A stretch of 64,000 nt of DNA from Saccharopolyspora erythraea NRRL 2338 (GTDB lineage Bacteria; Actinomycetota; Actinomycetes; Mycobacteriales; Pseudonocardiaceae), in the NCBI RefSeq assembly GCF_000062885.1, contig NC_009142.1:5135584-5199583 (forward strand). Reading direction: 5' to 3'. Numbering within the stretch: the first letter of the stretch is position 1; each line of letters opens with the position of its first letter. Both the position numbers and the translations under genes were made by a program. Below the pieces are notes generated by a model. The model saw only the letters and a program-made list of their open reading frames with translations, was not told where the DNA came from and ran no database searches. Of this stretch, positions 1 to 64,000 are shown piece by piece.

Positions 1-2
1 CC

Positions 3-689
3 ACACCGACTCGCAAGGGCCTGGTGTTCGACGACAACAGCGACCGCATCGGGGCGTTCATGCGGCAGGCCGGTGGCTGGTACCTCGACCCGGCGGGTCG
101 GAAAGCCACAGTGGACAGTCCGGAGAACCTCACTGCGCTGCGGTACGTGCAGCAGCTGTTCCGCTCCGGCAGCACCGCGTTCTCCTCGCAGGTGGATGCC
201 GGATGGGGCGGGGAGGCGCTGGGCAGGGGAACCGCGGCGATGGCCATCGACGGGACCTGGGCCGCGGGCGCGCTCGCCGCCGACTACCCCGCCACCCGGT
301 GGCGGTCCGTGGAGCTGCCCAGCGGCCCGGCGGGCAAGGGGACGCTGTCGTTCACCAACTGCTGGGGGATTCCCGAGCGCAGCTCCCGGCAACGAGCCGC
401 GGAGGACCTGGTGGGCTTCCTGCTCGACGTCCCGCAGCAGGAGCAGGTCGGCCGCGAGGTCGGGGTCCTGCCGAGCAACCAGCGCGCGGCACGGGCGACC
501 GACGCCGACACGCGGATGCGGGGGTTCACCGCGGGTGCCCCGTACGCGAAGGGCGAGGTGACGGCGCAGGGATTCGGGGCGGTCGCCGACGACTTCGACG
601 CCAAGCTGCTGGGTCTGGCCCGCGGTGACGACCCGCGAGCGATCCTCGCCGAGGTGCAGCGCAACGCCGAACGAGCACTGGACCGGTGA
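3..689 (+). CDS. Sugar ABC transporter substrate-binding protein (3' part)
   Basis: C-terminal part of an extracellular solute-binding protein. The reading frame is open from the window edge, so the start and signal peptide lie upstream. The visible part has the family-1 binding-protein pattern: a Trp-rich stretch after the entry, a helix that includes AMAIDGTW, and a C-terminal helical segment ending about 4 bp before the first permease gene. Two MalF/MalG-type permeases follow in tight array, which supports a carbohydrate importer. The substrate cannot be read from the sequence. No ATPase gene is visible; actinomycetes often use a shared MsiK-type ATPase for such importers (family knowledge). 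Confidence 0.85.
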   Translation, partial: TPTRKGLVFDDNSDRIGAFMRQAGGWYLDPAGRKATVDSPENLTALRYVQQLFRSGSTAFSSQVDAGWGGEALGRGTAAMAIDGTWAAGALAADYPATRWRSVELPSGPAGKGTLSFTNCWGIPERSSRQRAAEDLVGFLLDVPQQEQVGREVGVLPSNQRAARATDADTRMRGFTAGAPYAKGEVTAQGFGAVADDFDAKLLGLARGDDPRAILAEVQRNAERALDR

Positions 690-693
690 TCCG

Positions 694-1767
694 ATGAAGA
701 CAGCGGCACTTCCTCGTCCGCGAGCCCGGTACGCGCCCGCTGCCGGCCGGATGTCGGCGGAGGCCAGGCGGGAGAACCGCGCGGGATGGCTGTTCGTCGC
801 CCCGGCCGTGGCCCTGCTCGCGCTCTTCCTCGTCGTGCCGGCCGCCCTGGCGCTGTACGTGAGCCTGCTGGAGTGGAACGGCACCTACAGCCCGCTGTCG
901 GGCCGGGCCCCGTTCGTGGGGCTGGAGAACTACCGGGAGCTGCTGGCCGAGGACGGGCTCGCCCGCGAGGACTTCATGACCAGCGTGCGCAACACGTTCT
1001 ACTTCGTGCTGTTCACGGTCCCGGCGCAGACCTTCGTCGCGCTGCTGCTGGCCGTCGTGGTCAACGACCGCGCGCTGCGCGGACGCGGGTTCTTCCGGTC
1101 GGTGTTCTACTTCCCGTCGATCACCAGCTCGGTCGCGATCTCGGTCATCTTCCTGTTCCTGTTCTCCGGTTCCGGTGCGGTCAACGCGCTGCTGCGGTCG
1201 GTCGGTGTCGAGGGACCTGACTGGTTCACCGACTCCCGCGGTGTGCTGCACCAGTTGCTGGCCGCGGTGGGCGTGCACGACGCCCCGCCGTGGCTGGCGG
1301 GAACCGACCTGGCCGGCCTCTCGCTGTGGGAGTGGATGTCCGGGCCGTCGACGGCCATGCTCACCCTCGTCGCGCTCGTGGTGTGGACGACCTCGGGCAC
1401 CTACATGCTGATGTTCCTGGCCGCCCTGCAGAACATCCCCGACAACGTCGAGGAGGCCGCGCGCGTCGACGGAGCCGGGTGGTGGCAGCGCTTCGGCAGG
1501 GTCACCGTGCCGATGCTGATGCCGACGGTGTTCCTGGTGGCGACGCTGGGGCTGATCAGCACGTGGCAGGTGTTCGACCAGGTCTACGTGATGAGCCAGG
1601 GCGATCCCGCCAAGACCACGCTGACCCCGGCGCTGCTGTCCTACCAGCAGTCCTTCGCCGAGGGCGCCTACGGAACGGGAGCGGCGATCGCCTTCCTGCT
1701 GTTCCTGCTCATCGTCGTGCTCACCGCGGCGCAACGCCTCGTGCTGCGGGACGGGAGGAACTCGTGA
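694..1767 (+). CDS. Sugar ABC transporter permease, MalF type
   Basis: Inner-membrane permease of 357 aa, one half of a carbohydrate importer channel. I chose the ATG at 694, 4 bp after the upstream stop; an in-frame start at 625 would overlap the binding-protein gene. An Arg-rich cytoplasmic N-terminus precedes a hydrophobic segment beginning GWLFVAPAVALLALFLVVP, and further membrane segments follow. The EAA loop that contacts the ATPase is visible near residue 250 as EEAARVDGAG followed by WWQRFGRVTVPML. The stop overlaps the start of the second permease (GTGA), so the two are translationally coupled. Confidence 0.93.
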   Translation: MKTAALPRPRARYAPAAGRMSAEARRENRAGWLFVAPAVALLALFLVVPAALALYVSLLEWNGTYSPLSGRAPFVGLENYRELLAEDGLAREDFMTSVRNTFYFVLFTVPAQTFVALLLAVVVNDRALRGRGFFRSVFYFPSITSSVAISVIFLFLFSGSGAVNALLRSVGVEGPDWFTDSRGVLHQLLAAVGVHDAPPWLAGTDLAGLSLWEWMSGPSTAMLTLVALVVWTTSGTYMLMFLAALQNIPDNVEEAARVDGAGWWQRFGRVTVPMLMPTVFLVATLGLISTWQVFDQVYVMSQGDPAKTTLTPALLSYQQSFAEGAYGTGAAIAFLLFLLIVVLTAAQRLVLRDGRNS

Positions 1768-2612
1768 CCACACCCGGCCCGTGGCGCATCGGGACCGCCT
1801 TCGGCTACGCCGTGCTGGTGGTCGGTGCCGTGCTCTACCTCGGTCCCTTCGCCATCCAGCTCGCCACGTCGTTCAAGACCGACGCCGACGCCGTGGCTCA
1901 TCCGCTCTCGCTCATCCCGAGCCCGGTCACCACCGGCAGCTACCAGCGGGTCGCCACCGACCCCACCGTGGACGTCCCTCGGTGGCTGGGCAACTCCCTG
2001 CTGGTCACCGCGTGCGTGACGATCGGCAGGCTGCTGGTGGACTCGATGGCCGGGTACGCCCTGTCCCGGCTGCGCTGGCGCGGGCGGAAGGCGGTGTTCA
2101 GCGGTGTGCTGGTCGTGATGGCGGTGCCCAGCGTGGTGCTGCTGATCCCGAAGTTCCTCCTGCTGCGGCAGCTCAGCATGTACGACTCCTACTCCGGCAT
2201 GATCCTGCCGCTGCTGGCCGACGCGATGGGCATCTTCCTGATGAAGCAGGCGTTCGAGCAGGTTCCCGCCGAGGTTGAGGAGTCGGCGAAGGTCGACGGC
2301 GCCGGCGTCGTCCGCCGGTGGTGGAGCGTCGTGCTGCCGATGGTGCGGCCGGCGCTGATCACGCTGGCGATCCTGGCCTTCCAGTCCTCCTGGAACGAGT
2401 TCGCCCACTTCCTGGTCGCGACTTCCGGCGCGCGGTACGAGACGTTGACCGTCGGCCTGGCGAGGCTGGTCAGCGGTGCGCTGGGCGAGGGGCGGCAACT
2501 GCCGCTGAAGCTGACCATCGCGATGGTGGCGACGGTGCCCGTCGCGGTCGTCTTCCTGTTCAGCCAGCGCTACCTGGTGCGCGGCCAGACGTCCGGCGCG
2601 GTGAAGGGATAG
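1764..2612 (+). CDS. Sugar ABC transporter permease, MalG type
   Basis: Second permease of the importer, 282 aa, starting with GTG at 1764 and overlapping the previous gene by 4 bp. It has multiple hydrophobic segments and the EAA loop EESAKVDGAG followed by VVRRWWSVVLPM, typical of the MalG/CarB subfamily. This is the last gene of the operon: a GC-rich hairpin begins 18 bp after the stop. Substrate is unknown; the GH2 glycosidase and aldarate genes downstream suggest plant polysaccharide-derived sugars, which is inference only. Confidence 0.93.
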   Translation: MTTPGPWRIGTAFGYAVLVVGAVLYLGPFAIQLATSFKTDADAVAHPLSLIPSPVTTGSYQRVATDPTVDVPRWLGNSLLVTACVTIGRLLVDSMAGYALSRLRWRGRKAVFSGVLVVMAVPSVVLLIPKFLLLRQLSMYDSYSGMILPLLADAMGIFLMKQAFEQVPAEVEESAKVDGAGVVRRWWSVVLPMVRPALITLAILAFQSSWNEFAHFLVATSGARYETLTVGLARLVSGALGEGRQLPLKLTIAMVATVPVAVVFLFSQRYLVRGQTSGAVKG

Positions 2613-2629
2613 CAGAACCCCGCCCTTCC

Positions 2630-2655
2630 GGCCCCGCGGTCGGATGCGCGGGGCC
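2630..2655 (+). terminator. Hairpin terminator after sugar ABC operon
   Basis: Perfect 9-bp inverted repeat, GGCCCCGCG at 2630-2638 and CGCGGGGCC at 2647-2655, with an 8-nt loop. It lies 18 bp after the permease stop. There is no clear T-tract, as is usual for high-GC actinomycete terminators. Confidence 0.65.
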
Positions 2656-2875
2656 CCGTACGTGCGAACACCCGGGCGAGGTGCTACGCGTCCGCGGGGC
2701 CGATGTCGCCCGGACGGGTGGTCGTCGGGTCCGCCCGACCAGGCGCGTAACCCTGCGGAACACGAGAAGGAACTGATCGGATGACCCCCGGCCATGATCG
2801 TGTTGAGATCTCGGCCCCGGACCCCAACAGTGTTTGGAATGTCGGGCCGAGCGGCGACCAGAGCGGGGGACCGAT

Positions 2876-4027
2876 ATGCGGGTCGCAACGACGTGGCAGC
2901 TCATCTGTGCAACCGCGCTCTCCTGCGTGCTGGCTTCCTGCGCCGAGGTGCCGCCGGCGTCGGTGACCGCATCGATACCGCACGGCGCCACCCAGGTCGC
3001 GCCCAGCGGCCCGCTGGTCGTCACCGCGCACCAGGGCACGCTCAGCTCGGTCACCGTGACCACCCACGAGAACGCCCCGGTGCCGGGTGCGATGGACCCC
3101 GACGGCCGCCGTTGGACCACGACCGCGCCGCTGGCCTTCGGCACGACCTACCGCGTGCAGGCCGTGGCCCACAACGCCGAGAGCGTCCCCTCGGTCCCGC
3201 TGAACTCGACGTTCAGCACGGTCGTCCCGAAGGAGGAGCTCACCGTCGACCGGACGCGGCCGTCCGACGGTGACACCGTCGGGGTGGCCATGCCGGTCTC
3301 GATCTACTTCAGCAGGCCGGTGGCGGACCGGGCGGCCGTCGAAAGCCGCCTGTCGGTCGAGCCGTCGGTGCCGACCGAGGGCTCGTTCCACTGGATGAGC
3401 GACGAACAGGTCAACTGGCGCCCCAGGGAGTTCTGGAAACCCGGCACCAGCGTCCGCGTGCGCGCGCGGCTGTACGGCGTGGACGCCGGCGGTGGCGTCA
3501 TGGGGACCGCCGACCACGAGAGCGGCTTCGTCGTCGGACGCGACCAGCGCGCGGTCGGCGACGTCAACCGGCACGTGGTGACCGTATTCCAGGACGGGCA
3601 GCAGATCCGCGAGCTCCCGGCCTCCTTCGGCCGGAAGGTCTACCCCACCCAGTCGGGCATCCACGTCGCCTTCGAGAAGCACACCTCCACGCGGATGCGC
3701 TCGGACACCTGGGGAGGTCCGCGCAAGGGCGAGCCCGGCTACTACGACGAGGTCCTGCCGCACGCGGTCCGGATCTCCAACAACGGTGAGTTCGTGCACG
3801 TCAACGCCGCGACGGTGGGTCAGCAGGGCAGGGCCAACGTCTCGCACGGGTGCGTCAACCTCTCCCCCGCCAACGGCAAGTGGTTCTTCGACTTCGTCCA
3901 GATCGGGGACCCGGTGGAGATCGTCGGGTCGGACCGTCCGCTGACACCGCAGGACGGGGACATCCCGGACTGGACCATCCCCTACGACGACTACGTCAAG
4001 GGAAGCGCGCTCTACCAGCCGCGCTGA
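2876..4027 (+). CDS. Lipoprotein L,D-transpeptidase (YkuD, LdtMt2-like)
   Basis: Cell-wall enzyme of 383 aa predicted to form 3-3 peptidoglycan cross-links on the outer face of the membrane. The ATG at 2876 follows a GGGGGA ribosome site. The N-terminus is a lipoprotein signal with lipobox LASC (Cys22). Residues about 40-240 resemble the Ig-like domains of mycobacterial Ldts (FSRPVADRAAVESRL region), followed by the YkuD catalytic domain. The catalytic motif SHGCVN carries Cys326, with the upstream His308 in GEFVHVN. A basic/aromatic C-terminal tail follows, as in LdtMt2. It appears monocistronic between unrelated genes. Confidence 0.93.
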   Translation: MRVATTWQLICATALSCVLASCAEVPPASVTASIPHGATQVAPSGPLVVTAHQGTLSSVTVTTHENAPVPGAMDPDGRRWTTTAPLAFGTTYRVQAVAHNAESVPSVPLNSTFSTVVPKEELTVDRTRPSDGDTVGVAMPVSIYFSRPVADRAAVESRLSVEPSVPTEGSFHWMSDEQVNWRPREFWKPGTSVRVRARLYGVDAGGGVMGTADHESGFVVGRDQRAVGDVNRHVVTVFQDGQQIRELPASFGRKVYPTQSGIHVAFEKHTSTRMRSDTWGGPRKGEPGYYDEVLPHAVRISNNGEFVHVNAATVGQQGRANVSHGCVNLSPANGKWFFDFVQIGDPVEIVGSDRPLTPQDGDIPDWTIPYDDYVKGSALYQPR

Positions 4028-4359
4028 CGCCCCGCGCCCCGGAAGCCCGCGCGGCGCAACGGGACCTCACCAAGGCCCGCACGGCCTCCACGTCCGCCGC
4101 CGGCGGCAGCGGCGCGCCGCCATGCCGACTGTGATCGAGAACGAACAACATCACGCATCAAATGAGCAGCGCACCCGGACAACTACGACATTAGTGTTGA
4201 AGTCTGATCGAAATTGATCGAGTTCGTTGACATCCGCCGAAAAGGGATCGTCAATTGACAACGCGTCGGCCCGGGGGACCCACCGCTCGTGCGTCCGGCC
4301 GGCGCTCTGGCGCCAGCGCCCGCTGGCGCGGTCCCCTTCGAGAAGGGTGTCCGACACCG
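4028..4359. other. Intergenic region with likely promoter for GH2 gene
   Basis: 332 bp without a convincing gene. The first 100 bp are GC-rich. From about 4130 to 4260 the composition turns AT-rich, with repeated GATCGA (near 4206 and 4216) and a TTGACA-like -35 element at 4227-4232. This is the probable promoter and regulatory region of the downstream glycosidase. An in-frame TTG at 4255 would add 35 residues before a standard signal peptide, so I did not use it. Confidence 0.4.
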
Positions 4360-6873
4360 ATGTCACCAGCACCGACGACTCGACGGCGAACGATCCGAGG
4401 CTTCCTGACCACCGCGGTCGCGGCAGCGATGCTGTTGGCCACCGCGGCGGTACCTTCCACGGCGCAGCCGGCCGAAGGTCCGCAGCAGGCCGAGCCGCGC
4501 CTGACGACCCCGTGGACCGACGAGGTCTCACCGGACAACGCGCTGCCGGAGTACCCGAGGCCGCAGCTGACCCGCCCGAAGTGGCAGAACCTCAATGGCA
4601 CCTGGGAATTCGCCCGCGCCGAGGCCGGCCAGGCCCCGCCCTTCGGGCAGCGCCTCCCGGAACGCATCCTGGTTCCCTACCCCACCGAGTCGGCGCTTTC
4701 CGGCATCCAGCGCCACGAAGACCGCATGTGGTACCGGCGGACCTTCACCGTGCCGCCGGACTGGCAGGTCGGCCGCGGCAACTCGCTGAAGATCAATTTC
4801 GGCGCCGTCGACCACCAGGCCGTGGTGTGGGTGAACGGCAAGCAGGTCGCCACCCACCGCGGCGGCTACGGCGCCTTCTCCGCCGACGTCACCGGCGCGC
4901 TGAAGCCGTCGGGCGAGCAGGAGATCGTCGTCGGCGTCGAGGACCGCACCGACGCCACCTGGCAGCCCGTCGGCAAGCAGCGCCTGGTTCCCGACCGCGG
5001 CATCTTCTACGAGGGCGCGTCCGGCATCTGGCAGACGGTCTGGATGGAACCGGTGGCGACGCGCGGCCACGCAGAGGTGCTGGACATGGTGCCCGACATC
5101 GACACCTCCACCCTCGGGCTGACGGTGCGCACCGGCGGCGCCCCCGGGCTGCGGGCCGAGGTCACCGTCAGGGACGGCGGCAGGGTCGTCAGCCGGACGC
5201 AGGGCGTCGCGGGCGGCAAGATCGACGTCCCGGTGCCCGGCGCCAAGCTGTGGTCGCCCGACTCGCCGTTCCTCTACGACCTCGACGTCGTGCTCACCGA
5301 CCGCGGGCGACCGGTGGACCAGGTGTCGTCCTACTTCGGCATGCGCGAGATCGGCATGGCGCCGGGAGCCGACGGCAAGCAGCGGATCACGCTCAACGGC
5401 AGGATCCTGTTCCTGATGTCCACACTGGACCAGGGATACTGGCCCGACGGCATCTACACCGCCCCGACCGACGAAGCACTGCGGTTCGACCTGGAGCAGC
5501 ACAAGAGGCTCGGTTTCAACACCGTGCGCAAGCACATCAAGACCGAACCCGACAGGTGGTACCGCCACGCCGACGAGCTCGGTCTGCTGGTCTGGCAGGA
5601 CATGCCGTCGATGCGGACCGGCGAGGAGCGGCCGCCGGTCGACGCGCAGCGCCAGTTCGAGTCCGAACTGCACGAACTGGTGGAGCAGAAGAAGAACTGG
5701 ACCTCGGTCATCGGCTGGGTGCCGTTCAACGAGGGCTGGGGCGAGTGGTCGCGCGAGGCCACCGGCCGCATCGCCGAGGACGTCAAGCGCCAGGACCCGA
5801 CCCGGCTGGTCAACGGGCACAGCGGGGTCAACTGCTGTGCCTCGCTCGGCGACTCGGGCAAGGGCGACGTCATCGACTGGCACCAGTACGTCGGTCCGGC
5901 CACGCCTTCCCCGGAGGGCGACCGGGTTTCCATCGACGGCGAGCACGGCGGGTTCGGTCTGGAGGTCGACGGGCACATGTGGTTCGGCGAGGGCCACGCC
6001 TACGAGATGACCCCGGACGAGCAGACCCTCACCAGGCGCTACGTGGAGAACCAGCGCGACGTGCTCACCGCGGCGCAGCGCTGCGGTATCAGCGGTGCGA
6101 TCTACACCCAGATCACCGACGTCGAGCACGAGGTCAACGGGTTCTTCACCTACGACCGCCAGGTGGAGAAGATGGACTTCGCGCGGGTCCGCGCCATCAA
6201 CGACGAGATCGTGCGCAGCGCCGACGGCAGCGGCGGTCCCGCGCCGGCCCCGGGAACGCCGGGCCTGCAGGGCGTGCACGGCTACCAGTTCGACGAGGGC
6301 ACCGGTGCGACCGCGGCCGACTCGGTCGGTTCCGCCGACGCCGCGCTGACCGGCACCGAGTGGGTGCCCGGGGTCGACGGCGGCGGGCTCTCCTTCGCCG
6401 GAGCGGGGCAGGCCGACACCGGGCAGCCGCTGATCGACACCGCGGGCAGCTACTCGGTCTCGGCGTGGGCCAAGCTCGACGAGGCCACCGGGGCGTTCCA
6501 GACGGTCGCCAGCCAGGACGGCGGCACCAACAGCGGGTTCTTCCTGCAGTACTCCGGAGCCGACCAGCGATGGGCGATGAGCTTCGTCGGACTGCGCGCA
6601 CTGTCACCGGAGAAGCCCGAACCCGGGCGCTGGTACCACCTGACCGGGGTGCGCGACGCCGCGGACGGCACCGTCTCGCTCTACGTCGACGGGCGGCTCG
6701 CGGACACGAAGAACGCCTGCATCGCGGCGGAATCCACCGGCAGCACGGTGATCGGTCGGGCCCAGTACGGCGGCGCGCAGGTCGACTTCCTGCGCGGTGA
6801 CGTCGACGACGTCCGCGTCTTCGACCGCGCTCTTTCCGAGGAGGAGGTCACCGCACTGGCCACCCGCGACTGA
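4360..6873 (+). CDS. Secreted glycoside hydrolase family 2 protein with C-terminal LamG domain
   Basis: Exported glycosidase of 837 aa. The ATG at 4360 opens a twin-Arg/Ala-rich signal peptide (RRRTIRGFL then a hydrophobic run ending near STAQPA) and is preceded by AGAAGG at 4341-4346. The order is: sugar-binding jelly roll (about 55-220), Ig-like domain, TIM barrel, then a LamG/concanavalin-like domain (about 635-837). The GH2 acid/base is Glu458 in PFNEGWGEW, and the nucleophile is probably Glu528 in IDGEHGG, 70 residues later as expected. Specificity (beta-galactosidase, glucuronidase or other) cannot be assigned. The LamG tail probably binds polysaccharide. It is a single gene closed by a strong hairpin. 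Confidence 0.9.
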   Translation: MSPAPTTRRRTIRGFLTTAVAAAMLLATAAVPSTAQPAEGPQQAEPRLTTPWTDEVSPDNALPEYPRPQLTRPKWQNLNGTWEFARAEAGQAPPFGQRLPERILVPYPTESALSGIQRHEDRMWYRRTFTVPPDWQVGRGNSLKINFGAVDHQAVVWVNGKQVATHRGGYGAFSADVTGALKPSGEQEIVVGVEDRTDATWQPVGKQRLVPDRGIFYEGASGIWQTVWMEPVATRGHAEVLDMVPDIDTSTLGLTVRTGGAPGLRAEVTVRDGGRVVSRTQGVAGGKIDVPVPGAKLWSPDSPFLYDLDVVLTDRGRPVDQVSSYFGMREIGMAPGADGKQRITLNGRILFLMSTLDQGYWPDGIYTAPTDEALRFDLEQHKRLGFNTVRKHIKTEPDRWYRHADELGLLVWQDMPSMRTGEERPPVDAQRQFESELHELVEQKKNWTSVIGWVPFNEGWGEWSREATGRIAEDVKRQDPTRLVNGHSGVNCCASLGDSGKGDVIDWHQYVGPATPSPEGDRVSIDGEHGGFGLEVDGHMWFGEGHAYEMTPDEQTLTRRYVENQRDVLTAAQRCGISGAIYTQITDVEHEVNGFFTYDRQVEKMDFARVRAINDEIVRSADGSGGPAPAPGTPGLQGVHGYQFDEGTGATAADSVGSADAALTGTEWVPGVDGGGLSFAGAGQADTGQPLIDTAGSYSVSAWAKLDEATGAFQTVASQDGGTNSGFFLQYSGADQRWAMSFVGLRALSPEKPEPGRWYHLTGVRDAADGTVSLYVDGRLADTKNACIAAESTGSTVIGRAQYGGAQVDFLRGDVDDVRVFDRALSEEEVTALATRD

Positions 6874-6896
6874 CGCACCATCGCCAGAACGCCCCG

Positions 6897-6936
6897 GAGC
6901 GCCGGGTTCGCGCACGACCGCGCGGACCCGGCGCTC
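6897..6936 (+). terminator. Terminator after GH2 gene
   Basis: Perfect 11-bp arms, GAGCGCCGGGT at 6897-6907 and ACCCGGCGCTC at 6926-6936, with an inner GCGC/GCGC pairing. It starts 23 bp after the stop. Confidence 0.75.
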
Positions 6937-6993
6937 CAGCGCGTCGCACGGGCTGACGGCCGGTGAGCCCAGACCTTCCGATACGTTCAAGGT

Positions 6994-7023
6994 ATTGGTT
7001 GATGTCCGATTGGTTTTGGACCG
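6994..7023 (+). promoter_or_regulatory. Tandem 15-bp repeat upstream of aldarate importer
   Basis: Two adjacent 15-mers, ATTGGTTGATGTCCG (6994-7008) and ATTGGTTTTGGACCG (7009-7023), identical at 11 of 15 positions. They end 66 bp before the MFS start, in an AT-richer pocket. This is a plausible regulator site; the regulator is unknown. Confidence 0.45.
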
Positions 7024-7089
7024 GCATCGCCGAGCCGCCCTAATGTCCTGGTCACCGCGCAGTGCTCCGCGGGCGACCGGAGGACAACG

Positions 7090-8475
7090 ATGTCTGACAA
7101 CACAACGGCTTCCAGCGGCGGGCAGACGGCGGCTCCGGCCACCACCGGCCGCCGCGTCCCGACCCGCTACCTGGTCCTGGCGCTGATCTTCATCATCACC
7201 GCGCTCAACTACGCCGACCGCAGCAGCCTCTCCATCACCGGCACCAGCCTGCAGGAGGACCTCGGTTTCAGCAGCGTCCAGCTCGGCTACATCTTCTCGG
7301 CGTTCAGCTGGGCCTACGTCGTCGGCCAGATCCCGGGCGGCATCCTGCTCGACCGCTTCGGCGCCCGCCGCGTCTACGCCCTGATCCTCGGGTTGTGGAC
7401 CCTGGTGACCGCCGCGATCAGCCTGGTCGGGCTGATCACCACACCGGTGCTGGTGGCCGTGACCGTCATCTTCGTGCTCCGGCTCCTGCTGGGCGTCTTC
7501 GAGTCGCCCGCCTTCCCGGCGAACGCGCGGGTCGCCACGGCGTGGTTCCCCACCGCCGAACGCGGGCGCGCGACGGCGGTGTTCAACTCCGCCCAGTACT
7601 TCGCCACCGCCCTGTTCGCGCCGGTGATGGGCTGGGTCACGCACCAGTTCGGCTGGCGGTGGGTGTTCGTGCTGCTGGGCGTGCTCGGCGTGGTGCTGGC
7701 CGTGGTGTGGCTGCGGTGGATGGACTCGCCACGGCACCACCCGCGTGTCACGCCCGCCGAGTTGGAGACGATCACCGCGGGCGGCGGACTGGTCGACCTG
7801 GACGCACCGAAGACCGGAACCTCGGACGCGCCGAAGCTGCAACGCGCCCGCCTCGACCGCCGGACCATCGCGAAGATCTTCTCCACCCGCGCGCTGTGGG
7901 GCGTCTACGTCTCGCAGTACGCCGTGAACGCGCTGACCTACTTCTTCATCACCTGGTTCCCGGTCTACCTCGTGCAGGGCCGCGGGCTGTCGCTGCTGGA
8001 GGTCGGCTTCGTCGCGGCGCTGCCCGCGTTGTGCGGCTTCGCAGGCGGCCTCGCGGGCGGCTTCTTCTCCGACGCCATGCTGCGCCGCGGGTACTCGCTC
8101 ACCGCGGCCCGCAAGGTGCCGTCGGTCATCGGCATGGGACTGGCGACCAGCATCGCGCTGTGCAGCCTCACCGACAGCAGCCCGCTGATCATCGCGATCA
8201 TGACGCTGGCCTTCTTCGGCAAGGGACTCGGCTCGCTCGGCTGGGCCATCACCACCGACATCGCGCCGCCGCAGGCCACCAGCTTCGTCGGGTCGACGAT
8301 GAACGCGTTCGGCAACGTGGCGGGCATCGTGACCCCGATCGTCATCGGCTACACCGTGCAGGCGACCGGTTCGTTCAACACCGCGCTGTGGTTCGTCGCC
8401 GCGCACGGGCTGCTGTCACTGGTCGGCCTCGCCGCGATGGGCACGATCAGGCGCATCCAGTTCGACGAGCCGTGA
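7090..8475 (+). CDS. MFS transporter, anion:cation symporter family (hexuronate/aldarate type)
   Basis: Twelve-helix importer of 461 aa in the ACS family (GudP/ExuT/GarP relatives), which take up organic anions with protons. The ATG at 7090 is preceded by GGAGG. Family marks include NYADRSS in the first helix, the loop motif GGILLDRFGARR, and FESPAFPANARVATAWFP in helix 4. It is followed 46 bp later by the galactarate/talarate dehydratase-like gene, which makes galactarate, glucarate or talarate the likely cargo (inference from context). A second ACS importer sits at 15447 in the same region. Confidence 0.9.
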   Translation: MSDNTTASSGGQTAAPATTGRRVPTRYLVLALIFIITALNYADRSSLSITGTSLQEDLGFSSVQLGYIFSAFSWAYVVGQIPGGILLDRFGARRVYALILGLWTLVTAAISLVGLITTPVLVAVTVIFVLRLLLGVFESPAFPANARVATAWFPTAERGRATAVFNSAQYFATALFAPVMGWVTHQFGWRWVFVLLGVLGVVLAVVWLRWMDSPRHHPRVTPAELETITAGGGLVDLDAPKTGTSDAPKLQRARLDRRTIAKIFSTRALWGVYVSQYAVNALTYFFITWFPVYLVQGRGLSLLEVGFVAALPALCGFAGGLAGGFFSDAMLRRGYSLTAARKVPSVIGMGLATSIALCSLTDSSPLIIAIMTLAFFGKGLGSLGWAITTDIAPPQATSFVGSTMNAFGNVAGIVTPIVIGYTVQATGSFNTALWFVAAHGLLSLVGLAAMGTIRRIQFDEP

Positions 8476-8521
8476 CCGACTTTCCCGACCCAGCAACGAA
8501 ATCACTGAACGGAGACCAACC

Positions 8522-9664
8522 ATGACCACCGCAGGACCGGCCACTTCGGACCGGATCACCGGAGTCGAGATCTCCTCGGTGACGCTGCCGCTGCCCACCG
8601 CCATCAGCGACGCCAAGGTGCTCACCGGGCGGCAGAAGCCGATGACCGAGGTGGCGATGCTCTTCGCCGAGATCACCACCGAAGGCGGGCTGGAAGGCGT
8701 CGGCTTCAGCTACTCCAAGCGCGCGGGCGGTCCGGGCCAGTACGCGCACGCCTGCGAGATCGCGCCGGTGCTGCTCGGTGAGGATCCCAGCGACATCGCC
8801 AAGATCTGGGACAAACTCGTCTGGGCGGGGGCGTCGGTGGGCCGCAGCGGGTTGTCGGTGCAGGCGATCGCCGCCTTCGACGTCGCGCTGTGGGACCTCA
8901 AGGCCAAGCGCGCCGGTCTGCCGCTGGCCAAGCTCCTCGGCGCCCACCGCGACTCGGTTCGCTGCTACAACACCTCCGGCGGTTTCCTGCACGCGCCCAT
9001 CGGGGAAGTCCTCGACCGCGCCGCGGAGTCGGTGGACAACGGCATCGGCGGGATCAAGATCAAGGTCGGCCATCCCGACAACGCCACCGACCTCGCCCGC
9101 GTGCGCGCCGTGCGCGAGAAGATCGGCGACGGCGTGGCCCTGATGGTCGACGCCAACCAGCAGTGGGACCGGCCCACCGCGCGACGCATGTGCCGCGCTC
9201 TGGAACCGCTGGACCTGGTGTGGATCGAGGAACCGCTCGACGCCCACGACTTCGAGGGCCACGCCGTGCTCGCGTCGCACTTCGACACCCCCATCGCCAC
9301 CGGTGAGATGCTGACCAGCGTCGCCGAGCACACCGAGCTCATCCGCGCGGGCGGCGCCGACATCGTGCAGCCGGACGCCCCGCGCGTCGGGGGCATCACC
9401 CAGTTCCTCAAGGTGATGGCGCTGGCCGACAGCCGGAACCTGCAACTGGCACCGCACTTCGCCATGGAGATCCACATCCACCTCGCCGCCGCCTACGCCC
9501 GCGAGCCGTGGGTGGAGCACTTCGAGTGGCTGGACCCGCTCTTCGACGAGCACCTGGAGATCTCCGGCGGCCGGATGCACCTCTCCCCGCGCCCCGGCCT
9601 CGGCGTGACCATCAGCGACCAGGCCCGCGCCTGGACCGTCGCGGAGCAGCAGTTCCACGCCTGA
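8522..9664 (+). CDS. Enolase-superfamily aldarate dehydratase (L-talarate/galactarate dehydratase-like)
   Basis: Cytosolic acid-sugar dehydratase of 380 aa. The mandelate racemase-type layout is complete: capping domain, then a barrel with the KIK base motif (Lys179, Lys181), metal ligands Asp210 (DANQQW), Glu236 (EEPL) and Glu262 (GEM), and His312 in APHFAMEIH. The second-half motif QPDAPRVGG and these residues match the Salmonella talarate/galactarate dehydratase group (recall, not a search). The expected reaction is galactarate or talarate to 5-keto-4-deoxy-glucarate. It is probably co-transcribed with the MFS gene. Confidence 0.85.
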   Translation: MTTAGPATSDRITGVEISSVTLPLPTAISDAKVLTGRQKPMTEVAMLFAEITTEGGLEGVGFSYSKRAGGPGQYAHACEIAPVLLGEDPSDIAKIWDKLVWAGASVGRSGLSVQAIAAFDVALWDLKAKRAGLPLAKLLGAHRDSVRCYNTSGGFLHAPIGEVLDRAAESVDNGIGGIKIKVGHPDNATDLARVRAVREKIGDGVALMVDANQQWDRPTARRMCRALEPLDLVWIEEPLDAHDFEGHAVLASHFDTPIATGEMLTSVAEHTELIRAGGADIVQPDAPRVGGITQFLKVMALADSRNLQLAPHFAMEIHIHLAAAYAREPWVEHFEWLDPLFDEHLEISGGRMHLSPRPGLGVTISDQARAWTVAEQQFHA

Positions 9665-9705
9665 GGTCCCGCCCCCGCACCACCACGCGAGGTGGGTCGA
9701 AGGGT

Positions 9706-10536
9706 TCAGGTCCGCTGACGTGAGGTGGCGGCCAGCGACCCGAGCAGGGCGAGCGCGCGGCTGCTCGCCGATGCCGGTTCGGCGTGGTAGACCACGAGTT
9801 CCTGGCCTGGGCTGGACCGGACGTCGAAGGTCTGCATGGTCAGCGTCAGCGGCCCGACGGCGCGGTGGTCGAAGCGTTTGCGCTCGAGCGCCTTGCCCCG
9901 AGCGTCGTGGCCGGCCCACAGCTCGGCGAACTCGGGGCTCTGGTCGAGCAGTTCGGTGAGCACCTGCCGCACGCGGGGGTCGTCGGGCGCCTCGCCGTGG
10001 CAGAGCCGGAAACCCGCGACGGTGTTGCGCGCGACGTCGTTCCAGTCCCGGTAGAACGTCCGCGCGACCGGGTCGGTGAACACCACGTGCATCAGGTTGC
10101 GCGAGTGGGTCCAGTCGTGGAAGAGCGCGTCCGCGATCGCGTTCGAGGCCAGCACGTCGTAGGCCCGGTTGTAGACGATGGCCGGGTTGTCCGGCCAGGC
10201 GTCCATGAGCTCCAGCAGGCTCGGGTCGACGCGGTCGCGCACGGCTGCGGTCCGTGCCCGCGGGCCGAGCCCGGCCAGCCGGAACAGGTGGCCGCGGCCG
10301 TCCTCGTCGAGCCGCAGCGCGGCCGCGAGAGCGTCGACCACCTGCGCCGACGGGCTGCGTTCCCGCCCCTGTTCGAGGCGGACGTAGTAGTCGACGCTGA
10401 GCCCCGCGAGCAGCGCCACCTCCTCGCGGCGCAGACCCGGCACCCGGCGGTACCCGGTGCTGGGCAGGTTCACCTCGCCCGGGCCGACCCGGGCTCGCCG
10501 CGCGCGGAGGTAGTCGCCGAGGTCGGAGCGCATCAC
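9706..10536 (-). CDS. XRE-family regulator with MmyB-like ligand-binding domain
   Basis: Transcription factor of 276 aa. An N-terminal helix-turn-helix (LRREEVALLAGLSVDYYVRLEQGRE) is followed by the C-terminal PAS-like MmyB/MLTR ligand-binding domain, marked by the NPAIVYNRAYDVLASN and FRLCHG segments. This is a large actinobacterial family that often controls an adjacent, divergent SDR gene, exactly the arrangement here (SDR start at 10638). Two ATGs (10536, 10533) are possible starts. The ligand is unknown. Confidence 0.92.
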   Translation of the reverse strand: MMRSDLGDYLRARRARVGPGEVNLPSTGYRRVPGLRREEVALLAGLSVDYYVRLEQGRERSPSAQVVDALAAALRLDEDGRGHLFRLAGLGPRARTAAVRDRVDPSLLELMDAWPDNPAIVYNRAYDVLASNAIADALFHDWTHSRNLMHVVFTDPVARTFYRDWNDVARNTVAGFRLCHGEAPDDPRVRQVLTELLDQSPEFAELWAGHDARGKALERKRFDHRAVGPLTLTMQTFDVRSSPGQELVVYHAEPASASSRALALLGSLAATSRQRT

Positions 10537-10637
10537 AGCCCGATCGTAGGCGGCCGGGCGCCGGTCTTGGTGGGTGCGGCGCTCCCATGAGGACGGCGCC
10601 CTCGTACGGCACGTCCGAGCGGGGCAGCGTGGTCGGC

Positions 10638-11408
10638 ATGCACATGAGCCGAGAAGCAGCCAACGCTCCCGTCACGGGAAAAGTCGTCCTCGTCACCGGC
10701 GCCAGCAGCGGGATCGGCGAGGCGATCGCCGCCCGCTCGGCCGGTGCCGGGCACCAGGTGGTCGCCGGCGCCCGGCGAACCGACCGCCTGCGGGCGCTCG
10801 CGGAACGCACCGAGGAGGCCACCGCCGCGTCGGGCGGCGGCATCCACCCCGTGCGCCTCGACGTCACCGACCGGGACGACGTCGCCGCCTTCGTCGAGAC
10901 CGCCCGCGACCGGTTCGGGCGCGTCGACGTCCTCGTCAACAACGCCGGGGTCATGCCGTTGTCGCGACTGGACTCCCTGCTGGTGGACGAGTGGGACCGG
11001 ATGATCGACGTCAACGTGCGCGGACTGCTGCACGGGATCGCCGCCGCGCTGCCCCGCTTCACCGCGCAGGGCGGGGGCCACTTCGTCACGATCGCGAGCA
11101 TCGGCGCCCACCAGGTCGTGCCGACCAGCGCCGTGTACTCCGGCACCAAGTACGCCGCCTGGGCGATCACCGAGGGACTGCGCCAGGAGACCGACCCCTC
11201 GATCCGGGTCACCACCATCTCCCCCGGCGTCGTCACCTCCGAGCTCGCGGACTCCATCACCGATCCCGGGGCGGCGGAGGCGATGCACACCTACCGCAGG
11301 AACGCGATCGCGCCCGAGGCCATCGCCGAAGCCGTTTCCTACGCCCTCGACCAGCCCGACGACGTCGACGTCAACGAGATCGTCGTGCGTCCGGCCCGCC
11401 AACGCTGA
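10638..11408 (+). CDS. SDR-family oxidoreductase (classical)
   Basis: NAD(P)-dependent short-chain dehydrogenase of 256 aa. It has TGASSGIG for cofactor binding, NNAG, a Ser in SIGAHQ and the catalytic YSGTK. The closest type is the YdfG/clavaldehyde-dehydrogenase-like group commonly paired with MmyB-type regulators. The ATG at 10638 is chosen because upstream in-frame codons (from 10587) are not family sequence. It is divergent from the regulator at 10536, with about 100 bp shared. The substrate is not predictable, and the link to aldarate use is by position only. Confidence 0.88.
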   Translation: MHMSREAANAPVTGKVVLVTGASSGIGEAIAARSAGAGHQVVAGARRTDRLRALAERTEEATAASGGGIHPVRLDVTDRDDVAAFVETARDRFGRVDVLVNNAGVMPLSRLDSLLVDEWDRMIDVNVRGLLHGIAAALPRFTAQGGGHFVTIASIGAHQVVPTSAVYSGTKYAAWAITEGLRQETDPSIRVTTISPGVVTSELADSITDPGAAEAMHTYRRNAIAPEAIAEAVSYALDQPDDVDVNEIVVRPARQR

Positions 11409-11425
11409 GCACGCAGGAGGAATCC

Positions 11426-12187
11426 TTGAACACCATCCCCGCTTCCTGGGACCTCACCGGCCGAGTGGCCGTCGTCACCGGCGCTGCGCGCGGAATCGGC
11501 CGGGCCACCGCCGCGCTGCTGCGCGAGCGCGGCGCCCGGCTGGTCGTGACCGACCGTCGCGAGGCCGTCGAGGAACTCGCGGCGGACGACCCGGACGACG
11601 TCGCCGCGCTCGTGGGCGACGTCGCCGACGAGGACATCGCACGAGCCGCCACGCGGCTGGCCACCCAGCGGTTCGGGCGGCTCGACATCCTCGTCAACAA
11701 CGCGGGCCGCACCCTGAACAAGCCGGTCACCGACACCACCGTCGACGACTTCGACGAGATCATGCGGGTCAACGCCCGCGGCAACTTCGTGCAGGCGCGC
11801 GAAGCCTTCCGCGCGATGGAGGCCGGAGGCGGCGGTGCGATCGTCTCGATCGCGTCCGTCTCGTCGGTCGTGGCGTTCCGGACCCAGACCGCCTATGCCG
11901 CGTCGAAAGGCGCCCTGGCGCAGATCACGCGGGTGCTCGCGATCGAGGGCGGCCCCAAGGGCATCCGGTCCAACGCCGTGCTCCCCGGCGTCGTCGACAC
12001 CGACATCATGGAGGGCGTCGTCGACGACGGGCGCGAGATGCTCGCCTCCTTCGGCAGCGCGCATCCGATCGGCCGGATCGGCAAGCCCGAGGAGGTCGCC
12101 GAAGCCGTCGCCTTCCTCGTCTGCGACGCCTCCGCGTTCGTGACCGGCGCCCTCGTCGCCGTCGACGGCGGATGGACCGCTCAGTGA
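11426..12187 (+). CDS. SDR-family oxidoreductase (FabG/gluconate-dehydrogenase type)
   Basis: Second short-chain dehydrogenase, 253 aa. The TTG start at 11426 is fixed by CAGGAGG at 11414-11420 and an onset matching the family. Motifs: TGAARGIG, NNAG, SIASVSS, YAASK, and the C-terminal VTGALVAVDGGW of FabG-type enzymes. It is 17 bp after the first SDR and probably co-transcribed. It may oxidise a sugar acid or its breakdown product, but this is only context. Confidence 0.9.
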   Translation: MNTIPASWDLTGRVAVVTGAARGIGRATAALLRERGARLVVTDRREAVEELAADDPDDVAALVGDVADEDIARAATRLATQRFGRLDILVNNAGRTLNKPVTDTTVDDFDEIMRVNARGNFVQAREAFRAMEAGGGGAIVSIASVSSVVAFRTQTAYAASKGALAQITRVLAIEGGPKGIRSNAVLPGVVDTDIMEGVVDDGREMLASFGSAHPIGRIGKPEEVAEAVAFLVCDASAFVTGALVAVDGGWTAQ

Positions 12188-12263
12188 GCGCTGCGGGGTT
12201 CGACGCCCGGTGCACTCGAGCGGTTGCGAAGATCAGGACGTCCGCCAGCACGAGGAGACGACG

Positions 12264-12671
12264 ATGATCAAGCGCTGGAACCCCTCCGGTGTCGCCGCGC
12301 CCGCCGGCCGCTACAGCCACCTGGCCTCGGTCCCCGCCGACCACGGGGTGGTGTTCCTGTCCGGCCAGATCGGCGCGCGCGAGGACGGCTCCCTGGCCGG
12401 TCCGGACGCCGAGGCCCAGACGCGCCAGGCCTTCACCAACATCGCGGTCCTGCTCGACTCCCTCGGCGCAGGCCCGCGGTCGGTGGTCAAGCTCTTCACG
12501 CTCGTCGCGGGCACCGAACACCTCGACGGCTTCCGGTCGGCGCTGCGGGAGGTCTTCGACGACTGGTACCCCGACGGCGACTGGCCCGCGCAGTCCCTGG
12601 CGGTGGTGGCCGCGCTCGCGACGCCCGAACTGGCCGTCGAGGTCGAGGCGGTCGCCGCGGTGCCGCGCTGA
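12264..12671 (+). CDS. RidA-family (YjgF/UK114) protein lacking the catalytic Arg
   Basis: Small trimer-forming Rid-fold protein of 135 aa. The ATG at 12264 follows GAGGAG. The family core is clear: HGVVFLSGQIGAREDG, a TRQAFTNI helix, and VVKLFTLV. In canonical RidA an Arg in the PAR segment before the last strands is needed for imine/enamine deamination. Here the equivalent segment reads WPAQSLAVV, so the Arg appears to be Gln. It may belong to a non-deaminating Rid subfamily. It sits 76 bp after the SDR and could act on a reactive intermediate of the same pathway. Confidence 0.85.
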   Translation: MIKRWNPSGVAAPAGRYSHLASVPADHGVVFLSGQIGAREDGSLAGPDAEAQTRQAFTNIAVLLDSLGAGPRSVVKLFTLVAGTEHLDGFRSALREVFDDWYPDGDWPAQSLAVVAALATPELAVEVEAVAAVPR

Positions 12672-12696
12672 CGGGCGCTGCCCGCCGTGCGGCGGA

Positions 12697-13374
12697 TCAG
12701 TCCGCCGTCGCGGACCGCTGCGTGGTGCCGATCGCGGCGCGGAGGCGGTTGCGGGCACCGAGGAGGTGGGCGCGCAGGTTCGTCAGCGCCTCCTCCTCCG
12801 GGCCGTTGCGGGCCAGGCGCAGCAGGTCGGCGTGGGCTTCGGCGGCCGGGTGCAGGTCGACGTCCTGGGCGTTGGTCACGTCCAGCACCACGGCGATCGT
12901 CGGCAGGTACTGCTCCCACACCGCCCGCAACCGCCGGTGCCCCGACAGCCGGTAGAGCTCGGTGTGGAACTCGAGGTCGGCGCGGGCGAAGGTCCGCACG
13001 TCGCGGCGCTGCGCGGCGTTGGCCATCTCGTCCACGCACTCCTGCGCCCGGTCCCAGCCGCCCGGCTCGGCCCGCCGCATCGCCAACGACATCGCGAGGG
13101 TTTCCAGCGACTCCCGCAGCATGTACAGCTCGTCGACGTCGTCCTCGGTGAGCCCGGTGACGAACACGCCGCGCCGCCGCGACTCCAGCAGCCCCTCGGC
13201 CTCCAGCTGCCGGTAGGCGTCGCGGATCGGGCCGCGGCTGACGTCGAACTGCTCGGCGAGCACGTCCTCGACCAGCCGGGTGCCGCGCGGCAGCTCCCCG
13301 CCGATGATGCGGACCCGCAGCTCGTGCGCGACCCGGTCGCCCAGCGACCGCTGCACCAGGGACGGGAAGCTCAC
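12697..13374 (-). CDS. GntR-family regulator, FadR/FCD subfamily
   Basis: Transcription factor of 225 aa with an N-terminal winged helix (LAEQFDVSRGPIRDAYRQLE) and an all-helical FCD ligand domain (residues about 85-215) carrying Asp/His metal-ligand-type positions (DLEFHTELYRLSGHRRL). The GTG at 13374 is preceded by AGGAG with good spacing; a TTG at 13380 would touch that site. It lies 67 bp downstream of the DapA-like lyase on the same strand, so it probably belongs to that operon. It is a good candidate for the regulator reading the GTTAAC sites at 14344-14367. Confidence 0.92.
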   Translation of the reverse strand: MSFPSLVQRSLGDRVAHELRVRIIGGELPRGTRLVEDVLAEQFDVSRGPIRDAYRQLEAEGLLESRRRGVFVTGLTEDDVDELYMLRESLETLAMSLAMRRAEPGGWDRAQECVDEMANAAQRRDVRTFARADLEFHTELYRLSGHRRLRAVWEQYLPTIAVVLDVTNAQDVDLHPAAEAHADLLRLARNGPEEEALTNLRAHLLGARNRLRAAIGTTQRSATAD

Positions 13375-13441
13375 GACCAACTCCTAGGCTCGGGCTGCGG
13401 TGCCGCCCCGCCGGTGGATCTTCGGCAGGGCGGCCACCAGG

Positions 13442-14305
13442 TTAGCGCGCGTTCTCGGCCACCAGATCCTTGATCAACGACTCGGTCTCGGCATCCGGGT
13501 CGGCCACGGTCATCCGGGACTCCCCGGCGGGCAGCCCGCGCAACCGCTGCGCGCACTTGATCCGCCCGATGCTCGGCCCGAGCGCGGCCACCACGCGGTC
13601 GACCCGCTGCTGCACCTCGCCGGTGTCGCGTCCGGTCCGGATCGCTTCGGCCAGCTCCAGGAACGGTTCCGGGAGCGCCGCGGAGCATCCGGAGACGGTG
13701 CCCTCGCCGCCGGCGGCGAGGACGCCGCCCAGTTCGCGGTCGTTGCCGGAGTACACCTCGAAGCCCTCCGGCGCCGCCGCGACGTGCTCGCGCACCCGGC
13801 GGGACGCGGCGCCGCTGAGCTTGACCCCGGCGAGCCCGTGCGCGGCGGCCAGTTCGGCGCACAGTTCCGGCGACACCTCCAGCCCCGTGCGCTCCGGGAA
13901 CAGGTAGGCGAAGATCTCCGCGTCCCCGGCGGCGTCCCGGACCGCCCCGAAGTAGGCGTGCAGCTCCTCGGGCGTCGCGGGCAGGTAGTACGGCGTCAGC
14001 GCGGCCAGCCGTCGCGCGCCCGCGCGCACCGACGCGCGGGTCAGCTGCGCGGCGTTGTGGGCATCGGCCGTGCCGACGTGCGCGATGACTCCCTCCGCTC
14101 CGGCGACCTCCAGCGCGGCGTCCAGCAGCGACATGCGTTCGTCGATGGTCAGCGCCGGGAACTCGCCGGTGGTGCCGCCGACGAGCAGTTGCCCGGTGTG
14201 CTGCCCCGCGAACCGGTAGAGCTGTCTGGCCGCCGCCAGGTCGAGGTCGCCATCGGGCTGGAAGGGCGTGGTCACCGCGGTGATGACCGTGCGCTGGCCG
14301 CTCAT
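13442..14305 (-). CDS. DapA/NAL-family lyase (keto-deoxy sugar acid aldolase or dehydratase type)
   Basis: Class I aldolase-fold enzyme of 287 aa. Family marks are GGTTGEFPALT near residue 45, ALTPYYLPAT, the catalytic Tyr region AYLFPERTG, and the Schiff-base Lys in GVKLSG. In galactarate/glucarate routes such enzymes either cleave 5-keto-4-deoxy-glucarate or dehydrate/decarboxylate it to 2-ketoglutarate semialdehyde (family knowledge); either fits the neighbours. The start ATG at 14305 lies divergent from the hydroxyacid dehydrogenase with GTTAAC repeats between. Confidence 0.85.
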   Translation of the reverse strand: MSGQRTVITAVTTPFQPDGDLDLAAARQLYRFAGQHTGQLLVGGTTGEFPALTIDERMSLLDAALEVAGAEGVIAHVGTADAHNAAQLTRASVRAGARRLAALTPYYLPATPEELHAYFGAVRDAAGDAEIFAYLFPERTGLEVSPELCAELAAAHGLAGVKLSGAASRRVREHVAAAPEGFEVYSGNDRELGGVLAAGGEGTVSGCSAALPEPFLELAEAIRTGRDTGEVQQRVDRVVAALGPSIGRIKCAQRLRGLPAGESRMTVADPDAETESLIKDLVAENAR

Positions 14306-14343
14306 GCGGATCCTTTCGTCCGGATCGGTACGACCCCAGCATA

Positions 14344-14367
14344 CTTCGTTAACTGTATTTCGTTAAC
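14344..14367. promoter_or_regulatory. Two TTCGTTAAC direct repeats, probable operator
   Basis: TTCGTTAAC occurs twice within 14344-14367, each containing the palindrome GTTAAC, with starts about 16 bp apart. The site lies in the divergent region between the lyase (starts 14305, minus) and the dehydrogenase (14458, plus). The downstream GntR regulator is the natural candidate binder (inference). Confidence 0.6.
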
Positions 14368-14457
14368 GGTTGACTGAGGCAGGGTTTCCGCCGAGACTGT
14401 GCCGACCAGCGCCGCGTGACCTCCGCCGCGCTCCCCGAAGGAGAGGAGCAGGCCCGC

Positions 14458-15426
14458 ATGGGCGAGCACATCGTCAGCCTCTACCACCTGAACGACATCA
14501 CCGAGGCGGAGCTGCGCAAGCACCTGCCCGACCACCCCGGCCTGCGGATCACCGAGATCGGGCCGGACGCCGACCCCGCAGGCCACCGCGCCGAGCTCGC
14601 CACCGCCACGATCGTGCTGGCCCCGCTGGAGAAGGAACGCCGGATCGACGCGGCCCTGCTCGACGCGATGCCGAACTGCCGCCTGATCCAGTCGGTCGCG
14701 GTCGGGTTCGACGGCGTCGACCACGTGGCCGCCGCCGAGCGCGGCATCCCGGTGGCGAACCTGCCGGGCTTCAACGCCGACGCCGTCGCCGACTGGACCG
14801 TGGGCGCGATGCTGCACCTGCTGCGCCACTACGCGGCCGGACATCGCAAGGTCGAGCAGGGCGGCTGGGGCCCGGAAGGACTGCGCGGCCGCGATCTCAG
14901 CGCGCTGACGGTCGCGATCCTCGGCTTCGGCAACATCGGCCGCGCGGTGGCCCGCCGGCTCGACGGATTCGGCGCGGAGATCGTCGTGCACGACCCGTTC
15001 CCGTCGGAGCCCGGGCGCCAGTACGTGGCGCTGGAGGAAGCCGTGGCGCGGGCGGACGTGCTGAGCCTGCACATGCCGCTCAACGACGCCACCCGCGGAC
15101 TGCTCGGGGACGAACTGCTCGCGACCATGCCCTCGGGCGCTTACGTGGTCAACGCCGGGCGCGGCGGCGTGATCGACGAGCCCGCACTCGCCCGCGCGCT
15201 GGACTCCGGCCACCTCGCCGGTGCCGCGCTCGACGTCTTCGCCGAAGAACCGCTGCCCGCGGACTCGCCGCTGCGCGGCCGCGACGACGTGCTGCTCACC
15301 CCGCACACCGCCGGGGTGACCTGGGAGGCCTACCACAACCTGCGGAACCGCCTGTTCGACAAGCTCGCGGCGGTGCTGGCCGGGAAGTCCCCCGTGGACG
15401 TCGTCAACGGCGTCCGACCGCGCTGA
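14458..15426 (+). CDS. D-isomer-specific 2-hydroxyacid dehydrogenase
   Basis: NAD-dependent dehydrogenase of 322 aa. The ATG at 14458 follows AGGAGAGGAG at about 14439-14448; the GTG at 14416 would place that site inside the gene. Motifs: dinucleotide fold GFGNIGRAVARRL, catalytic Arg in NAGRGG, Glu in FAEEPLP and His in TPHTAG. It resembles the phosphoglycerate/glyoxylate (tartronate semialdehyde-type) reductase group. With an aldarate lyase next door, reduction of tartronate semialdehyde or a related 2-keto acid is a reasonable guess. An MFS gene follows 20 bp later. Confidence 0.9.
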   Translation: MGEHIVSLYHLNDITEAELRKHLPDHPGLRITEIGPDADPAGHRAELATATIVLAPLEKERRIDAALLDAMPNCRLIQSVAVGFDGVDHVAAAERGIPVANLPGFNADAVADWTVGAMLHLLRHYAAGHRKVEQGGWGPEGLRGRDLSALTVAILGFGNIGRAVARRLDGFGAEIVVHDPFPSEPGRQYVALEEAVARADVLSLHMPLNDATRGLLGDELLATMPSGAYVVNAGRGGVIDEPALARALDSGHLAGAALDVFAEEPLPADSPLRGRDDVLLTPHTAGVTWEAYHNLRNRLFDKLAAVLAGKSPVDVVNGVRPR

Positions 15427-15446
15427 TCCCCGAAAGGAACAACCTC

Positions 15447-16751
15447 ATGGCCACCCTGTCCCGGTCAGAGCCGACCGGTACCCCGGCCCCGCGTCGCGGG
15501 ATCGGCAAGCTGCGGTACGCGATGCTGGGCGTGCTGTTCGCCGGCATCGCGATCAACTACGTCGACCGCGCCACGATCAGCGTCGCGATGCCGTTCATGA
15601 GCGAGGAGATGGGCATCTCCGACGCGCTCGGCGGCGTGATCCTCTCGGCGTTCTTCTGGACCTACGCCGCGGGGCAGATGCCCGGCGGCTTCCTCGCCGA
15701 CAAGCTCGGTGCCCGCAAGATGCTCCTGCTCGCCAGCCTGTGCTGGGGTCTGTCGACGATGGCGATGGGCCTGGCGTGGGGCGTGGTGTCCCTGGTGGTG
15801 CTGCGGCTGGTGCTGGGCATCGGCGAGTCGCCCGCCTTCCCGGCCAGCGCCCAGGTGGTGTCGCGCTGGTTCCCCCGCTCCGAACGCAGCTTCGCCGCCG
15901 CCACGTTCAACAACGGCAATCCCGTCGGGGCGACTCTTTCGGTGCCGCTGGTGGCGTTGGCGATCGCGACGCTCGGGTGGCGGTGGGCCTTCGTGCTCGC
16001 CGGTGCACTCGGCGTGGTGTGGGCGCTGGTGTGGTGGAAGGTCTACCGCGAGCCGCGCGAGCACCCGAAGATCACCGCGGCCGAGCTGGCCCACATCGAG
16101 GAGGGTCAGGAGGAGTCCGAGGCCGACGCGTCGGTGCGCTGGGCGCAGCTGTTCCGGTTCCGCGCGGTGTGGGCGATGATGATCGGCTTCTTCTGCGTCA
16201 ACTTCGTCGCCTACTTCTTCATCACCTGGTTCCCGACCTACCTGGTCAAGACCTACGGGCTCAGCCTGCTGAAGTTCGGCTTCTACGGCATGATCCCCGG
16301 CATCGCCTCGATGGTCGGCGGCTGGTGCGGCGGCCTGTTCTCCGACTACCTGGTGCGGCGCGGTACCTCGCTCACGGTGGCCCGCAAGATCCCGCTGGTC
16401 GGCGGGCTCCTGGGCACCTCGGTGATCGCACTGGCGGTTTTCTCGCCGTCGGTGGAGATGGCGCTGACGGCGCTGTCGGCGTCGTACTTCTGCAGCACCT
16501 TCGCCGCGGCCAGCGTGTGGGCGCTGCCCGCCGACTTCGCCCCGACGCCGGGCCACGTCGGTTCGCTGGCGGGCATCCAGAACACCGCGGCGAACATCGC
16601 CGGGATCATCTCGCCGATCCTCATCGGCGTGCTCACCGGCCTGACCAGCTCGTTCGTCCTGCCCCTGCTGATCGCGGGCGGTGTGGCCCTGACCGGCGCG
16701 GCTGTCTACGCGTTCGTGCTGCCACCGGTGCGCCGGTTGCGCGTGGGGTGA
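15447..16751 (+). CDS. MFS transporter, anion:cation symporter family (second aldarate-type importer)
   Basis: Twelve-helix symporter of 434 aa closely similar in layout to the importer at 7090: NYVDRATISVAMP in helix 1, GGFLADKLGARK, and GESPAFPASAQVVSRWFP. The ATG at 15447 follows GAAAGGAAC and lies 20 bp after the dehydrogenase stop, so the two form an operon under the GTTAAC region. Two paralogous importers in one locus suggest two related acid-sugar substrates or two induction conditions. The gene ends at a bidirectional terminator. Confidence 0.9.
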   Translation: MATLSRSEPTGTPAPRRGIGKLRYAMLGVLFAGIAINYVDRATISVAMPFMSEEMGISDALGGVILSAFFWTYAAGQMPGGFLADKLGARKMLLLASLCWGLSTMAMGLAWGVVSLVVLRLVLGIGESPAFPASAQVVSRWFPRSERSFAAATFNNGNPVGATLSVPLVALAIATLGWRWAFVLAGALGVVWALVWWKVYREPREHPKITAAELAHIEEGQEESEADASVRWAQLFRFRAVWAMMIGFFCVNFVAYFFITWFPTYLVKTYGLSLLKFGFYGMIPGIASMVGGWCGGLFSDYLVRRGTSLTVARKIPLVGGLLGTSVIALAVFSPSVEMALTALSASYFCSTFAAASVWALPADFAPTPGHVGSLAGIQNTAANIAGIISPILIGVLTGLTSSFVLPLLIAGGVALTGAAVYAFVLPPVRRLRVG

Positions 16752-16758
16752 TGCGCCG

Positions 16759-16792
16759 GCGGCCCGCGCCCCCACCCGGGGTCGCGGGCCGC
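16759..16792. terminator. Bidirectional terminator between convergent transporters
   Basis: Perfect 10-bp arms, GCGGCCCGCG at 16759-16768 and CGCGGGCCGC at 16783-16792, with a 14-nt loop. It lies between the stops of the MFS gene (plus) and the BCCT gene (minus). Confidence 0.7.
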
Positions 16793-16825
16793 TGCGCAGG
16801 CGCACGGCGGTGAACACCTACCGGA

Positions 16826-18409
16826 TCACGCCGTGGGAACCGGCTTCTCGGCTTCCCGCTCCGCTCGGGCCGGTTCGGGCTCCGGCCTGAACAACGGGTC
16901 CTCGCGCACTTCGCGCCACAGCGAGTAGGCGAGGCCGACCATCAGAACGACGAACGGCGCCGCCGTGATGATCACCGTCTGCTGGAGCGCTTCCAGGCCA
17001 CCGGCGACCAGGAGCACGATGGCGGTCACGCCGGTGAGCCCACCCCACAGGGCCAGCACCGCTGCCCGGGGCTTCGTCTCGCCGTCCGAGGACAACATGC
17101 TCAGCACGAAGGTGTTCGCATCGGCGCCGGAGACGAAGAACAGCAGGACCAGGACCATGGCGACCGCGGAAGTCGCGGTCGGCCAGGGGAAGGCTTCGAG
17201 CATCGCGAAGATGGCGTTGTTCGAGTCCTGGGCAGCGGCTCCGGCCACGTGCCCACCGCGGAAAGCGTCCTGGAAGATCGCGGAGCCGCCGAAGACGCTG
17301 AACCACAGGAAGAAAACCGCACTGGGCACGCCGATGACGGCGACGACGAACTCGCGGATCGTGCGCCCGCGCGAGATGCGGGCCAGGAACACCCCGACGA
17401 AAGCGCCCCACGAGATCCACCACGCCAGCATGAAGTAGGTCCAGTTCTGCATCCACGCCAGCTCGCCCGAGCTCCCGGTTCGCAGGCTCATCGGCACGAA
17501 GTCACCGACGTACTGGCCGATGGACTCGACGAACAGGTTGAGCACGAAGGCCGACGGTCCGGCGATCAGCACGAAGGCGAACAACAACCCGGCCAGCCCC
17601 ATGCTGCTCTCGCTGAGGAAGCGGACTCCCCTGTGCAGACCGGTGATCGCCGAGATGGTGAACAGGATCGTGACCACGGCGATGATGAGCACCTGGGTTC
17701 CGGTTCCCGCCGGCATCCCGAACACCCGGCTGAGCCCGCCGTTGATCTGCAGCGCACCGAGTCCCAGCGACGTCGTGGTCCCGAACAGCGTCGCGAAGAT
17801 CGCCAGCACGTCGACGGCCTTGCCGACCGGGCCGTCGACCCGCCTGCCCAGAACGGGACGCAGCATCGGGCTGACCAGTCCCTTGCGGCCCTTGCGGTGA
17901 GTGGAGTAGCCGAGCGCGATGCCGAACACCGCGAAGATCGCCCACGCGTGCAGGCCCCAGTCGAAGAACGAGTGCTGCAAGGCGACCACCGCCGCGTGCC
18001 TGCTGCCCGGCTGCGCCAGGCCGTGCGGCGGCTCGGCGAAGTGGCTGATCGGCTCGGACACCCCGTAGGACACCAGGCCGATGCCCATCACGGCCGCCAG
18101 GATCATCGCCAGCCAGCTGACCGTGCCGAACTCCGGGCGGTCGGTGTCGGCGCCGAGGCGGATCCGGCCGAACCTGCCGGCCGCCAGCACGATCAGGAAG
18201 ACCAGCACGCCCAGGCTCGACACCAGGTACACCCAGCCGAACTCACCGGTGACCCGGTTCAGCGCGGTGGAGGTGACCGCGTTGAGGTTCTCGGTGAACA
18301 GCGTCGCCCACAGCACGAACAGGCCGCAGAGCGTGACCGATGCGTAGAAGACGCTGCCCAGCGGCGGTGAGGTGGTATGTCGCCGGGTGGTGGCGGTGGC
18401 TCGTGCCAT
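16826..18409 (-). CDS. BCCT-family transporter (betaine/choline/carnitine type)
   Basis: Sodium- or proton-coupled importer of quaternary ammonium compounds, 527 aa with about 12 membrane segments. Family signatures are MGIGLVSYGVSEPI and the WWISWGAFVGVFLARISRGR stretch. The C-terminus is short (Pro/Glu-rich, under 40 residues), shorter than in osmosensing BetP, so osmotic control is uncertain. It is a lone gene. The dehydrogenase encoded upstream on the same strand is separated by a terminator. Confidence 0.93.
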   Translation of the reverse strand: MARATATTRRHTTSPPLGSVFYASVTLCGLFVLWATLFTENLNAVTSTALNRVTGEFGWVYLVSSLGVLVFLIVLAAGRFGRIRLGADTDRPEFGTVSWLAMILAAVMGIGLVSYGVSEPISHFAEPPHGLAQPGSRHAAVVALQHSFFDWGLHAWAIFAVFGIALGYSTHRKGRKGLVSPMLRPVLGRRVDGPVGKAVDVLAIFATLFGTTTSLGLGALQINGGLSRVFGMPAGTGTQVLIIAVVTILFTISAITGLHRGVRFLSESSMGLAGLLFAFVLIAGPSAFVLNLFVESIGQYVGDFVPMSLRTGSSGELAWMQNWTYFMLAWWISWGAFVGVFLARISRGRTIREFVVAVIGVPSAVFFLWFSVFGGSAIFQDAFRGGHVAGAAAQDSNNAIFAMLEAFPWPTATSAVAMVLVLLFFVSGADANTFVLSMLSSDGETKPRAAVLALWGGLTGVTAIVLLVAGGLEALQQTVIITAAPFVVLMVGLAYSLWREVREDPLFRPEPEPARAEREAEKPVPTA

Positions 18410-18880
18410 GTTTCGACTCCAGGTTCGGACGTGGTGGGTTCCCGGTGCGTGGCCGGGCAGGACGCGTTGCGCCGCCTGGCGGGAACCGGGATCGGGGAGC
18501 CGAGGTCATGCCGTGACACGGGCACGGTCGGCGGGGTGACTGGATTCTGCTCCTGACGGGGTTCCGGGAACCGGGTCGGCGCTCGCCGACCGGATCGCGA
18601 CGAACCCCGAGGTCACGCAGGATGCCGACGACGGGCATCGGGTCGTGCTGCGTGCGGCCCGTCTCGGCCGCGGAGTACGCGGCCCCGGATCGTACCCTTG
18701 GCCAGATCACGACGACGCGCCCGTGGGGCCCTGCCGTCGCGGAGGTCACCGCGGCACGTGCGCGTTCGGATACGGCACCGCCCGTCTGAGAAGCGCACGG
18801 CGTGTGTGGAGCCGGTGCGAAGCGGAAGTCGCAGTCGCACCTCCGCTGCTTTCGGAACCGGAGTGCGGCACATGCGAAAA
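18410..18880. other. Intergenic region upstream of BCCT gene
   Basis: About 470 bp between the BCCT start and the terminator of the dehydrogenase gene. I see no ORF with family resemblance, riboswitch-like fold or repeat. It presumably holds the BCCT promoter. Confidence 0.3.
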
Positions 18881-18913
18881 GCCCTCGAGCGCGTGTTGAA
18901 CGCACTCGAGGGC
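18881..18913 (-). terminator. Rho-independent terminator of tartrate/malate dehydrogenase gene
   Basis: 9-bp arms (GCCCTCGAG at 18881-18889, CTCGAGGGC at 18905-18913) plus an inner GCGT/ACGC pairing. On the minus strand the stem is followed by TTTTC, a classical terminator, 17 bp beyond the stop at 18930. Confidence 0.85.
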
Positions 18914-18929
18914 CCGTTGTGGTTCCGCG

Positions 18930-20009
18930 TCAGGCGAGGTGTTCGATGACCGCCGCGACGACCTCGTCGGTGCCGGCGGTGCCGCCGACGTCCCGGGTCA
19001 GGACACCCGACGCCGTGGTGCGCTCGATGGCCTTGCGCACCCGGGCCGCCTCGTCGGCCAGCCCGAAGTGGTCGAGCATCAGCGCGGCGCTGCCGATGGC
19101 GCCGATCGGGTTGGCCAGGCCCAGCCCCGCGATGTCAGGGGCCGAGCCGTGGACGGGCTCGAACATCGACGGGAACCGGCGCTGCGGGTTGAGGTTCGCG
19201 CTGGCGGCGAGCCCGAGGCTGCCGGCGAGCGCGGAGCCGAGGTCGGAGAGGATGTCGGCGTTGAGGTTGGAGGCCACGACGACCGAGAGCTCTTCGGGGT
19301 GCAGCACGAACTTCGCCGACATCGCGTCCACGAGCACGCTCTCGGTCTCCACGTCGGGGTAGTCCTCGGCGACGCGGGCGAAGACCTCGTCCCACAGCAC
19401 CATCCCGTACTGCTGGGCGTTGCTCTTGGTCACCGACGAGACCTTCCTGCGCGGCCTGGTGCGGGCCAGGTCGAAGGCGAAGCGGATGATCCGTTCGCAG
19501 CCCCGCTCGGTGAACAGCGAGGTCTGCAGGGCGACCTCGTTGCCGGGCCCGCGGCCGGAGAGGTTGCGCCCGCCCAGGCCGGCGTACTCGCCCTCGCTGT
19601 TCTCTCGGACCACGACCCAGTCCAGCGCGGTGTCGTCGGCCTTGCGCAACGGCGAGGTGACGCCCGGGTGGAAGTGGACCGGCCGGACGTTGGCCCACTG
19701 GTCGAAGTTCTGGCAGATCCGCAGCCGCAGCCCCCACAGGCTGACGTGGTCGGGGACGGAGGGCCAGCCGACGGCGCCGAAGTAGATGGCGTCGAACCCC
19801 TCGAGGATCTTCAGGCCGTCCTCGTCCATCATGCGGCCGGTCTTCTCGTAGTAGCCGCAGCCCCACGGGAACTCCGTCCAGTCGAAGGTCCACGCCCCAC
19901 CCGAGGACTGCGCCAGCGCGTCGAGCACGGCACGTCCGGCGGCGACGACCTCGGCCCCCACTCCGTCTGCCGGAATGGCGGCGATCCGGAACGTGCGCGG
20001 TGCTGACAT
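18930..20009 (-). CDS. Tartrate dehydrogenase/D-malate dehydrogenase-type beta-decarboxylating enzyme
   Basis: Enzyme of 359 aa in the isopropylmalate/isocitrate dehydrogenase superfamily: NAD-dependent oxidative decarboxylation of a 2-hydroxy-dicarboxylate. Marks: IPADGVGAEV at the start, the FGAVGWP loop typical of tartrate/malate members (not leucine LeuB), VRENSEGEYAG, TKSNAQQYG, the metal-binding SDLGSALAGSLG and EPVHGSAPDIAG. Substrates in this group are D-malate or tartrate. Tartrate would suit an aldarate-using organism. A LysR regulator is encoded just upstream on the same strand and may control it. Confidence 0.87.
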   Translation of the reverse strand: MSAPRTFRIAAIPADGVGAEVVAAGRAVLDALAQSSGGAWTFDWTEFPWGCGYYEKTGRMMDEDGLKILEGFDAIYFGAVGWPSVPDHVSLWGLRLRICQNFDQWANVRPVHFHPGVTSPLRKADDTALDWVVVRENSEGEYAGLGGRNLSGRGPGNEVALQTSLFTERGCERIIRFAFDLARTRPRRKVSSVTKSNAQQYGMVLWDEVFARVAEDYPDVETESVLVDAMSAKFVLHPEELSVVVASNLNADILSDLGSALAGSLGLAASANLNPQRRFPSMFEPVHGSAPDIAGLGLANPIGAIGSAALMLDHFGLADEAARVRKAIERTTASGVLTRDVGGTAGTDEVVAAVIEHLA

Positions 20010-20109
20010 CAGGTCACTCCCTGGTGCGTACGGCTGTCCTCACTCCGAGTGAAGACCCGCGGGGACCCGGCGTCCAACACGCGCTTCCGATCCGGTCCAT
20101 AGGTTCTGG

Positions 20110-21015
20110 CTATCCCGGCTGTTCGAGGTGGTCGACCGGCGTGTAGGAGCGGGCCACCTCGAGGAAGGCGCGGGCGGCCGGTGTCAGCGGGGCGGACCGG
20201 CTGACCAACGCGACGTGGAGCTGGGCGGGAGGGTCGATGCGGACCGCGCGGGCCCCGGCCCGGCGGGCCAACGGCGCCCAGGCAGCGGGCAGGACCGCGA
20301 GACCGACCCCCTGCAACACCAGCGGGAGGATCGACGTGCGGTGCGCGACCTCCGCCACGATCTCCAGGTCCGCACCGGAGGCGAGCACCTCGTCGACGAT
20401 CCGGCGCATCAGGCTGCCGGGAGGCGAGACGATCAACCGGCTCCCCGCCAGCGCCGTGCGCGGCACGGGGTTCCCGGCGGGGAAGTCCACGTCGCTCGCG
20501 CCGACCAGGACGAAGTCCTGCGACTCCAGCGGCAGGACGTCGACGCCCGGGGCCTGCACACTGCCGGGTGCGCCGACCAGGCCGAGCTCGCACACGCCCT
20601 GGCGAACCTTGCGCACCACCTCTTCTGTGGTGAAGGCGGCGTCGGCGCCGACCGTCACGCCGGGGTGACGCCGGGTGAACAGGCGGGTCAGCGTGCCGAG
20701 GGGCTCGATGCCCGGCGAGGGCATCGTCACCAGCTCGACCCGTCCGCGCCGCACGCCCTTCAGGGAGTCCATCGTCGCGCGGGCCGTGCGCAGGTCGCGC
20801 AGGACCTGGCGAGCGGGCGCGATCAGCTCCTTGCCCGCGTCGCTGAGCACCGCACCGCGGCCGACGCGGTGGAAGAGCCGGACACCGAGCTCGCGTTCGA
20901 GGCCGGCGATGGCCTGCGACAGCGAGGGCTGGGCGATGTGCAGCTCCTGCGCGGCACGCCCGAAGCCGTCGTGGTCGACGATCGCGAGGAAGTACTCGAG
21001 CTGGCGCGCGTCCAT
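20110..21015 (-). CDS. LysR-family transcription regulator
   Basis: LTTR of 301 aa with an N-terminal helix-turn-helix (FGRAAQELHIAQPSLSQAIAGLERELGVRLF, read as the usual 60-residue domain) and a periplasmic-binding-like effector domain. The ATG is at 21015. It is encoded 100 bp upstream of the dehydrogenase on the same strand, rather than divergent as in many LysR pairs, so co-transcription is possible. A tartrate- or malate-type effector is a guess from context. Confidence 0.9.
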   Translation of the reverse strand: MDARQLEYFLAIVDHDGFGRAAQELHIAQPSLSQAIAGLERELGVRLFHRVGRGAVLSDAGKELIAPARQVLRDLRTARATMDSLKGVRRGRVELVTMPSPGIEPLGTLTRLFTRRHPGVTVGADAAFTTEEVVRKVRQGVCELGLVGAPGSVQAPGVDVLPLESQDFVLVGASDVDFPAGNPVPRTALAGSRLIVSPPGSLMRRIVDEVLASGADLEIVAEVAHRTSILPLVLQGVGLAVLPAAWAPLARRAGARAVRIDPPAQLHVALVSRSAPLTPAARAFLEVARSYTPVDHLEQPG

Positions 21016-21225
21016 CGTCGGTCCGCCTCCGGTACGAGCAGGTGTGGATCACCCCAGGTAATCACCCATTCATACGGCGAACCTATCAGTCGCGCAGCAC
21101 GCTTCCCTGTTCGGAACGGGACCGAGGTCACTGTCGGGTCCACGTTCGGCGGGTCGGGGCCGACTCGGAGGTGGGGTGGTCGTGAACCGTCGACGCCGTC
21201 GGCCACGACCCGCGCGGCCCCTGTC

Positions 21226-21618
21226 TCAGGCGCGCGAACCGCGCGGTTCCGCCTTCTTCGCCTTGACGCGGGCCACTTCCCTGCGGTGGTCGGCCTGGGT
21301 GGCGCGTTCCCGCTCCAGCCACTCGGGGCCGTCCGCCTTCAGCTCGTTGATCTGGTCCGTGGTGAGGGGGTCGGTGATCCCGCCGCGCGCGAGGCCGCCG
21401 ATGGAGATGCCCAGCCTGGCCGCGACGACCTGCCTCGGGTGGGGTCCGTTGCGGCGCAGCTCCCGCAGCCACTCCGGCGGGTCGGCCTGCAGGGCGTTCA
21501 GCTCGTCGCGGGAGACCACGCCCTCCTGGAACTCCGCCGGGGTGGCTTCCAGGTACACGTTGAGCTTCTTCGCCGCGGTCGCCGGCTTCATCGTCTGGGA
21601 GGTCTTCTGCGACGTCAT
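21226..21618 (-). CDS. DUF5997 family protein
   Basis: Small basic protein of 130 aa, function unknown. The ATG at 21618 (MTSQKTSQ) fits the family length; a longer frame to 21711 would run into the divergent gene. It has a repeated unit: AAKKLNVYLEATPAEFQ...ELNALQADPPEWLRELRRNG, then ARLGIS...LTTDQINELKADGPEWLERERA. Each unit is a short helix pair ending in PEWL. It is divergent from a LysR effector-domain protein, an arrangement I recall as common in actinobacteria, suggesting a joint job. Confidence 0.75.
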   Translation of the reverse strand: MTSQKTSQTMKPATAAKKLNVYLEATPAEFQEGVVSRDELNALQADPPEWLRELRRNGPHPRQVVAARLGISIGGLARGGITDPLTTDQINELKADGPEWLERERATQADHRREVARVKAKKAEPRGSRA

Positions 21619-21679
21619 GCCGTAGAGGGTATCGACCGGGGTGCGCGCTACCTGCGGTGACGCCCGGTAACCTGGCCCC

Positions 21680-22435
21680 GTGGCAGGCTCGGACGAATCC
21701 CCCACCTTCACCCTCGCCTACGTCGCGGGGGTGACACCCGGCAAGTGGGTCCGGAAGTGGAACGAGCGGCTGCCCGAGGTCCCGCTGAACCTCGTCCAGG
21801 TGTCGGCCGCCGAAGCCGCCGACGTGGTGCGGGAGCGCAAGGCCGACGCGGTGCTCCTGCGCTTCCCGGTCGACCGGACGGGCCTGCACGCGATCCCCCT
21901 CTACACCGAGACGACCGTCGTGGTGGTCCCGAAGGACCACTTCGTCGCCGCGGCCGACGAGGTGTCCCCCGACGACCTGGCCGACGACGTCGTGCTGCAC
22001 CCCCTCGACGACACCCTCGACTGGGAGCAGCCGCCCGGACGACCCGCGGTCGAGCGCCCCGCCACGACCGGGGACGCGATCGAACTGGTCGCGGCCGGAG
22101 TGGGGCTGCTCGTGGTCCCGCAGTCGCTCGCGCGGCTGCACCACCGCAGGGACCTCACCTACCGGCCGGTCACCGGCACCCCGCAGTCCCGCGTCGCGCT
22201 GTCGTGGCTGGAGGACGAGACGACCGACCTCATGGAGCAGTTCATCGGCATCGTGCGCGGGCGGACCGTCAACAGCACCCGGGGGCGCCCGCCGGCCCAG
22301 GCGGCGGCGAAGCCCAGGCGGCCCGAAGGTGAGAGCAAGAAGCCCGCCGCCCGCAAACCGGCAGGCAGGAAGCACCAACCGGCCCGCGGTGGCCCCAAGG
22401 GTGGCAACCGGGGGAAGCCGCGCCGCCGCTCGTAG
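21680..22435 (+). CDS. LysR effector-domain protein without DNA-binding domain, basic tail
   Basis: Protein of 251 aa starting with GTG at 21680. Residues about 8-190 resemble a LysR substrate-binding domain (TLAYVAGVTPGKW, TTVVVVPKDHFVAA, DAIELVAAGVGLLVVPQSLARLHH). There is no helix-turn-helix. The last 60 residues are Lys/Arg/Pro/Gly-rich and probably bind nucleic acid or another acidic partner. It is divergent from the DUF5997 gene with about 60 bp between starts. Function is not established. A DNA-binding role through the tail or through DUF5997 is possible but unproven. Confidence 0.75.
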   Translation: MAGSDESPTFTLAYVAGVTPGKWVRKWNERLPEVPLNLVQVSAAEAADVVRERKADAVLLRFPVDRTGLHAIPLYTETTVVVVPKDHFVAAADEVSPDDLADDVVLHPLDDTLDWEQPPGRPAVERPATTGDAIELVAAGVGLLVVPQSLARLHHRRDLTYRPVTGTPQSRVALSWLEDETTDLMEQFIGIVRGRTVNSTRGRPPAQAAAKPRRPEGESKKPAARKPAGRKHQPARGGPKGGNRGKPRRRS

Positions 22436-22601
22436 CGACCGGCGCACGAGCTCTCGACCGCAGGCGGCCGGTCCCGGCTCGAATTCCGGTTCGACACAGC
22501 TCGGGGGGTCCTTTGGACTCTTCCGCCTTCGCAGCCCGGAGTCCGACGCTTTTCGTAGCCATGCAGCACGCCTGGAGTGCACGAGCTGTGAGGTGATCGA
22601 A

Positions 22602-22922
22602 GTGCCCAAGTACCTGGTGCGAGCGACTTACACCGCCGACGGTGTCAAAGGTGTGCTCAGAGAAGGCGGCACGGCTCGGGTGGACGCCGTGCGCAACATG
22701 ATCACCAGGCTCGGCGGCGAGGTGGAGTCGTTCTACTTCGCCTTCGGCGACTACGACGTCTACGTCGTCGTCGACCTGCCGGACAACGTCTCGGCCGCGT
22801 CCGTCGGGCTGACCATCACCGGCAGCGGTGCCGTCCGGTCCGACACCGTGGTGCTGCTGACTCCCGGTGAGGTCGACGAGGCGGTGGCGAAGGAGTTCGA
22901 GTACCGGCCACCGGGCGGGTGA
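22602..22922 (+). CDS. GYD-domain protein
   Basis: Protein of 106 aa with the ferredoxin-like GYD fold: KYLVRATYTADGVKG at the start, EVESFYFAFGDYDVYVVVDLPD with the family's GxYD motif, and DTVVLLTPGEVDEA. The GTG at 22602 is preceded by GAGGTG. Function of the family is unknown. It stands alone, 166 bp after the LysR-like gene, and converges on the lanthipeptide synthetase gene. Confidence 0.8.
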   Translation: MPKYLVRATYTADGVKGVLREGGTARVDAVRNMITRLGGEVESFYFAFGDYDVYVVVDLPDNVSAASVGLTITGSGAVRSDTVVLLTPGEVDEAVAKEFEYRPPGG

Positions 22923-22983
22923 CGCCCCGCCCCGGTCGCGGACCACTGTGGACGGTTGTGGTCCGCGGACCGGGAAATGCCGC

Positions 22984-25578
22984 TCATCGCGGCGGGGTCC
23001 AGTCGACGCTCCACAACCGGGCACCGCCACGCCGGTGCAACCTGCGCAGGAACGACAGCACCCCGGAAGAACCCGTGGCCCAGTGGCCGCTGGCGGTGTC
23101 GAGCGAGTTGCCGGCGAAGGACGGCTGCTCGGGTGTGCCACCGCTGCGGCACAGCATGAGCTCGGCGACCTCCTCGGCACCGCGCCAGAACTCCTCGTCC
23201 CCGGTGGCCGTCGCCACGTCGACCAGAGCCTCGCCGATCCCGGCGAGCCCGCAGCACTGCGAGACGACCCACGCCTGGGGTGCCAGCACCATGCACGCGC
23301 GGGCGCCTTCCTTGGCGAGCGCAAGCAACCGGTCGTCGTCGAGAGCCCGCCCCGCGAAGACGAGGGCGGAGGCGATGCCCGACATGCCCTGGCACCACGA
23401 CGCAGCCATCGGGCGGGCAGCCGGGCGCCGCATGACCGCGACCAGCTCCTCAGCCTCGGCGGCCAGGGCGCCGAACCGCTTCCCGGCCTCCTCACCGGCG
23501 GCGGGGTCACCCGTCCTGAGGTGGTGTGCCAGCAGGAAATACGCGATTCCCGCGGTGCCGTGCGCGAAACCGGCTTCCAGCGCGACACCGGAACCGGGCT
23601 GCGCCGGCGGAGCCGCGTCCTCGGCGTCGGTGACGTCGCCGCTGAGCAGGCGCCGCGCGCACTCCGAGGCGATGTCGAGGTGCCCCTCGCCCGGCGCGAG
23701 GTCGTGCAGCACGAGATGTCCGGCGCCGATCCCGGCCACGCCGTGGATGTAGTCGCCGCGCTCCCGGTCGCCGAGCTCGATGCGCTCCGGCGGCGCGAGG
23801 TCGGGTGCGAGCATGCGGCGGGCGGTGGCCAGGTAGAGCGCGGTGCCGGTGCGGCCGAAGTACAGCGCGGAGGGCAACCGCGCGGGCGGTGTCATCCGGA
23901 CGGTCCACCGGGCGAGGTCGGCCGCGACCGCCTCCGACTCCGCGTGGTGCAGCAGTTCCATGCCGAGCCCGGCCGAACCGCTGTAGACGTTGGTCACCGG
24001 CGGGTCGGCGCGGTCCGGGTCGGGTGAGTCGGCCATGAGCTTCGTCGCGAACCCGCTGCATTCCCGCAGCGTGTGCCGCAACGCCGATTCCAGCAGGTCG
24101 GGCGAGAACTTCGGCGGCGCGGGCCGGGAGCCGCGCACGGCGACGGCGCCGCCGCGGTACCGGCCCGCGCGGATGTCGGCGACTGCGGCGCTGCGCTCCG
24201 CGGGATCGAGGCTCAGGAGTCCGGGCAGCAGCGCGCGGACCCCGGTCCTGGCGTCCGGGTACAGCCGGGCCAGGCACATCAGGGTGCGTTCGAGGTTGCG
24301 GACCGGGTCTGGGTCGATGGCGACCGGGTTCATCCCCGACGCGGCGAAGAACAGCGTCGCGCCCAGCGAGAAGTAGTCGTCCTCGGGTTCGGCGGGCCGC
24401 TCGGTGTGCTGGTCGGGCACGCTGTAGCCGCGGGTCCAGCCGGGGATCTGGAGGCCGTCGTAGCGGCTGTTGCCGAAGTCGATGAGCGTGCAGCGCCCGT
24501 CGTCGTCGAGCACGATGTTCTTCGGCGAGAGGTCCCGGACGACCACGCCGCGTTCGTGCACCGCGTCCAGGACCGCGAGCAGCCGTTCCGCCAGGAGACC
24601 CAGGTCGCGGCCGGTGTCGCCGGGTTCGTCGAAGAACAGGCCGTGCTCGCCGACGAACCGGTTCAGATCGCGCGTCCCCGCGTCGGTGGTGACCAGGTAC
24701 TCGTCCTCGCCGTGGCGGAAGTGGTCGATCAGGCCGGGGACGCCTTCGACCCCGTCCAGCGCGTGCAGGATGCGGCGCTCGTTGCGCATCTGCCCGCGCA
24801 GGTCCATGCCGTTGACGTTCTCGCTGACGTAGGCCCGGGCCTCCTTGACCACGACCTGGCGGCCGTCGGGGTCCACGGCGCGGTAGACGTTGCCGCGGGG
24901 ACCGCGCATGACACCGGAGGTGAGCCGGTAGCGACCGCCCAGCGTGGTGTGCGCCGGTTCTGCGGTCCGGCCGGCCTCGGGCGCGGGCTCCGGGCGGAAG
25001 GGGTCGGTGGCCCAGTGCGGGCAGCTGTACTCGGGCCCCGCCGCACCGGCCTCGGTCTGGCCGTCGGGCCCGATCACCACGAGTTCGAAGTCGCCGTTGT
25101 CGTCCACCCGGAACTGCGGGCGGAAGGGCGCATAGCGGTAGTACACCGGTGCGTCGCGCCGCACGCGGCGGTCGCTGGCGATCCGCGGCGCCGACATGCC
25201 CGCCAGCGCCTCGGCGAGCTCGTTTCCGAGCCGCACGACGGAGTTCTGCGGCGGGTAGACCGTCAGGGCTTTGCCGACGGCGCCGGGGTCCAGGTCACCG
25301 GAGTTGAGCTCGCGCAGCGTCGAAACCGACTTGGCCACCTTGAAGTCGCAGTCGCGGGACAGCAGCAGCGGCAACACCCGATCCAGCGTCTCGGCCAGCG
25401 TGCCGGGCCGCGCGGACACGTGCAGCTTCCAGCCCTGCGCGGGAATGTCCAACCCGGTTTTGCGCACGCTGATCCAGGTTCCGTCGACCGCCACCTCGCG
25501 GCAGGCGGCGGTCGCGGCCGCGGTGATCCGGTCGATCACGTGATCCGGTGAATCCGAAACGGCCACGGCCGTGTCCAT
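22984..25578 (-). CDS. Tripartite lanthionine synthetase (class III/IV layout) with three-Cys zinc site
   Basis: 864-aa enzyme expected to dehydrate Ser/Thr in the precursor and close thioether rings. An N-terminal lyase-like region (about 1-205, with PVYYRYAPFRPQF) is followed by a kinase domain (about 215-475: Lys245 in VVVKEA, Asp349 in RDLSPKN, Asn354, Asp367 in DFG). The cyclase domain (about 500-864) has seven GxxG repeats, among them IHGVAG (His612), AHGTAG (His673), WCQGMSG (Cys729) and QCCGLAG (Cys775, Cys776). Class III enzymes lack zinc ligands and class IV keep Cys/Cys-His. Here His is replaced by Cys, a CCG motif known from some promiscuous LanM enzymes. It lies 100 bp downstream of the precursor gene on the same strand. 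Confidence 0.92.
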   Translation of the reverse strand: MDTAVAVSDSPDHVIDRITAAATAACREVAVDGTWISVRKTGLDIPAQGWKLHVSARPGTLAETLDRVLPLLLSRDCDFKVAKSVSTLRELNSGDLDPGAVGKALTVYPPQNSVVRLGNELAEALAGMSAPRIASDRRVRRDAPVYYRYAPFRPQFRVDDNGDFELVVIGPDGQTEAGAAGPEYSCPHWATDPFRPEPAPEAGRTAEPAHTTLGGRYRLTSGVMRGPRGNVYRAVDPDGRQVVVKEARAYVSENVNGMDLRGQMRNERRILHALDGVEGVPGLIDHFRHGEDEYLVTTDAGTRDLNRFVGEHGLFFDEPGDTGRDLGLLAERLLAVLDAVHERGVVVRDLSPKNIVLDDDGRCTLIDFGNSRYDGLQIPGWTRGYSVPDQHTERPAEPEDDYFSLGATLFFAASGMNPVAIDPDPVRNLERTLMCLARLYPDARTGVRALLPGLLSLDPAERSAAVADIRAGRYRGGAVAVRGSRPAPPKFSPDLLESALRHTLRECSGFATKLMADSPDPDRADPPVTNVYSGSAGLGMELLHHAESEAVAADLARWTVRMTPPARLPSALYFGRTGTALYLATARRMLAPDLAPPERIELGDRERGDYIHGVAGIGAGHLVLHDLAPGEGHLDIASECARRLLSGDVTDAEDAAPPAQPGSGVALEAGFAHGTAGIAYFLLAHHLRTGDPAAGEEAGKRFGALAAEAEELVAVMRRPAARPMAASWCQGMSGIASALVFAGRALDDDRLLALAKEGARACMVLAPQAWVVSQCCGLAGIGEALVDVATATGDEEFWRGAEEVAELMLCRSGGTPEQPSFAGNSLDTASGHWATGSSGVLSFLRRLHRRGGARLWSVDWTPPR

Positions 25579-25626
25579 TGAACGCCCTCCCGCATTCGCA
25601 GCAGCTCGGAAATCGCGAGCACGCGA

Positions 25627-25665
25627 GGCAGAAAGGCCGCCATGGCGAAATGCGGCCTTTCTGCC
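25627..25665 (-). promoter_or_regulatory. Strong hairpin between precursor and synthetase genes (attenuator/processing site)
   Basis: Perfect 14-bp arms, GGCAGAAAGGCCGC at 25627-25640 and GCGGCCTTTCTGCC at 25652-25665, with an 11-nt loop. It begins 13 bp after the precursor stop and ends 48 bp before the synthetase start. No T-tract follows on the minus strand. In lanthipeptide operons such hairpins reduce read-through so that precursor exceeds enzyme (family knowledge); the role here is inferred. Confidence 0.8.
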
Positions 25666-25678
25666 GTTCGCGTCGGAA

Positions 25679-25849
25679 TCAGACGATGGACGGGCAGCAG
25701 GGCCAGCTGCTGCAGACGGTCCGCTTGCAGGTGTTCACGCACGCCTGCGGGCCGTGCAGGACTTCCTTCAGCTCGGTCTCGAAGTCGACGGCGACGTCGT
25801 CGAGTTCGAGAACTCCCGCGTCGCGGGGCTCCAGCGTGAGCGCGGACAT
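25679..25849 (-). CDS. Lanthipeptide precursor peptide, Cys-rich core
   Basis: 56-aa peptide. The ATG at 25849 has a strong AAAGGAG site 7 nt upstream. The acidic leader (about residues 1-35) contains VLELDDVAVDF, reminiscent of the hydrophobic/acidic recognition helix of class III/IV leaders, and ELKEVLHGPQ. The C-terminal core has five Cys (37, 41, 46, 51, 52) and five Ser/Thr (40, 44, 47, 48, 54), in segments ACVNTCKRTVC and SSWPCCPSIV. Likely rings join Thr44 or Ser47/48 to downstream Cys, but topology cannot be deduced. I recognise no known relative. The leader cleavage site is unknown: the exporter has no C39 peptidase domain. Confidence 0.88.
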   Translation of the reverse strand: MSALTLEPRDAGVLELDDVAVDFETELKEVLHGPQACVNTCKRTVCSSWPCCPSIV

Positions 25850-26148
25850 GGCGATCTCCTTTCCGGGTTGCCTCGTGGGCAATCCATGCGGGCACGACGG
25901 AGGTGCGTGCGGATTCGTCGGCGTGCACCCCCAGTTCTGCACGGCGAACGGCCATTGGCGGGCATCCAGGGCCCGGAAGCTGCCGTCGGCGAACCTTTGG
26001 AATTGTTGGCACAACGGGCCTGGTTCACCTAGAGCCAAATGGACGAATAAAGGACGTTTACACATCTGCATTGGTCGTCTAGTTTCTCGCCTGTGATGGG
26101 GTGTGATCCGTCCGGTGCGCACTGGTCGCGCGAAACCGGGCTTTCTCG
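25850..26148. promoter_or_regulatory. Divergent promoter region of the lanthipeptide locus
   Basis: 299 bp between the precursor (minus) and the ABC exporter (plus). An AT-richer stretch lies at about 26000-26100, including the small inverted repeat TTGTTGGCACAA near 26008. No further RBS-preceded small peptide ORF was found on either strand. It presumably holds both promoters. Confidence 0.5.
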
Positions 26149-28050
26149 ATGAAGTCGTTGCTCCGCCGGAGAAAACAGGCGGCCGAGCCCTCCGATCTGG
26201 TCGTGCCGTACTGGCAGTGGCACGACGAGGAGCTGTTGTCGGCGGGCCTGCTGACGATGGCGCGGCGGCTGCCCGCGCTGGTCGCCGGCGCGCTGCGGGT
26301 CGCGTGGCAGGCCAGCAGGCGGGACACGGCCGCCACGCTGGGCCTCAACGCGGTCGCCGGCTTCTTCACCGCCTTCGGCCTGCTGGCCACGACCGGAGTG
26401 CTGGAGTCGCTGTTCGCCGCGGGCCCCACAACCGACAGGGTGCTCGCGGCGCTGCCCGCGCTGCTGGTGGTGGCCGCCGCGGCCGGGTTGCGCGCCGCGC
26501 TGCTCGCCGGCGCGGGATGGGCCCAGGAACGCCTGAAACCGCAGGTGGAGCGGCTCGCCGAGACCAGGCTCTTCCGGCTCACCACCGAGGTGGAGCTGAC
26601 CGCGTTCGACGACGAGGAGTTCCACAACTCCATGCAGCGGGCACGCGACAACGGCGTGCCCGACTCGGCGACCGTGGTCGAGATGACCGTCAACGTGCTC
26701 ACCGGCGTCATCGGCGTCCTGTCGGCCGCTGTCACGCTGGGCGTGCTGCACCCGCTGCTGATGCCGCTGCTGCTGGTCACCGCGGTGCCGGACGGGTGGG
26801 CGGCGTTGCGCTCCGCCCGGATGCGCTACGCGGCCTTCCGACGGGTCTCCACGGCGCGGCGCCGCAAGTTCATGCTCTCGGACCTGATGGCCGAGCGGCC
26901 GCCCGCCGCCGAGGTGCGCGCCTTCACGCTGCGCGGGTTCCTGCTGGCCGAGTACGACCGGATCGCCGACGTCGAACAGCGGGTGGAGCTCGACGTCGCC
27001 CGGCAGCGCACCAAGACCAGGGTGGCGGGCGATCTCATGGGCGGTGTCGCGCTCGGCGCCGTCTACACGGCGCTCGGCGGCATGCTCGCGGCCGGCATGG
27101 TTCCACTCGCCGTGGTCGGCACCGCGGTCCTGACGATCCGCGCGAGCCAGACCTCGCTGGCCGCGCTCGTGCAGGCGGTGAACAAGCTCTACGAAGCGGG
27201 CCTCTACTTCGGTGACTACCTGGACTTCTGCGAACTCGCACAACGGCGGGTCCCGGCGGACCGCGGCACCACGGCCCCTGCGGGATTCCGGCGAATCACC
27301 GCGGAGTCGGTCAGCTTCACCTACCCGGGAGCCGACGCGCCGTCGCTGTCGGAGGTGAGCATCGCGGTCGACCGCGGTGAGGTCGTCGCGCTGGTCGGGG
27401 AGAACGGATCCGGCAAGACCACGCTGGCCAAGCTGCTCGCGGGCCTCTACGCGCCGGACTCGGGGGTGGTCCGCTGGGACGACACCGACATCGCCGGGAT
27501 CTCGGGAAAGGCGCTGCACGACCGGATATCGGTGATCGCGCAGGACCACACCCGGTGGCCGCTGACCGCGTTGCAGAACATCACCATGGGCCGCCCCCTG
27601 GACGGCGAGCGGCTCGCGGGCGCGGCGGCGGCTTCCGGCGCCGACGAGGTGGTCGCGCGGCTCGGCCGGGGCTACGAAACGCTGCTCGACCGCAGGTTCG
27701 AGGGCGGGCACGAGCTGTCCGGCGGGCAGTGGCAGCGGATCGCCATCGCGCGCGCGTTCTACCGGGACGCGGAGCTGATGATCTTCGACGAGCCGACCTC
27801 GGCGCTGGACCCGAAGGCCGAGCACGCGCTGTTCGAGCGGATCCGGCGGCACGCCGACGGGCGCACGGTCCTGCTCATCACCCACCGGCTCTCCAGCGTG
27901 CGCTACGCCGACCGCATCTACGTGCTGAACCGGGGACGGGTCAGCGAACAGGGCACGCACGCCGACCTGGTGCTGGCCGACGGGGAGTACGCCCGCCTCT
28001 ACGAGTTGCAGGCCGCGGCCTACCGGGAACGCGAGGCGCGCCCGGCATGA
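26149..28050 (+). CDS. ABC exporter, fused membrane and ATPase domains (lanthipeptide export)
   Basis: Half-transporter of 633 aa that would dimerise to export the modified peptide. A six-helix membrane domain (about 55-345) is followed by an ATPase domain: Walker A GENGSGKTT (417-425), signature LSGGQ (523-527), Walker B LMIFDEPTSALD from residue 543, and switch His579. The N-terminus is short and has no C39 peptidase domain, so it does not itself cut the leader. No good ribosome site precedes the ATG at 26149; the start is the first Met consistent with homologues. It is divergent from the precursor and followed 37 bp later by the redox genes. Confidence 0.9.
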   Translation: MKSLLRRRKQAAEPSDLVVPYWQWHDEELLSAGLLTMARRLPALVAGALRVAWQASRRDTAATLGLNAVAGFFTAFGLLATTGVLESLFAAGPTTDRVLAALPALLVVAAAAGLRAALLAGAGWAQERLKPQVERLAETRLFRLTTEVELTAFDDEEFHNSMQRARDNGVPDSATVVEMTVNVLTGVIGVLSAAVTLGVLHPLLMPLLLVTAVPDGWAALRSARMRYAAFRRVSTARRRKFMLSDLMAERPPAAEVRAFTLRGFLLAEYDRIADVEQRVELDVARQRTKTRVAGDLMGGVALGAVYTALGGMLAAGMVPLAVVGTAVLTIRASQTSLAALVQAVNKLYEAGLYFGDYLDFCELAQRRVPADRGTTAPAGFRRITAESVSFTYPGADAPSLSEVSIAVDRGEVVALVGENGSGKTTLAKLLAGLYAPDSGVVRWDDTDIAGISGKALHDRISVIAQDHTRWPLTALQNITMGRPLDGERLAGAAAASGADEVVARLGRGYETLLDRRFEGGHELSGGQWQRIAIARAFYRDAELMIFDEPTSALDPKAEHALFERIRRHADGRTVLLITHRLSSVRYADRIYVLNRGRVSEQGTHADLVLADGEYARLYELQAAAYREREARPA

Positions 28051-28087
28051 GACCTCGCCCGCGAACACCGCACCCCGCGGGGGCACG

Positions 28088-28585
28088 ATGATCCTCTCCT
28101 CCCCCGCGGCCTACGCGCTGGCCGCCGTGCTCGGTTTCGCTGCGCTGGGCAAGGTCTCCGACATCGGCGGGTTCGCCGGTGCGATCGCCGGTTACCGGAT
28201 GCTGCCGCAGTCGTGGACCAGCACGGTCGCCGGAGTGGTCGTCGGTGGCGAACTGCTGAGCGCGATCCTGCTGGTGTGGCCGCACACCCGGTTCTGGGGA
28301 GCGCTGCTGTCGCTCGGGCTCCTCGCCGCCTTCCTCGTCGGCATGCTCGGCGTTCTCCGCCGGGGGCTCCGCGTGGACTGCGGCTGCTTCCGGACGACCG
28401 GCCCGGAGGAGATCGTCGGTCCCGGCACGGTGGTGCGAACGGGATTGCTCCTCGTGCTGGCCGTGCTCGCGGCGTTGCCCGGGGAGCCGGCGTTCCGCCT
28501 CGTGCACCTCCTGCTCGCGGTGCTGATGCTGGTCACCGTCTTCCTCTCCGCGACCCTGGTCTCGTTCACCGCGAGGTCGGCATGA
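28088..28585 (+). CDS. MauE/DoxX-like membrane protein with CGC motif
   Basis: Membrane protein of 165 aa with four predicted helices and the family Cys pair in VDCGCF (Cys98, Cys100) on a loop between helices. MauE-type proteins pass electrons to an exported thioredoxin-like partner, as needed for disulfide handling in methylamine dehydrogenase (family knowledge). Its stop overlaps the thioredoxin-like gene by 4 bp (ATGA), so the two are coupled. Placement behind the exporter suggests control of the thiol/disulfide state of the Cys-rich peptide or its enzymes. Confidence 0.85.
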   Translation: MILSSPAAYALAAVLGFAALGKVSDIGGFAGAIAGYRMLPQSWTSTVAGVVVGGELLSAILLVWPHTRFWGALLSLGLLAAFLVGMLGVLRRGLRVDCGCFRTTGPEEIVGPGTVVRTGLLLVLAVLAALPGEPAFRLVHLLLAVLMLVTVFLSATLVSFTARSA

Positions 28586-29094
28586 CCGCGGAGTGGGCGG
28601 TGCTCCTGCTGCTCTCGCTGCTAGCCGTGCTGAACTCCGTCGCGGCCATCGCCCTGATTCGGCAGCGGATCTTCGCCGAGCAGCCCGCTTCCGCGGCCTA
28701 CGGTCCAACACCGGGAACAAGCCTGGACGTCGGTGTTCCCGTGGAGTCGTTGAGCGCGGGAGCCGACAAGGTGCTGTTCGGGTTCATCTCACCGCAGTGC
28801 GGCCACTGCCGGATCATGCTGGCGGAGTTCGTCCGCTTCTCCGCACGGATCCGGGTCGTGCTGGTCAGTGCGGCCGATCCGCAAGAGGCGCGGGCACACC
28901 TCGCCGCCCACGACGTCGACCTGCCGCTGGTGACCGGTACCGACGTCTTCGACGCCAACGACGTTCCCGGGCCGCCCTACGCCGTCGTCACCGACGGCCG
29001 CGGCATCGTGCTGGCGCAGGGTGGAGCGAACCGGCCGGAGCATCTGGAGGAACTGCTGTCACGGGCCGACGCCCTGCGTCCGCCTGCGACGTAG
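28582..29094 (+). CDS. Membrane-anchored thioredoxin-like protein (MauD/TlpA type)
   Basis: 170-aa protein with one N-terminal membrane anchor (about 5-27) and an outward-facing thioredoxin-like domain whose redox pair is CGHC (Cys73, Cys76) in FISPQCGHC. The region near VPGPPYAVVTDGRG corresponds to the cis-Pro segment. The start overlaps the MauE-like gene. It probably acts with that protein as an extracytoplasmic thiol oxidoreductase. It ends at a 40-bp perfect palindrome that closes the lanthipeptide locus. Confidence 0.87.
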   Translation: MTAEWAVLLLLSLLAVLNSVAAIALIRQRIFAEQPASAAYGPTPGTSLDVGVPVESLSAGADKVLFGFISPQCGHCRIMLAEFVRFSARIRVVLVSAADPQEARAHLAAHDVDLPLVTGTDVFDANDVPGPPYAVVTDGRGIVLAQGGANRPEHLEELLSRADALRPPAT

Positions 29095-29133
29095 CCAGTA
29101 CCACCGTGGGCCCGGGCCCACGGTGGTACTGGC
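29094..29133. terminator. 40-bp perfect palindrome, bidirectional terminator
   Basis: Two 20-nt arms meeting at 29113/29114. The left arm begins GCCAGTACCACC and ends GTGGGCCC; the right arm mirrors it exactly with no loop. It touches the thioredoxin-like stop (plus) and ends 5 bp before the molybdenum-subunit stop (minus). Confidence 0.75.
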
Positions 29134-29138
29134 GGCCG

Positions 29139-31313
29139 TCACTGCTCCAGCAGGTCCTCGAGCACGATGGGGATGTGGCGGACGCGAACGCCGGTGGCGT
29201 TGTGGATGGCGTTGGCGACGGCCGCAGCCATGCCGACGGTGCCGATCTCGCCCACTCCCTTCGCACCCACGGAGTTGTGCAGCGTGTCCGGGTACTGGAC
29301 GAAGTGGACGTCCACATCGGATATGTCGGCGTTCACCGGCACCAGGTAGCCCGCGAAGTCACCGTTGGCCAGCCGGCCGTTCTCCTCGATCTCCAGCCCC
29401 TCGTGCAACGCCGCCGACACGCCCCAGATCATGCCGCCCATGAGCTGGCTGCGAGCCGCCTTCTCGTTGATGATCCGGCCCGCGTCGAACACGCCGAGCA
29501 TGCGGGAGACCCGCGCCTCGCGCGTCCACCGGTGCACCCGGACCTCGCAGAACTGGGCGCCGAAAGAGCTGAACGAGTGCTTGGTCAGCTCCTCCCCGGG
29601 CGCGGACGAACCCGTCGCGGCCAGCGAGGAGCGGTCCACCGCCCGCAGCAGCTCACCGAAGGTCATCGACCGGTCCCCGGCCAGCACGCGACCGTCCTCG
29701 TAGGTGACCTCCATGCCCTCGAACGGCGCGCCCGGGGACGACGCCAGGGCCACCAGCTCGTCGATCACCTCGGTCGCTGCGATCATGATGGCCGAGCCCA
29801 CGCTCGCGGTGGCGGTCGAGCCACCGGACAAGCCCCCGGGCGGCAACGCCGAGTCGCCCAGCCTCGGCGCAACCCGCTCCGGGGCGATGTCCAGCGACTC
29901 GCCGCCCACCAGGGAGAGCACGGTGAGCAGGCCCGTTCCCGGGTCCGACCCGCTGGTCGCGACCACGGCGGTGTCGTCGGCCCGCAGGGTGACCTCGACC
30001 GTGGCCGGGAACCGCAGCGCCGGGAACATCGCGGTGGCCGTGCCCAGACCCACGAGCCAGTCGCCGTCGGTGCGACCGCGCGGCGAGCGGCTCGCCCAGC
30101 CGAACCGCTCCGCGCCGAGGCGGAAGCACTCGTCGAGGTGCTTGCTCGACCACTGCAGGTCCTTGCCGGGCGGCGCGGTCGAGTTGTTCCGCATGCGCAG
30201 CTCGATCGGGTCCATGCCGAGTTCGACCGCGAGCTCGTCGATCGCGCTCTCCAGCGCGAAGGACCCGGGCGCCTCGCCTGGCGCGCGCATGAACGTGGTC
30301 GGCGGGATGTTCAGCGGCACCATCTTCTGGCTGATGGCCAGGTTCTCGGTGGCGTACCACTCGCGCGAGGTGCCGTGCGAGGTCGGTTCGACGAAGGACC
30401 GGTCCATCGGGGTGCTGCACCACGAGTCGTGGCGCAACGCGACCAGCGTGCCGTCGGTGCGGGCGCCCAGGGCGATCTTCTGGACCGTCGCGGGGCGCGT
30501 CGCGGTCGCGGTGAAGACCTGCTCCCTGCTCAACGCCGCCTTGACCGGCCGGTCCAGCGCCTTGGCCGCGGCCGCCGCCAGGAACGCGGGCGCGGAGGTG
30601 CGGGCCTTGCCGCCGAACGCCCCGCCCACGTAGGGGTTCACCGCGTGCACCGACGACGGGTCGACGTCGAACGCACCGGCCAGCTCGGCCGCCTGGAGGT
30701 GGGCCCCCTGGTTGCCGCTGTAGACCGTCAGGCCTCCGGAGTCCCACACCGCGACCGCGGAATGCGGTTCCATCGCGGCGTGGTTCTGGGTCGCGGTGCT
30801 GTAGGTCGCCTCGAACACGACGGGACTCGAGGCCAGCGCGTCCTCGATGGACTCGACGCCGTCGGCGAGCACCGTGAGCGACGGCGGCGAACCGCCCCGG
30901 TCCGCCGGCGCGTCCTCGGCCGAGTCGAGGCCGTCCTCCAGCGAGGTCAGGGCCGGCCGCTGGTGGTAGGAGACCTCGACGAGCATCGCCGCGTCCCGGG
31001 CCTGCTCGTAGGTCTCCGCCACCACGAAGCCGATCGGCTGGCCGTAGTAGGCGACTTCCTTGTCCTGCAGGGGAACCCACGTCTCGCCGAACAGCGGGGA
31101 GCTCGGTGTGCGCAGCTCCAGCGGGTTGAACGGCGTGAACACGCCAAGCACGCCGGGAGCGCGCTCGGCCTCCGCGACGTCCATGGCCGCGATCTCGCCG
31201 TGGGCGATCGTGCTGAGCAGGACGTATCCGTGGACCATGCCGGGGAGGTTGTGGTCCACCCCGTACCTGGCCTGCCCGGTGACTTTCGCCGGGCCGTCCA
31301 GCCTGCTGGTCAT
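29139..31313 (-). CDS. Molybdenum hydroxylase, Mo-cofactor-binding large subunit
   Basis: Catalytic subunit of 724 aa in the xanthine dehydrogenase/aldehyde oxidase family. The ATG at 31313 overlaps the FAD-subunit stop by 4 bp; the open frame extends further upstream but into that gene. Marks: DGPAKVTGQARYGVDHNLPGM is the family N-terminus, GGAFGGKA contacts the cofactor, and the catalytic Glu lies in GAKGVGEIGTVG. The gene order FeS, FAD, Mo matches the PaoABC-type aldehyde oxidoreductases. No Tat signal is seen on the FeS subunit, so it is probably cytosolic. Substrate is unknown (aldehyde or N-heterocycle). Confidence 0.92.
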   Translation of the reverse strand: MTSRLDGPAKVTGQARYGVDHNLPGMVHGYVLLSTIAHGEIAAMDVAEAERAPGVLGVFTPFNPLELRTPSSPLFGETWVPLQDKEVAYYGQPIGFVVAETYEQARDAAMLVEVSYHQRPALTSLEDGLDSAEDAPADRGGSPPSLTVLADGVESIEDALASSPVVFEATYSTATQNHAAMEPHSAVAVWDSGGLTVYSGNQGAHLQAAELAGAFDVDPSSVHAVNPYVGGAFGGKARTSAPAFLAAAAAKALDRPVKAALSREQVFTATATRPATVQKIALGARTDGTLVALRHDSWCSTPMDRSFVEPTSHGTSREWYATENLAISQKMVPLNIPPTTFMRAPGEAPGSFALESAIDELAVELGMDPIELRMRNNSTAPPGKDLQWSSKHLDECFRLGAERFGWASRSPRGRTDGDWLVGLGTATAMFPALRFPATVEVTLRADDTAVVATSGSDPGTGLLTVLSLVGGESLDIAPERVAPRLGDSALPPGGLSGGSTATASVGSAIMIAATEVIDELVALASSPGAPFEGMEVTYEDGRVLAGDRSMTFGELLRAVDRSSLAATGSSAPGEELTKHSFSSFGAQFCEVRVHRWTREARVSRMLGVFDAGRIINEKAARSQLMGGMIWGVSAALHEGLEIEENGRLANGDFAGYLVPVNADISDVDVHFVQYPDTLHNSVGAKGVGEIGTVGMAAAVANAIHNATGVRVRHIPIVLEDLLEQ

Positions 31314-32272
31314 CAGCGGCTCCCCTCGGTCAGTTCCAGCAGCGCGCGGACGACGGTCCGCTTCAGCAGAGGCACCTTGAAACCGTTCGCGGACAACGGC
31401 CTGGCACCGTCGGCCGCCTCGGACGCGGCGGCCTCGAAGGACTCCTGGGTCGCGGGCGCGCCGCGCAGGGCCTCCTCCACCGCGGGCAGCCGCCACGGCA
31501 CGGTCGCCACGCCACCGACCGCCACCCGGGCGTCGGCGATGCGCGAGTCCCGGACGTCCAGCGCGACCGCGGCCGAACACAGCGCGAACTCGTAGGACTG
31601 CCGGTCCCGAACCTTGACGTAGGTGGAACGCGACGCCCAGTCCAGCCGGGGGACCACGACCTCGCTGATCAGCTCCCCGTCGCGCAGGTCGTTCTCCACC
31701 TCGGGGGTGCCGCCCGGCTGCCGGTAGAAGTCGGCCAGCTTGACGGTGCGCTCCCCGGCTGCGCCGACCAGCCGGACCTCGGCGTCGAGCGCGACCAGAG
31801 CCACCGCCAGGTCGCTGGCGTGCGTCGCCACGCACGCGTCGCTGGTGCCCAGCACGGCGTGCATCCGGTTGGCCCCGGAGATCGCGGGGCAACCGCTGCC
31901 CGGTTCCCGCTTGTTGCACGGCGTCGCGACATCGCGGAAGTACGTGCAGCGAGTGCGCTGCAACAGGTTCCCGCCGATGCTGGCCATGTTGCGCAGTTGC
32001 TGCGAGGCGCTCAGCAGAAGGGCCCGGGAGATCGCCGGGTACACACCGGGATGCCCGGCGACGTCGCTCATCCGCTCCAGCGCGCCGATGCGCAGGCCGT
32101 CAGCGGTGTCGATGCCGCGCAACGGCAACGCGTTGATGTCCAGGACGTGTTGCGGTGTCAGGACGTTGAGCTTCATCAGGTCGACGAGCGTGGTGCCGCC
32201 GGCCAGGAACGTGCCGGGCGAGGCGAGAGCGGCCTCGACGGTGGCGGGTTCGGTGAGGTCAAAGGGTCGCAT
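31313..32272 (-). CDS. Molybdenum hydroxylase, FAD-binding subunit
   Basis: Middle subunit of 319 aa that shuttles electrons from the Fe-S clusters to the acceptor. It has the CO dehydrogenase medium-subunit fold: [14 protein letters not shown] near residue 22 (FAD loop), [18 protein letters not shown] with the extra Cys-rich insert ([10 protein letters not shown]) typical of PaoB-like subunits that carry a further 4Fe-4S cluster, and the C-terminal CO-dehydrogenase flavoprotein domain. It overlaps the FeS subunit gene by 14 bp and the Mo subunit by 4 bp. Confidence 0.92.
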
Positions 32273-32711
32273 CGGCCTGCCTCGCTTGTTCGACTGCCGC
32301 GACGATGTTCGGGTAGGCCGCGCAGCGGCAGAGGTTGCCCGACATGAACTCCCGGACGTCCTCGACGTCCTGGCGGACCGCGGCGACCGCCGACATGACC
32401 TGCCCGGAGGTGCAGAACCCGCACTGCAGGGCGTCCTGGTCGACGAACGCCTGCTGGACCGGGTGCAACCCCTCCTCCGAGGACAGCCCTTCCACCGTGG
32501 TCACCGGCTGCTTCACGGTCGCGGCCAGGGTGAGGCACGACAGCACGGGCCTGCCGTCGACGTGCACCGTGCAGGCACCGCACTGGCCGCGGTCGCAGCC
32601 CTTCTTCGGACCGGTGATGCCGAGGCGTTCGCGCAACGCGTCCAGCAGCGTCACACCGGGATCGACGCTCAGCTGTTCCGTCCTGCCGTTGATTTCGAGT
32701 GAGATGTCCAC
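32259..32711 (-). CDS. Molybdenum hydroxylase, 2x[2Fe-2S] subunit
   Basis: Small electron-transfer subunit of 150 aa starting with GTG at 32711. The plant-type cluster ligands are Cys39, Cys44, Cys47 (CDRGQCGAC) and Cys59. The second cluster is held by CGFC and CRC in the C-terminal helical domain. There is no signal peptide. It is the first gene of the three-gene operon, divergent from the TetR regulator with two palindromes in the shared region. Confidence 0.92.
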
Positions 32712-32800
32712 TGGATCTCTTTTCCGCGGATCGTCCGCGTAGGAAACCTGGCGGTGTCAAAGTGGTGGGAGCGGCTCCGTCCGGCCCACCGCCGAGTCGA

Positions 32801-32848
32801 ACGGATAGTCATCCGTTTCGGTCCCGAGGCTAGTGGATTATTATCCGC
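32801..32848. promoter_or_regulatory. Two GGAT-N4-ATCC palindromes, probable TetR operators
   Basis: ACGGAT-agtc-ATCCGT at 32801-32816 is perfect. GTGGAT-tatt-ATCCGC at 32833-32848 has one mismatch. Their starts are 32 bp apart, about three helical turns, in the divergent region between the hydroxylase operon and the TetR gene. Confidence 0.7.
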
Positions 32849-32940
32849 TTCGCAAAGTGCGTCGGTCGCGGCGCTGTCCCGGCTCCAGCACCGCCGTGCA
32901 TTACATTCCAGGGGGACGAGGCGACGACCGGGGAGGGATG

Positions 32941-33513
32941 ATGTCGACGGGATCGGTCAGCCCGCGGCGCGCGGACACCCGGCGCAACCACGAACGCATC
33001 CTCACCGCGGCGGCCGAGTCGCTGACCAGGTGCGGCGCGGTGTCCTTCAACGCCATCGCCAAGCAGGCCGGGGTCGGCGTCGGCACCGTGTACCGGCACT
33101 TCCCCACCCCGGAAGAGCTCATCCTGGCGGTCTACCGGCGCGAGGTGCGCCACCTCGTCGAGGTCGTGCCCAGCCTGCTCGAGGCGCACCCGCCGGAACA
33201 GGCGTTCCGGGTGTGGACCAGCGACCACCTGGCGCACTACATGATGACCAAGCGCGGGCTGGCGAAGGCCCTCAGCGCCGCGACGGCGTCCTGCGGCGAG
33301 CTGCCCGCCAGCGCCCACGAGGCCATGGTGGGCGCGGTCGCCACCCTGCTGGAGGCCAACGTCGAGGCAGGCACCGTCCGCGCCGACCTGGACCCGGAGA
33401 CGGTCCTGCGCGGACTGGGCGGCCTGCTGTTCCTGGACCCCGGCGGCGACTGGCAGAACCAGACCGCCAACCTCACCGATCTGCTGTGGCGCGGCATGCG
33501 CACGGCGGACTGA
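32941..33513 (+). CDS. TetR-family regulator
   Basis: Repressor of 190 aa. It has an N-terminal helix-turn-helix (FNAIAKQAGVGVGTVYRHFP) and a C-terminal helical ligand domain (SBP/TetR_C-like, with LGGLLFLDPGGDWQNQ). GGGAGG lies just before paired ATGs at 32938/32941; the second gives better spacing. It is divergent from the molybdenum hydroxylase operon and probably controls it and itself through the two palindromes. Confidence 0.92.
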   Translation: MSTGSVSPRRADTRRNHERILTAAAESLTRCGAVSFNAIAKQAGVGVGTVYRHFPTPEELILAVYRREVRHLVEVVPSLLEAHPPEQAFRVWTSDHLAHYMMTKRGLAKALSAATASCGELPASAHEAMVGAVATLLEANVEAGTVRADLDPETVLRGLGGLLFLDPGGDWQNQTANLTDLLWRGMRTAD

Positions 33514-33793
33514 CCCGCACAGTTGCTCCCTCCGACCGCCACACGGCCAGACCAGTTGATTTCAGTTCGCTCTGAAGTAATGAATGCGATCTATTTCAGT
33601 GGCAAGTGTAGGTGATCCGGACTCGAGTCGAGTGCTGCACCTTCGACCACGCAGAAGGCAGTATCCCCACCGCAACGGCCGCAACCGAATAGAAACACCA
33701 CCGCTTCGTGAAGCATTGACAGATTGCGCCACGTGATCGTTGAATGCTGCGAACGCAGCAGCGGGACTGCCGGCCGGAGCGGGAGGAGCTCAG
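33514..33793. other. Leader region upstream of AbgT gene
   Basis: 280 bp without a clear gene and locally AT-richer than its surroundings. It contains TTTCAG repeats near 33560-33600 and a 7-bp-arm hairpin TGCTGCG-aa-CGCAGCA at 33745-33760, 33 bp before the AbgT start. Promoter and leader are presumed here. Confidence 0.35.
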
Positions 33794-35338
33794 GTGACCA
33801 CGACGGACGGAGCACGCCGCAAGCGCTCGATGGCACTGCTGCTGGGCTTCCTGCAATGGGTCGAACGCCTCGGGAACAAGCTGCCGCACCCGTTCTGGCT
33901 GTTCACCATCATGGCGGGGCTGGTGATGGTCCTCAGCGGCGTGCTCGGCGCGCTCGGCGTCTCCGCCGTGTCCCCAGTGGACGGCAAGACCATCCGCGTC
34001 CGGAGCCTGCTGTCGGCCGAGGGCGTGTCGACCATCATCGGCGACGCGGTGGAGAACTTCGCGAAGTTCCCGCCGCTGGCGCTGATCATCGTGGTGATGC
34101 TCGGGGTGTCGGTGGCCGAGCGGAGCGGGCTGCTCAACGCGATGCTGCGGGGCAGCGTCACCCGCGTCCCGGCGAAGTACCTGACGTTCGTCGTCGCGCT
34201 GGTGGGGATCACCGGCAGCGTCGCCTCCGACGCCGCGTACGTGGTGCTGATCCCGTTGGGCGCGCTGGTGTTCAAGGCCGCCGGACGCAGCCCGATCCTC
34301 GGACTGGTGGTCGCGTTCGGATCGATCTCGGCGGGCTACAACGCATCGCTGCTGCTCACCCCGACCGATGCGATCCTCGCCGGGCTGACCACCAGCGCGG
34401 CGCACTTCATCGACCCGAACTACTCGGTGACGCCCCTGTCCAACTTCTACTTCTCGTTCGGTTCGGCGCTTTTCCTGGCCGTGGTCATCACCCTGGTCAC
34501 CGAGTTCGTTCTCACCAGGCGGACCGAGGGCATGACCGCCGACGGCGAAGGCCTGGACCAGCAGCTCGGCGAGATGCGGCTCAACGCGGCGGAGCGGCGC
34601 GGCCTGCGCAACGCGGGCCTGACCCTGCTGGCCGTCGTGGCGGTGCTGGTGGCGGTCCTCGTCCCGGCCGGCTCACCGTTCCGCGGCGAGGGCGGCGGCA
34701 TCCTCAACTCTCCGGTGATCACCGGCGTCGCCTACCTGCTCGGCCTGGTGTTCCTGCTGACCGGCGCCGTCTTCGGCCGCACCACCGGCAGCCTCGCTCG
34801 CGCCCGGGAGATCCCCGGTGCGATGGCCAAGGGCGTGGTCGACCTCGCACCGGTGGTGGTGCTGTTCTTCGCAGCCTCCCAGTTCCTCGCCTACTTCAAG
34901 TGGACCCGGATCGGCGAGATCCTCGCCATCCACGGCGCGGCGCTGCTGAAGTCGGCCGACGTGCACCCGCTGGTGCTGATGCTCGGCCTGACCGCGCTGG
35001 TCACCTGCATCAACCTGCTGATCACCAGCGGCTCCGCGCAGTGGGCGCTGGTCGGCCCGGTCGTGGTGCCGATGTTCATGCTGCTGGGCGTGTCACCGGA
35101 GACCACGCAGGCGGTGTACCGGATCGGCGACTCCGCGACGAACCTGATCAGCCCGATGAGCCCGTACTTCGCGATGGCGCTCGGGCTGCTGCAGCGCTAC
35201 CGCAAGGACGCCGGGATCGGTTCTCTGATGTCGCTGACCATCCCGATCTCCTTCGCCGTGCTGACCGGCTGGATGCTGTTCTTCATGGCGTGGTGGGCGC
35301 TCGGCGTTCCGCTGGGACCCGGCGCCCCGGTGCGCTGA
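33794..35338 (+). CDS. AbgT-family transporter
   Basis: Membrane protein of 514 aa in the AbgT family, which imports p-aminobenzoyl-glutamate in E. coli; some members export sulfonamides (family knowledge). The GTG at 33794 follows GGGAGGAG at 33781-33788; a TTG at 33740 is less likely. Marks: LGNKLPHPFWLFTIM near the N-terminus, the ITGSVASDAAYVVLIPLG helix, and the C-terminal ITSGSAQWALVGPVVVPM and RIGDSATNLISPMSPYF. The next gene, 36 bp on, is a carboxypeptidase G2-like hydrolase, the expected partner for using aminobenzoyl-glutamate or related amidates. Confidence 0.92.
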   Translation: MTTTDGARRKRSMALLLGFLQWVERLGNKLPHPFWLFTIMAGLVMVLSGVLGALGVSAVSPVDGKTIRVRSLLSAEGVSTIIGDAVENFAKFPPLALIIVVMLGVSVAERSGLLNAMLRGSVTRVPAKYLTFVVALVGITGSVASDAAYVVLIPLGALVFKAAGRSPILGLVVAFGSISAGYNASLLLTPTDAILAGLTTSAAHFIDPNYSVTPLSNFYFSFGSALFLAVVITLVTEFVLTRRTEGMTADGEGLDQQLGEMRLNAAERRGLRNAGLTLLAVVAVLVAVLVPAGSPFRGEGGGILNSPVITGVAYLLGLVFLLTGAVFGRTTGSLARAREIPGAMAKGVVDLAPVVVLFFAASQFLAYFKWTRIGEILAIHGAALLKSADVHPLVLMLGLTALVTCINLLITSGSAQWALVGPVVVPMFMLLGVSPETTQAVYRIGDSATNLISPMSPYFAMALGLLQRYRKDAGIGSLMSLTIPISFAVLTGWMLFFMAWWALGVPLGPGAPVR

Positions 35339-35374
35339 GGCGCACCCGAAACGCGACAGGAGAGGTGACGAGAG

Positions 35375-36526
35375 TTGAACGACGCGACAGCGTTGGTGGA
35401 CCGGGCCGGGGCAGCGCTTCCCGACGTGCTGGCCGACCTGCGCCGGCTGGTCGAGAGCGAGACCCCCAGCAACGACAAGCAGGCGCTGGACGCCGGGCTC
35501 GCCGACATCGGGAACTGGCTCACCGAACGGCTCGGCGAACCGGCGGCCCGGGAGCGCCACGACGGCGGCCGCTACGGCGACATCCTCGACGTCACCTTCC
35601 CCGGCACCGCGGCCGGCACCGTCCTGCTGCTGTGCCACTACGACACGGTGTGGCCGGTGGGCACGCTCGCGGAGTGGCCGTTCACCACCGAGGGCGACCG
35701 GATCACCGCTCCTGGTTGCCTGGACATGAAGCTCGGCATCGTGCACGGCGTGTGGGCCCTGCGGCTCCTGCGCGAGCTGGAGATCCCGCACCCGTCGGTG
35801 CGGTTCCTGCTCAACGGCGACGAGGAGATCGGCAGCCACGCCTCCCGCCCGCACATCGAGCGGGCGTGCACCGAGAGCACAGCGACGCTCGTGCTCGAAC
35901 CCAGCCGCGCGGGCAAGGCCAAGATCCGCCGCAAGGGCCTGGGCCTGTTCGACCTCGCGGTGCGCGGCGTGGAGTCGCACGCCGGGCTCGACCCCGCGGC
36001 CGGGGCCAGCGCCATCCACGCGCTGGCCGAGCTCATCCCGGCCGTCACCGCGCTCGCCGACCCCGGCCGCGGCACCACCATCAACGTCGGGCTGATCACC
36101 GGCGGCACCGGCCGCAACGTGGTGGCGGGACGCGCCGGTTGCGAGATCGACATCAGGATCCAGGACCCGGCCGAAATGCCGCGCATCGACGCCGGTTTCG
36201 CCTCGCTGGCGGTCGCCGACGACCGGATCGAGGTCGAGGTGACCGGCGGCTGGAACCGGCCGCCGATGAACCCGAACCCGCCATCGGAGCGGCTGTTCGA
36301 CCACGCCCGCGGCGCGGCCGAGGACATCGGCCGCACGCTGGAGGGCACCTCGGTCGGCGGGGTGAGCGACGCGAACTTCGTCTCCGCGCTGGGGAAGCCG
36401 GTGCTCGACGGTCTGGGCGCGGTCGGCGCCGGCCCGCACTCCCGCGGCGAACACGTGGTCCCGAGCGAGTCGCCGGGCCAGCTCGCCATGCTGGCGGGAC
36501 TCATCAGCCGCCTCTGCGACTTCTAG
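35375..36526 (+). CDS. M20-family metallopeptidase, carboxypeptidase G2-like
   Basis: Di-zinc hydrolase of 383 aa. Metal and catalytic residues are all visible: His88/Asp90 (CHYDTVWPVG), Asp117 (GCLDMK), Glu150/Glu151 (NGDEEIGS), Glu175 (LEPS) and His355 (GPHSRGE). These match carboxypeptidase G2, which removes glutamate from folate-type amides. The start is TTG at 35375 behind AGGAGAGG. There is no signal peptide, so it acts in the cytosol on what AbgT imports. The pair would recycle glutamate and aminobenzoate or degrade another N-acyl amino acid. Confidence 0.9.
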   Translation: MNDATALVDRAGAALPDVLADLRRLVESETPSNDKQALDAGLADIGNWLTERLGEPAARERHDGGRYGDILDVTFPGTAAGTVLLLCHYDTVWPVGTLAEWPFTTEGDRITAPGCLDMKLGIVHGVWALRLLRELEIPHPSVRFLLNGDEEIGSHASRPHIERACTESTATLVLEPSRAGKAKIRRKGLGLFDLAVRGVESHAGLDPAAGASAIHALAELIPAVTALADPGRGTTINVGLITGGTGRNVVAGRAGCEIDIRIQDPAEMPRIDAGFASLAVADDRIEVEVTGGWNRPPMNPNPPSERLFDHARGAAEDIGRTLEGTSVGGVSDANFVSALGKPVLDGLGAVGAGPHSRGEHVVPSESPGQLAMLAGLISRLCDF

Positions 36527-36574
36527 ACCCGCTGCCGCGTGTGTCCGCCGGGCCCGTCTGCGTCGCCCCGGACA

Positions 36575-36614
36575 CGGGGGTGGTGGCGCACCGAGCGGTG
36601 CGCCACCACCCCCG
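36575..36614. terminator. Bidirectional terminator between M20 gene and secreted protein gene
   Basis: Perfect 18-bp arms (36575-36592 and 36597-36614, GGGGGTGGTGGCGCACC in the left arm) with a GAGC tetraloop. It lies between two convergent stops. Confidence 0.8.
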
Positions 36615-36624
36615 CGAGGCGGGA

Positions 36625-36993
36625 TCACCACCAGCCGCCGCAACCGAGCAGGTCGTTGCAGACCCTGAACACGACTTCGTCCCGATCCTGGTAGCTGCCG
36701 CGCCACGGGGAGTCGATCGGGCGTCCGCCGTCCTCGCGACGCTGGAGGTAGCTGCCTCCCGGCAGGTCCGACGGGCCCTCGTTCCACCACCGGCCGTCGT
36801 AGTCGTTGCCGTCCCAGCTCCACGTCTTGCACAGGTGCACGTGCCCGCTGCCCATGTAGAGGTTCGTGCAGGCCTTCGCCGACGGCTTGGCGTCAGCACC
36901 GGACTCCGCGGCGGCGGTCAGCGCCGGGGCGGTGGTCGCCAGCACCATCGCGACCGCTGCCGTGGTCGCGGCCTTGCCAATGGAATAAACCAT
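36625..36993 (-). CDS. Small secreted Trp/Cys-containing protein, function unknown
   Basis: 122-aa protein with a clear Sec signal (hydrophobic run TTAAVAMVLATTAPALTAAA) and a mature domain of about 85 residues holding four Cys, at CTNLYMG, HLCKTW and VCNDLLGC, and many Trp/Gly/Asp. Two disulfides are likely. The ATG at 36993 follows GAAGGAG. I do not recognise the family. The ending GCGGWW and short strand-like segments (HVHLCKTWSWDGNDYDGRWW) suggest a small beta fold, perhaps a wall- or ligand-binding protein. Confidence 0.75.
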   Translation of the reverse strand: MVYSIGKAATTAAVAMVLATTAPALTAAAESGADAKPSAKACTNLYMGSGHVHLCKTWSWDGNDYDGRWWNEGPSDLPGGSYLQRREDGGRPIDSPWRGSYQDRDEVVFRVCNDLLGCGGWW

Positions 36994-37765
36994 GGATCGC
37001 TTGCTCCTTCGATCAGAAGTGGGACTCCGGATTCCGGCCTGTGCGCTGTGGAACGGTGCGAGGCCGTCACCTCGGGTGAGGCGGTGAGGAGCTTTCTCCC
37101 GTCTCGAGGAGCTGGGCAACAAGAAGGCGCCGTCCCGGACGGTCCGGGACAGCACGCATTCGTCTTGGCTGGTCAGAGCCTTGTCCGGGACGCTGTCCGG
37201 ACAGCGGTCGAAGTCGACCGCCGACGCGCGGAAGGCATGCGCACCGCTGCCTCGGGGAGCGGATCAGGCCATGGTCGCTACGTTCAGCCAGTTCGCAGTG
37301 GTCACCATCGTCTGGAGAGTGGTCGCCGCGGGGCGGTGGTGCACGCGAGCAGGCTGGTCGACTCGCTGGGATTCGACCGGACCGAACGCGCCCGGCTGAA
37401 GGCGATCAGCAAGGGGGAGGACCTCGGCGCCGTGGCGCGGTGGCCGGATCCGCAGGCCATTGAGCGAGCGGGAGCTGATGCGCCACGAGCAGAAGTCCGC
37501 GCTGCTCGTGGCGTACGACGCGTACTTCCCGGACATCGCCACGAAGGAGTCACTGGTCGAAAGGCTCCGCGTAGCCGGCCGCGGCGAGTGCGAGCTCGAC
37601 GACCGGCTCGTGATGCTCGTGTGGTCGGCCATCTTGTGGTAGCCGCCGTTGTCCTCGTGGAGCAGCAGCACGAAATCTTCGGGTAGCGACAGCGAGGACA
37701 TGGCCACATCCTCGCGGTGATCAGCCACCGGTGAGATCGCCGCGCCTGACGATTCCGGCCGGCGA
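36994..37765. other. Gene-poor region with decayed sequence
   Basis: About 770 bp between a secreted protein and the DUF4185 gene. It contains repeated CCGGGAC/TGTCCGGACAG sequence at about 37130-37205 and a possible GPP34 remnant (listed separately). Several short ORFs occur on both strands, but none has a ribosome site and family resemblance together. It looks like eroded sequence. Confidence 0.4.
37600..37701 (-). pseudogene. Possible GPP34 (GOLPH3-like) gene remnant, N-terminal part
   Basis: An ATG at 37701 opens SLSLPEDFVLLLHEDNGGYH, which looks like the conserved N-terminus of actinobacterial GPP34 proteins. Within about 35 codons the resemblance is lost; a neighbouring frame carries VVELALAA, also GPP34-like, then a stop. 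Intact members are over 200 aa, so this appears to be a frameshifted, eroded copy. Identification rests on a short match by recall. Confidence 0.4.
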
Positions 37766-38848
37766 CTACCCCAGCCGCATGCGCATGAGGCGGACGTTGT
37801 ACTGCTCCCACTGCGACATCACGAAATACACCTCGCCGCGAGATCCCATCTCCGGGTGGATGAACGGCGCGTAGAGGCCGGGATAGTCGCGGCTGCTGAC
37901 GACTTCCCGGGCCGGGCTCCACGGCCCGATGGGAGTCGGCGAGGTCCGCAGCACGATCGCCGCGCGCCGTTCGTCGAGGTACATCGCCATCCAGCACCGG
38001 CAATACTTGCGGTATCCGACGGAAAGCTCACCGACGGCGTCCCCGAACACCGGCCTGGCGCGTGCTTCGTCGGGCCGCCACGCCAAGCCGTCCCAGTACT
38101 CGTACGCGGCCTTGTCGAGGACCTCGTCGTCGCGCACCCGCGCCAGCGAGGCAGACCCGAACCGGCCGTTGGGCTTCCCGAACAGGTACACGTACCGGTC
38201 GTCGCGGACCAGCGCCGCCAGCTGGAACCCGTTGCCGCCATCCGAGTTGTCCCAGCGCGGTGTTGCGGCCTTGGTCCAGCGCGCGCCACCGTCATCGGAG
38301 TAGGCGATGCCGGCGTAGTTGGTGCGCCAGTGGCCGGGAGCGCCCCACGAGCGGACCGACATGTAGTGCAGGTACTGCCGACCGCGGACCGAGATTCCCG
38401 CCGTGGGGTTGACCGTGTACTCCTGCACGGCGGTATCCCGGGGTATCACCTCGCCCGCCCGGCCCGGCGAGTCCTGGACCATGTCCGCGATGACCAGGCC
38501 GACGGACGGCGGACCCAACGTGGTGCGGCCCAGCGCGTTCGCCCGCCAGTCCAGGTCGCCCCGCGCCCCGTGGCCGCTGCCGCCGGGCCCGAACGTGTCC
38601 CCGAAGGCCATCAGCACACCGCCGCGACCGTCGGTCCACATGATCCCCAGGTCCGTTCCGTGGACCCGGAACCGGAGATCGGTGCGATTCGGCGACTCCG
38701 CACCGGTCACCCAGCCGACCGCGCTCACCTCGGCGACGCGCGGCACCGGCTCCGCCCCGGCCTGCGGCGTGAGCACGCAGGCGAGCAGCACGACGGCCCC
38801 GGCGAAGGAGCCGATCCGCCGCCGACCAGCGGGCGCGAAAACGGCCAC
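37766..38848 (-). CDS. Secreted DUF4185 protein
   Basis: 360-aa exported protein with a signal peptide ending near PQAGAEP. The body matches DUF4185, a probable five-bladed propeller related to glycosidase-like folds: [21 protein letters not shown], the [20 protein letters not shown] blade, [13 protein letters not shown], and the terminal [18 protein letters not shown]. The activity of the family is not established. Several actinobacteria carry secreted members thought to act on cell-envelope glycans. It is divergent from the L36 gene and shares its Zur-like region. Confidence 0.85.
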
Positions 38849-38904
38849 TCCTGATTGTCAACCCTCCAGGCGCCGGCAGCATCTATCGAGACACCTAGTT
38901 GGTA

Positions 38905-38921
38905 ACGATAATCATTATCGT
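38905..38921. promoter_or_regulatory. Zur-box-like palindrome
   Basis: Perfect 17-bp palindrome ACGATAAT-C-ATTATCGT centred at 38913. It is strikingly AT-rich in a 70% GC region and matches the Fur/Zur operator style (AATCATT core). It lies 45 bp before a zinc-free L36 gene, the classical Zur target. Confidence 0.85.
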
Positions 38922-38966
38922 CTATGCTTGCGGCCGCCAGCACGCCGGCACACGGGAAGGAAGCAC

Positions 38967-39089
38967 ATGAAGGTGAGAGCGTCGCTCAAGTCCCTGAAGG
39001 ACAAGGACGGCTCCCAGGTGGTCCGCCGCCGGGGCAAGCTCTACGTCGTCAACAAGCGCAACCCCCGGTGGAAGGGACGCCAGGGCTGA
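38967..39089 (+). CDS. rpmJ: Ribosomal protein L36, zinc-independent (C-minus) paralogue
   Basis: 40-aa ribosomal protein. It starts [15 protein letters not shown] and ends [12 protein letters not shown], the type-B L36 (YkgO-like) form with none of the Cys/His zinc ligands of the standard protein. Such copies replace the zinc-containing L36 under zinc starvation and free zinc (family knowledge). The Zur-like palindrome just upstream fits this. GGAAGG lies 6 nt before the ATG, and a hairpin follows. Confidence 0.95.
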
Positions 39090-39121
39090 CGCCCCACGGA
39101 TCAGGCGCCCAAGTCCCCACG

Positions 39122-39149
39122 GGCGGGGAGGCGAAGCCGTCTCCCCGCC
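39122..39149 (+). terminator. Terminator after L36 gene
   Basis: Perfect 9-bp arms, GGCGGGGAG at 39122-39130 and CTCCCCGCC at 39141-39149, with a 10-nt loop. It lies 33 bp after the stop. Confidence 0.65.
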
Positions 39150-39307
39150 GGCGCTTGCACGTGAGCACCGTGGCGCCTTCGTCGGCTGTTCCGTCTATCC
39201 GGTGTCCCGCGGTGAGAACGGCGCGTCAACGCCGGGCACGTGCCCTGGAGCCATGTGCGGCGATTCGCCCAGCCGAGTAGAACTGACCGGGACGGGACCA
39301 GTGCTCG

Positions 39308-40087
39308 ATGACCGCGAGGGCGGAACCCTTGACCGACACGGCGATGCCGAAGAACGAAACGACGATCCCGGTTCTTCCCTGTGCGTCACTGGAGGACACG
39401 CTCGACTTCTACGAGATGCTCGGTTTCGAGGTCACCTACAAGCAGAAGAAGCCGTACCTGTACCTCGCGCTGAGGTGCAGCGGATTCGAAGTCCACTTCG
39501 GTGCCGGCCCCGAAGGCATGGACCCCAGCCTCGAGAACGCCGGAGGCTGCCTGGTCATGGTGGACGAAGTCGCGCCGTACCACGCCGAGTTCACCCAGTC
39601 CATGCGGCGGGCCCACGGCAAGGTGCTGGTGTCCGGACGGCCGCGGATCACGCGCCTGCGGCCCGGGGCGAGCCGCTTCACGCTCGTCGACCCCTCGGGC
39701 AACTCGCTCGTCTTCATCCGGCGCGACGAACCGGCGGAACTGGAGTACGGCGGTTCCAAGGAACTGCAGGGCCTGGCCAGGGCGCTCGACAACGCGCGGA
39801 TCCTCCGCGACTTCAAGAACGACGACCTCGCGGCGTTCAGAGCACTGAAGTCCGCCCTGCGCAGGCACGGGGACAAGGCTGCGCCGGTCGATCGGGCCGT
39901 CGCGTTGGCGACCCTCGTCGAGCTCGCCATCGCCCGCGACGACCGCGACGGGATCGACGAGTGGATCGCCGAGCTGCGAAGCATCCCCCTGGACGCCCAG
40001 GAGAAGCGCGTCATCGAGGACAAGCTGCGCGAGGCCACGGACCCCAAGTCGTGGCTTGCGGAAACCGGCACCCCGCCGGAGGAGTAG
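39308..40087 (+). CDS. VOC-superfamily (glyoxalase/bleomycin-resistance-like) protein with C-terminal helical extension
   Basis: 259-aa protein. Residues about 15-140 form a glyoxalase/bleomycin-resistance fold (TIPVLPCASLEDTLDFYEMLGFEVTY, FTLVDPSGNSLVFIRR). The C-terminal 110 residues are a helical extension (LARALDNARILRDFKNDDLAAFRALK) resembling the tail of a Streptomyces VOC subgroup. The start may instead be ATG 39344 (MPKNETT). The dioxygenase metal triad is incomplete, so binding or sequestration of a small molecule is more likely than catalysis. It is a lone gene. Confidence 0.8.
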   Translation: MTARAEPLTDTAMPKNETTIPVLPCASLEDTLDFYEMLGFEVTYKQKKPYLYLALRCSGFEVHFGAGPEGMDPSLENAGGCLVMVDEVAPYHAEFTQSMRRAHGKVLVSGRPRITRLRPGASRFTLVDPSGNSLVFIRRDEPAELEYGGSKELQGLARALDNARILRDFKNDDLAAFRALKSALRRHGDKAAPVDRAVALATLVELAIARDDRDGIDEWIAELRSIPLDAQEKRVIEDKLREATDPKSWLAETGTPPEE

Positions 40088-40144
40088 AGCGGCGACCGCG
40101 ACCGTCCGCTCTTGCGCCGCGGTGGCCACGCGTCGCCGCAGCGC

Positions 40145-40258
40145 TCACTCGTAGTCCGGGCTGAAGACGCGGCCCTTGTAGAACCGGGCATCGGACCAGC
40201 CGCGCTCATCGGCGGGCTCGCCGCGTTCCCCGTCAGGATCCAGACGCCACAAGCCCAC
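40145..40258 (-). CDS. Probable small protein (37 aa)
   Basis: A minus-strand frame runs from GTG 40258 (or TTG 40252) to a stop at 40145. It encodes GLWRLDPDGERGEPADERGW followed by SDARFYKGRVFSPDYE. GGGGAAGG lies just upstream of the GTG. Composition is protein-like (aromatic/charged, no Pro/Arg shadow bias), and the gap between convergent neighbours is otherwise empty. The 3' end of the LacI gene is just upstream on the same strand, so read-through expression is possible. No family is recognised. Confidence 0.45.
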   Translation of the reverse strand: MGLWRLDPDGERGEPADERGWSDARFYKGRVFSPDYE

Positions 40259-40288
40259 CCACCTTCCCCGCCGCGACGCGGCCGCTCC

Positions 40289-41320
40289 CTACTCGCGAGG
40301 CGGGGCCGTGGACTCGCGGACGACCAGGGTGTGCGCCGTGGAACGGCGGCGCGGCCGGGACGACTGCGGCTTCAACGCCAGCAGGAGCGCCTGCTCCCCC
40401 ATCTCTGTCATGGGCAGCCGCACCGTGGTCAGCGCGGGCGACAGGTGCTCGGCGACGGCCACGTCGTCGAAGCCCGCGACCGACATCTCCCCCGGCACCG
40501 CGATCCCGCGCGCCCGCAGTGCCGACAGCACACCGATGGCCATGTCGTCGTTGAGCGCGATCACCGCTGTCACGTCCGGATGTTCCTCGAGGATCCGCCA
40601 CGTGGCATGGAAGCCGCCCTCGCGTGTGAAGGCGGCTTCGACCACCGGGACGTCGTCGAGGGTGAGCCCGGCCTCGCCGAGGGCCTGCCCCGCGCCGGCG
40701 AGCCGGTCGGCGACCGTGGTCAGCGCAGGCGGCCCGGCGGCGAAGGCGATCCGCCGATGCCCCAGCGAAAGCACGTGCTCGGTGATGGTCCGGCCGCCCG
40801 CGGTGTTGTCCGGCAGCACCGCGTCCGTGCCGAGGTGGTGGCGGCCGATGACCGCGACCCGGCCACCGGACGCCTGGAACGCCTGCAACTCCTTCTTGAC
40901 CGCCGCCTGCGCCCGCGCGTCCACGAAACCCGAACCGGCGATGAGGATCGCGCGCACGCGGTTGGCGATGAGCGTGCGGACCTGGGCCAGCTCGTTGTCC
41001 GGGTCGCGGCCGGTGTGGCAGATCTGCACGGTCAGCCCCTGCCGGGCACCGACCCGCAGCACACCGCTGGCGATCTCGGTGAAGTAGGGGTCGCCGATCT
41101 CGTGCACGAGCAGCCCGACGCTCGTGCTGGCCCCGCCGGCCAGGGTGCGGGCGTGCACGTTGGCGACGTAGCCCATCCGCTCGGCCACCTCGCGCACCCG
41201 CTGGGCGATGACGTCGCTGACGCCCGCCGACCCCGACAGCGCGCGGGAGGCCGCCGCGATCGAGACCCCGGCCTCCTCGGCGACGTCGACGAGCCGGAGC
41301 CTCGCGCGCTCCTGTGCCAT
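40289..41320 (-). CDS. LacI-family transcription regulator
   Basis: Repressor of 343 aa. It has an N-terminal helix-turn-helix and hinge (RLVDVAEEAGVSIAAASRAL, then YVANVHARTLAGG) and a sugar-binding-protein-like effector domain ending in a region with DDMAIGVLSALRARGIAVPG and AGFDD. The ATG at 41320 (MAQERARL) follows GGGAGAGG; longer frames lack similarity. A perfect 28-bp palindrome lies 141-168 bp upstream, in front of the divergent transporter operon, and is the likely operator. Confidence 0.93.
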   Translation of the reverse strand: MAQERARLRLVDVAEEAGVSIAAASRALSGSAGVSDVIAQRVREVAERMGYVANVHARTLAGGASTSVGLLVHEIGDPYFTEIASGVLRVGARQGLTVQICHTGRDPDNELAQVRTLIANRVRAILIAGSGFVDARAQAAVKKELQAFQASGGRVAVIGRHHLGTDAVLPDNTAGGRTITEHVLSLGHRRIAFAAGPPALTTVADRLAGAGQALGEAGLTLDDVPVVEAAFTREGGFHATWRILEEHPDVTAVIALNDDMAIGVLSALRARGIAVPGEMSVAGFDDVAVAEHLSPALTTVRLPMTEMGEQALLLALKPQSSRPRRRSTAHTLVVRESTAPPRE

Positions 41321-41460
41321 CTGCGCCTCTCCCTCCGTCGCGCGGCCCGCCGGGCACCACCACCCGGCGCGTCGTGCCCGTGACACCGCCGGTAGGTCCT
41401 CCGGACCCCGCACATGATCCCCGGTGCCCCTTGCCGCAGCCGCCCGCGGTCCCTATTCTG

Positions 41461-41488
41461 CCGTAAGCGCTTTCGAAAGCGCTTACGG
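41461..41488. promoter_or_regulatory. Perfect 28-bp LacI-type operator
   Basis: Left arm CCGTAAGCGCTTTC (41461-41474) and right arm GAAAGCGCTTACGG (41475-41488), with the central TTTCGAAA. The CG-centred GCGCTTTCGAAAGCGC core is the LacI/GalR-family operator style. It ends 23 bp before the binding-protein start. Confidence 0.88.
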
Positions 41489-41511
41489 ATGCCCCCAACG
41501 ACGGGTGGACC

Positions 41512-42729
41512 ATGAAAACTAAAAACGGTCTCCGGCTCGGAGCCCTCGTGACCAGCGCGGCCCTCGTGCTGACCGGTTGCCTCAGCTCGAGCGCCGGCCA
41601 GGGCGGTGATGACACGATCAGGATCGGCATCTCCCTGCCGCTCACCGGCGACTTCTCCGAGCCGGGCAAGGGCGTGCGCCGCGGTTACGAGGCGTGGGCC
41701 GACTACGTCAACGCCCGCGGCGGGCTCCTCGGCCGCCGGGTCGAGCTGATGATCCTCGACGACCAGTCCAGCGCCGACCGGGTCGCCGCCGACTACGAGA
41801 AGCTGATCAACCAGAACGGCGCGGACCTGGTGTTCGGGCCGTTCTCCACCCGCCTGGTCATCCCGGCCGCCCAGGTCGCCAAGGACTACGGCTTCCTGTT
41901 CGTCGAACCGGCGGGCGCCGCCGAGGAGGTCTTCGCCCAGGGCTTCGACAACCTCTTCTACGCCGCGCCCGCGGTCGCCGAGGACCACTACAACCACCTG
42001 GCGGCGGCGATCCTGGCGATGCCCCCGGAGCGGCGGCCGAAGACCGCGGCGTACGCGGCGATGGACGACCCGTTCGCGCAGGGCACCGCGTACGGGCTCA
42101 AGGAGAAGCTCGAGCGGGCGGGCATCCGCACGGTGGTCGACGAGGTCTACCCGCCCAACACCACCGACTTCGGCTCCATCGCCGCGAAGATCGCCGACTC
42201 GCGGGCCGACCTGGTGGTCGGCGGCACGCAGTACCAGGACGCGGTGAACCTCATCGTGACGCTGCGCCAACTCGGCTACCAGCCCGCGATGGCCGCGTTC
42301 TCCACCGCGCCGACCAATCCCGAGTTCCCCAAGGCGATCGGCGCGCAGACCGAGGGCATCCTCTCCCCCACCGGCTACACGCCGGAAGCGGACTACCCGT
42401 CCAACAAGGAGTTCGTGGCCCACTACACCGCGATGCACGGGTCCACACCCACCGAGGACGAGGCCAACGCCTGGACCACCGGGCAGGTCGTGGCCGCCGC
42501 CGTGCAGGCGGTCGGCTGCGCCGACCCGGACCTCGGCTGCCAGCGCAGGCTCATCGACTGGCTGCACGCCAACTCGGTCGACACCGTCGTCGGCAAGCTC
42601 AGCTGGGATGCCACCGGAAAGCCGCAGGGCGCGCACCTGATCCAGCAGTACGTCGGCGGGCAGATCCGGATCGTCCTGCCCGCCGACACCAGGGAAGCGG
42701 ACCTGGTCCACCCGAAACCGACGTGGTGA
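41512..42729 (+). CDS. ABC transporter substrate-binding lipoprotein, branched-chain amino acid (HAAT) type
   Basis: 405-aa lipoprotein with lipobox LTGC (Cys23). The mature protein is a type I periplasmic-binding fold: IRIGISLPLTGDFSEPGKG, NARGGLLGRRVELMILDDQS, and a C-terminal lobe with GYTPEADYPSNKEF. Such proteins bind amino acids, but also amides, aromatic acids and other small polar solutes. It heads a nine-kb operon that continues into sugar-type oxidoreductase genes, so the true ligand may be a polyol or sugar derivative rather than an amino acid. The LacI operator precedes it. Confidence 0.92.
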   Translation: MKTKNGLRLGALVTSAALVLTGCLSSSAGQGGDDTIRIGISLPLTGDFSEPGKGVRRGYEAWADYVNARGGLLGRRVELMILDDQSSADRVAADYEKLINQNGADLVFGPFSTRLVIPAAQVAKDYGFLFVEPAGAAEEVFAQGFDNLFYAAPAVAEDHYNHLAAAILAMPPERRPKTAAYAAMDDPFAQGTAYGLKEKLERAGIRTVVDEVYPPNTTDFGSIAAKIADSRADLVVGGTQYQDAVNLIVTLRQLGYQPAMAAFSTAPTNPEFPKAIGAQTEGILSPTGYTPEADYPSNKEFVAHYTAMHGSTPTEDEANAWTTGQVVAAAVQAVGCADPDLGCQRRLIDWLHANSVDTVVGKLSWDATGKPQGAHLIQQYVGGQIRIVLPADTREADLVHPKPTW

Positions 42730-42736
42730 GGTCGAC

Positions 42737-43621
42737 GTGAGCGGATCCCTCCTCCTGCAGAGCCTCCTGCTCGGCGTGCTGCTCGGCGGTCTCTACGCCC
42801 TCCTGGCGGCAGGTCTGACGCTGTACTTCGGCGTGATGCGCGTGGTGATGCTCGCGCACTCGGCGTTCCTCATCCTCGCGGCGTACCTGGCGTGGTTCTT
42901 CACCGTGCAGACCGGCCTGGACCCGCTGCTGTCGCTGGTGTTCACCGTCCCGCTGTTCTTCGGCATCGGAGTGGGCATGCAGCGGCTGCTGATCTCCCGG
43001 CTGCGCCCGGCGACGCTGACGATGATGTCGGTGCTGCTGACGTTCTCGATCGCGCTGCTGATCGAGGGAATGCTCGGTTTCGCCTTCACCGGGACCCACC
43101 GCCGGATCAGCCTGCCCTACTCCGGAGCCGACATCGCGGTCTTCGGCGCCAGCATCCCCGTGGTCAAGCTGATCGCCTTCGGCCTCGCCGCGCTGTCGCT
43201 GGCTGGGCTGTACGTGCTGCTGAAGGCCACCCGGTTCGGCCAGGCGCTGCGCGCGACGATCCAGCACGGGGAAGCCGCCCAGCTGGTCGGCATCAACACC
43301 GACCGGATCGCGGGCTACGGGTTCGGGCTCGGGCTGGCCACGGCCGCGATCGGCGGCACGGCGCTGGCGCTGGACTCGACGATCTACCCGTCGCTGCACT
43401 GGCACTGGATCGGACCGCTGATGGCGATCATCGTCGTCGGCGGGCTCGGCAGCATCCCCGGTGCGGCGATCGCCGCGATGGTGCTCGGCCTGGGCCAGAG
43501 CCTGCTGCAGATCCCGCTCGGGACCACCTGGGCGCAAACGCTGTTCTACGTAGCGCTGTTCGCCACCTTGATGCTGCACCCCCAGGGATTCTTCGGAGGC
43601 CGCCTTGCGCAGCGATTCTGA
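42737..43621 (+). CDS. HAAT ABC transporter permease, LivH type
   Basis: Membrane component of 294 aa with about eight helices, starting with GTG at 42737. LivH marks are LLLGVLLGGLYALLAAGLTL at the N-terminus, GINTDRIAGYGFGLGLATAA and IIVVGGLGSIPGA in the cytoplasmic loop facing the ATPase. It is 7 bp after the binding-protein stop and overlaps the LivM gene by 17 bp. Confidence 0.92.
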   Translation: MSGSLLLQSLLLGVLLGGLYALLAAGLTLYFGVMRVVMLAHSAFLILAAYLAWFFTVQTGLDPLLSLVFTVPLFFGIGVGMQRLLISRLRPATLTMMSVLLTFSIALLIEGMLGFAFTGTHRRISLPYSGADIAVFGASIPVVKLIAFGLAALSLAGLYVLLKATRFGQALRATIQHGEAAQLVGINTDRIAGYGFGLGLATAAIGGTALALDSTIYPSLHWHWIGPLMAIIVVGGLGSIPGAAIAAMVLGLGQSLLQIPLGTTWAQTLFYVALFATLMLHPQGFFGGRLAQRF

Positions 43622-44681
43622 CGCCGTGGGCGTCGCGCTCCGCGCCGGCAGGGTGATCGGGTTGCTCGCGCTGGCCGCGCTGGTGATCGCGTTCCCCAGC
43701 CTGGCGCCGGACCCGTTCATCCTGTCCGTCGGCGTGGTGATCACCAGCTACGCCGTGCTCGCCACGTCGTGGAACTTCGTCGGCGGGTTCACCGGCTACA
43801 TCTCGCTGGGCCACGCCGCCTACTCCGGACTCGGCGCCTACGCCACGGGGCTGCTGATCGTCCGCGCCGGGTTCGACCCGTGGGTGGCGCTGTTCGCCGG
43901 CGGCGTGCTGGTCGCGCTGCTGGCGGTCCCGATCGGCATCGCCAGCCTGCGGGTCCGCGGCGCGTCGTTCGTCATCGTCTCGATCGCGCTCGTGCTGATC
44001 ACGCTGCTGGTCTTCCAGAGCTGGGGCGATTTCACCGGCGGCTCCGACGGACTGCGGGTTCCCCGTCCATTCGGGCCGGACGTCATGCGCCCCGAACAGC
44101 ACGAGCGGTTCTTCTACCTGCACGCCGCGCTCCTGGCCGTCGCGCTGCTGTGCTGGTGGGTCATCGACCGCTCCCGCTTCGGCGCGGGGCTCAAGGCGAT
44201 CCGCGAGGACGAGGACAAGGCCCAGTCGCTCGGCGTGCCGACCTTCGCCTACAAACTGGTGGCGTTCGTCGTCTCGGCGTTCTTCACCGCGCTGGCGGGC
44301 GGCCTCTACGCGCTGTGGTTCGGCTTCCTGGACCCCGTCTTCCAGTTCTCCATCCTGGCTGGTTCGTACCTGGTGCTGATGAGCCTGCTCGGCGGCATCC
44401 GAAGCCTGTTCGGGCCGGTTCTGGGCGCGGTGGTCGTCGGCTACGCCATGGAGTACTTCAAGGCCCAGTACGGCGACACCCAGCTGCACCTGGTCGCGAT
44501 GGGCGTGCTGCTCGCGGTGGTGGTGCTGTTCATGCCCGACGGGATCATCCCCGCGCTCAACGGGCTGGTGAACCGGTTCCGCCCGCGTGCGGCGTCGATC
44601 CGCGAGGTCACCCAGGGCGAGCTCGCCGAACGGCGCCGCGAGGCCGAGCCGCCCACGTCGAAGCAGGAGGTGGGCCGATGA
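43605..44681 (+). CDS. HAAT ABC transporter permease, LivM type
   Basis: Second permease, 358 aa, starting with TTG at 43605. LivM marks are SWNFVGGFTGYISLGHAAY near residue 52, RFGAGLKAIREDEDKAQSLG (ATPase-coupling loop) and SLLGGIRSLFGPVLGAVV. The C-terminus carries about 40 extra charged residues. The stop overlaps the LivG start (ATGA). Confidence 0.92.
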   Translation: MRSDSDAVGVALRAGRVIGLLALAALVIAFPSLAPDPFILSVGVVITSYAVLATSWNFVGGFTGYISLGHAAYSGLGAYATGLLIVRAGFDPWVALFAGGVLVALLAVPIGIASLRVRGASFVIVSIALVLITLLVFQSWGDFTGGSDGLRVPRPFGPDVMRPEQHERFFYLHAALLAVALLCWWVIDRSRFGAGLKAIREDEDKAQSLGVPTFAYKLVAFVVSAFFTALAGGLYALWFGFLDPVFQFSILAGSYLVLMSLLGGIRSLFGPVLGAVVVGYAMEYFKAQYGDTQLHLVAMGVLLAVVVLFMPDGIIPALNGLVNRFRPRAASIREVTQGELAERRREAEPPTSKQEVGR

Positions 44682-45433
44682 GCACGGCTGGAGCCCCGGG
44701 CGCGCGGGGACTGGAAACGACGGGGCTGACCAAGTCCTTCGGCGGTGTGCGCGCCGTGGACGACGCGAGCGTGGTTTTCCACCACGGCGCGGTGAACGCG
44801 CTGATCGGCCCCAACGGGTCGGGCAAGACCACCTTCTTCAACTGCGTCACCGGGCTGGTCAAACCGGATTCCGGCATCGCGAGCTACCGCGGCGAGGACA
44901 TCACCGGCAGGCCGCCGCACCGGATCGCCCGCGCGGGGATCGGGCGCAGCTTCCAGCTCTGCCGGATCTTCCCGCGCATGACGGTCCTGGAGAACATGCT
45001 GGTCCCGGCGCGCTCGCGGTCGCTGCTCGGACGGCTGCGGTCGGCGCGCCAGCGCGACGACGTGGACCGGGCGCGCGAACTGCTCGCCCGCGTCGGCATC
45101 GAGCACCTGGAGGATGCCGAGGCACGCGATCTCTCCTACGGACAGCAGAAGCTGCTGGAGCTCGCGGGCGTGCTTATGGCCGACCCCGAGACGATCATGC
45201 TCGACGAGCCCGCGGGCGGGGTGAACCCCGCGCTGATCGACCGGATCTCGGCTCTGGTGCGAGCGCTCAACGCCGAGGGCAGGACCTTCCTCATCGTCGA
45301 GCACAACATGGACCTGGTCATGAGCCTGTCCGACCACGTCGTCGTCTTCGACCGCGGCAGGCCGATCGCCGCCGGAAGCCCGGACGAAGTCCGCGACGAC
45401 CCGCGAGTCCTGGAGGCCTACCTTGGGATCTGA
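44678..45433 (+). CDS. HAAT ABC transporter ATPase, LivG type
   Basis: 251-aa ATP-binding subunit. Walker A is GPNGSGKTT, the signature is LSYGQQ (Tyr replacing the usual first Gly, common in LivG), Walker B is TIMLDEPAGG, and the switch region is VEHNMD. RSFQLCRIFPRMTVLENM is the LivG Q-loop region. It overlaps both neighbouring genes by a few bases, so all transporter genes are coupled. Confidence 0.93.
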   Translation: MSTAGAPGARGLETTGLTKSFGGVRAVDDASVVFHHGAVNALIGPNGSGKTTFFNCVTGLVKPDSGIASYRGEDITGRPPHRIARAGIGRSFQLCRIFPRMTVLENMLVPARSRSLLGRLRSARQRDDVDRARELLARVGIEHLEDAEARDLSYGQQKLLELAGVLMADPETIMLDEPAGGVNPALIDRISALVRALNAEGRTFLIVEHNMDLVMSLSDHVVVFDRGRPIAAGSPDEVRDDPRVLEAYLGI

Positions 45434-46238
45434 GCAGCAGGGACCTGGGCAGCAGGGGGCGGGCGAGCACCTGCTCGAGCTCGTCGACATCGAGGCGGGC
45501 TACGGCCGCGCGGCGCTCGTGCTGCGCGGGCTCACGGTGCGGGTCCCGCCCGCGAGCGTGGTCTGCCTCGTGGGACCCAACGGCGCGGGCAAGTCCACGG
45601 TGCTCAAGGTGGCGAGCGGAATGCTCGCGCCGCGTTCGGGGCGGATCGTGGTCGGTGGTCGCGACGTCACCGGCCGGCGACCGCAGCAGATGCTCCAGGC
45701 TGGTCTGTCGCACGTGCTCCAGGGCCACAGCGTGTTCAAGGAGATGTCGGTGGCCGAGAACGTGCTGCTCGGCGCCTACACCGTCAAGGACAGGTCCGAG
45801 GTCGCCGAGCGCGCCGCGTTCGTCAGGGACCTCTTCCCCGTCGTGGCCCAGCGGTGGGACTCGCTGGCCGGCGTACTCTCCGGCGGGCAGCAGAAGCAGG
45901 TCGAGTTCGCCCGCTCGCTGATGGTCAGTCCGCGCGTGGTGCTGCTGGACGAACCGTCGATGGGCCTGGACCCCCGGGCGACCAACACCGTTTTCGAGCA
46001 GGTGCTGCGGATGCGCGACGCGGGCACGGCGGTCCTGCTCGTCGAGCAGAACGCCCGCCACGCGCTGGAGACCGCCGACCTGGGTTGCGTCCTCGACCTC
46101 GGCCGGGTGCACGTCTCCGGCCCGGCCGCCGACCTGCTCGCCGACCCGCAACTGGGCGAGCTCTACCTCGGACAGCGCCGCGCCTCCGGCTCGGCGCCCC
46201 ACCCGACCACTACGACATCGCCTCGGGAGCCAGCATGA
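45423..46238 (+). CDS. HAAT ABC transporter ATPase, LivF type
   Basis: Second ATPase, 271 aa. The TTG start at 45423 lies 11 bp inside the LivG gene. It has Walker A GPNGAGKST, signature LSGGQQKQ, Walker B VVLLDEPSMG and the switch VEQNARHAL. The last 30 residues are a Ser/Thr/Pro-rich extension. The Gfo/Idh gene starts within its stop codon (ATGA), physically joining transport and catabolic genes in one transcript. Confidence 0.92.
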   Translation: MGSEQQGPGQQGAGEHLLELVDIEAGYGRAALVLRGLTVRVPPASVVCLVGPNGAGKSTVLKVASGMLAPRSGRIVVGGRDVTGRRPQQMLQAGLSHVLQGHSVFKEMSVAENVLLGAYTVKDRSEVAERAAFVRDLFPVVAQRWDSLAGVLSGGQQKQVEFARSLMVSPRVVLLDEPSMGLDPRATNTVFEQVLRMRDAGTAVLLVEQNARHALETADLGCVLDLGRVHVSGPAADLLADPQLGELYLGQRRASGSAPHPTTTTSPREPA

Positions 46239-47386
46239 GCGATCACACGTACCGAATCCTGATGAACGGCGTCACCGGCCGGATGGGCTACCACCAGCAC
46301 CTGCTGCGCTCGGTGCTCGCGATCCGCGACGACGGCGGGGTGGCCCTCGACGATGGCGGCCGGATCCAGGTCGAGCCGGTCCTGGTGGGCCGCAACGCCG
46401 ACAAGCTCGCGCGCATCGCCGACCAGCACGGGGTCTCGGAGTGGAGCACCGACCTCGACGCCCTGCTCGCCGAGGACGACGCCCGGATCTACTTCGACAC
46501 CCAGGCCACCTCCGAGCGCAAGAAGGCGATCCTGAAGGCCGTGGCCGCGGGAAAGCACGTCTACACCGAGAAGCCCGTGGCCTCCTCGGTCGCCGAGGGG
46601 GAGGAGCTGGTCAGGGCCGCCGAGTCGAGCGGGATCACCCACGGCGTCGTGCACGACAAGATCTTCCTGCCGGGACTGCGCAAGCTCAAGCGCCTGGTGG
46701 AGGCCGGCTTCTTCGGCCGCATCCTGTCCGTGCGCGGCGAGTTCGGCTACTGGGTCTTCGAGGGCGACCTGCTGCCCGCGCAGCGGCCGAGCTGGAACTA
46801 CCGCGCCGAGGACGGCGGCGGGGTGGTCCTGGACATGTTCTGCCACTGGAACTACGTGCTGGAGAACCTCTTCGGCCCGGTCCGGGCGGTGACCGCGAAG
46901 GCCGTCACCCACATCCCCGAGCGCTGGGACGAGCAGGGCCGCCGCTACGACGCCACCGCCGACGACGCGGCGTATGCGATCTTCGAGCTCGAAGGCGACG
47001 TGATCGCCCAGATCAACTCCTCGTGGGCGGTACGGGTCGAACGCAAGGAGCTGGTGGAGTTCCAGGTCGACGGCACGCACGGCTCGGCCGTCGCGGGCCT
47101 GTTCGGCTGCCGGGTGCAGCCGCGGGTGCGGACCCCGCGGCCGACGTGGAACCCCGACGAGCCCACCACGGAGGACTTCCGCGCCCAGTGGGACGAGGTC
47201 CCCGACAACGTGGTGTTCGGCAACGGGTTCCGCGCCCAGTGGGAACAATTCCTGCTCGACGTGCACCACGGCAGGCCGCACCCCTACGACCTCGCCGCCG
47301 GGGTGCGCGGCCTCCGGCTCGCCGAGGCCGGACTCGCCTCGTCCGCGCAGGGACGCCGCATCGAGCTGCCCGGTGGCGCCGCATGA
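46235..47386 (+). CDS. Gfo/Idh/MocA-family NAD(P)-dependent oxidoreductase
   Basis: 383-aa dehydrogenase. The Rossmann start reads YRILMNGVTGRMGYHQHLLRS, an unusual GVTGRMG variant of the nucleotide loop. The family Lys is in YTEKPVASS, and the catalytic region DMFCHWNYVLENLFG supplies the His. Enzymes of this family oxidise sugars, polyols or sugar derivatives. It has 4-bp overlaps with the ATPase gene before and the DUF993 gene after. The substrate is probably the imported compound or its first product. Confidence 0.9.
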   Translation: MSDHTYRILMNGVTGRMGYHQHLLRSVLAIRDDGGVALDDGGRIQVEPVLVGRNADKLARIADQHGVSEWSTDLDALLAEDDARIYFDTQATSERKKAILKAVAAGKHVYTEKPVASSVAEGEELVRAAESSGITHGVVHDKIFLPGLRKLKRLVEAGFFGRILSVRGEFGYWVFEGDLLPAQRPSWNYRAEDGGGVVLDMFCHWNYVLENLFGPVRAVTAKAVTHIPERWDEQGRRYDATADDAAYAIFELEGDVIAQINSSWAVRVERKELVEFQVDGTHGSAVAGLFGCRVQPRVRTPRPTWNPDEPTTEDFRAQWDEVPDNVVFGNGFRAQWEQFLLDVHHGRPHPYDLAAGVRGLRLAEAGLASSAQGRRIELPGGAA

Positions 47387-48549
47387 GCACGTCCGCGCGC
47401 ATCGACCTGCCCAACGCCGACGGCACCTGGACCGAGGTGCGGCTGCACGAGCCGCGGGAGTGGACCGAGCACCCGAAGCCCCACTCCTCGCGGGTCGCCT
47501 TCGCCGCCGCGCACGTGGTCGCCGATCCGCTCGGGGACAACACCCCGGGCGCACCGGCCGCGGTGGACTGGGAGTCCACATTGGCCTTCCGCCGCGAGCT
47601 TTTCCGCTACGGCCTCGGTGTGGCCGAGGCGATGGACACCGCCCAGCGCAACATGGGCCTGGACTGGGACGCGGTGCGGGAGCTGATCCGCCGCAGCGCC
47701 GAGCAGGCCCGCGCGTTCGGTGCCCGGATCGCCTCCGGGGCGGGCACCGACCACCGCGACGGGATCACCACCCTCGACGAGGTCGCCGATGCGTATGCCG
47801 AGCAGGTCGGCTTCGTGGAGTCGACCGGCTCGCAGGTGATCGTGATGGCCTCCCGCCAGCTCGCCCGGATCGCCCGGTCCGCCGAGGACTACCAGCAGGT
47901 CTACGGCACCGTGCTGCGCCAGGTCTCGGAGCCGGTGATCGTGCACTGGCTCGGCGAGGTCTTCGACCCGCACCTCGCCGGGTACTGGGGTTCGGCTGAC
48001 GTGCCCACCGCCACCGCGACGTTCCTGGACCTGCTGCGCGAGCACGCCGGAAAGGTCGACGGGGTCAAGGTCTCACTGCTGTCGGCCGACCACGAACGCG
48101 CCCTGCGCGCCGCCCTTCCGGAAGGGGTGCGCCTCTACACGGGCGACGACTTCAACTACCCGGACCTGGTCCGGGGCGACTCGCAGCACCATTCGGATGC
48201 CCTGCTCGGTGCTTTCTCCGCCATCGCCCCGGCCGCGTCGGCCGCGCTCGCCGCGCTCGACGAGGGCGACGTCGCGACCTACGACGCGGAGATGGCGGCC
48301 ACGTTGCCGCTGTCGCGGCACGTGTTCAGCGCGCCGACCTCCTACTACAAGACGGGAATCGCGTTCATGGCCTGGTTGTGCGGCCACCAGCCCGGTTTCA
48401 CGATGGTCGGCGGGCTCCAGTCGGCGCGCGGCACCACGCACCTGGCGCGGATCTTCGCGCTCGCCAACGAGGTCCGGTTGCTGCCCGACCCCGAACTCGC
48501 CGCCCACCGGATGCGGCTGCACCTGGAAACCGCGGGAGCTCTGCGATGA
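47383..48549 (+). CDS. DUF993 family protein (DapA-like barrel)
   Basis: 388-aa protein of a family annotated as dihydrodipicolinate-synthase-related, activity unproven. Visible family segments: SRVAFAAAHVVADPLGDN, IDWESTLAFR-type opening (here VDWESTLAFRRELFRYGLGVAEAMDTAQ), HWLGEVFDP, KVDGVKVSLLSADHE with a Lys that could form a Schiff base, YTGDDFNYPDLV, and SAPTSYYKTGIAFMAWLCGH. It sits between Gfo/Idh and TIM-barrel genes with 4-bp overlaps, so aldol cleavage or dehydration of an oxidised sugar is a reasonable hypothesis. Confidence 0.85.
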   Translation: MSTSARIDLPNADGTWTEVRLHEPREWTEHPKPHSSRVAFAAAHVVADPLGDNTPGAPAAVDWESTLAFRRELFRYGLGVAEAMDTAQRNMGLDWDAVRELIRRSAEQARAFGARIASGAGTDHRDGITTLDEVADAYAEQVGFVESTGSQVIVMASRQLARIARSAEDYQQVYGTVLRQVSEPVIVHWLGEVFDPHLAGYWGSADVPTATATFLDLLREHAGKVDGVKVSLLSADHERALRAALPEGVRLYTGDDFNYPDLVRGDSQHHSDALLGAFSAIAPAASAALAALDEGDVATYDAEMAATLPLSRHVFSAPTSYYKTGIAFMAWLCGHQPGFTMVGGLQSARGTTHLARIFALANEVRLLPDPELAAHRMRLHLETAGALR

Positions 48550-49460
48550 GCGCTTTCCCCGACGCGGTCAGGGATCGCGACGTCCCCTCCGGTGCCGCGG
48601 CGCGGGTGTCCACTCCGGAACCCGGTGACCCGCGGCTGGCCCGGCTTTCGCTGAACCAGCGCACCACGGCGAACTGGTCGCTGCGCGAGGCGGTGGACGG
48701 CTGCACCGCGGCCGGGATCGGCTCCATCGGCGTCTGGCGGGAACCGGTCGCCGAGGCCGGCCTCGCCACCGCCGCGCGGATGATCGGCGACGCGGGGCTG
48801 CGCGTGTCGTCGGTGTGCCGAGGAGGCTTCTTCACCCCGTCGGACCCGGCGGCGCGAGCCGCCGCCCACCGTGACAACCTCGCGGCCATCGACGAGACCG
48901 CGGCGCTGGGATGCCGGACGCTCGTGCTCGTGCCCGGCGGGCTGCCGGAGGGCGACCGCGGCATCGCGGGGGCACGCTCGCGCGTCGCCGAGGCCGTCGC
49001 CGCGCTGGTGCCCCACGCTCGCGAGCGCGGGGTCCGGCTCGGCATCGAGCCGATGCACCCGGTCTTCGCCGCCGATCGCGGGGTGATCTCCACCCTCGCC
49101 CAAGCGCTCGACATCGCCGAGCAGCACCCGAGCGACGTGGCCGGAGTCGTGGTCGACACCTTCCACGTGTGGTGGGAACCGGGGATTCTGGAGCAGATCG
49201 ACCGCGCGGGCGAGCGCATCGTCAGCTACCAGGTGTGCGACTGGATCACTCCGCTGCCGGCCGACACGCTGCTCAGCCGCGGGATGGTGGGCGACGGCCA
49301 CATCGACTTCCCCGCCCTCACCCGGGCGGTCGCCGCCACCGGCTACCGGGGCGATGTCGAGGTCGAGATCTTCAACGCCGATGTCTGGGCCGCGCCCGGC
49401 ACCGACGTCCTGGCCACGATGGCCCGCCGCTACGTGGAGTTCGTGCAGCCGTACCTATAG
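48546..49460 (+). CDS. Sugar phosphate isomerase/epimerase-like TIM-barrel protein
   Basis: 304-aa protein of the xylose isomerase-like/AP endonuclease 2 fold (IolE/IolI-like). It has metal-ligand-type residues in IEPMHPVF, VVVDTFHVWWEP, YQVCDW and VEVEIFNAD. It probably isomerises or dehydrates a keto-sugar intermediate. It is the last gene of the coupled operon with Gfo/Idh and DUF993; the trio recurs in actinobacterial sugar/polyol loci (recall). The N-terminal 35 residues precede the barrel and may be a linker. Confidence 0.87.
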   Translation: MSAFPDAVRDRDVPSGAAARVSTPEPGDPRLARLSLNQRTTANWSLREAVDGCTAAGIGSIGVWREPVAEAGLATAARMIGDAGLRVSSVCRGGFFTPSDPAARAAAHRDNLAAIDETAALGCRTLVLVPGGLPEGDRGIAGARSRVAEAVAALVPHARERGVRLGIEPMHPVFAADRGVISTLAQALDIAEQHPSDVAGVVVDTFHVWWEPGILEQIDRAGERIVSYQVCDWITPLPADTLLSRGMVGDGHIDFPALTRAVAATGYRGDVEVEIFNADVWAAPGTDVLATMARRYVEFVQPYL

Positions 49461-49478
49461 CGCCGGGAAGGAAACCCG

Positions 49479-50168
49479 ATGGGAGAACGACGACTGATCG
49501 CCGCGCTGGCAGCCTGCCTGCTCGCGGTCGCGATCCCGGCGCCGGCCGCCGCTGCGCCTGCCGCCGAGCACGCCTTCGTGGTCGTGCGGCCACCGGCCAC
49601 CGACCGGTTCTGGGATCCGCTGAACCCTGCGAAGTGGGCGTTCGCGCACGGTCAGGTGATCATGACCGAGCGCGGGGACGCCCCCGAAGGTCCGCGCCGC
49701 CCCTTCGAGTACGCGATCGTCGACAAAGGACCGGAGCTCGGTTCTCTGCGCTACAGCGCCGAAGTCCGGATCGACGAACCGGTCACCCGCAACGACCGCG
49801 ACGTCGTACTGGTCTTCAACTACCAGTCCCCCACCCGCTTCTACTACGTGCACCTCTCGCAGGACAACACGATCTACCCGCACAACGGGATCTTCGTCGT
49901 CGACGACGCCGATCGCGAGCGCATCGACGACCAGTGGAACGGCACCACGGGCGCTCCCGCGGCGATCGACGACACCGACTGGCACGACGTCCGCCTCGAC
50001 TACCGCGCGTCGACGGGCGAGATCGCGGTGCACGTCGACGACTCCGGCCTGCCGCTGATGACCGCCACGGACACGCGCTTCTCCGGCGGCCGCGTCGGCT
50101 TCGGCTCGTTCGACAACCACGGCCGCATCCGCGACGTGACCGTGGCCGGAACGGCCGCGCGGCCCTAG
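49479..50168 (+). CDS. Secreted lectin-like (DUF1080/LamG-like) protein
   Basis: 229-aa exported protein with a Sec signal ending near PAAAAPAAEH. The mature part is a single concanavalin-like jelly roll: DRFWDPLNPAKWAFAHGQ, VLVFNYQSPTRFYYVHLSQD, DWHDVRLDYRASTGEIAVHVDD, GGRVGFGSFD. It resembles the 3-keto-disaccharide-hydrolase/family-16-like domain used for glycan binding. It starts 18 bp after the catabolic operon and may be read through from it. No catalytic residues could be assigned. Confidence 0.82.
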   Translation: MGERRLIAALAACLLAVAIPAPAAAAPAAEHAFVVVRPPATDRFWDPLNPAKWAFAHGQVIMTERGDAPEGPRRPFEYAIVDKGPELGSLRYSAEVRIDEPVTRNDRDVVLVFNYQSPTRFYYVHLSQDNTIYPHNGIFVVDDADRERIDDQWNGTTGAPAAIDDTDWHDVRLDYRASTGEIAVHVDDSGLPLMTATDTRFSGGRVGFGSFDNHGRIRDVTVAGTAARP

Positions 50169-50367
50169 TGCCGTGTCTCAGATGTGGCTTGCGGAGCGGG
50201 TCGCCTGGCGGAGACCCACACCGCAAGCGGCTCCGCCGCTTGTAAAGCAGAGCCCAGCCCCGAACCCCTGCGAACACGTCGGTCCCGCCCGGGGCGGGGC
50301 CGACCGGCCACCGGCTGCCACCGGTGGCGCCGACCACCCCACAACGCCGACGGATGGAGTCCGAGAG
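50169..50367. other. Intergenic region with hairpin
   Basis: 200 bp before the sugar dehydrogenase gene. An 8-bp-arm hairpin CAAGCGGC-tcc-GCCGCTTG at 50224-50242 could terminate the upstream gene. The remainder presumably holds the promoter of the following gene. An open frame from 50173 precedes the signal peptide but has no ribosome site. Confidence 0.4.
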
Positions 50368-52686
50368 ATGGGCGTGCGAAGAAGATGGGTCTCCGCGATC
50401 ACCGCGACGGTGGTCGCGGCGGCCCTGGTGGCACCAACGGCCGGTGCCGGTCCCACGACCGACCCCGACGCACCGATCACCGATCCGATCCCCGAGCAGC
50501 CGGAGCAGTCCCGCCTCGGGCTGGTCCTGCAGGAGTACGCGCAACTGCCCGCGTCGCAGGCGACGCCGCCCGCGACCGACCCGCGCCTGATCCGCCACAA
50601 CCGGATCAACTACGTCGGCGAGGTCCCCGACGGGTCGGGCCGGATGTACGTGCCCGACCTCAACGGCCCGCTCTACCTGCTCGACGGTGGGCGACAGCAC
50701 GTCTACCTGGACTTCAAGGAGCGCTTCGAGCACTTCTACTCCGGCCGCGGCATGGGCAGCGGTTTCGGCTTCGTCACCTTCCACCCGGAGTTCGCCGGGA
50801 ACGGCCGGTTCTACACGGTGCACACCGAGGACGAGGAGGCGATCGCCACCGAGGAGCCCACCTACCCGAACCAACCGGACGCGTTCGTGCAGAGCGTGGT
50901 CACCGAGTGGACGGCCGACGACCCGTCCGCCGAGAAGTTCTCGGGAACCAGCCGGGAGATCTTCCGCTTCGGGTTCAGCACCCAGATCCACGCCATCCAG
51001 CAGATCGACTTCAACCCGACCGCCAGGCCCGGCGACCCCGACTACGGCCTGCTCTACATGGCGGTCGGTGACGGGGGAATCGGACTGGACACCGACATCC
51101 CGCAGGACATGAGCACACCGGCGGGCAAGATCCTGCGGATCGATCCCGACGGCACCGACGGACCCAACGGCCAGTACGGCATCCCGGCGTCGAACCCGTT
51201 CGTCGGCAGGCCCGGTGCGATAGGCGAGATCTACGCGCTGGGGATGCGCGACCCGCACCGGTTCAGCTGGGACCCGGGCGGCAGGCACGCGATGTACCTC
51301 GGCCACATCGGCCAGCACGCGATCGAGGCGGTGTACGAGGTCCGCGCGGGCGACAACCTCGGGTGGAGCCCGCGCGAGGGACGTTTCGAGTTCCGCCCGG
51401 AGAACCAGTGCTGGCTGTACCCCCTGCCCGAGGACGACGAGAAGTACGGCTACGTCTACCCCGTGGCGGCCTACGACCACGACCCGCCGCCGAACTGGCC
51501 GTGCAACTCCGACAGCGGCCACGCCATCTCCGGTGGACAGGTCTACCGCGGGACGGATTTCCCGCGGCTGCGCGGGAAGTACATCTTCGGTGACCTCGTG
51601 GACGGCCGCGTCCTCTACACCGAGGTCGACGAGATGCGGCGCGGCGAGCAGCGCGCGCCCCTGCACGAGATGCAGCTGTTCGACACCGGCGGCAAGCGGA
51701 TGCGGATGACCGACTTCGCCGAGGACGGGCGCGTGGACCTGCGCTTCGGGACCGACTCCAAGCGCAACCTCTACCTGCTCGCCAAGGCCAACGGCAAGAT
51801 CTGGAAGGTCGTCGGCACCCGCACCGGCGCCGGATCCGAGGTCACCGACAGGGTCGAGCGCGACCTCGTCGCCTACTACGACTTCGAGCACCCCTTCGCG
51901 GCCGACGACTCCAGGGAGCTGGACGGAGGTTCGTCGCGCACCCTGCTCACGCAGGTCAACGGCGGCGAGGACATGCGGGTGCACGACGGCGCGTACCCGG
52001 GCAGCAACAACGCGCTCCAGGTGAAGCAGGTCGCGCCGGAGGCGAACGGCAACGACGACTGGAAGGCCGGAACCTGGGACGGTGACGCCGACGGTGTCGA
52101 GTCGCTCGGCGCATTCAACGGCGCCAAGGGCGCGACGGTGATGGGCTGGTTCAAGATCACCGGCGAGAACCCGAGCCCCAACTCCACCACACCCGAACCC
52201 GGGGACCGGTTCAACGCCGTCGGCCTGGCAGGCATCCTCAGCGGCGACTCCGACGGTCACGGCGTACGGGCGCTGCTGGAACTGATCAATGTGGACGGAC
52301 AGCTCCGCCTGGTCGCACTGGGCCGGAGGCTCGACGGCGGCGCTTCCCAGACCTTCGCCGCACAGCAGAACTGGCGGGAGGTGCTCCCGCCCGGCGAATG
52401 GGTGCACCTGGCCGCGACGTTCGACTACACCACCGGTGAGATGGCGCTCTACCGCAACGGGCGGCCCCTCCCGGGCTTCTACACCGTCCCGGGCGACCCG
52501 TGGCAGGTCGACAGGACCGGGACGAGCGCGACGAACCCGCGCGGGATCAAGATCGGAGGGAGCTTCCCGCGGAACGACGTCGAACGCAATCCGTGCAACT
52601 GCCGGATGGACTCGTTGATGTTCCTCGACGCCACGGCGGGCGCGGACACGATCGCGCAGCAGTACCGCCGCTTCCTGCGGCACTGA
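50368..52686 (+). CDS. Secreted PQQ-type sugar dehydrogenase (GSDH family) with LamG domain
   Basis: 772-aa exported protein with a signal peptide at about 1-27. Residues about 60-480 match the soluble glucose/sorbosone dehydrogenase propeller: MYVPDLNGPLYLLDG, QQIDFNPTARPGDPDYGLLYMAVGDGG, ASNPFVG, YALGMRDPHRFSWDPG, GDNLGWSPREG, SGGQVYRGTDFPRLRGKYIFGD. A LamG domain follows (about 510-772: VMGWFKITGEN, GEWVHLAATFDYTTGEMALYRNG). It probably oxidises a sugar or sugar polymer outside the cell. PQQ dependence is by family. The LamG tail parallels that of the GH2 protein at 4360. Confidence 0.88.
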   Translation: MGVRRRWVSAITATVVAAALVAPTAGAGPTTDPDAPITDPIPEQPEQSRLGLVLQEYAQLPASQATPPATDPRLIRHNRINYVGEVPDGSGRMYVPDLNGPLYLLDGGRQHVYLDFKERFEHFYSGRGMGSGFGFVTFHPEFAGNGRFYTVHTEDEEAIATEEPTYPNQPDAFVQSVVTEWTADDPSAEKFSGTSREIFRFGFSTQIHAIQQIDFNPTARPGDPDYGLLYMAVGDGGIGLDTDIPQDMSTPAGKILRIDPDGTDGPNGQYGIPASNPFVGRPGAIGEIYALGMRDPHRFSWDPGGRHAMYLGHIGQHAIEAVYEVRAGDNLGWSPREGRFEFRPENQCWLYPLPEDDEKYGYVYPVAAYDHDPPPNWPCNSDSGHAISGGQVYRGTDFPRLRGKYIFGDLVDGRVLYTEVDEMRRGEQRAPLHEMQLFDTGGKRMRMTDFAEDGRVDLRFGTDSKRNLYLLAKANGKIWKVVGTRTGAGSEVTDRVERDLVAYYDFEHPFAADDSRELDGGSSRTLLTQVNGGEDMRVHDGAYPGSNNALQVKQVAPEANGNDDWKAGTWDGDADGVESLGAFNGAKGATVMGWFKITGENPSPNSTTPEPGDRFNAVGLAGILSGDSDGHGVRALLELINVDGQLRLVALGRRLDGGASQTFAAQQNWREVLPPGEWVHLAATFDYTTGEMALYRNGRPLPGFYTVPGDPWQVDRTGTSATNPRGIKIGGSFPRNDVERNPCNCRMDSLMFLDATAGADTIAQQYRRFLRH

Positions 52687-52691
52687 CCGCC

Positions 52692-52770
52692 TGTCGAGCC
52701 GCTGTCCGGCTGCGGCTCGACACGCACCGCGGCGATGGCGGCCGGCCCGGCGATCAGCCGGGCCGGCCGC
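52692..52770. terminator. Double terminator between convergent genes
   Basis: The first hairpin has 11-bp arms TGTCGAGCCGC (52692-52702) and GCGGCTCGACA (52712-52722). The second has 14-bp arms GCGGCCGGCCCGGC (52738-52751) and GCCGGGCCGGCCGC (52757-52770) with loop GATCA. They serve the sugar dehydrogenase (plus) and the MFS gene (minus), respectively. Confidence 0.8.
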
Positions 52771-54261
52771 TCACGCTCCGCCAGACTTCTGTGACGATCC
52801 GTGCTCGGCCGAACCCGCTCCGCCCGCTTCGCCCGGTTGCCGAGGCCGGCGCACGAAAAGCGACACGACGAACGCGAGCACACCGACGCCACCGGCGACC
52901 ATGAACGACGCGTGCAGGCCGTCGGCCCCAGGAGCACCGGACGGGGCGGCGGTGCCCAGGGAGGCGACCGTCACGAACACCGCGGTGCCGAACGCGCCCG
53001 CGACCTGCTGGAGGGTGGACAGGATGGCGCTGCCGTGGGAGTGCAGGTGGTCGGGCAGCGCGCTGAGGGACTCGGTCATCAGCGGCGTCATCATCAGCCC
53101 GAGCCCGGCCATGAGCAGGACGTGGATGCCGATGACCGCGGCCAGCGGCGAGTCCGGCCCGAGCGCCGAGAACAGCCACAGCGACACCGCCATGGCCAGC
53201 GCGCCGGGGATCACCAGCGGACGTGCGCCGACGCGGTCGAACAGGCGTCCCACCGGTCGTCCCAGCAGGCCGAGGACCAGTCCGCCGGGCAGCACCGCCA
53301 GCCCGCTGACGAACGTGCTGGTGCGCAGGACGGTCTGCAGGTACAGCGGCAGCAGGATCGCCGCGGCACCCAGCAGGCACATGAACAGCAACGCGCTGAG
53401 CAGCAACGCGATGCTGAAGGCGCGGTAGGTCAGCGGCCGCAGGTCGAGCAGTGCCCGGTCGTGGCGTTGCAGGCGGAGCTGGCGGACGACGAACCCGCCG
53501 AGGGCGACCACGCCGACGGTGATCGCACCCCACGGCGGCACCGGGTGCCCTCCGCCTCCGGACTCACCGAGGGACGACAGGCCGTAGAGGACACCGCCGA
53601 AGCCCACGGCCGACAGCAACACCGAGACAAGGTCCAGCGGCACCGAGCGGGTCGTGCTGTCCAGCCGCATCCACACCGCACCGATGACCAGCGCGAGCAC
53701 CGACAGCGGCAGCACGATCCAGAACATCCAGCGCCAGCCCAGCGAAGCCAGCACCGCGCCACCGATCGTCGGGCCCACGGCAGGCGCGACGGCGATGACG
53801 ATGGTGATCGTGCCCATCGTCGCGCCGCGCCTCTCGGCGGGCACGAGCCGCATCACCGAGGTCATCAGCAACGGCAGCATGACCGCGGTGCCGCACGCCT
53901 GCACCAGGCGGCCTGCCAGCAGCACCGCGAAGCCCGGAGCCAGCCCGCTGATCAGCGTCCCCGCGCTGAACAGCGTCAACGAGGCCAGGAAGACCTGGCG
54001 CGGGGTGAACCGCTCCAGCAGGAAGCCGGTGGTGGGGATCACCACCGCCATGGTCACCAGGAACCCGCTGGTCAGCCACTGCACGGTCGTGGTGGACACG
54101 TCGAGGTCGACCGTGAGGTCGCGCAGCGCGACGCTGAGGATCGTCTCGTTGAGGATCATCACGAACGCCGAGACGACCAGCACCGCGATCAGCACGGCCG
54201 CGCGCCGCGGTCCGGCTTCGCGGTCGGCTTCCTCCGACTCGGCTCCCATGGTCGCGGTCAT
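52771..54261 (-). CDS. MFS multidrug exporter, DHA2 family (14 TM)
   Basis: 496-aa proton-driven efflux protein with about 14 helices. Family marks: FVMILNETILSVALRDLTVDL in helix 1, TTTVQWLTSGFLVTMAVVIP, the loop motif LLERFTPRQVFLAS, and motif C in helix 5 (AVAPAVGPTIGGAVL). The ATG at 54261 follows GGGGAGGTG with good spacing; a GTG/ATG at 54282 is less likely. No regulator gene is adjacent. The substrate (drug or secondary metabolite) is unknown. Confidence 0.92.
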   Translation of the reverse strand: MTATMGAESEEADREAGPRRAAVLIAVLVVSAFVMILNETILSVALRDLTVDLDVSTTTVQWLTSGFLVTMAVVIPTTGFLLERFTPRQVFLASLTLFSAGTLISGLAPGFAVLLAGRLVQACGTAVMLPLLMTSVMRLVPAERRGATMGTITIVIAVAPAVGPTIGGAVLASLGWRWMFWIVLPLSVLALVIGAVWMRLDSTTRSVPLDLVSVLLSAVGFGGVLYGLSSLGESGGGGHPVPPWGAITVGVVALGGFVVRQLRLQRHDRALLDLRPLTYRAFSIALLLSALLFMCLLGAAAILLPLYLQTVLRTSTFVSGLAVLPGGLVLGLLGRPVGRLFDRVGARPLVIPGALAMAVSLWLFSALGPDSPLAAVIGIHVLLMAGLGLMMTPLMTESLSALPDHLHSHGSAILSTLQQVAGAFGTAVFVTVASLGTAAPSGAPGADGLHASFMVAGGVGVLAFVVSLFVRRPRQPGEAGGAGSAEHGSSQKSGGA

Positions 54262-54617
54262 GACTTCGCACCTCCCCGGCACGAAGCGGACGGCCGACCC
54301 GGCATCCGCCGACGCGGATGATCGTGGTCCAAAAGGAAATCAGGAATCGACGATCGGTCGCCCTGCGCCACCGGCCACACGTTTCTCCCTCGCCCCCGCA
54401 GAACTCGACTCGGCTTCGTGCATGCGCGACTGCGAGTGGAAGACGCCCCCAGCGGCCGCCTCGTCGACGGTTCTTCCTGCTGTTCGACGCTGCGTGCTGT
54501 TCGACGAGCGTCGGACGGCGCAGCACTCCCCAGGTCGCCGCTTCAGCTTACGTGCCGGCGGCGGGGTGCCGGTGCGGGAAAACGACGTAAGCTTGCCCAC
54601 CCTCTCGCGGGCGGGTT
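54262..54617. other. Intergenic region upstream of DHA2 exporter
   Basis: About 355 bp. Short overlapping ORFs are present on both strands but none has a ribosome site plus recognisable sequence. It presumably holds the exporter promoter. Confidence 0.3.
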
Positions 54618-54647
54618 GCCGGCGGCGCTCTCCTGAGCGCCGCCGGC
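54618..54647 (-). terminator. Terminator of secreted propeller-like gene
   Basis: Perfect 13-bp arms, GCCGGCGGCGCTC (54618-54630) and GAGCGCCGCCGGC (54635-54647), with loop TCCT. It lies 14 bp beyond the minus-strand stop at 54662. Confidence 0.8.
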
Positions 54648-54661
54648 TGTCCGCCCGTGGA

Positions 54662-55753
54662 TCAGCGGCCGTGCACGGCCGCGAAGGGCTGCGGGTCGTA
54701 CGAGGAGCCCTGCGAACCAGTGCCGACCAGGCGTCCGTCGGGAAGTTCCGCGCCGGTCACGAGCGCCCCCTGCCTCGGTCCGTCGACCGGCTGCCACGAG
54801 GTGCCGTCATAGCGCAGCAACGCGTCGATGCCGAGGTTCCACAGTGCGCCCTCGGCGTGCACGAGCTCCCCGAGACCGCCGGTCTGGACCGGAGGCTGCT
54901 GCCGGCTCCACCGCGCACCGTCCCAATGCATCAGGATCGGACGGCGGCCTTCGGGGTTGTCGTACGACGCCTTGGTGGCCGAGATCCAGACGTCATCGGG
55001 CTTGTAGGCCGCGACATCGTGGACGGTGAGGAAGTCGGAGTCCCCGGTGTCCACCGGTGGCACCTGCACATGGCTCCACCGCACGGCGTCCCAGTGCATC
55101 GAGACGATCTGCTGCGGACGCTCGACGGTGGTTCCGGCCATCCAGACGTCGACCGGTGCGATGCCGCCCACACTGGTGAAGCTCTGCTGGTCGGCGGCGG
55201 GCGGCAGCGCGGCCGGCTGCCAGCCGCCATCCTGCCAACGCATGGCGAAGCTGCGTTCGAGCGGAGCGTTGCCGTCGCGATAGGCCTTGCCGATGGTCCA
55301 GACGTCCGAGCCGACGGCTGTGACGTCGCGGGGAGAGATCCGGGGAGCGTCGGGCACCTCCAGCGGGACCTCGGTCCACGCCCTGCCGTCCCAGTGGATC
55401 GTCGCGCCCGCACTGACCTTGGTGAACTGGCTGACCGCCCACGCGCTGTCCGGACCGGTCACCGCGGAGCCGACGATCTGGCCGATGTCGGGCACCGGCG
55501 CCTCCACCCACACGCCGGTGTCCTCCCGGCGGAACGCCTGCGCGGTGATCGACATCGGCGAGCCCGCCGGGCTGTAGCTGCCGAACGCCCAGGTCGCTCC
55601 GCCACCGCCGGCCGCGGTGGTCACGTACGACGCCATCCCGGGCCGGGTCGGGAACTCCTCCCCGGTCCAGACGTCCTGCGCCGACGCGGTACCTGCCGTG
55701 CCCACGACCGCGGCCAGCGCCACGGCCAGGGCCGTTCCGGTTCGTATCGACAT
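54662..55753 (-). CDS. Secreted repeat protein, probable beta-propeller, function unknown
   Basis: 363-aa exported protein with signal peptide ending near TASAQD. The mature region has about six repeats built around MHWDGxxW/IHWDGRAWTEV-type strands (for example IHWDGRAWTEVPLEVP, MRWQDGGWQPAALP, MHWDAVRWSHVQVP, MHWDGARWSRQQPP, RYDGTSWQPVDGP), alternating with DVWxxG/DVWIS motifs. This pattern is typical of actinobacterial propeller-like secreted proteins. No catalytic residues are recognised. It may bind the wall or the extracellular matrix. Confidence 0.75.
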   Translation of the reverse strand: MSIRTGTALAVALAAVVGTAGTASAQDVWTGEEFPTRPGMASYVTTAAGGGGATWAFGSYSPAGSPMSITAQAFRREDTGVWVEAPVPDIGQIVGSAVTGPDSAWAVSQFTKVSAGATIHWDGRAWTEVPLEVPDAPRISPRDVTAVGSDVWTIGKAYRDGNAPLERSFAMRWQDGGWQPAALPPAADQQSFTSVGGIAPVDVWMAGTTVERPQQIVSMHWDAVRWSHVQVPPVDTGDSDFLTVHDVAAYKPDDVWISATKASYDNPEGRRPILMHWDGARWSRQQPPVQTGGLGELVHAEGALWNLGIDALLRYDGTSWQPVDGPRQGALVTGAELPDGRLVGTGSQGSSYDPQPFAAVHGR

Positions 55754-55944
55754 CGCTGCCTCTCAGCCGGGATCAACTTCCCAGGAGACGCCGGGCGAAC
55801 CGATCAGGTTGCCGGCGGCGCGCCGGCGTGCGAGCCCGGGAGTGCTTCTGGCTCGCCGTGGCAGCCCGAAAGACTCCCGGATCCTTCGTCGCGGGGACGC
55901 CCTTGCGATTTCCTGGCAGGATTGCGCGGCTCAGCACACCGCGG

Positions 55945-57384
<1,440 letters not shown>

Positions 57385-57475
57385 TCAACGAGATTGGATG
57401 TGGGCCAGGCCCAGGTACTTCGCGAATCCCCGGTTTCCGCAGGTCCTGGCTTCGGCCGGAGATTCTGCGGCATGA

Positions 57476-57500
57476 CCCGGGCCTTGCCGCAAGCCCCGGG
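57476..57500. promoter_or_regulatory. Rifamycin-associated element (RAE)-like palindrome
   Basis: Arms CCCGGGCCTTG (57476-57486) and CAAGCCCCGGG (57490-57500) around CCG, 10 of 11 positions paired. On the minus strand it reads GGGGCTTGCGGCAAGGCCC, which matches my recollection of the RAE found upstream of actinomycete rifamycin-inactivating genes. It sits between rox and the divergent glycosyltransferase. Confidence 0.8.
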
Positions 57501-57546
57501 GTCGGCTATAAGTTGAGAATGGGGCGGAATGGATGGCGTTTCCACT

Positions 57547-57582
57547 TGACGTCCCCACTGACGTCCCCACTTGATGTCCCCG
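57547..57582 (+). repeat. Three tandem copies of a 12-bp repeat
   Basis: TGACGTCCCCAC at 57547 and 57559, and TGATGTCCCCGC at 57572. Spacing is 12-13 bp, so the copies sit on roughly one helical face. They lie about 170-210 bp upstream of the glycosyltransferase start. Probably activator binding sites. Confidence 0.6.
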
Positions 57583-57754
57583 CGCGGAACATGTAGGTCT
57601 CCTCCCCTCCTGGCGTCGGCCGTTGACCCTCTTGATCGGGCGCTTCTAAGCTGCTCGCCGGACGTGGCGGAAAGGTGGCGGGTGGCGTGGACGGACTCCG
57701 GTACGCCGAACTCGGTACCGAGACCGTCCACGCGCGGCGGTGAACGCCTAACCG

Positions 57755-58933
57755 ATGCGGATCGTCCTCACCTGCCTGCCCTACTACTCCCACCTGGTGC
57801 CGGTCGTGATCCCGGTGGCCCGCGCGCTGCGCCGGGCCGGGCACACCGCCGCCGTCGCGACCGCGCCCGCCATGGCAGCGGAACTCGCACGGCACGGCAT
57901 CGAGCACCTGCCGCTGCCGAACGTCCGCACCCTCGAACAGCTTCTCGCCGACCCCGCGTTCCTCACCAGCCCCGGCATGCCCGGCGCGGAAGGCGAGGAC
58001 ACCGAGGAGACCGCGCGCGCCCGCGAGGATCCGGGTCCGCTGACCAAGGCGTTCGCCGGGCCGCTGGCCGGGACCTTCGCCCGGGACCTGATCGCGGCGG
58101 CGGCGGACTGGCGGCCCGACGTGATCGTGCGGGAGTGCAACGAGTTCGGTGGCTACCTCGCCGCGGAACGGCTCGGTCTGCCCCGCGCCGTGCTCGACAT
58201 CGCGCCGTACTCGTGCGCGCATCTGCCGTTCCTGCGCAACACGCTCAACAGTCAGTTGGACGACCTCGGGCTCGACCCGTCGGACGATCCGTGGCAGCCG
58301 AACGCCGGTCTGCTCGCCGCCGTCGTGCCCGCCGCGTGGTACCCGGAGCGGCTGCGGGTGCCGTCGCTGCGGTCCTACCGGCCGAATCCTGCTGCGCCAC
58401 GAGCATTTCCGGTTGACGCTGAACGGCCGCTGGTGCTCGCCGGGCTCGGCACCGTCGCGCACACCGTCGTGCCGGAGGCCCCGCGACTGCTCGCCGCGAT
58501 GGTCGCCGCGCTCGGCGAACTGCCCTGCGACGGCGTGGTGTCCCTGGGACCGGCGTTGGAGACCTGGTCCGGACCGCGACCGGCGAATGTCCGGCTGATG
58601 TCCTTCGCGCCACAGCGCGAGCTTCTAGGCAGAGCGGCACTTTTCCTTTCGCACGGCGGTTTCGGGGGCGTCCACGAGGCCGTGCAGGCCGGGACGCCGA
58701 TGGTGAACCTGCCGCTGTTCGCCGACCAGCCGGACAACGCACGCCGCGTCACCGAACTGGGCCTGGGCCTGCACCTCGACCCCGCCGCGGCGACACCGGA
58801 GGCGTTGGCCGAAGCGGCCGGACGCGTGCTCACCGACCGCGGATTCCGGCGGCGCGCCGCGGAACTGGCCCGGCAGTCGCGGGAGGCGCCCGGATTCGAC
58901 GTGCTCGCGGAGGATCTCGCCGCACTGGCCTGA
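57755..58933 (+). CDS. GT-B glycosyltransferase (UGT/MGT type)
   Basis: 392-aa cytosolic glycosyltransferase of the family that glycosylates natural products and macrolides. The N-terminal acceptor domain starts MRIVLTCLPYYSHLVPVV with a family His. The C-terminal donor domain carries FLSHGGFGGVHEAVQAGTPM and PLFADQPDNARRV. The ATG is at 57755. Being divergent from rox across an RAE-like site makes a rifamycin glycosyltransferase (Rgt-like) role plausible. Alternatively it decorates the terpenoid made by the downstream operon, whose first gene starts 238 bp later. Confidence 0.85.
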   Translation: MRIVLTCLPYYSHLVPVVIPVARALRRAGHTAAVATAPAMAAELARHGIEHLPLPNVRTLEQLLADPAFLTSPGMPGAEGEDTEETARAREDPGPLTKAFAGPLAGTFARDLIAAAADWRPDVIVRECNEFGGYLAAERLGLPRAVLDIAPYSCAHLPFLRNTLNSQLDDLGLDPSDDPWQPNAGLLAAVVPAAWYPERLRVPSLRSYRPNPAAPRAFPVDAERPLVLAGLGTVAHTVVPEAPRLLAAMVAALGELPCDGVVSLGPALETWSGPRPANVRLMSFAPQRELLGRAALFLSHGGFGGVHEAVQAGTPMVNLPLFADQPDNARRVTELGLGLHLDPAAATPEALAEAAGRVLTDRGFRRRAAELARQSREAPGFDVLAEDLAALA

Positions 58934-59171
58934 TCGCCGTCGAGAACGGCTTCGCCGACCCGGTGACCGGCGCGGGTCTGTCGCGCACGCGATGGTACGG
59001 AATTGCGCGCCGGCTGTCGATCAACTGGCGAGAAATGCGCACGGGAATTCCACTTGATCTGCCCCGGAAAACAAGCGCCGATTGCCGCCTCTTCGCTTTG
59101 TCCGGAAGACGACTTTTGGCTTCTTGACTTCCGATCATGACCGCAAGCACACTGGCTGAGTCTGATCCGGA
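58934..59171. other. Promoter region of terpenoid operon
   Basis: 238 bp, AT-richer from about 59040 onward, with TTGACT near 59124 as a possible -35 element. No ORF or repeat of note. Confidence 0.35.
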
Positions 59172-60221
59172 ATGTGGCGACAGGCGATGAGGAGCCTGCG
59201 CGCGGCACGGGAAAGGTCCTTCATTCGCGTGGCTCAGATCATTCATCAGCTGTCATTGAACGAGAACGCTTCCCCGCCATTGCCCGGTGTGCTGAAAGCG
59301 GCCGAGGACAGCCTGGCGAGCATGAACCTCACCCTCGACGCACTGGCCACCGGCCTCACCGACGCGATCGCGCGACGGCTGGCGCTGCCGCCGGAACGGG
59401 TCGTCGCAGGCGCCGGTTCCGGCGCGCTGCTCCAGCAGTTCCTGTTCGCCCACGCCGGATCCGGCACCTCCGTGGTGCACGCCTGGCCGTCGTTCGAGCT
59501 CTACCCGCTGCTGATCCGCAACGCGCGGGCCGAACCGGTCACGGTGCCCTCGGACGGCGACGGTCAGGACCTGGCCGCGCTGGCCGCCGCCGTCACGCCG
59601 GAGACGAAGGTCGTGCTGCTGTGCAACCCGAACAACCCGACCGGCGAGGTGCTCGGTGACGCGCGGCTGACCGACTTCCTCGCCGCGCTGCCGCCGCATG
59701 TGCTGGTGCTGATCGACGAGGCCTACCGCGAGTTCGCCGAACCCGACAGAATCGCCGACGGGCTCGCTCTCGCCGCGGCCGACGACCGGGTGGCCGTCGT
59801 GCGCACGTTCTCCAAGTCCCACGGCCTGCTCGGTCTCCGCGTCGGCTACCTGGTGGCGGCCGAACCGGTCGCCGCGGCGCTGCGGCCGACGCTGCCGTTC
59901 CACCGCGTGCCGACCGTCTCACAGGCCGCGGCGCTGGCCGCGCTCGAAGCCGAGGAGGCGATGCGCGAGCGCTGCCGGGAGGTCGCCGCCGAGCGCGACC
60001 GCGTGCGGGCCGGGCTGCTCGAACTCGGCTGGGACGTCCCTCCCAGCGGCGGGAACTACCTGTGGCTGCGCCTTGGAGACCGCAACTGGTCCTTCGTGCA
60101 ACACCTCGCCGCGCACGGCGTCGCGGTGCGCGAGATCGCCGGCGCCGGAGTGCGGGTGAGCACCGGGACACCGGAGGCCAACGACGCGGTGTTGAGGCTG
60201 GCCAAGGAGTTCGCCGGATGA
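59172..60221 (+). CDS. PLP aminotransferase, histidinol-phosphate aminotransferase-like
   Basis: 349-aa fold-type I aminotransferase. It has LSLNENASPPLP near the start (HisC-like substrate loop), VVLLCNPNNPTGEVLG, LIDEAYREFAEP, and the PLP Lys215 in FSKSHGLLGLRVGY. The start is uncertain: ATG 59172 or 59187, or GTG 59229 behind GGAAAGG, the last giving a more usual N-terminus. It is translationally coupled to the polyprenyl synthase (ATGA), so it likely supplies or modifies an amine/keto building block of the terpenoid pathway rather than histidine. Tyr/Phe/His-type substrates are possible. Confidence 0.87.
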   Translation: MWRQAMRSLRAARERSFIRVAQIIHQLSLNENASPPLPGVLKAAEDSLASMNLTLDALATGLTDAIARRLALPPERVVAGAGSGALLQQFLFAHAGSGTSVVHAWPSFELYPLLIRNARAEPVTVPSDGDGQDLAALAAAVTPETKVVLLCNPNNPTGEVLGDARLTDFLAALPPHVLVLIDEAYREFAEPDRIADGLALAAADDRVAVVRTFSKSHGLLGLRVGYLVAAEPVAAALRPTLPFHRVPTVSQAAALAALEAEEAMRERCREVAAERDRVRAGLLELGWDVPPSGGNYLWLRLGDRNWSFVQHLAAHGVAVREIAGAGVRVSTGTPEANDAVLRLAKEFAG

Positions 60222-61225
60222 CGGCCGACGCCCTGATCCACGAGGTCACCTCCTCCCCGGTCGCGGCAGACATCCGGCGCGCGCTCGACGCGCGCTGGTC
60301 CGGCGGCGGTGAACCGCTCGACGAGATCTCCCGCTATGCGCTGCTGTCACCCGGAAAACTGCTGCGCCCGCTGATGCTGGTGGCCTCGGCCGAGGCCGTC
60401 GGCGGTGACCGGGAGGCGGTGATGCCCGCGGCGCTGGCCGTGGAGTACCTGCACGCGGCGTCGCTGGTGCACGACGACATCATCGACGGCGACGACACGC
60501 GCCGCGGGCGGGCGTCGGTGCACGCGCGCTACGGCGTGGCCGACGCGATCATCACCGGGGACGCGTTGATCATCAGGCTGTTCGGTTCGCTCGCCGAATG
60601 CCCGGTGCCCGACGCCGACGTGCTGTCCGCGGTGCGCATCCTCGCGCGGGCGGGCGATGACCTGTGCCGCGGCCAGATGCGGGAGGCGCTGCTGGTGCCG
60701 CCCGCGCCCGGCGCACTGGGCAGCGGTCTGGCGGCCTACCTCGGGATGGCCGCGCTGAAGACCGGCGCGCTGTTCCGCGGCGCGTGCCAGGCCGGTGCGG
60801 TTCTCGGCGGCGGCACGCCCGGTGAGGTCGGCATCGTCGCGGAGTTCGCCGAGCACACCGGTCTCGCCTTCCAGATGTACGACGACCTGCTGCCGTTCCT
60901 CGGCGATCCCGCGGTCACCGGGAAACCGGACACCAGCGACGTGTCGAACCTCCGCCCGACCTTCCCCGTGCTGCTGGCGCACCGCGAGGGCGGTCCGGCC
61001 GAGCGGCGGCGGATCGAGCGGGTGCTGGCCGGCGGGCTCGCGCCGGGTGCGGCGCTGGCCGCCCTGCGCGAGGTCGTGATGGCCACCGGCGCGCTGGATC
61101 TGGCGCTCGCGCACGCGCAGGAGGAGGTGCGGCTGGCCAAGTCGGGGCTCGGCGTGCTGCCGTCCGCCGAGGCGGCCGGTCTGCTCGGCGCGGTGGCCGA
61201 GCTGGCCGTGCGGAGGGACCGCTGA
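60218..61225 (+). CDS. Polyprenyl diphosphate synthase with altered second Asp-rich motif
   Basis: 335-aa trans-prenyltransferase. The first motif DDIIDGDDTRRG is intact (Asp86, Asp87, Asp90). KLLRP near residue 47 binds IPP. The second motif reads YDDLLPFLGD (Asp222, Asp223, Pro226), where DDxxD normally has a third Asp. The residues before the first motif (EYLHAASLVH) are small, compatible with C20 or longer products, but length cannot be set by eye. It overlaps the aminotransferase gene by 4 bp and the UbiA gene by 4 bp. Confidence 0.88.
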   Translation: MTADALIHEVTSSPVAADIRRALDARWSGGGEPLDEISRYALLSPGKLLRPLMLVASAEAVGGDREAVMPAALAVEYLHAASLVHDDIIDGDDTRRGRASVHARYGVADAIITGDALIIRLFGSLAECPVPDADVLSAVRILARAGDDLCRGQMREALLVPPAPGALGSGLAAYLGMAALKTGALFRGACQAGAVLGGGTPGEVGIVAEFAEHTGLAFQMYDDLLPFLGDPAVTGKPDTSDVSNLRPTFPVLLAHREGGPAERRRIERVLAGGLAPGAALAALREVVMATGALDLALAHAQEEVRLAKSGLGVLPSAEAAGLLGAVAELAVRRDR

Positions 61226-62241
61226 CCGCGGCGCCGCCGATCGCGGCGCTGGGCCGCCGGATCGGCCGCTCGGTCCTCGCGCACGTGCAGACCTGGCGGC
61301 CCTACACGTCGTGCTACCCGGCGCTGCTCGGACTCGCCGGTTGCGCGGTGGGCGGCGGCGCGGGCCGGCCGGACGCGCTGCTCGTCGCGGCGCTGGCCCC
61401 GGCGCTGGGGTGGCTGTCGGGGCACTACCTCGGCGACTACTTCGACCGCGGCCTCGACGCGATCGGCAAACCGCACCGGCCGATCCCGTCCGGACGGCTG
61501 TCGACCGAGGCAGCGCTGTACGGCGGCCTGGCGTGCGCGGCCCTCTCGGCCGTGCTGGTGGTGTGGGCGAACTGGCGGATCCTGCCGCTGTTCGCCGTGG
61601 CGATGGCCGGGATCGTGGGCTACAGCAAGGTTTTCAAGAGACGCGGCATCGCGGGCAACATCGCGCGCGGCTCGCTCACCGCGCTCACCCTCGTGATCGG
61701 TGCGATGGTGGCCGCGCCATGGCCGCCGTGGCCGCTGCTGCCGGTGGCGGTGGGCTTCCTCCTGCACGACACCGCGTCGAACCTGGTGGGCACCGTCCGC
61801 GACGTCGACGGCGACCGCGCGGGCGGCTACCGCTCGGTGGCGGTCCACCGCGGGGTCCGGCACGCCGTGCGGCTCGCGCTGCGCCTCTACGCCGGTGGCG
61901 TCGCGCTGGTCGCGCTCGGCGCGGCATGGGCGACGGTCGATCCGGCCGCACAGCTCGCGCTCATCGCCGTCGCCGCCGCCACCGGGGTCGTCGCGTTCGC
62001 GCCGCTGGTGCGTGCGGGCGATGTCGTGAGCGCGCGGGCGGCGTTGCGCGCGCACGAACTGCTGGTGGCCGAACGCCTGGTGCTCGCCGCCGCGGTCGTC
62101 GCAGGCGCCGCGGGCGGCCGGTTCGCGGTCGCGCTCGTGCTGCCGGTCCTGCTGTTCTCGCTGCTCACCCAGGCGCTGATGCGCGCACGCCACGAGTTCC
62201 CGCCCGCCGCGGTGGCGGCCGGGGGAAAGGACCGGAGATGA
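61222..62241 (+). CDS. UbiA-family prenyltransferase
   Basis: About 339-aa integral membrane protein with roughly eight helices. First Asp-rich motif GDYFDRGLDAIGKPHRPIPSG-type (GDYFDRGLD then KPHRPIPSG); second RDVDGDRAGG. These bind the prenyl diphosphate and magnesium. The first standard start is GTG 61285, but homologous sequence appears to begin earlier. A CTG at 61222 overlaps the preceding stop (CTGA) and is preceded 5 nt upstream by GGAGGG at 61212-61217, so a CTG start is likely. It transfers a prenyl chain from the preceding synthase's product; UbiA-type terpene cyclases are an alternative. Confidence 0.85.
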   Translation: MTAAPPIAALGRRIGRSVLAHVQTWRPYTSCYPALLGLAGCAVGGGAGRPDALLVAALAPALGWLSGHYLGDYFDRGLDAIGKPHRPIPSGRLSTEAALYGGLACAALSAVLVVWANWRILPLFAVAMAGIVGYSKVFKRRGIAGNIARGSLTALTLVIGAMVAAPWPPWPLLPVAVGFLLHDTASNLVGTVRDVDGDRAGGYRSVAVHRGVRHAVRLALRLYAGGVALVALGAAWATVDPAAQLALIAVAAATGVVAFAPLVRAGDVVSARAALRAHELLVAERLVLAAAVVAGAAGGRFAVALVLPVLLFSLLTQALMRARHEFPPAAVAAGGKDRR

Positions 62242-63899
62242 CCTTCCTACGCGCGGACCGGATCACCGAGGCGATCGCCGAGGGCGCCGAGGCGCTGTTC
62301 GCCGCGCAGCGCGAGGACGGGGTGTTCGACTACGGCGGCGCGAGCCTGACCTCGACGCTCGGCACGGTCGGCGCGGTGTGCGCGCTGCACTTCGCCGATC
62401 CCGGAGGGGCGGCGGACCTGATCGAGGCCGGCGTGGGCTGGCTCAAGCGCACGCAGGGAGCCGACGGGGGCTGGGCGATGGTGCCCGGCGAGGCGTCCGA
62501 GGCCGGGCCGACGGCGGTGGCGTCGGCCGTGCTGCACCTGGTGGACCCGCGCGGCAGCGCCGCCGCGGTCGAGGCCGGCCAGGAGTGGATGCGCGGGTTC
62601 GGTGGCCTGGAAGCGATCCCGCACCCGGAGGTCGTCGCGTGGTGCCGCCAGTTCTACGGCTTCGCCGGCTGGCTCGACCCGCGCGAGATGCGGCGGTTCC
62701 CGCTCGAGCTCGCGCTGCTGCCCGGGCTGTACCGGAAGCTGTTCGACCTGCGCGCGCCGATGGTCTCCGCGCTCGGGCTGGCCCAGACGCGGCACAAGCC
62801 GCTGACGCGGGTCCAGCGCTCGTTGTCGAAGCTCGCGGAGCCGAACGCGCTCGCGGTCATCCGGCAGGTCTACGAGCACGAGGGCAGCACCGGTGGCTGG
62901 TGCGAGGACGCCTGGGTGACCGGACTGGTGTGCGCCGGGCTCGCGCGTGCCGGCCTGGGCGAGGACATGGTCGACGGCGCCGTCGGCTGGTTCCGGCGGA
63001 CGGCCGCGCCCGACGGCTCGTGGTCGAGCGGGCCGCTGGACCTGACGTGGTCGATGTACGCCACCGCCGGGCTGATCGAAGCGGGTTACGCGCAGGACCC
63101 CCGGCTGGTCCCGGTCAAGGAGCTTTTCCTGCGCCTGCAACAGGACCGGCCGTTCACCGCGTTCGGCTGCCCGCCCGGGTTCTGGGGCTGGTCGGGCTCC
63201 CGGGGCTGGCCCGCGACGCTGGAGACCGGCGAGATCCTGTCCGCGCTGAGCCACCTGCCCGGAGCGGACCAGGCCGACGCCATGCGCCGCGGCGTCACGT
63301 GGCTGACGCTGCAGCAGGACACCCGCGGCTCGTGGGGCCTGTGCGTGCGCAACACCAGGGTGGCCAACAGCGGGCCGTGCCCGCACATGACCGCGCAGGC
63401 CGTCGACGGACTGCTCGACTCGGGCGTGCCCGCCGACGACCGCCGCGTGCGCCGGGCGCTGCGCTGGCTGGGCCGGGCGCAGCGCCCGGACGGCAGCTTC
63501 GAGTCCGTCTGGTACCGCATGCACACCGCGGGCACCTCGGCGGTGCTCCGGACGCTGGCCAAGGCCGGTGCCGCCGACGGCGAGCCGGCACGTCGCGCGC
63601 GGGCGTGGCTGGAACGCACGCGGCTGGCCGACGGCTCGTGGGGCACCGGCGACGGCACGCCCGGGACGGTCGAGGAGACCGGCTGGGCGGTGTCGGCGCT
63701 GCTGGCCGCCGGCGCGGAGCCGGAAGCCGTTCGGTCCGGTGTGGACTGGTTGCTGGAGCACCGGCTGCCCACCGGCGGCTGGCCGGCCGCCAACGTCAAC
63801 GAGTACGTGCGGCACGTCTCCCGGTACCCGAATCCCGCGCTGGCGCACGGTCTGGCGCTCCGGGCCCTCGCCCGCTACCGGAAGGCGGTGGCGCGATGA
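62238..63899 (+). CDS. Squalene-cyclase-like QW-repeat protein lacking the DxDD motif
   Basis: 553-aa alpha6-alpha6 barrel protein resembling class II terpene cyclases and prenyltransferase/squalene oxidase repeats. Repeats of the QW type include LKRTQGADGGWAM, FRRTAAPDGSW, LTLQQDTRGSWGL, LGRAQRPDGSFESVW, LERTRLADGSWGTGDG and LLEHRLPTGGW. The acid motif DxDD expected of squalene/diterpene cyclases is absent. The corresponding position reads PLDLTWSMYAT (Asp268). Length matches bacterial class II diterpene-type cyclases. It may use another acid, or cyclise a prenylated product made by UbiA. It overlaps the UbiA gene by 4 bp. Confidence 0.85.
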   Translation: MTFLRADRITEAIAEGAEALFAAQREDGVFDYGGASLTSTLGTVGAVCALHFADPGGAADLIEAGVGWLKRTQGADGGWAMVPGEASEAGPTAVASAVLHLVDPRGSAAAVEAGQEWMRGFGGLEAIPHPEVVAWCRQFYGFAGWLDPREMRRFPLELALLPGLYRKLFDLRAPMVSALGLAQTRHKPLTRVQRSLSKLAEPNALAVIRQVYEHEGSTGGWCEDAWVTGLVCAGLARAGLGEDMVDGAVGWFRRTAAPDGSWSSGPLDLTWSMYATAGLIEAGYAQDPRLVPVKELFLRLQQDRPFTAFGCPPGFWGWSGSRGWPATLETGEILSALSHLPGADQADAMRRGVTWLTLQQDTRGSWGLCVRNTRVANSGPCPHMTAQAVDGLLDSGVPADDRRVRRALRWLGRAQRPDGSFESVWYRMHTAGTSAVLRTLAKAGAADGEPARRARAWLERTRLADGSWGTGDGTPGTVEETGWAVSALLAAGAEPEAVRSGVDWLLEHRLPTGGWPAANVNEYVRHVSRYPNPALAHGLALRALARYRKAVAR

Positions 63900-64000
63900 C
63901 CTACGACGTCGTGGTGTGCGGCGCCGGCGTCGCCGGGCTGGCGGCCGCGTGCGCCCTGGGCCGGCTGGGCAGGCGCGTGCTGCTGCTGGACAAGCAGGAG
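63896..64000 (+). CDS. FAD-dependent oxidoreductase (5' part)
   Basis: Only the first 35 codons are in the window. MTYDVVVCGAGVAGLAAACALGRLG (read as a GxGxxG FAD-binding loop) then RRVLLLDKQE define a GR2-family flavoprotein, such as a geranylgeranyl reductase, squalene epoxidase-like or aromatic monooxygenase. The start overlaps the cyclase stop by 4 bp, so it belongs to the same operon. It could epoxidise or reduce the prenyl chain before cyclisation. Confidence 0.8.
   Translation, partial: MTYDVVVCGAGVAGLAAACALGRLGRRVLLLDKQE

Follow-up and report, generated by a model that had tools for sequence, protein, structure and literature searches.

Cinnamycin contains three cysteines and thioether bridges linking positions 1–18, 4–14 and 5–11, and curvocidin, whose LanL-type synthetase is CuvL, is reportedly tricyclic. 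In the available text of PMC6974636, kyamicin carries Thr4, Thr11 and Thr18, and peptides of the cinnamycin type are described with a Ser6–Lys19 lysinoalanine and a hydroxy-Asp15. Venezuelin, another class IV product, is described as most closely resembling cinnamycin in its ring layout (PMC2843593). Bovicin HJ50-like lantibiotics are described as having a required disulfide (PMC4018250); these are class II peptides with Streptococcus, Clostridium and Bacillus as the named hosts, and their likeness to the locus analysed here is one of description only. The decRiPPter study presented three candidate RiPP families with mauE homologues, one of them also with mauD, and suggested a modification role; the available text gives MauE and its partner no known role in RiPP clusters so far (PMC7794033); the term 'class IV' is absent from its text.

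The window, i.e. the whole 64,000-nucleotide stretch of Saccharopolyspora erythraea NRRL 2338 DNA that was analysed, contains a five-gene cassette whose class, content, conservation and genetic linkage are well supported by sequence analysis. It represents a distinct, well-conserved five-Cys class IV subfamily within the Cys-Cys-Gly LanL clade that also includes the SflA-type and curvocidin systems. The following features were recognised:

22984..25578, minus strand: lanL, class IV lanthionine synthetase of 864 aa (lyase, kinase, LanC-like cyclase)
25627..25665, minus strand: strong inverted repeat in the gap between lanA and lanL (folding, shuffle test)
25679..25849, minus strand: lanA, 56-aa lanthipeptide precursor (NF038148, 26.8 bits; conservation in relatives)
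25849-25751, minus strand: lanA leader, residues 1-33, with the EPRDAG motif
25750-25682, minus strand: lanA core, approximately residues 34-56
25856..25859, minus strand: lanA ribosome-binding site GGAG (upstream sequence of the window and relatives)
26149..28050, plus strand: ABC transporter, probable exporter, with no C39 peptidase domain in a Pfam scan
28088..28585, plus strand: mauE, MauE-family membrane protein with a CGC motif (PF07291, 90.6 bits; cut-off 27)
28582..29094, plus strand: trx, thioredoxin-like protein with an N-terminal hydrophobic segment and a CGHC motif

Translation of lanA from the minus strand (25849 to 25679, stop codon included) yields the 56-aa peptide MSALTLEPRDAGVLELDDVAVDFETELKEVLHGPQACVNTCKRTVCSSWPCCPSIV. 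The original prediction of a precursor of this length whose C-terminal part contains equal numbers, five each, of Cys and Ser/Thr was confirmed by the ORF and the residue counts: the peptide end, HGPQACVNTCKRTVCSSWPCCPSIV, holds Cys37, 41, 46, 51 and 52 and Ser/Thr at 40, 44, 47, 48 and 54, all located beyond His32–Gly33. The ribosome-binding site and start read AAAGGAGATCGCC-ATG; GGAG precedes the lanA start in 36 of 37 coding sequences compared and is replaced by GGGG in L025. A chance ORF was ruled out by conservation and by an excess of synonymous change. The lanL start lies 100 bases downstream of the lanA stop, and the inverted repeat situated in this gap forms a 14-pair main stem (-38 kcal/mol over a folded 59-base segment, z -6.2, equalled in stability by 0 of 200 shuffles), probably serving as an mRNA stabiliser or attenuator. 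Stems 3' of lanA were also predicted in the relatives folded, in GC-rich DNA and without a shuffle control. Sigma-70 promoter and terminator scans of positions 25550-26200 found nothing. The promoter-like word CATAATGC precedes lanA in 27 of 39 relatives, at a distance of approximately 105–155 bases in six examples, and is missing from the 170 bases upstream of lanA in the window.

The precursor system is almost certainly that of a class IV lanthipeptide, judging from its synthetase. The lanL product passed the class IV model NF038150 (754 bits, cut-off 650) and failed both the class III LanKC model NF038151 (353 bits, cut-off 575), which ruled out a class III assignment, and the class II LanM model (63.6 bits, cut-off 304). 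Thus, the LanKC considered earlier as the neighbouring enzyme gave way to a class IV LanL, whereas the proposal of a lanthipeptide-type precursor whose core lies outside any NCBIfam or Pfam model was upheld. A Pfam scan of the lanL product returned the RamC_N, Pkinase and LANC_like domains. We regard as very improbable a metal-chelating role of the Cys in a peptide with few modifications: the CxxxC...C...CC arrangement could, from its spacing, bind metal, but a dedicated LanL adjoins, the lyase, kinase and cyclase motif blocks are conserved in the LanLs of this core family, and no metal-transport gene was recognised among the five genes of the cassette.

The predicted cyclase site appears to possess the zinc-ligand residues that class III enzymes lack. 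SWCQG and QCCG stand at the zinc-ligand places in all 16 core-family rows reaching that far, and were equated by motif, not by alignment, with the NisC ligands Cys284, Cys330 and His331 given in the available text of PMC9889658. CuvL is the nearest solved structure both in sequence (E 3e-202) and in fold; the LanL model (mean pLDDT 78.9) matched PDB entries 8car and 8cav with Z 44.7 and rmsd 9.5–10.6 over 763 residues at 41–44% identity. A Cys-Cys-Cys zinc site was considered as a novelty and discarded because CuvL shares the same Cys-Cys-Gly motif, which is therefore a known feature; a literature search for such a site together with ProcM found nothing. The genome of the window also encodes another class IV LanL, this one with Cys-His ligands (L001/L109, G000:C1:4423189-4425729), and a synthetase (L003) scoring under the class IV cut-off, and no precursor was identified for either.

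Two trees were used to place these synthetases. The first left out short, duplicate and broken LanL rows and carried a long-branch warning for rows including L003, L104, L101 and L138; the second comprised 13 core-family rows, with 14 CuvL-type loci added, and carried this warning for L104, L138, L107 and L129. The LanLs associated with this core formed one clade in both (35 rows, 100/100, and 13 rows, 100/100, respectively). In the second tree the Cys-Cys-Gly LanLs, including QCCG-bearing enzymes in 14 of the 14 added loci, formed one clade against the Cys-His LanLs (100/100). CuvL (L169) fell on one branch (82/75) and the window group on the other, together with L101 and L128-L131; its nearest neighbours were L101 (SflA type), L104 and L182 (a 16-row group, 96/87), followed by L128-L131. 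The branches splitting the Cys-Cys-Gly clade had support of 82/75 and 92/72.

Within this clade, the curvocidin system shares with that of the window the Cys-Cys-Gly motif of CuvL and the EPRDAG leader, but the window LanL lies outside CuvL's own branch, and a three-Cys core contrasts with five Cys in 39 of 39 full-length window relatives. The LanL of L169 is 100% identical to the CuvL PDB chain along a 335-residue part, and its genome (G1430) is presumably that of Thermomonospora curvata. Two curvocidin-type precursors lie in tandem upstream of cuvL at this locus; both have three Cys (CTVCHWGxTxLCDD), no mauE or trx nearby and no model match. The SflA-type peptide of L101, which scored 97 bits against the SflA family model NF038148, has two Cys and another core, again with no mauE or trx nearby.

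Many sister precursors share an RDAG/EPRDAG leader and a core starting CxxTC or CTVC, with L104, L138, L175, L176 and L182 departing from the leader motif. At L102, L103, L127-L131, L175-L177 and L180 a LanL stands beside cinnamycin-like cores (CxxTCxSGxTxxCDG and variants), and the precursors of L127, L128, L129 and L131 contain a second, similar half in tandem. Eight sister peptides were scanned, of which six matched the cinnamycin model, one the SflA model and one nothing; L128 alone among the six exceeded the cinnamycin cut-off (37.8 against 35). Cinnamycin-like cores occur on both branches of the Cys-Cys-Gly clade (L102, L103, L175-L177 and L180; L128-L131), and this core type may therefore date from early in the clade's history. 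A class IV counterpart of the cinnamycin-like peptides may thus exist, and the subfamily described here adjoins a clade in which such cores go with an unrelated class IV synthetase. A BTAD-domain regulator is encoded beside two of the cinnamycin-like class IV loci (L128:8690-10561 and L131:8263-10140).

The claim that the precursor has no recognised relative divided in two. It failed for the leader, which scores above the cut-off of NF038148 (26.8 bits, cut-off 25) over residues 1-40 and has a 39-genome family as well as curvocidin and cinnamycin-like cousins; it held for the core, since neither NCBIfam nor Pfam gave a match covering residues 41-56, outside that range, at E up to 0.1. Among core-family relatives, the same model gave 31.3 bits for L126, over the cut-off, and 21.7 for the tandem copy L045, under it. 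Relatives of leader and core together, sought with the peptide and with profiles, were found in full length in 39 genomes, so that the peptide is not without kin.

A search based on LanL only, and hence blind to the peptide, retrieved 18 loci. Seventeen were inspected, with the peptide just upstream of lanL in 16; no lanA was found beside the lanL of L024, truncated at its start. The remaining locus, L026, is a distant kinase (29% identical). The peptide searches are biased toward this core, which the LanL-only search is not. Full-length copies of the core CxxTCxRT(V/I)CxxxPCCxSI were obtained by peptide and profile searches from 39 genomes in three NCBI families, with hosts including Saccharopolyspora, Amycolatopsis, Nonomuraea, Actinomadura and Actinoallomurus. 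Full-length lanA copies were present in 11 of 390 genomes of the window's family (any match, 17/390) and in 28 of 341 genomes of the family of G889 (any match, 32/341), and an even phylum sample of 396 genomes yielded the window's own copy and one weak match only; misses are possible, since some candidates per genome were scored in the phylum sample and G889-family searches, among others. No relative was detected among PLSDB plasmids at the DNA or protein level. Weak matches in G103, G169, G176, G385 and G746 were dismissed as chance (E 0.005-0.01, three with an internal stop). Two genomes, G363 and G348 (L034, L035, L044 and L045), carry a tandem second lanA with SS to TL, PS to QT, N to D and other changes and with all five Cys kept. 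In L137 (G366) the cassette is fragmented, through decay or sequencing errors: lanA is in two out-of-frame pieces, the best single matches cover 83 residues of lanL and 114 of the exporter, and mauE and trx were not found.

The 39 copies showed 13 core forms against 32 leader forms, with a mean pairwise identity of 0.93 in the core and 0.70 in the leader; they were extracted by a pattern fixing most core residues, and the invariance of the core is thus partly by construction. Of the full-length matches from both family searches, only the tandem second copies in G363 and G348 departed from this pattern. In 37 coding sequences (the 39 copies less L143 and L144), pN/pS was 0.138 in the core (residues 32-56) and 0.389 in the leader (residues 2-31), and synonymous sites were well diverged in both (pS 0.385 and 0.493, respectively). 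The low core ratio implies that selection acts on the product, and on these substitution data the core is under purifying selection, as opposed to recent spread. Such near letter-for-letter conservation may reflect a conserved target or a role in signalling. The product could accordingly be a conserved signal or developmental peptide and not a weapon, a possibility that we hold tentatively and that is compatible with our best explanation: the core hardly varies across three NCBI families, in contrast to the leader, and LanL is only 60–71% identical outside the window's genus, but conserved antibiotics exist too, and none of the cassette genes was identified as encoding a receptor or a developmental protein.

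The exporter, mauE and trx were all present in 36 of the 39 genomes with this core, window included, in counts that leave out the fragmented L137 and L183/L024, the latter with lanL truncated at its start, no lanA found, and mauE and trx present. In L143 and L144 the pair was detected by tblastn only, outside the profile search. The core is kept in L011 (A. spadix), where mauE and trx were not found in about 6 kb beyond the exporter, and the contigs of L018 and L123 end inside the exporter and about 1 kb beyond it, respectively. By profile search, mauE and trx were found in none of 24 related LanL loci with other cores (L101-L104, L127-L131, L138 and L169-L182; the L127 contig is 6.9 kb long, L181 yielded no precursor, and the L182 candidate is without the EPRDAG motif), and in none of five loci with Cys-His LanLs (L105-L109). 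Genome G1368 carries both kinds of locus, L132 with the pair and L131 without it. The linkage of redox genes to the precursor, part of the original prediction, therefore proved stronger than claimed (36/39 against 0/24). As the LanLs with this core form one clade, the linkage represents one long-kept association and not many independent ones. L011 and L123 branch first in this clade in both trees. The pair may thus be a later acquisition of the remaining members, or it may have been lost from these early branches. Furthermore, the five-Cys sister cores of L127, L128, L129 and L131 have no mauE or trx, and Cys number alone thus does not predict the pair.

The exporter gene, mauE and trx run as an operon divergent from lanA, with trx encoding a putatively membrane-anchored protein. 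The start of trx overlaps the mauE stop by 4 bases, and the MauE CGC and trx CxxC motifs are kept in the homologues compared. The single trx protein reached E 0.0018 against Pfam thioredoxin, below the cut-off, whereas a profile of ten trx proteins matched PDI and ResA chains, most strongly protein disulfide isomerases. ResA is a membrane-anchored reductase. The window protein has CGHC and its relatives CGAC, CGLC, CGTC and others, a variation that makes the oxidative or reductive direction unreadable from the motif.

The number of conserved residues limits the possible products. With Cys37 taken as core position 1, the five Cys and the Ser/Thr at positions 4, 8, 11 and 18 are kept in 41 of 41 copies, and position 12 (residue 48) is occupied by Ser or Thr in the 39 copies, apart from a single Arg, and by Leu in two tandem second copies. 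Four universal Ser/Thr permit at most four rings in every member, leaving one Cys outside thioethers, as the leftover Cys proposed at the outset would have it; three rings and one disulfide use all five Cys, whereas four rings leave a free thiol. We give even chances to a product with thioethers plus one disulfide. The equal numbers of Cys and Ser/Thr in the window peptide would also allow all five Cys to form thioethers in the window species, with the redox pair serving the exporter or other envelope proteins and linked by operon structure; this is improbable, being impossible in copies that have Arg (L144) or Leu (second copies, L135 and L136) at position 12 with five Cys kept, at loci that have mauE and trx. 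L135 and L136 also have a first lanA copy with Ser-Ser. Somewhat less improbable, but still unlikely, are four thioether rings and one free thiol that MauE and the thioredoxin-like protein, acting reductively, would keep reduced after export: the count of four universal Ser/Thr against five Cys and the match of the trx profile to ResA agree with this, but the strongest profile matches are protein disulfide isomerases, and the window motif is CGHC, albeit one that varies in relatives.

For the product with one disulfide, a pattern of Cys1–Ser18, Thr4–Cys15 (or 16) and Cys5–Ser11 thioethers with Cys10 and Cys16 (or 15) in the disulfide follows the cinnamycin/curvocidin frame and is put forward as the most economical, if tentative, model. 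Cys1, Thr/Ser4, Cys5, Ser/Thr11 and Ser/Thr18 occupy the same core positions in cinnamycin, duramycin and kyamicin, and the members of the pairs Cys1/Ser18, Thr4/Cys15 and Cys5/Ser11 are kept as Cys or Ser/Thr in all copies. In one alignment Cys15 stands opposite the third Cys of the cousins, and in another, made with other members, that Cys stands opposite a gap. The fit of the window core to the cinnamycin frame is only suggestive, as 2.4% of shuffled tails fit equally well. Moreover, Thr8 is invariant yet without a role in the proposed pattern, and L101, which lies closest to the core family in the tree without belonging to it, has a core with two Cys that is not of the cinnamycin type. Cinnamycin is made by a class II LanM, and the window peptide, without Asp15, Ser6 and Lys19, did not match the cinnamycin model NF033431 at E up to 0.1.

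Our best explanation, to which we give slightly better than even odds, is a five-gene class IV cassette producing three thioether rings on a cinnamycin/curvocidin-like frame and a disulfide formed after export. For the ring number and pattern, the disulfide, export, the peptidase and the role of the product, we infer the following course. The EPRDAG-type leader would recruit LanL, which would phosphorylate and then eliminate selected core Ser/Thr and close the thioether rings at a zinc site coordinated by three Cys. Export by the ABC protein would follow, and a general peptidase encoded elsewhere would remove the leader, in line with what has been described for SflA. On the outer side of the membrane, the two non-thioether Cys would be oxidised to a disulfide by MauE together with the CxxC thioredoxin-like protein. 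Model and Pfam scans recognised no peptidase in the cassette, three M1-type peptidase matches exist elsewhere in this genome, and the available text of PMC10885120 describes removal of the SflA leader by a peptidase encoded outside its cluster; together these make leader removal by a general enzyme likely, in which case ragged ends would be expected. Going further, the product may conceivably be a class IV lanthionine-disulfide hybrid that is finished outside the cell, where a dedicated MauE and PDI-like pair would oxidise it to a cinnamycin-like cage with four bridges. This cage would be conserved near letter for letter across several actinomycete families, a fuller picture that we consider doubtful.

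Few class IV lanthipeptides have been characterised, a 2022 report counting two earlier ones and adding two (PMC9576775, available text), and here we describe a large subfamily with a nearly fixed core in which no characterised member was found. The core strings had no match in a literature text search, to which supplementary files were external; the text of PMC7268733 mentions 401 class IV precursors, and its supplement may well list this one. Searches for 'cinnamycin-like' with 'class IV' returned nothing, those for lanthipeptide, thioredoxin, disulfide and class IV returned nothing on topic as judged by title and abstract start, and for lanthipeptide with MauE only PMC7794033 was judged relevant, by title. 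A genuine disulfide would provide MauE and its thioredoxin-like partner with a small, defined substrate.

Beyond trx, molybdenum hydroxylase genes (29139-32711) were also considered as the 'linked redox genes' and rejected, as close homologues were found only in L139, from a same-genus genome, among 57 loci (L009-L025 and L100-L139), the others being 25–29% identical. These genes encode three subunits on the minus strand and adjoin the conserved cassette without belonging to it, and a TetR-type gene lies beside them, divergent at 32833.
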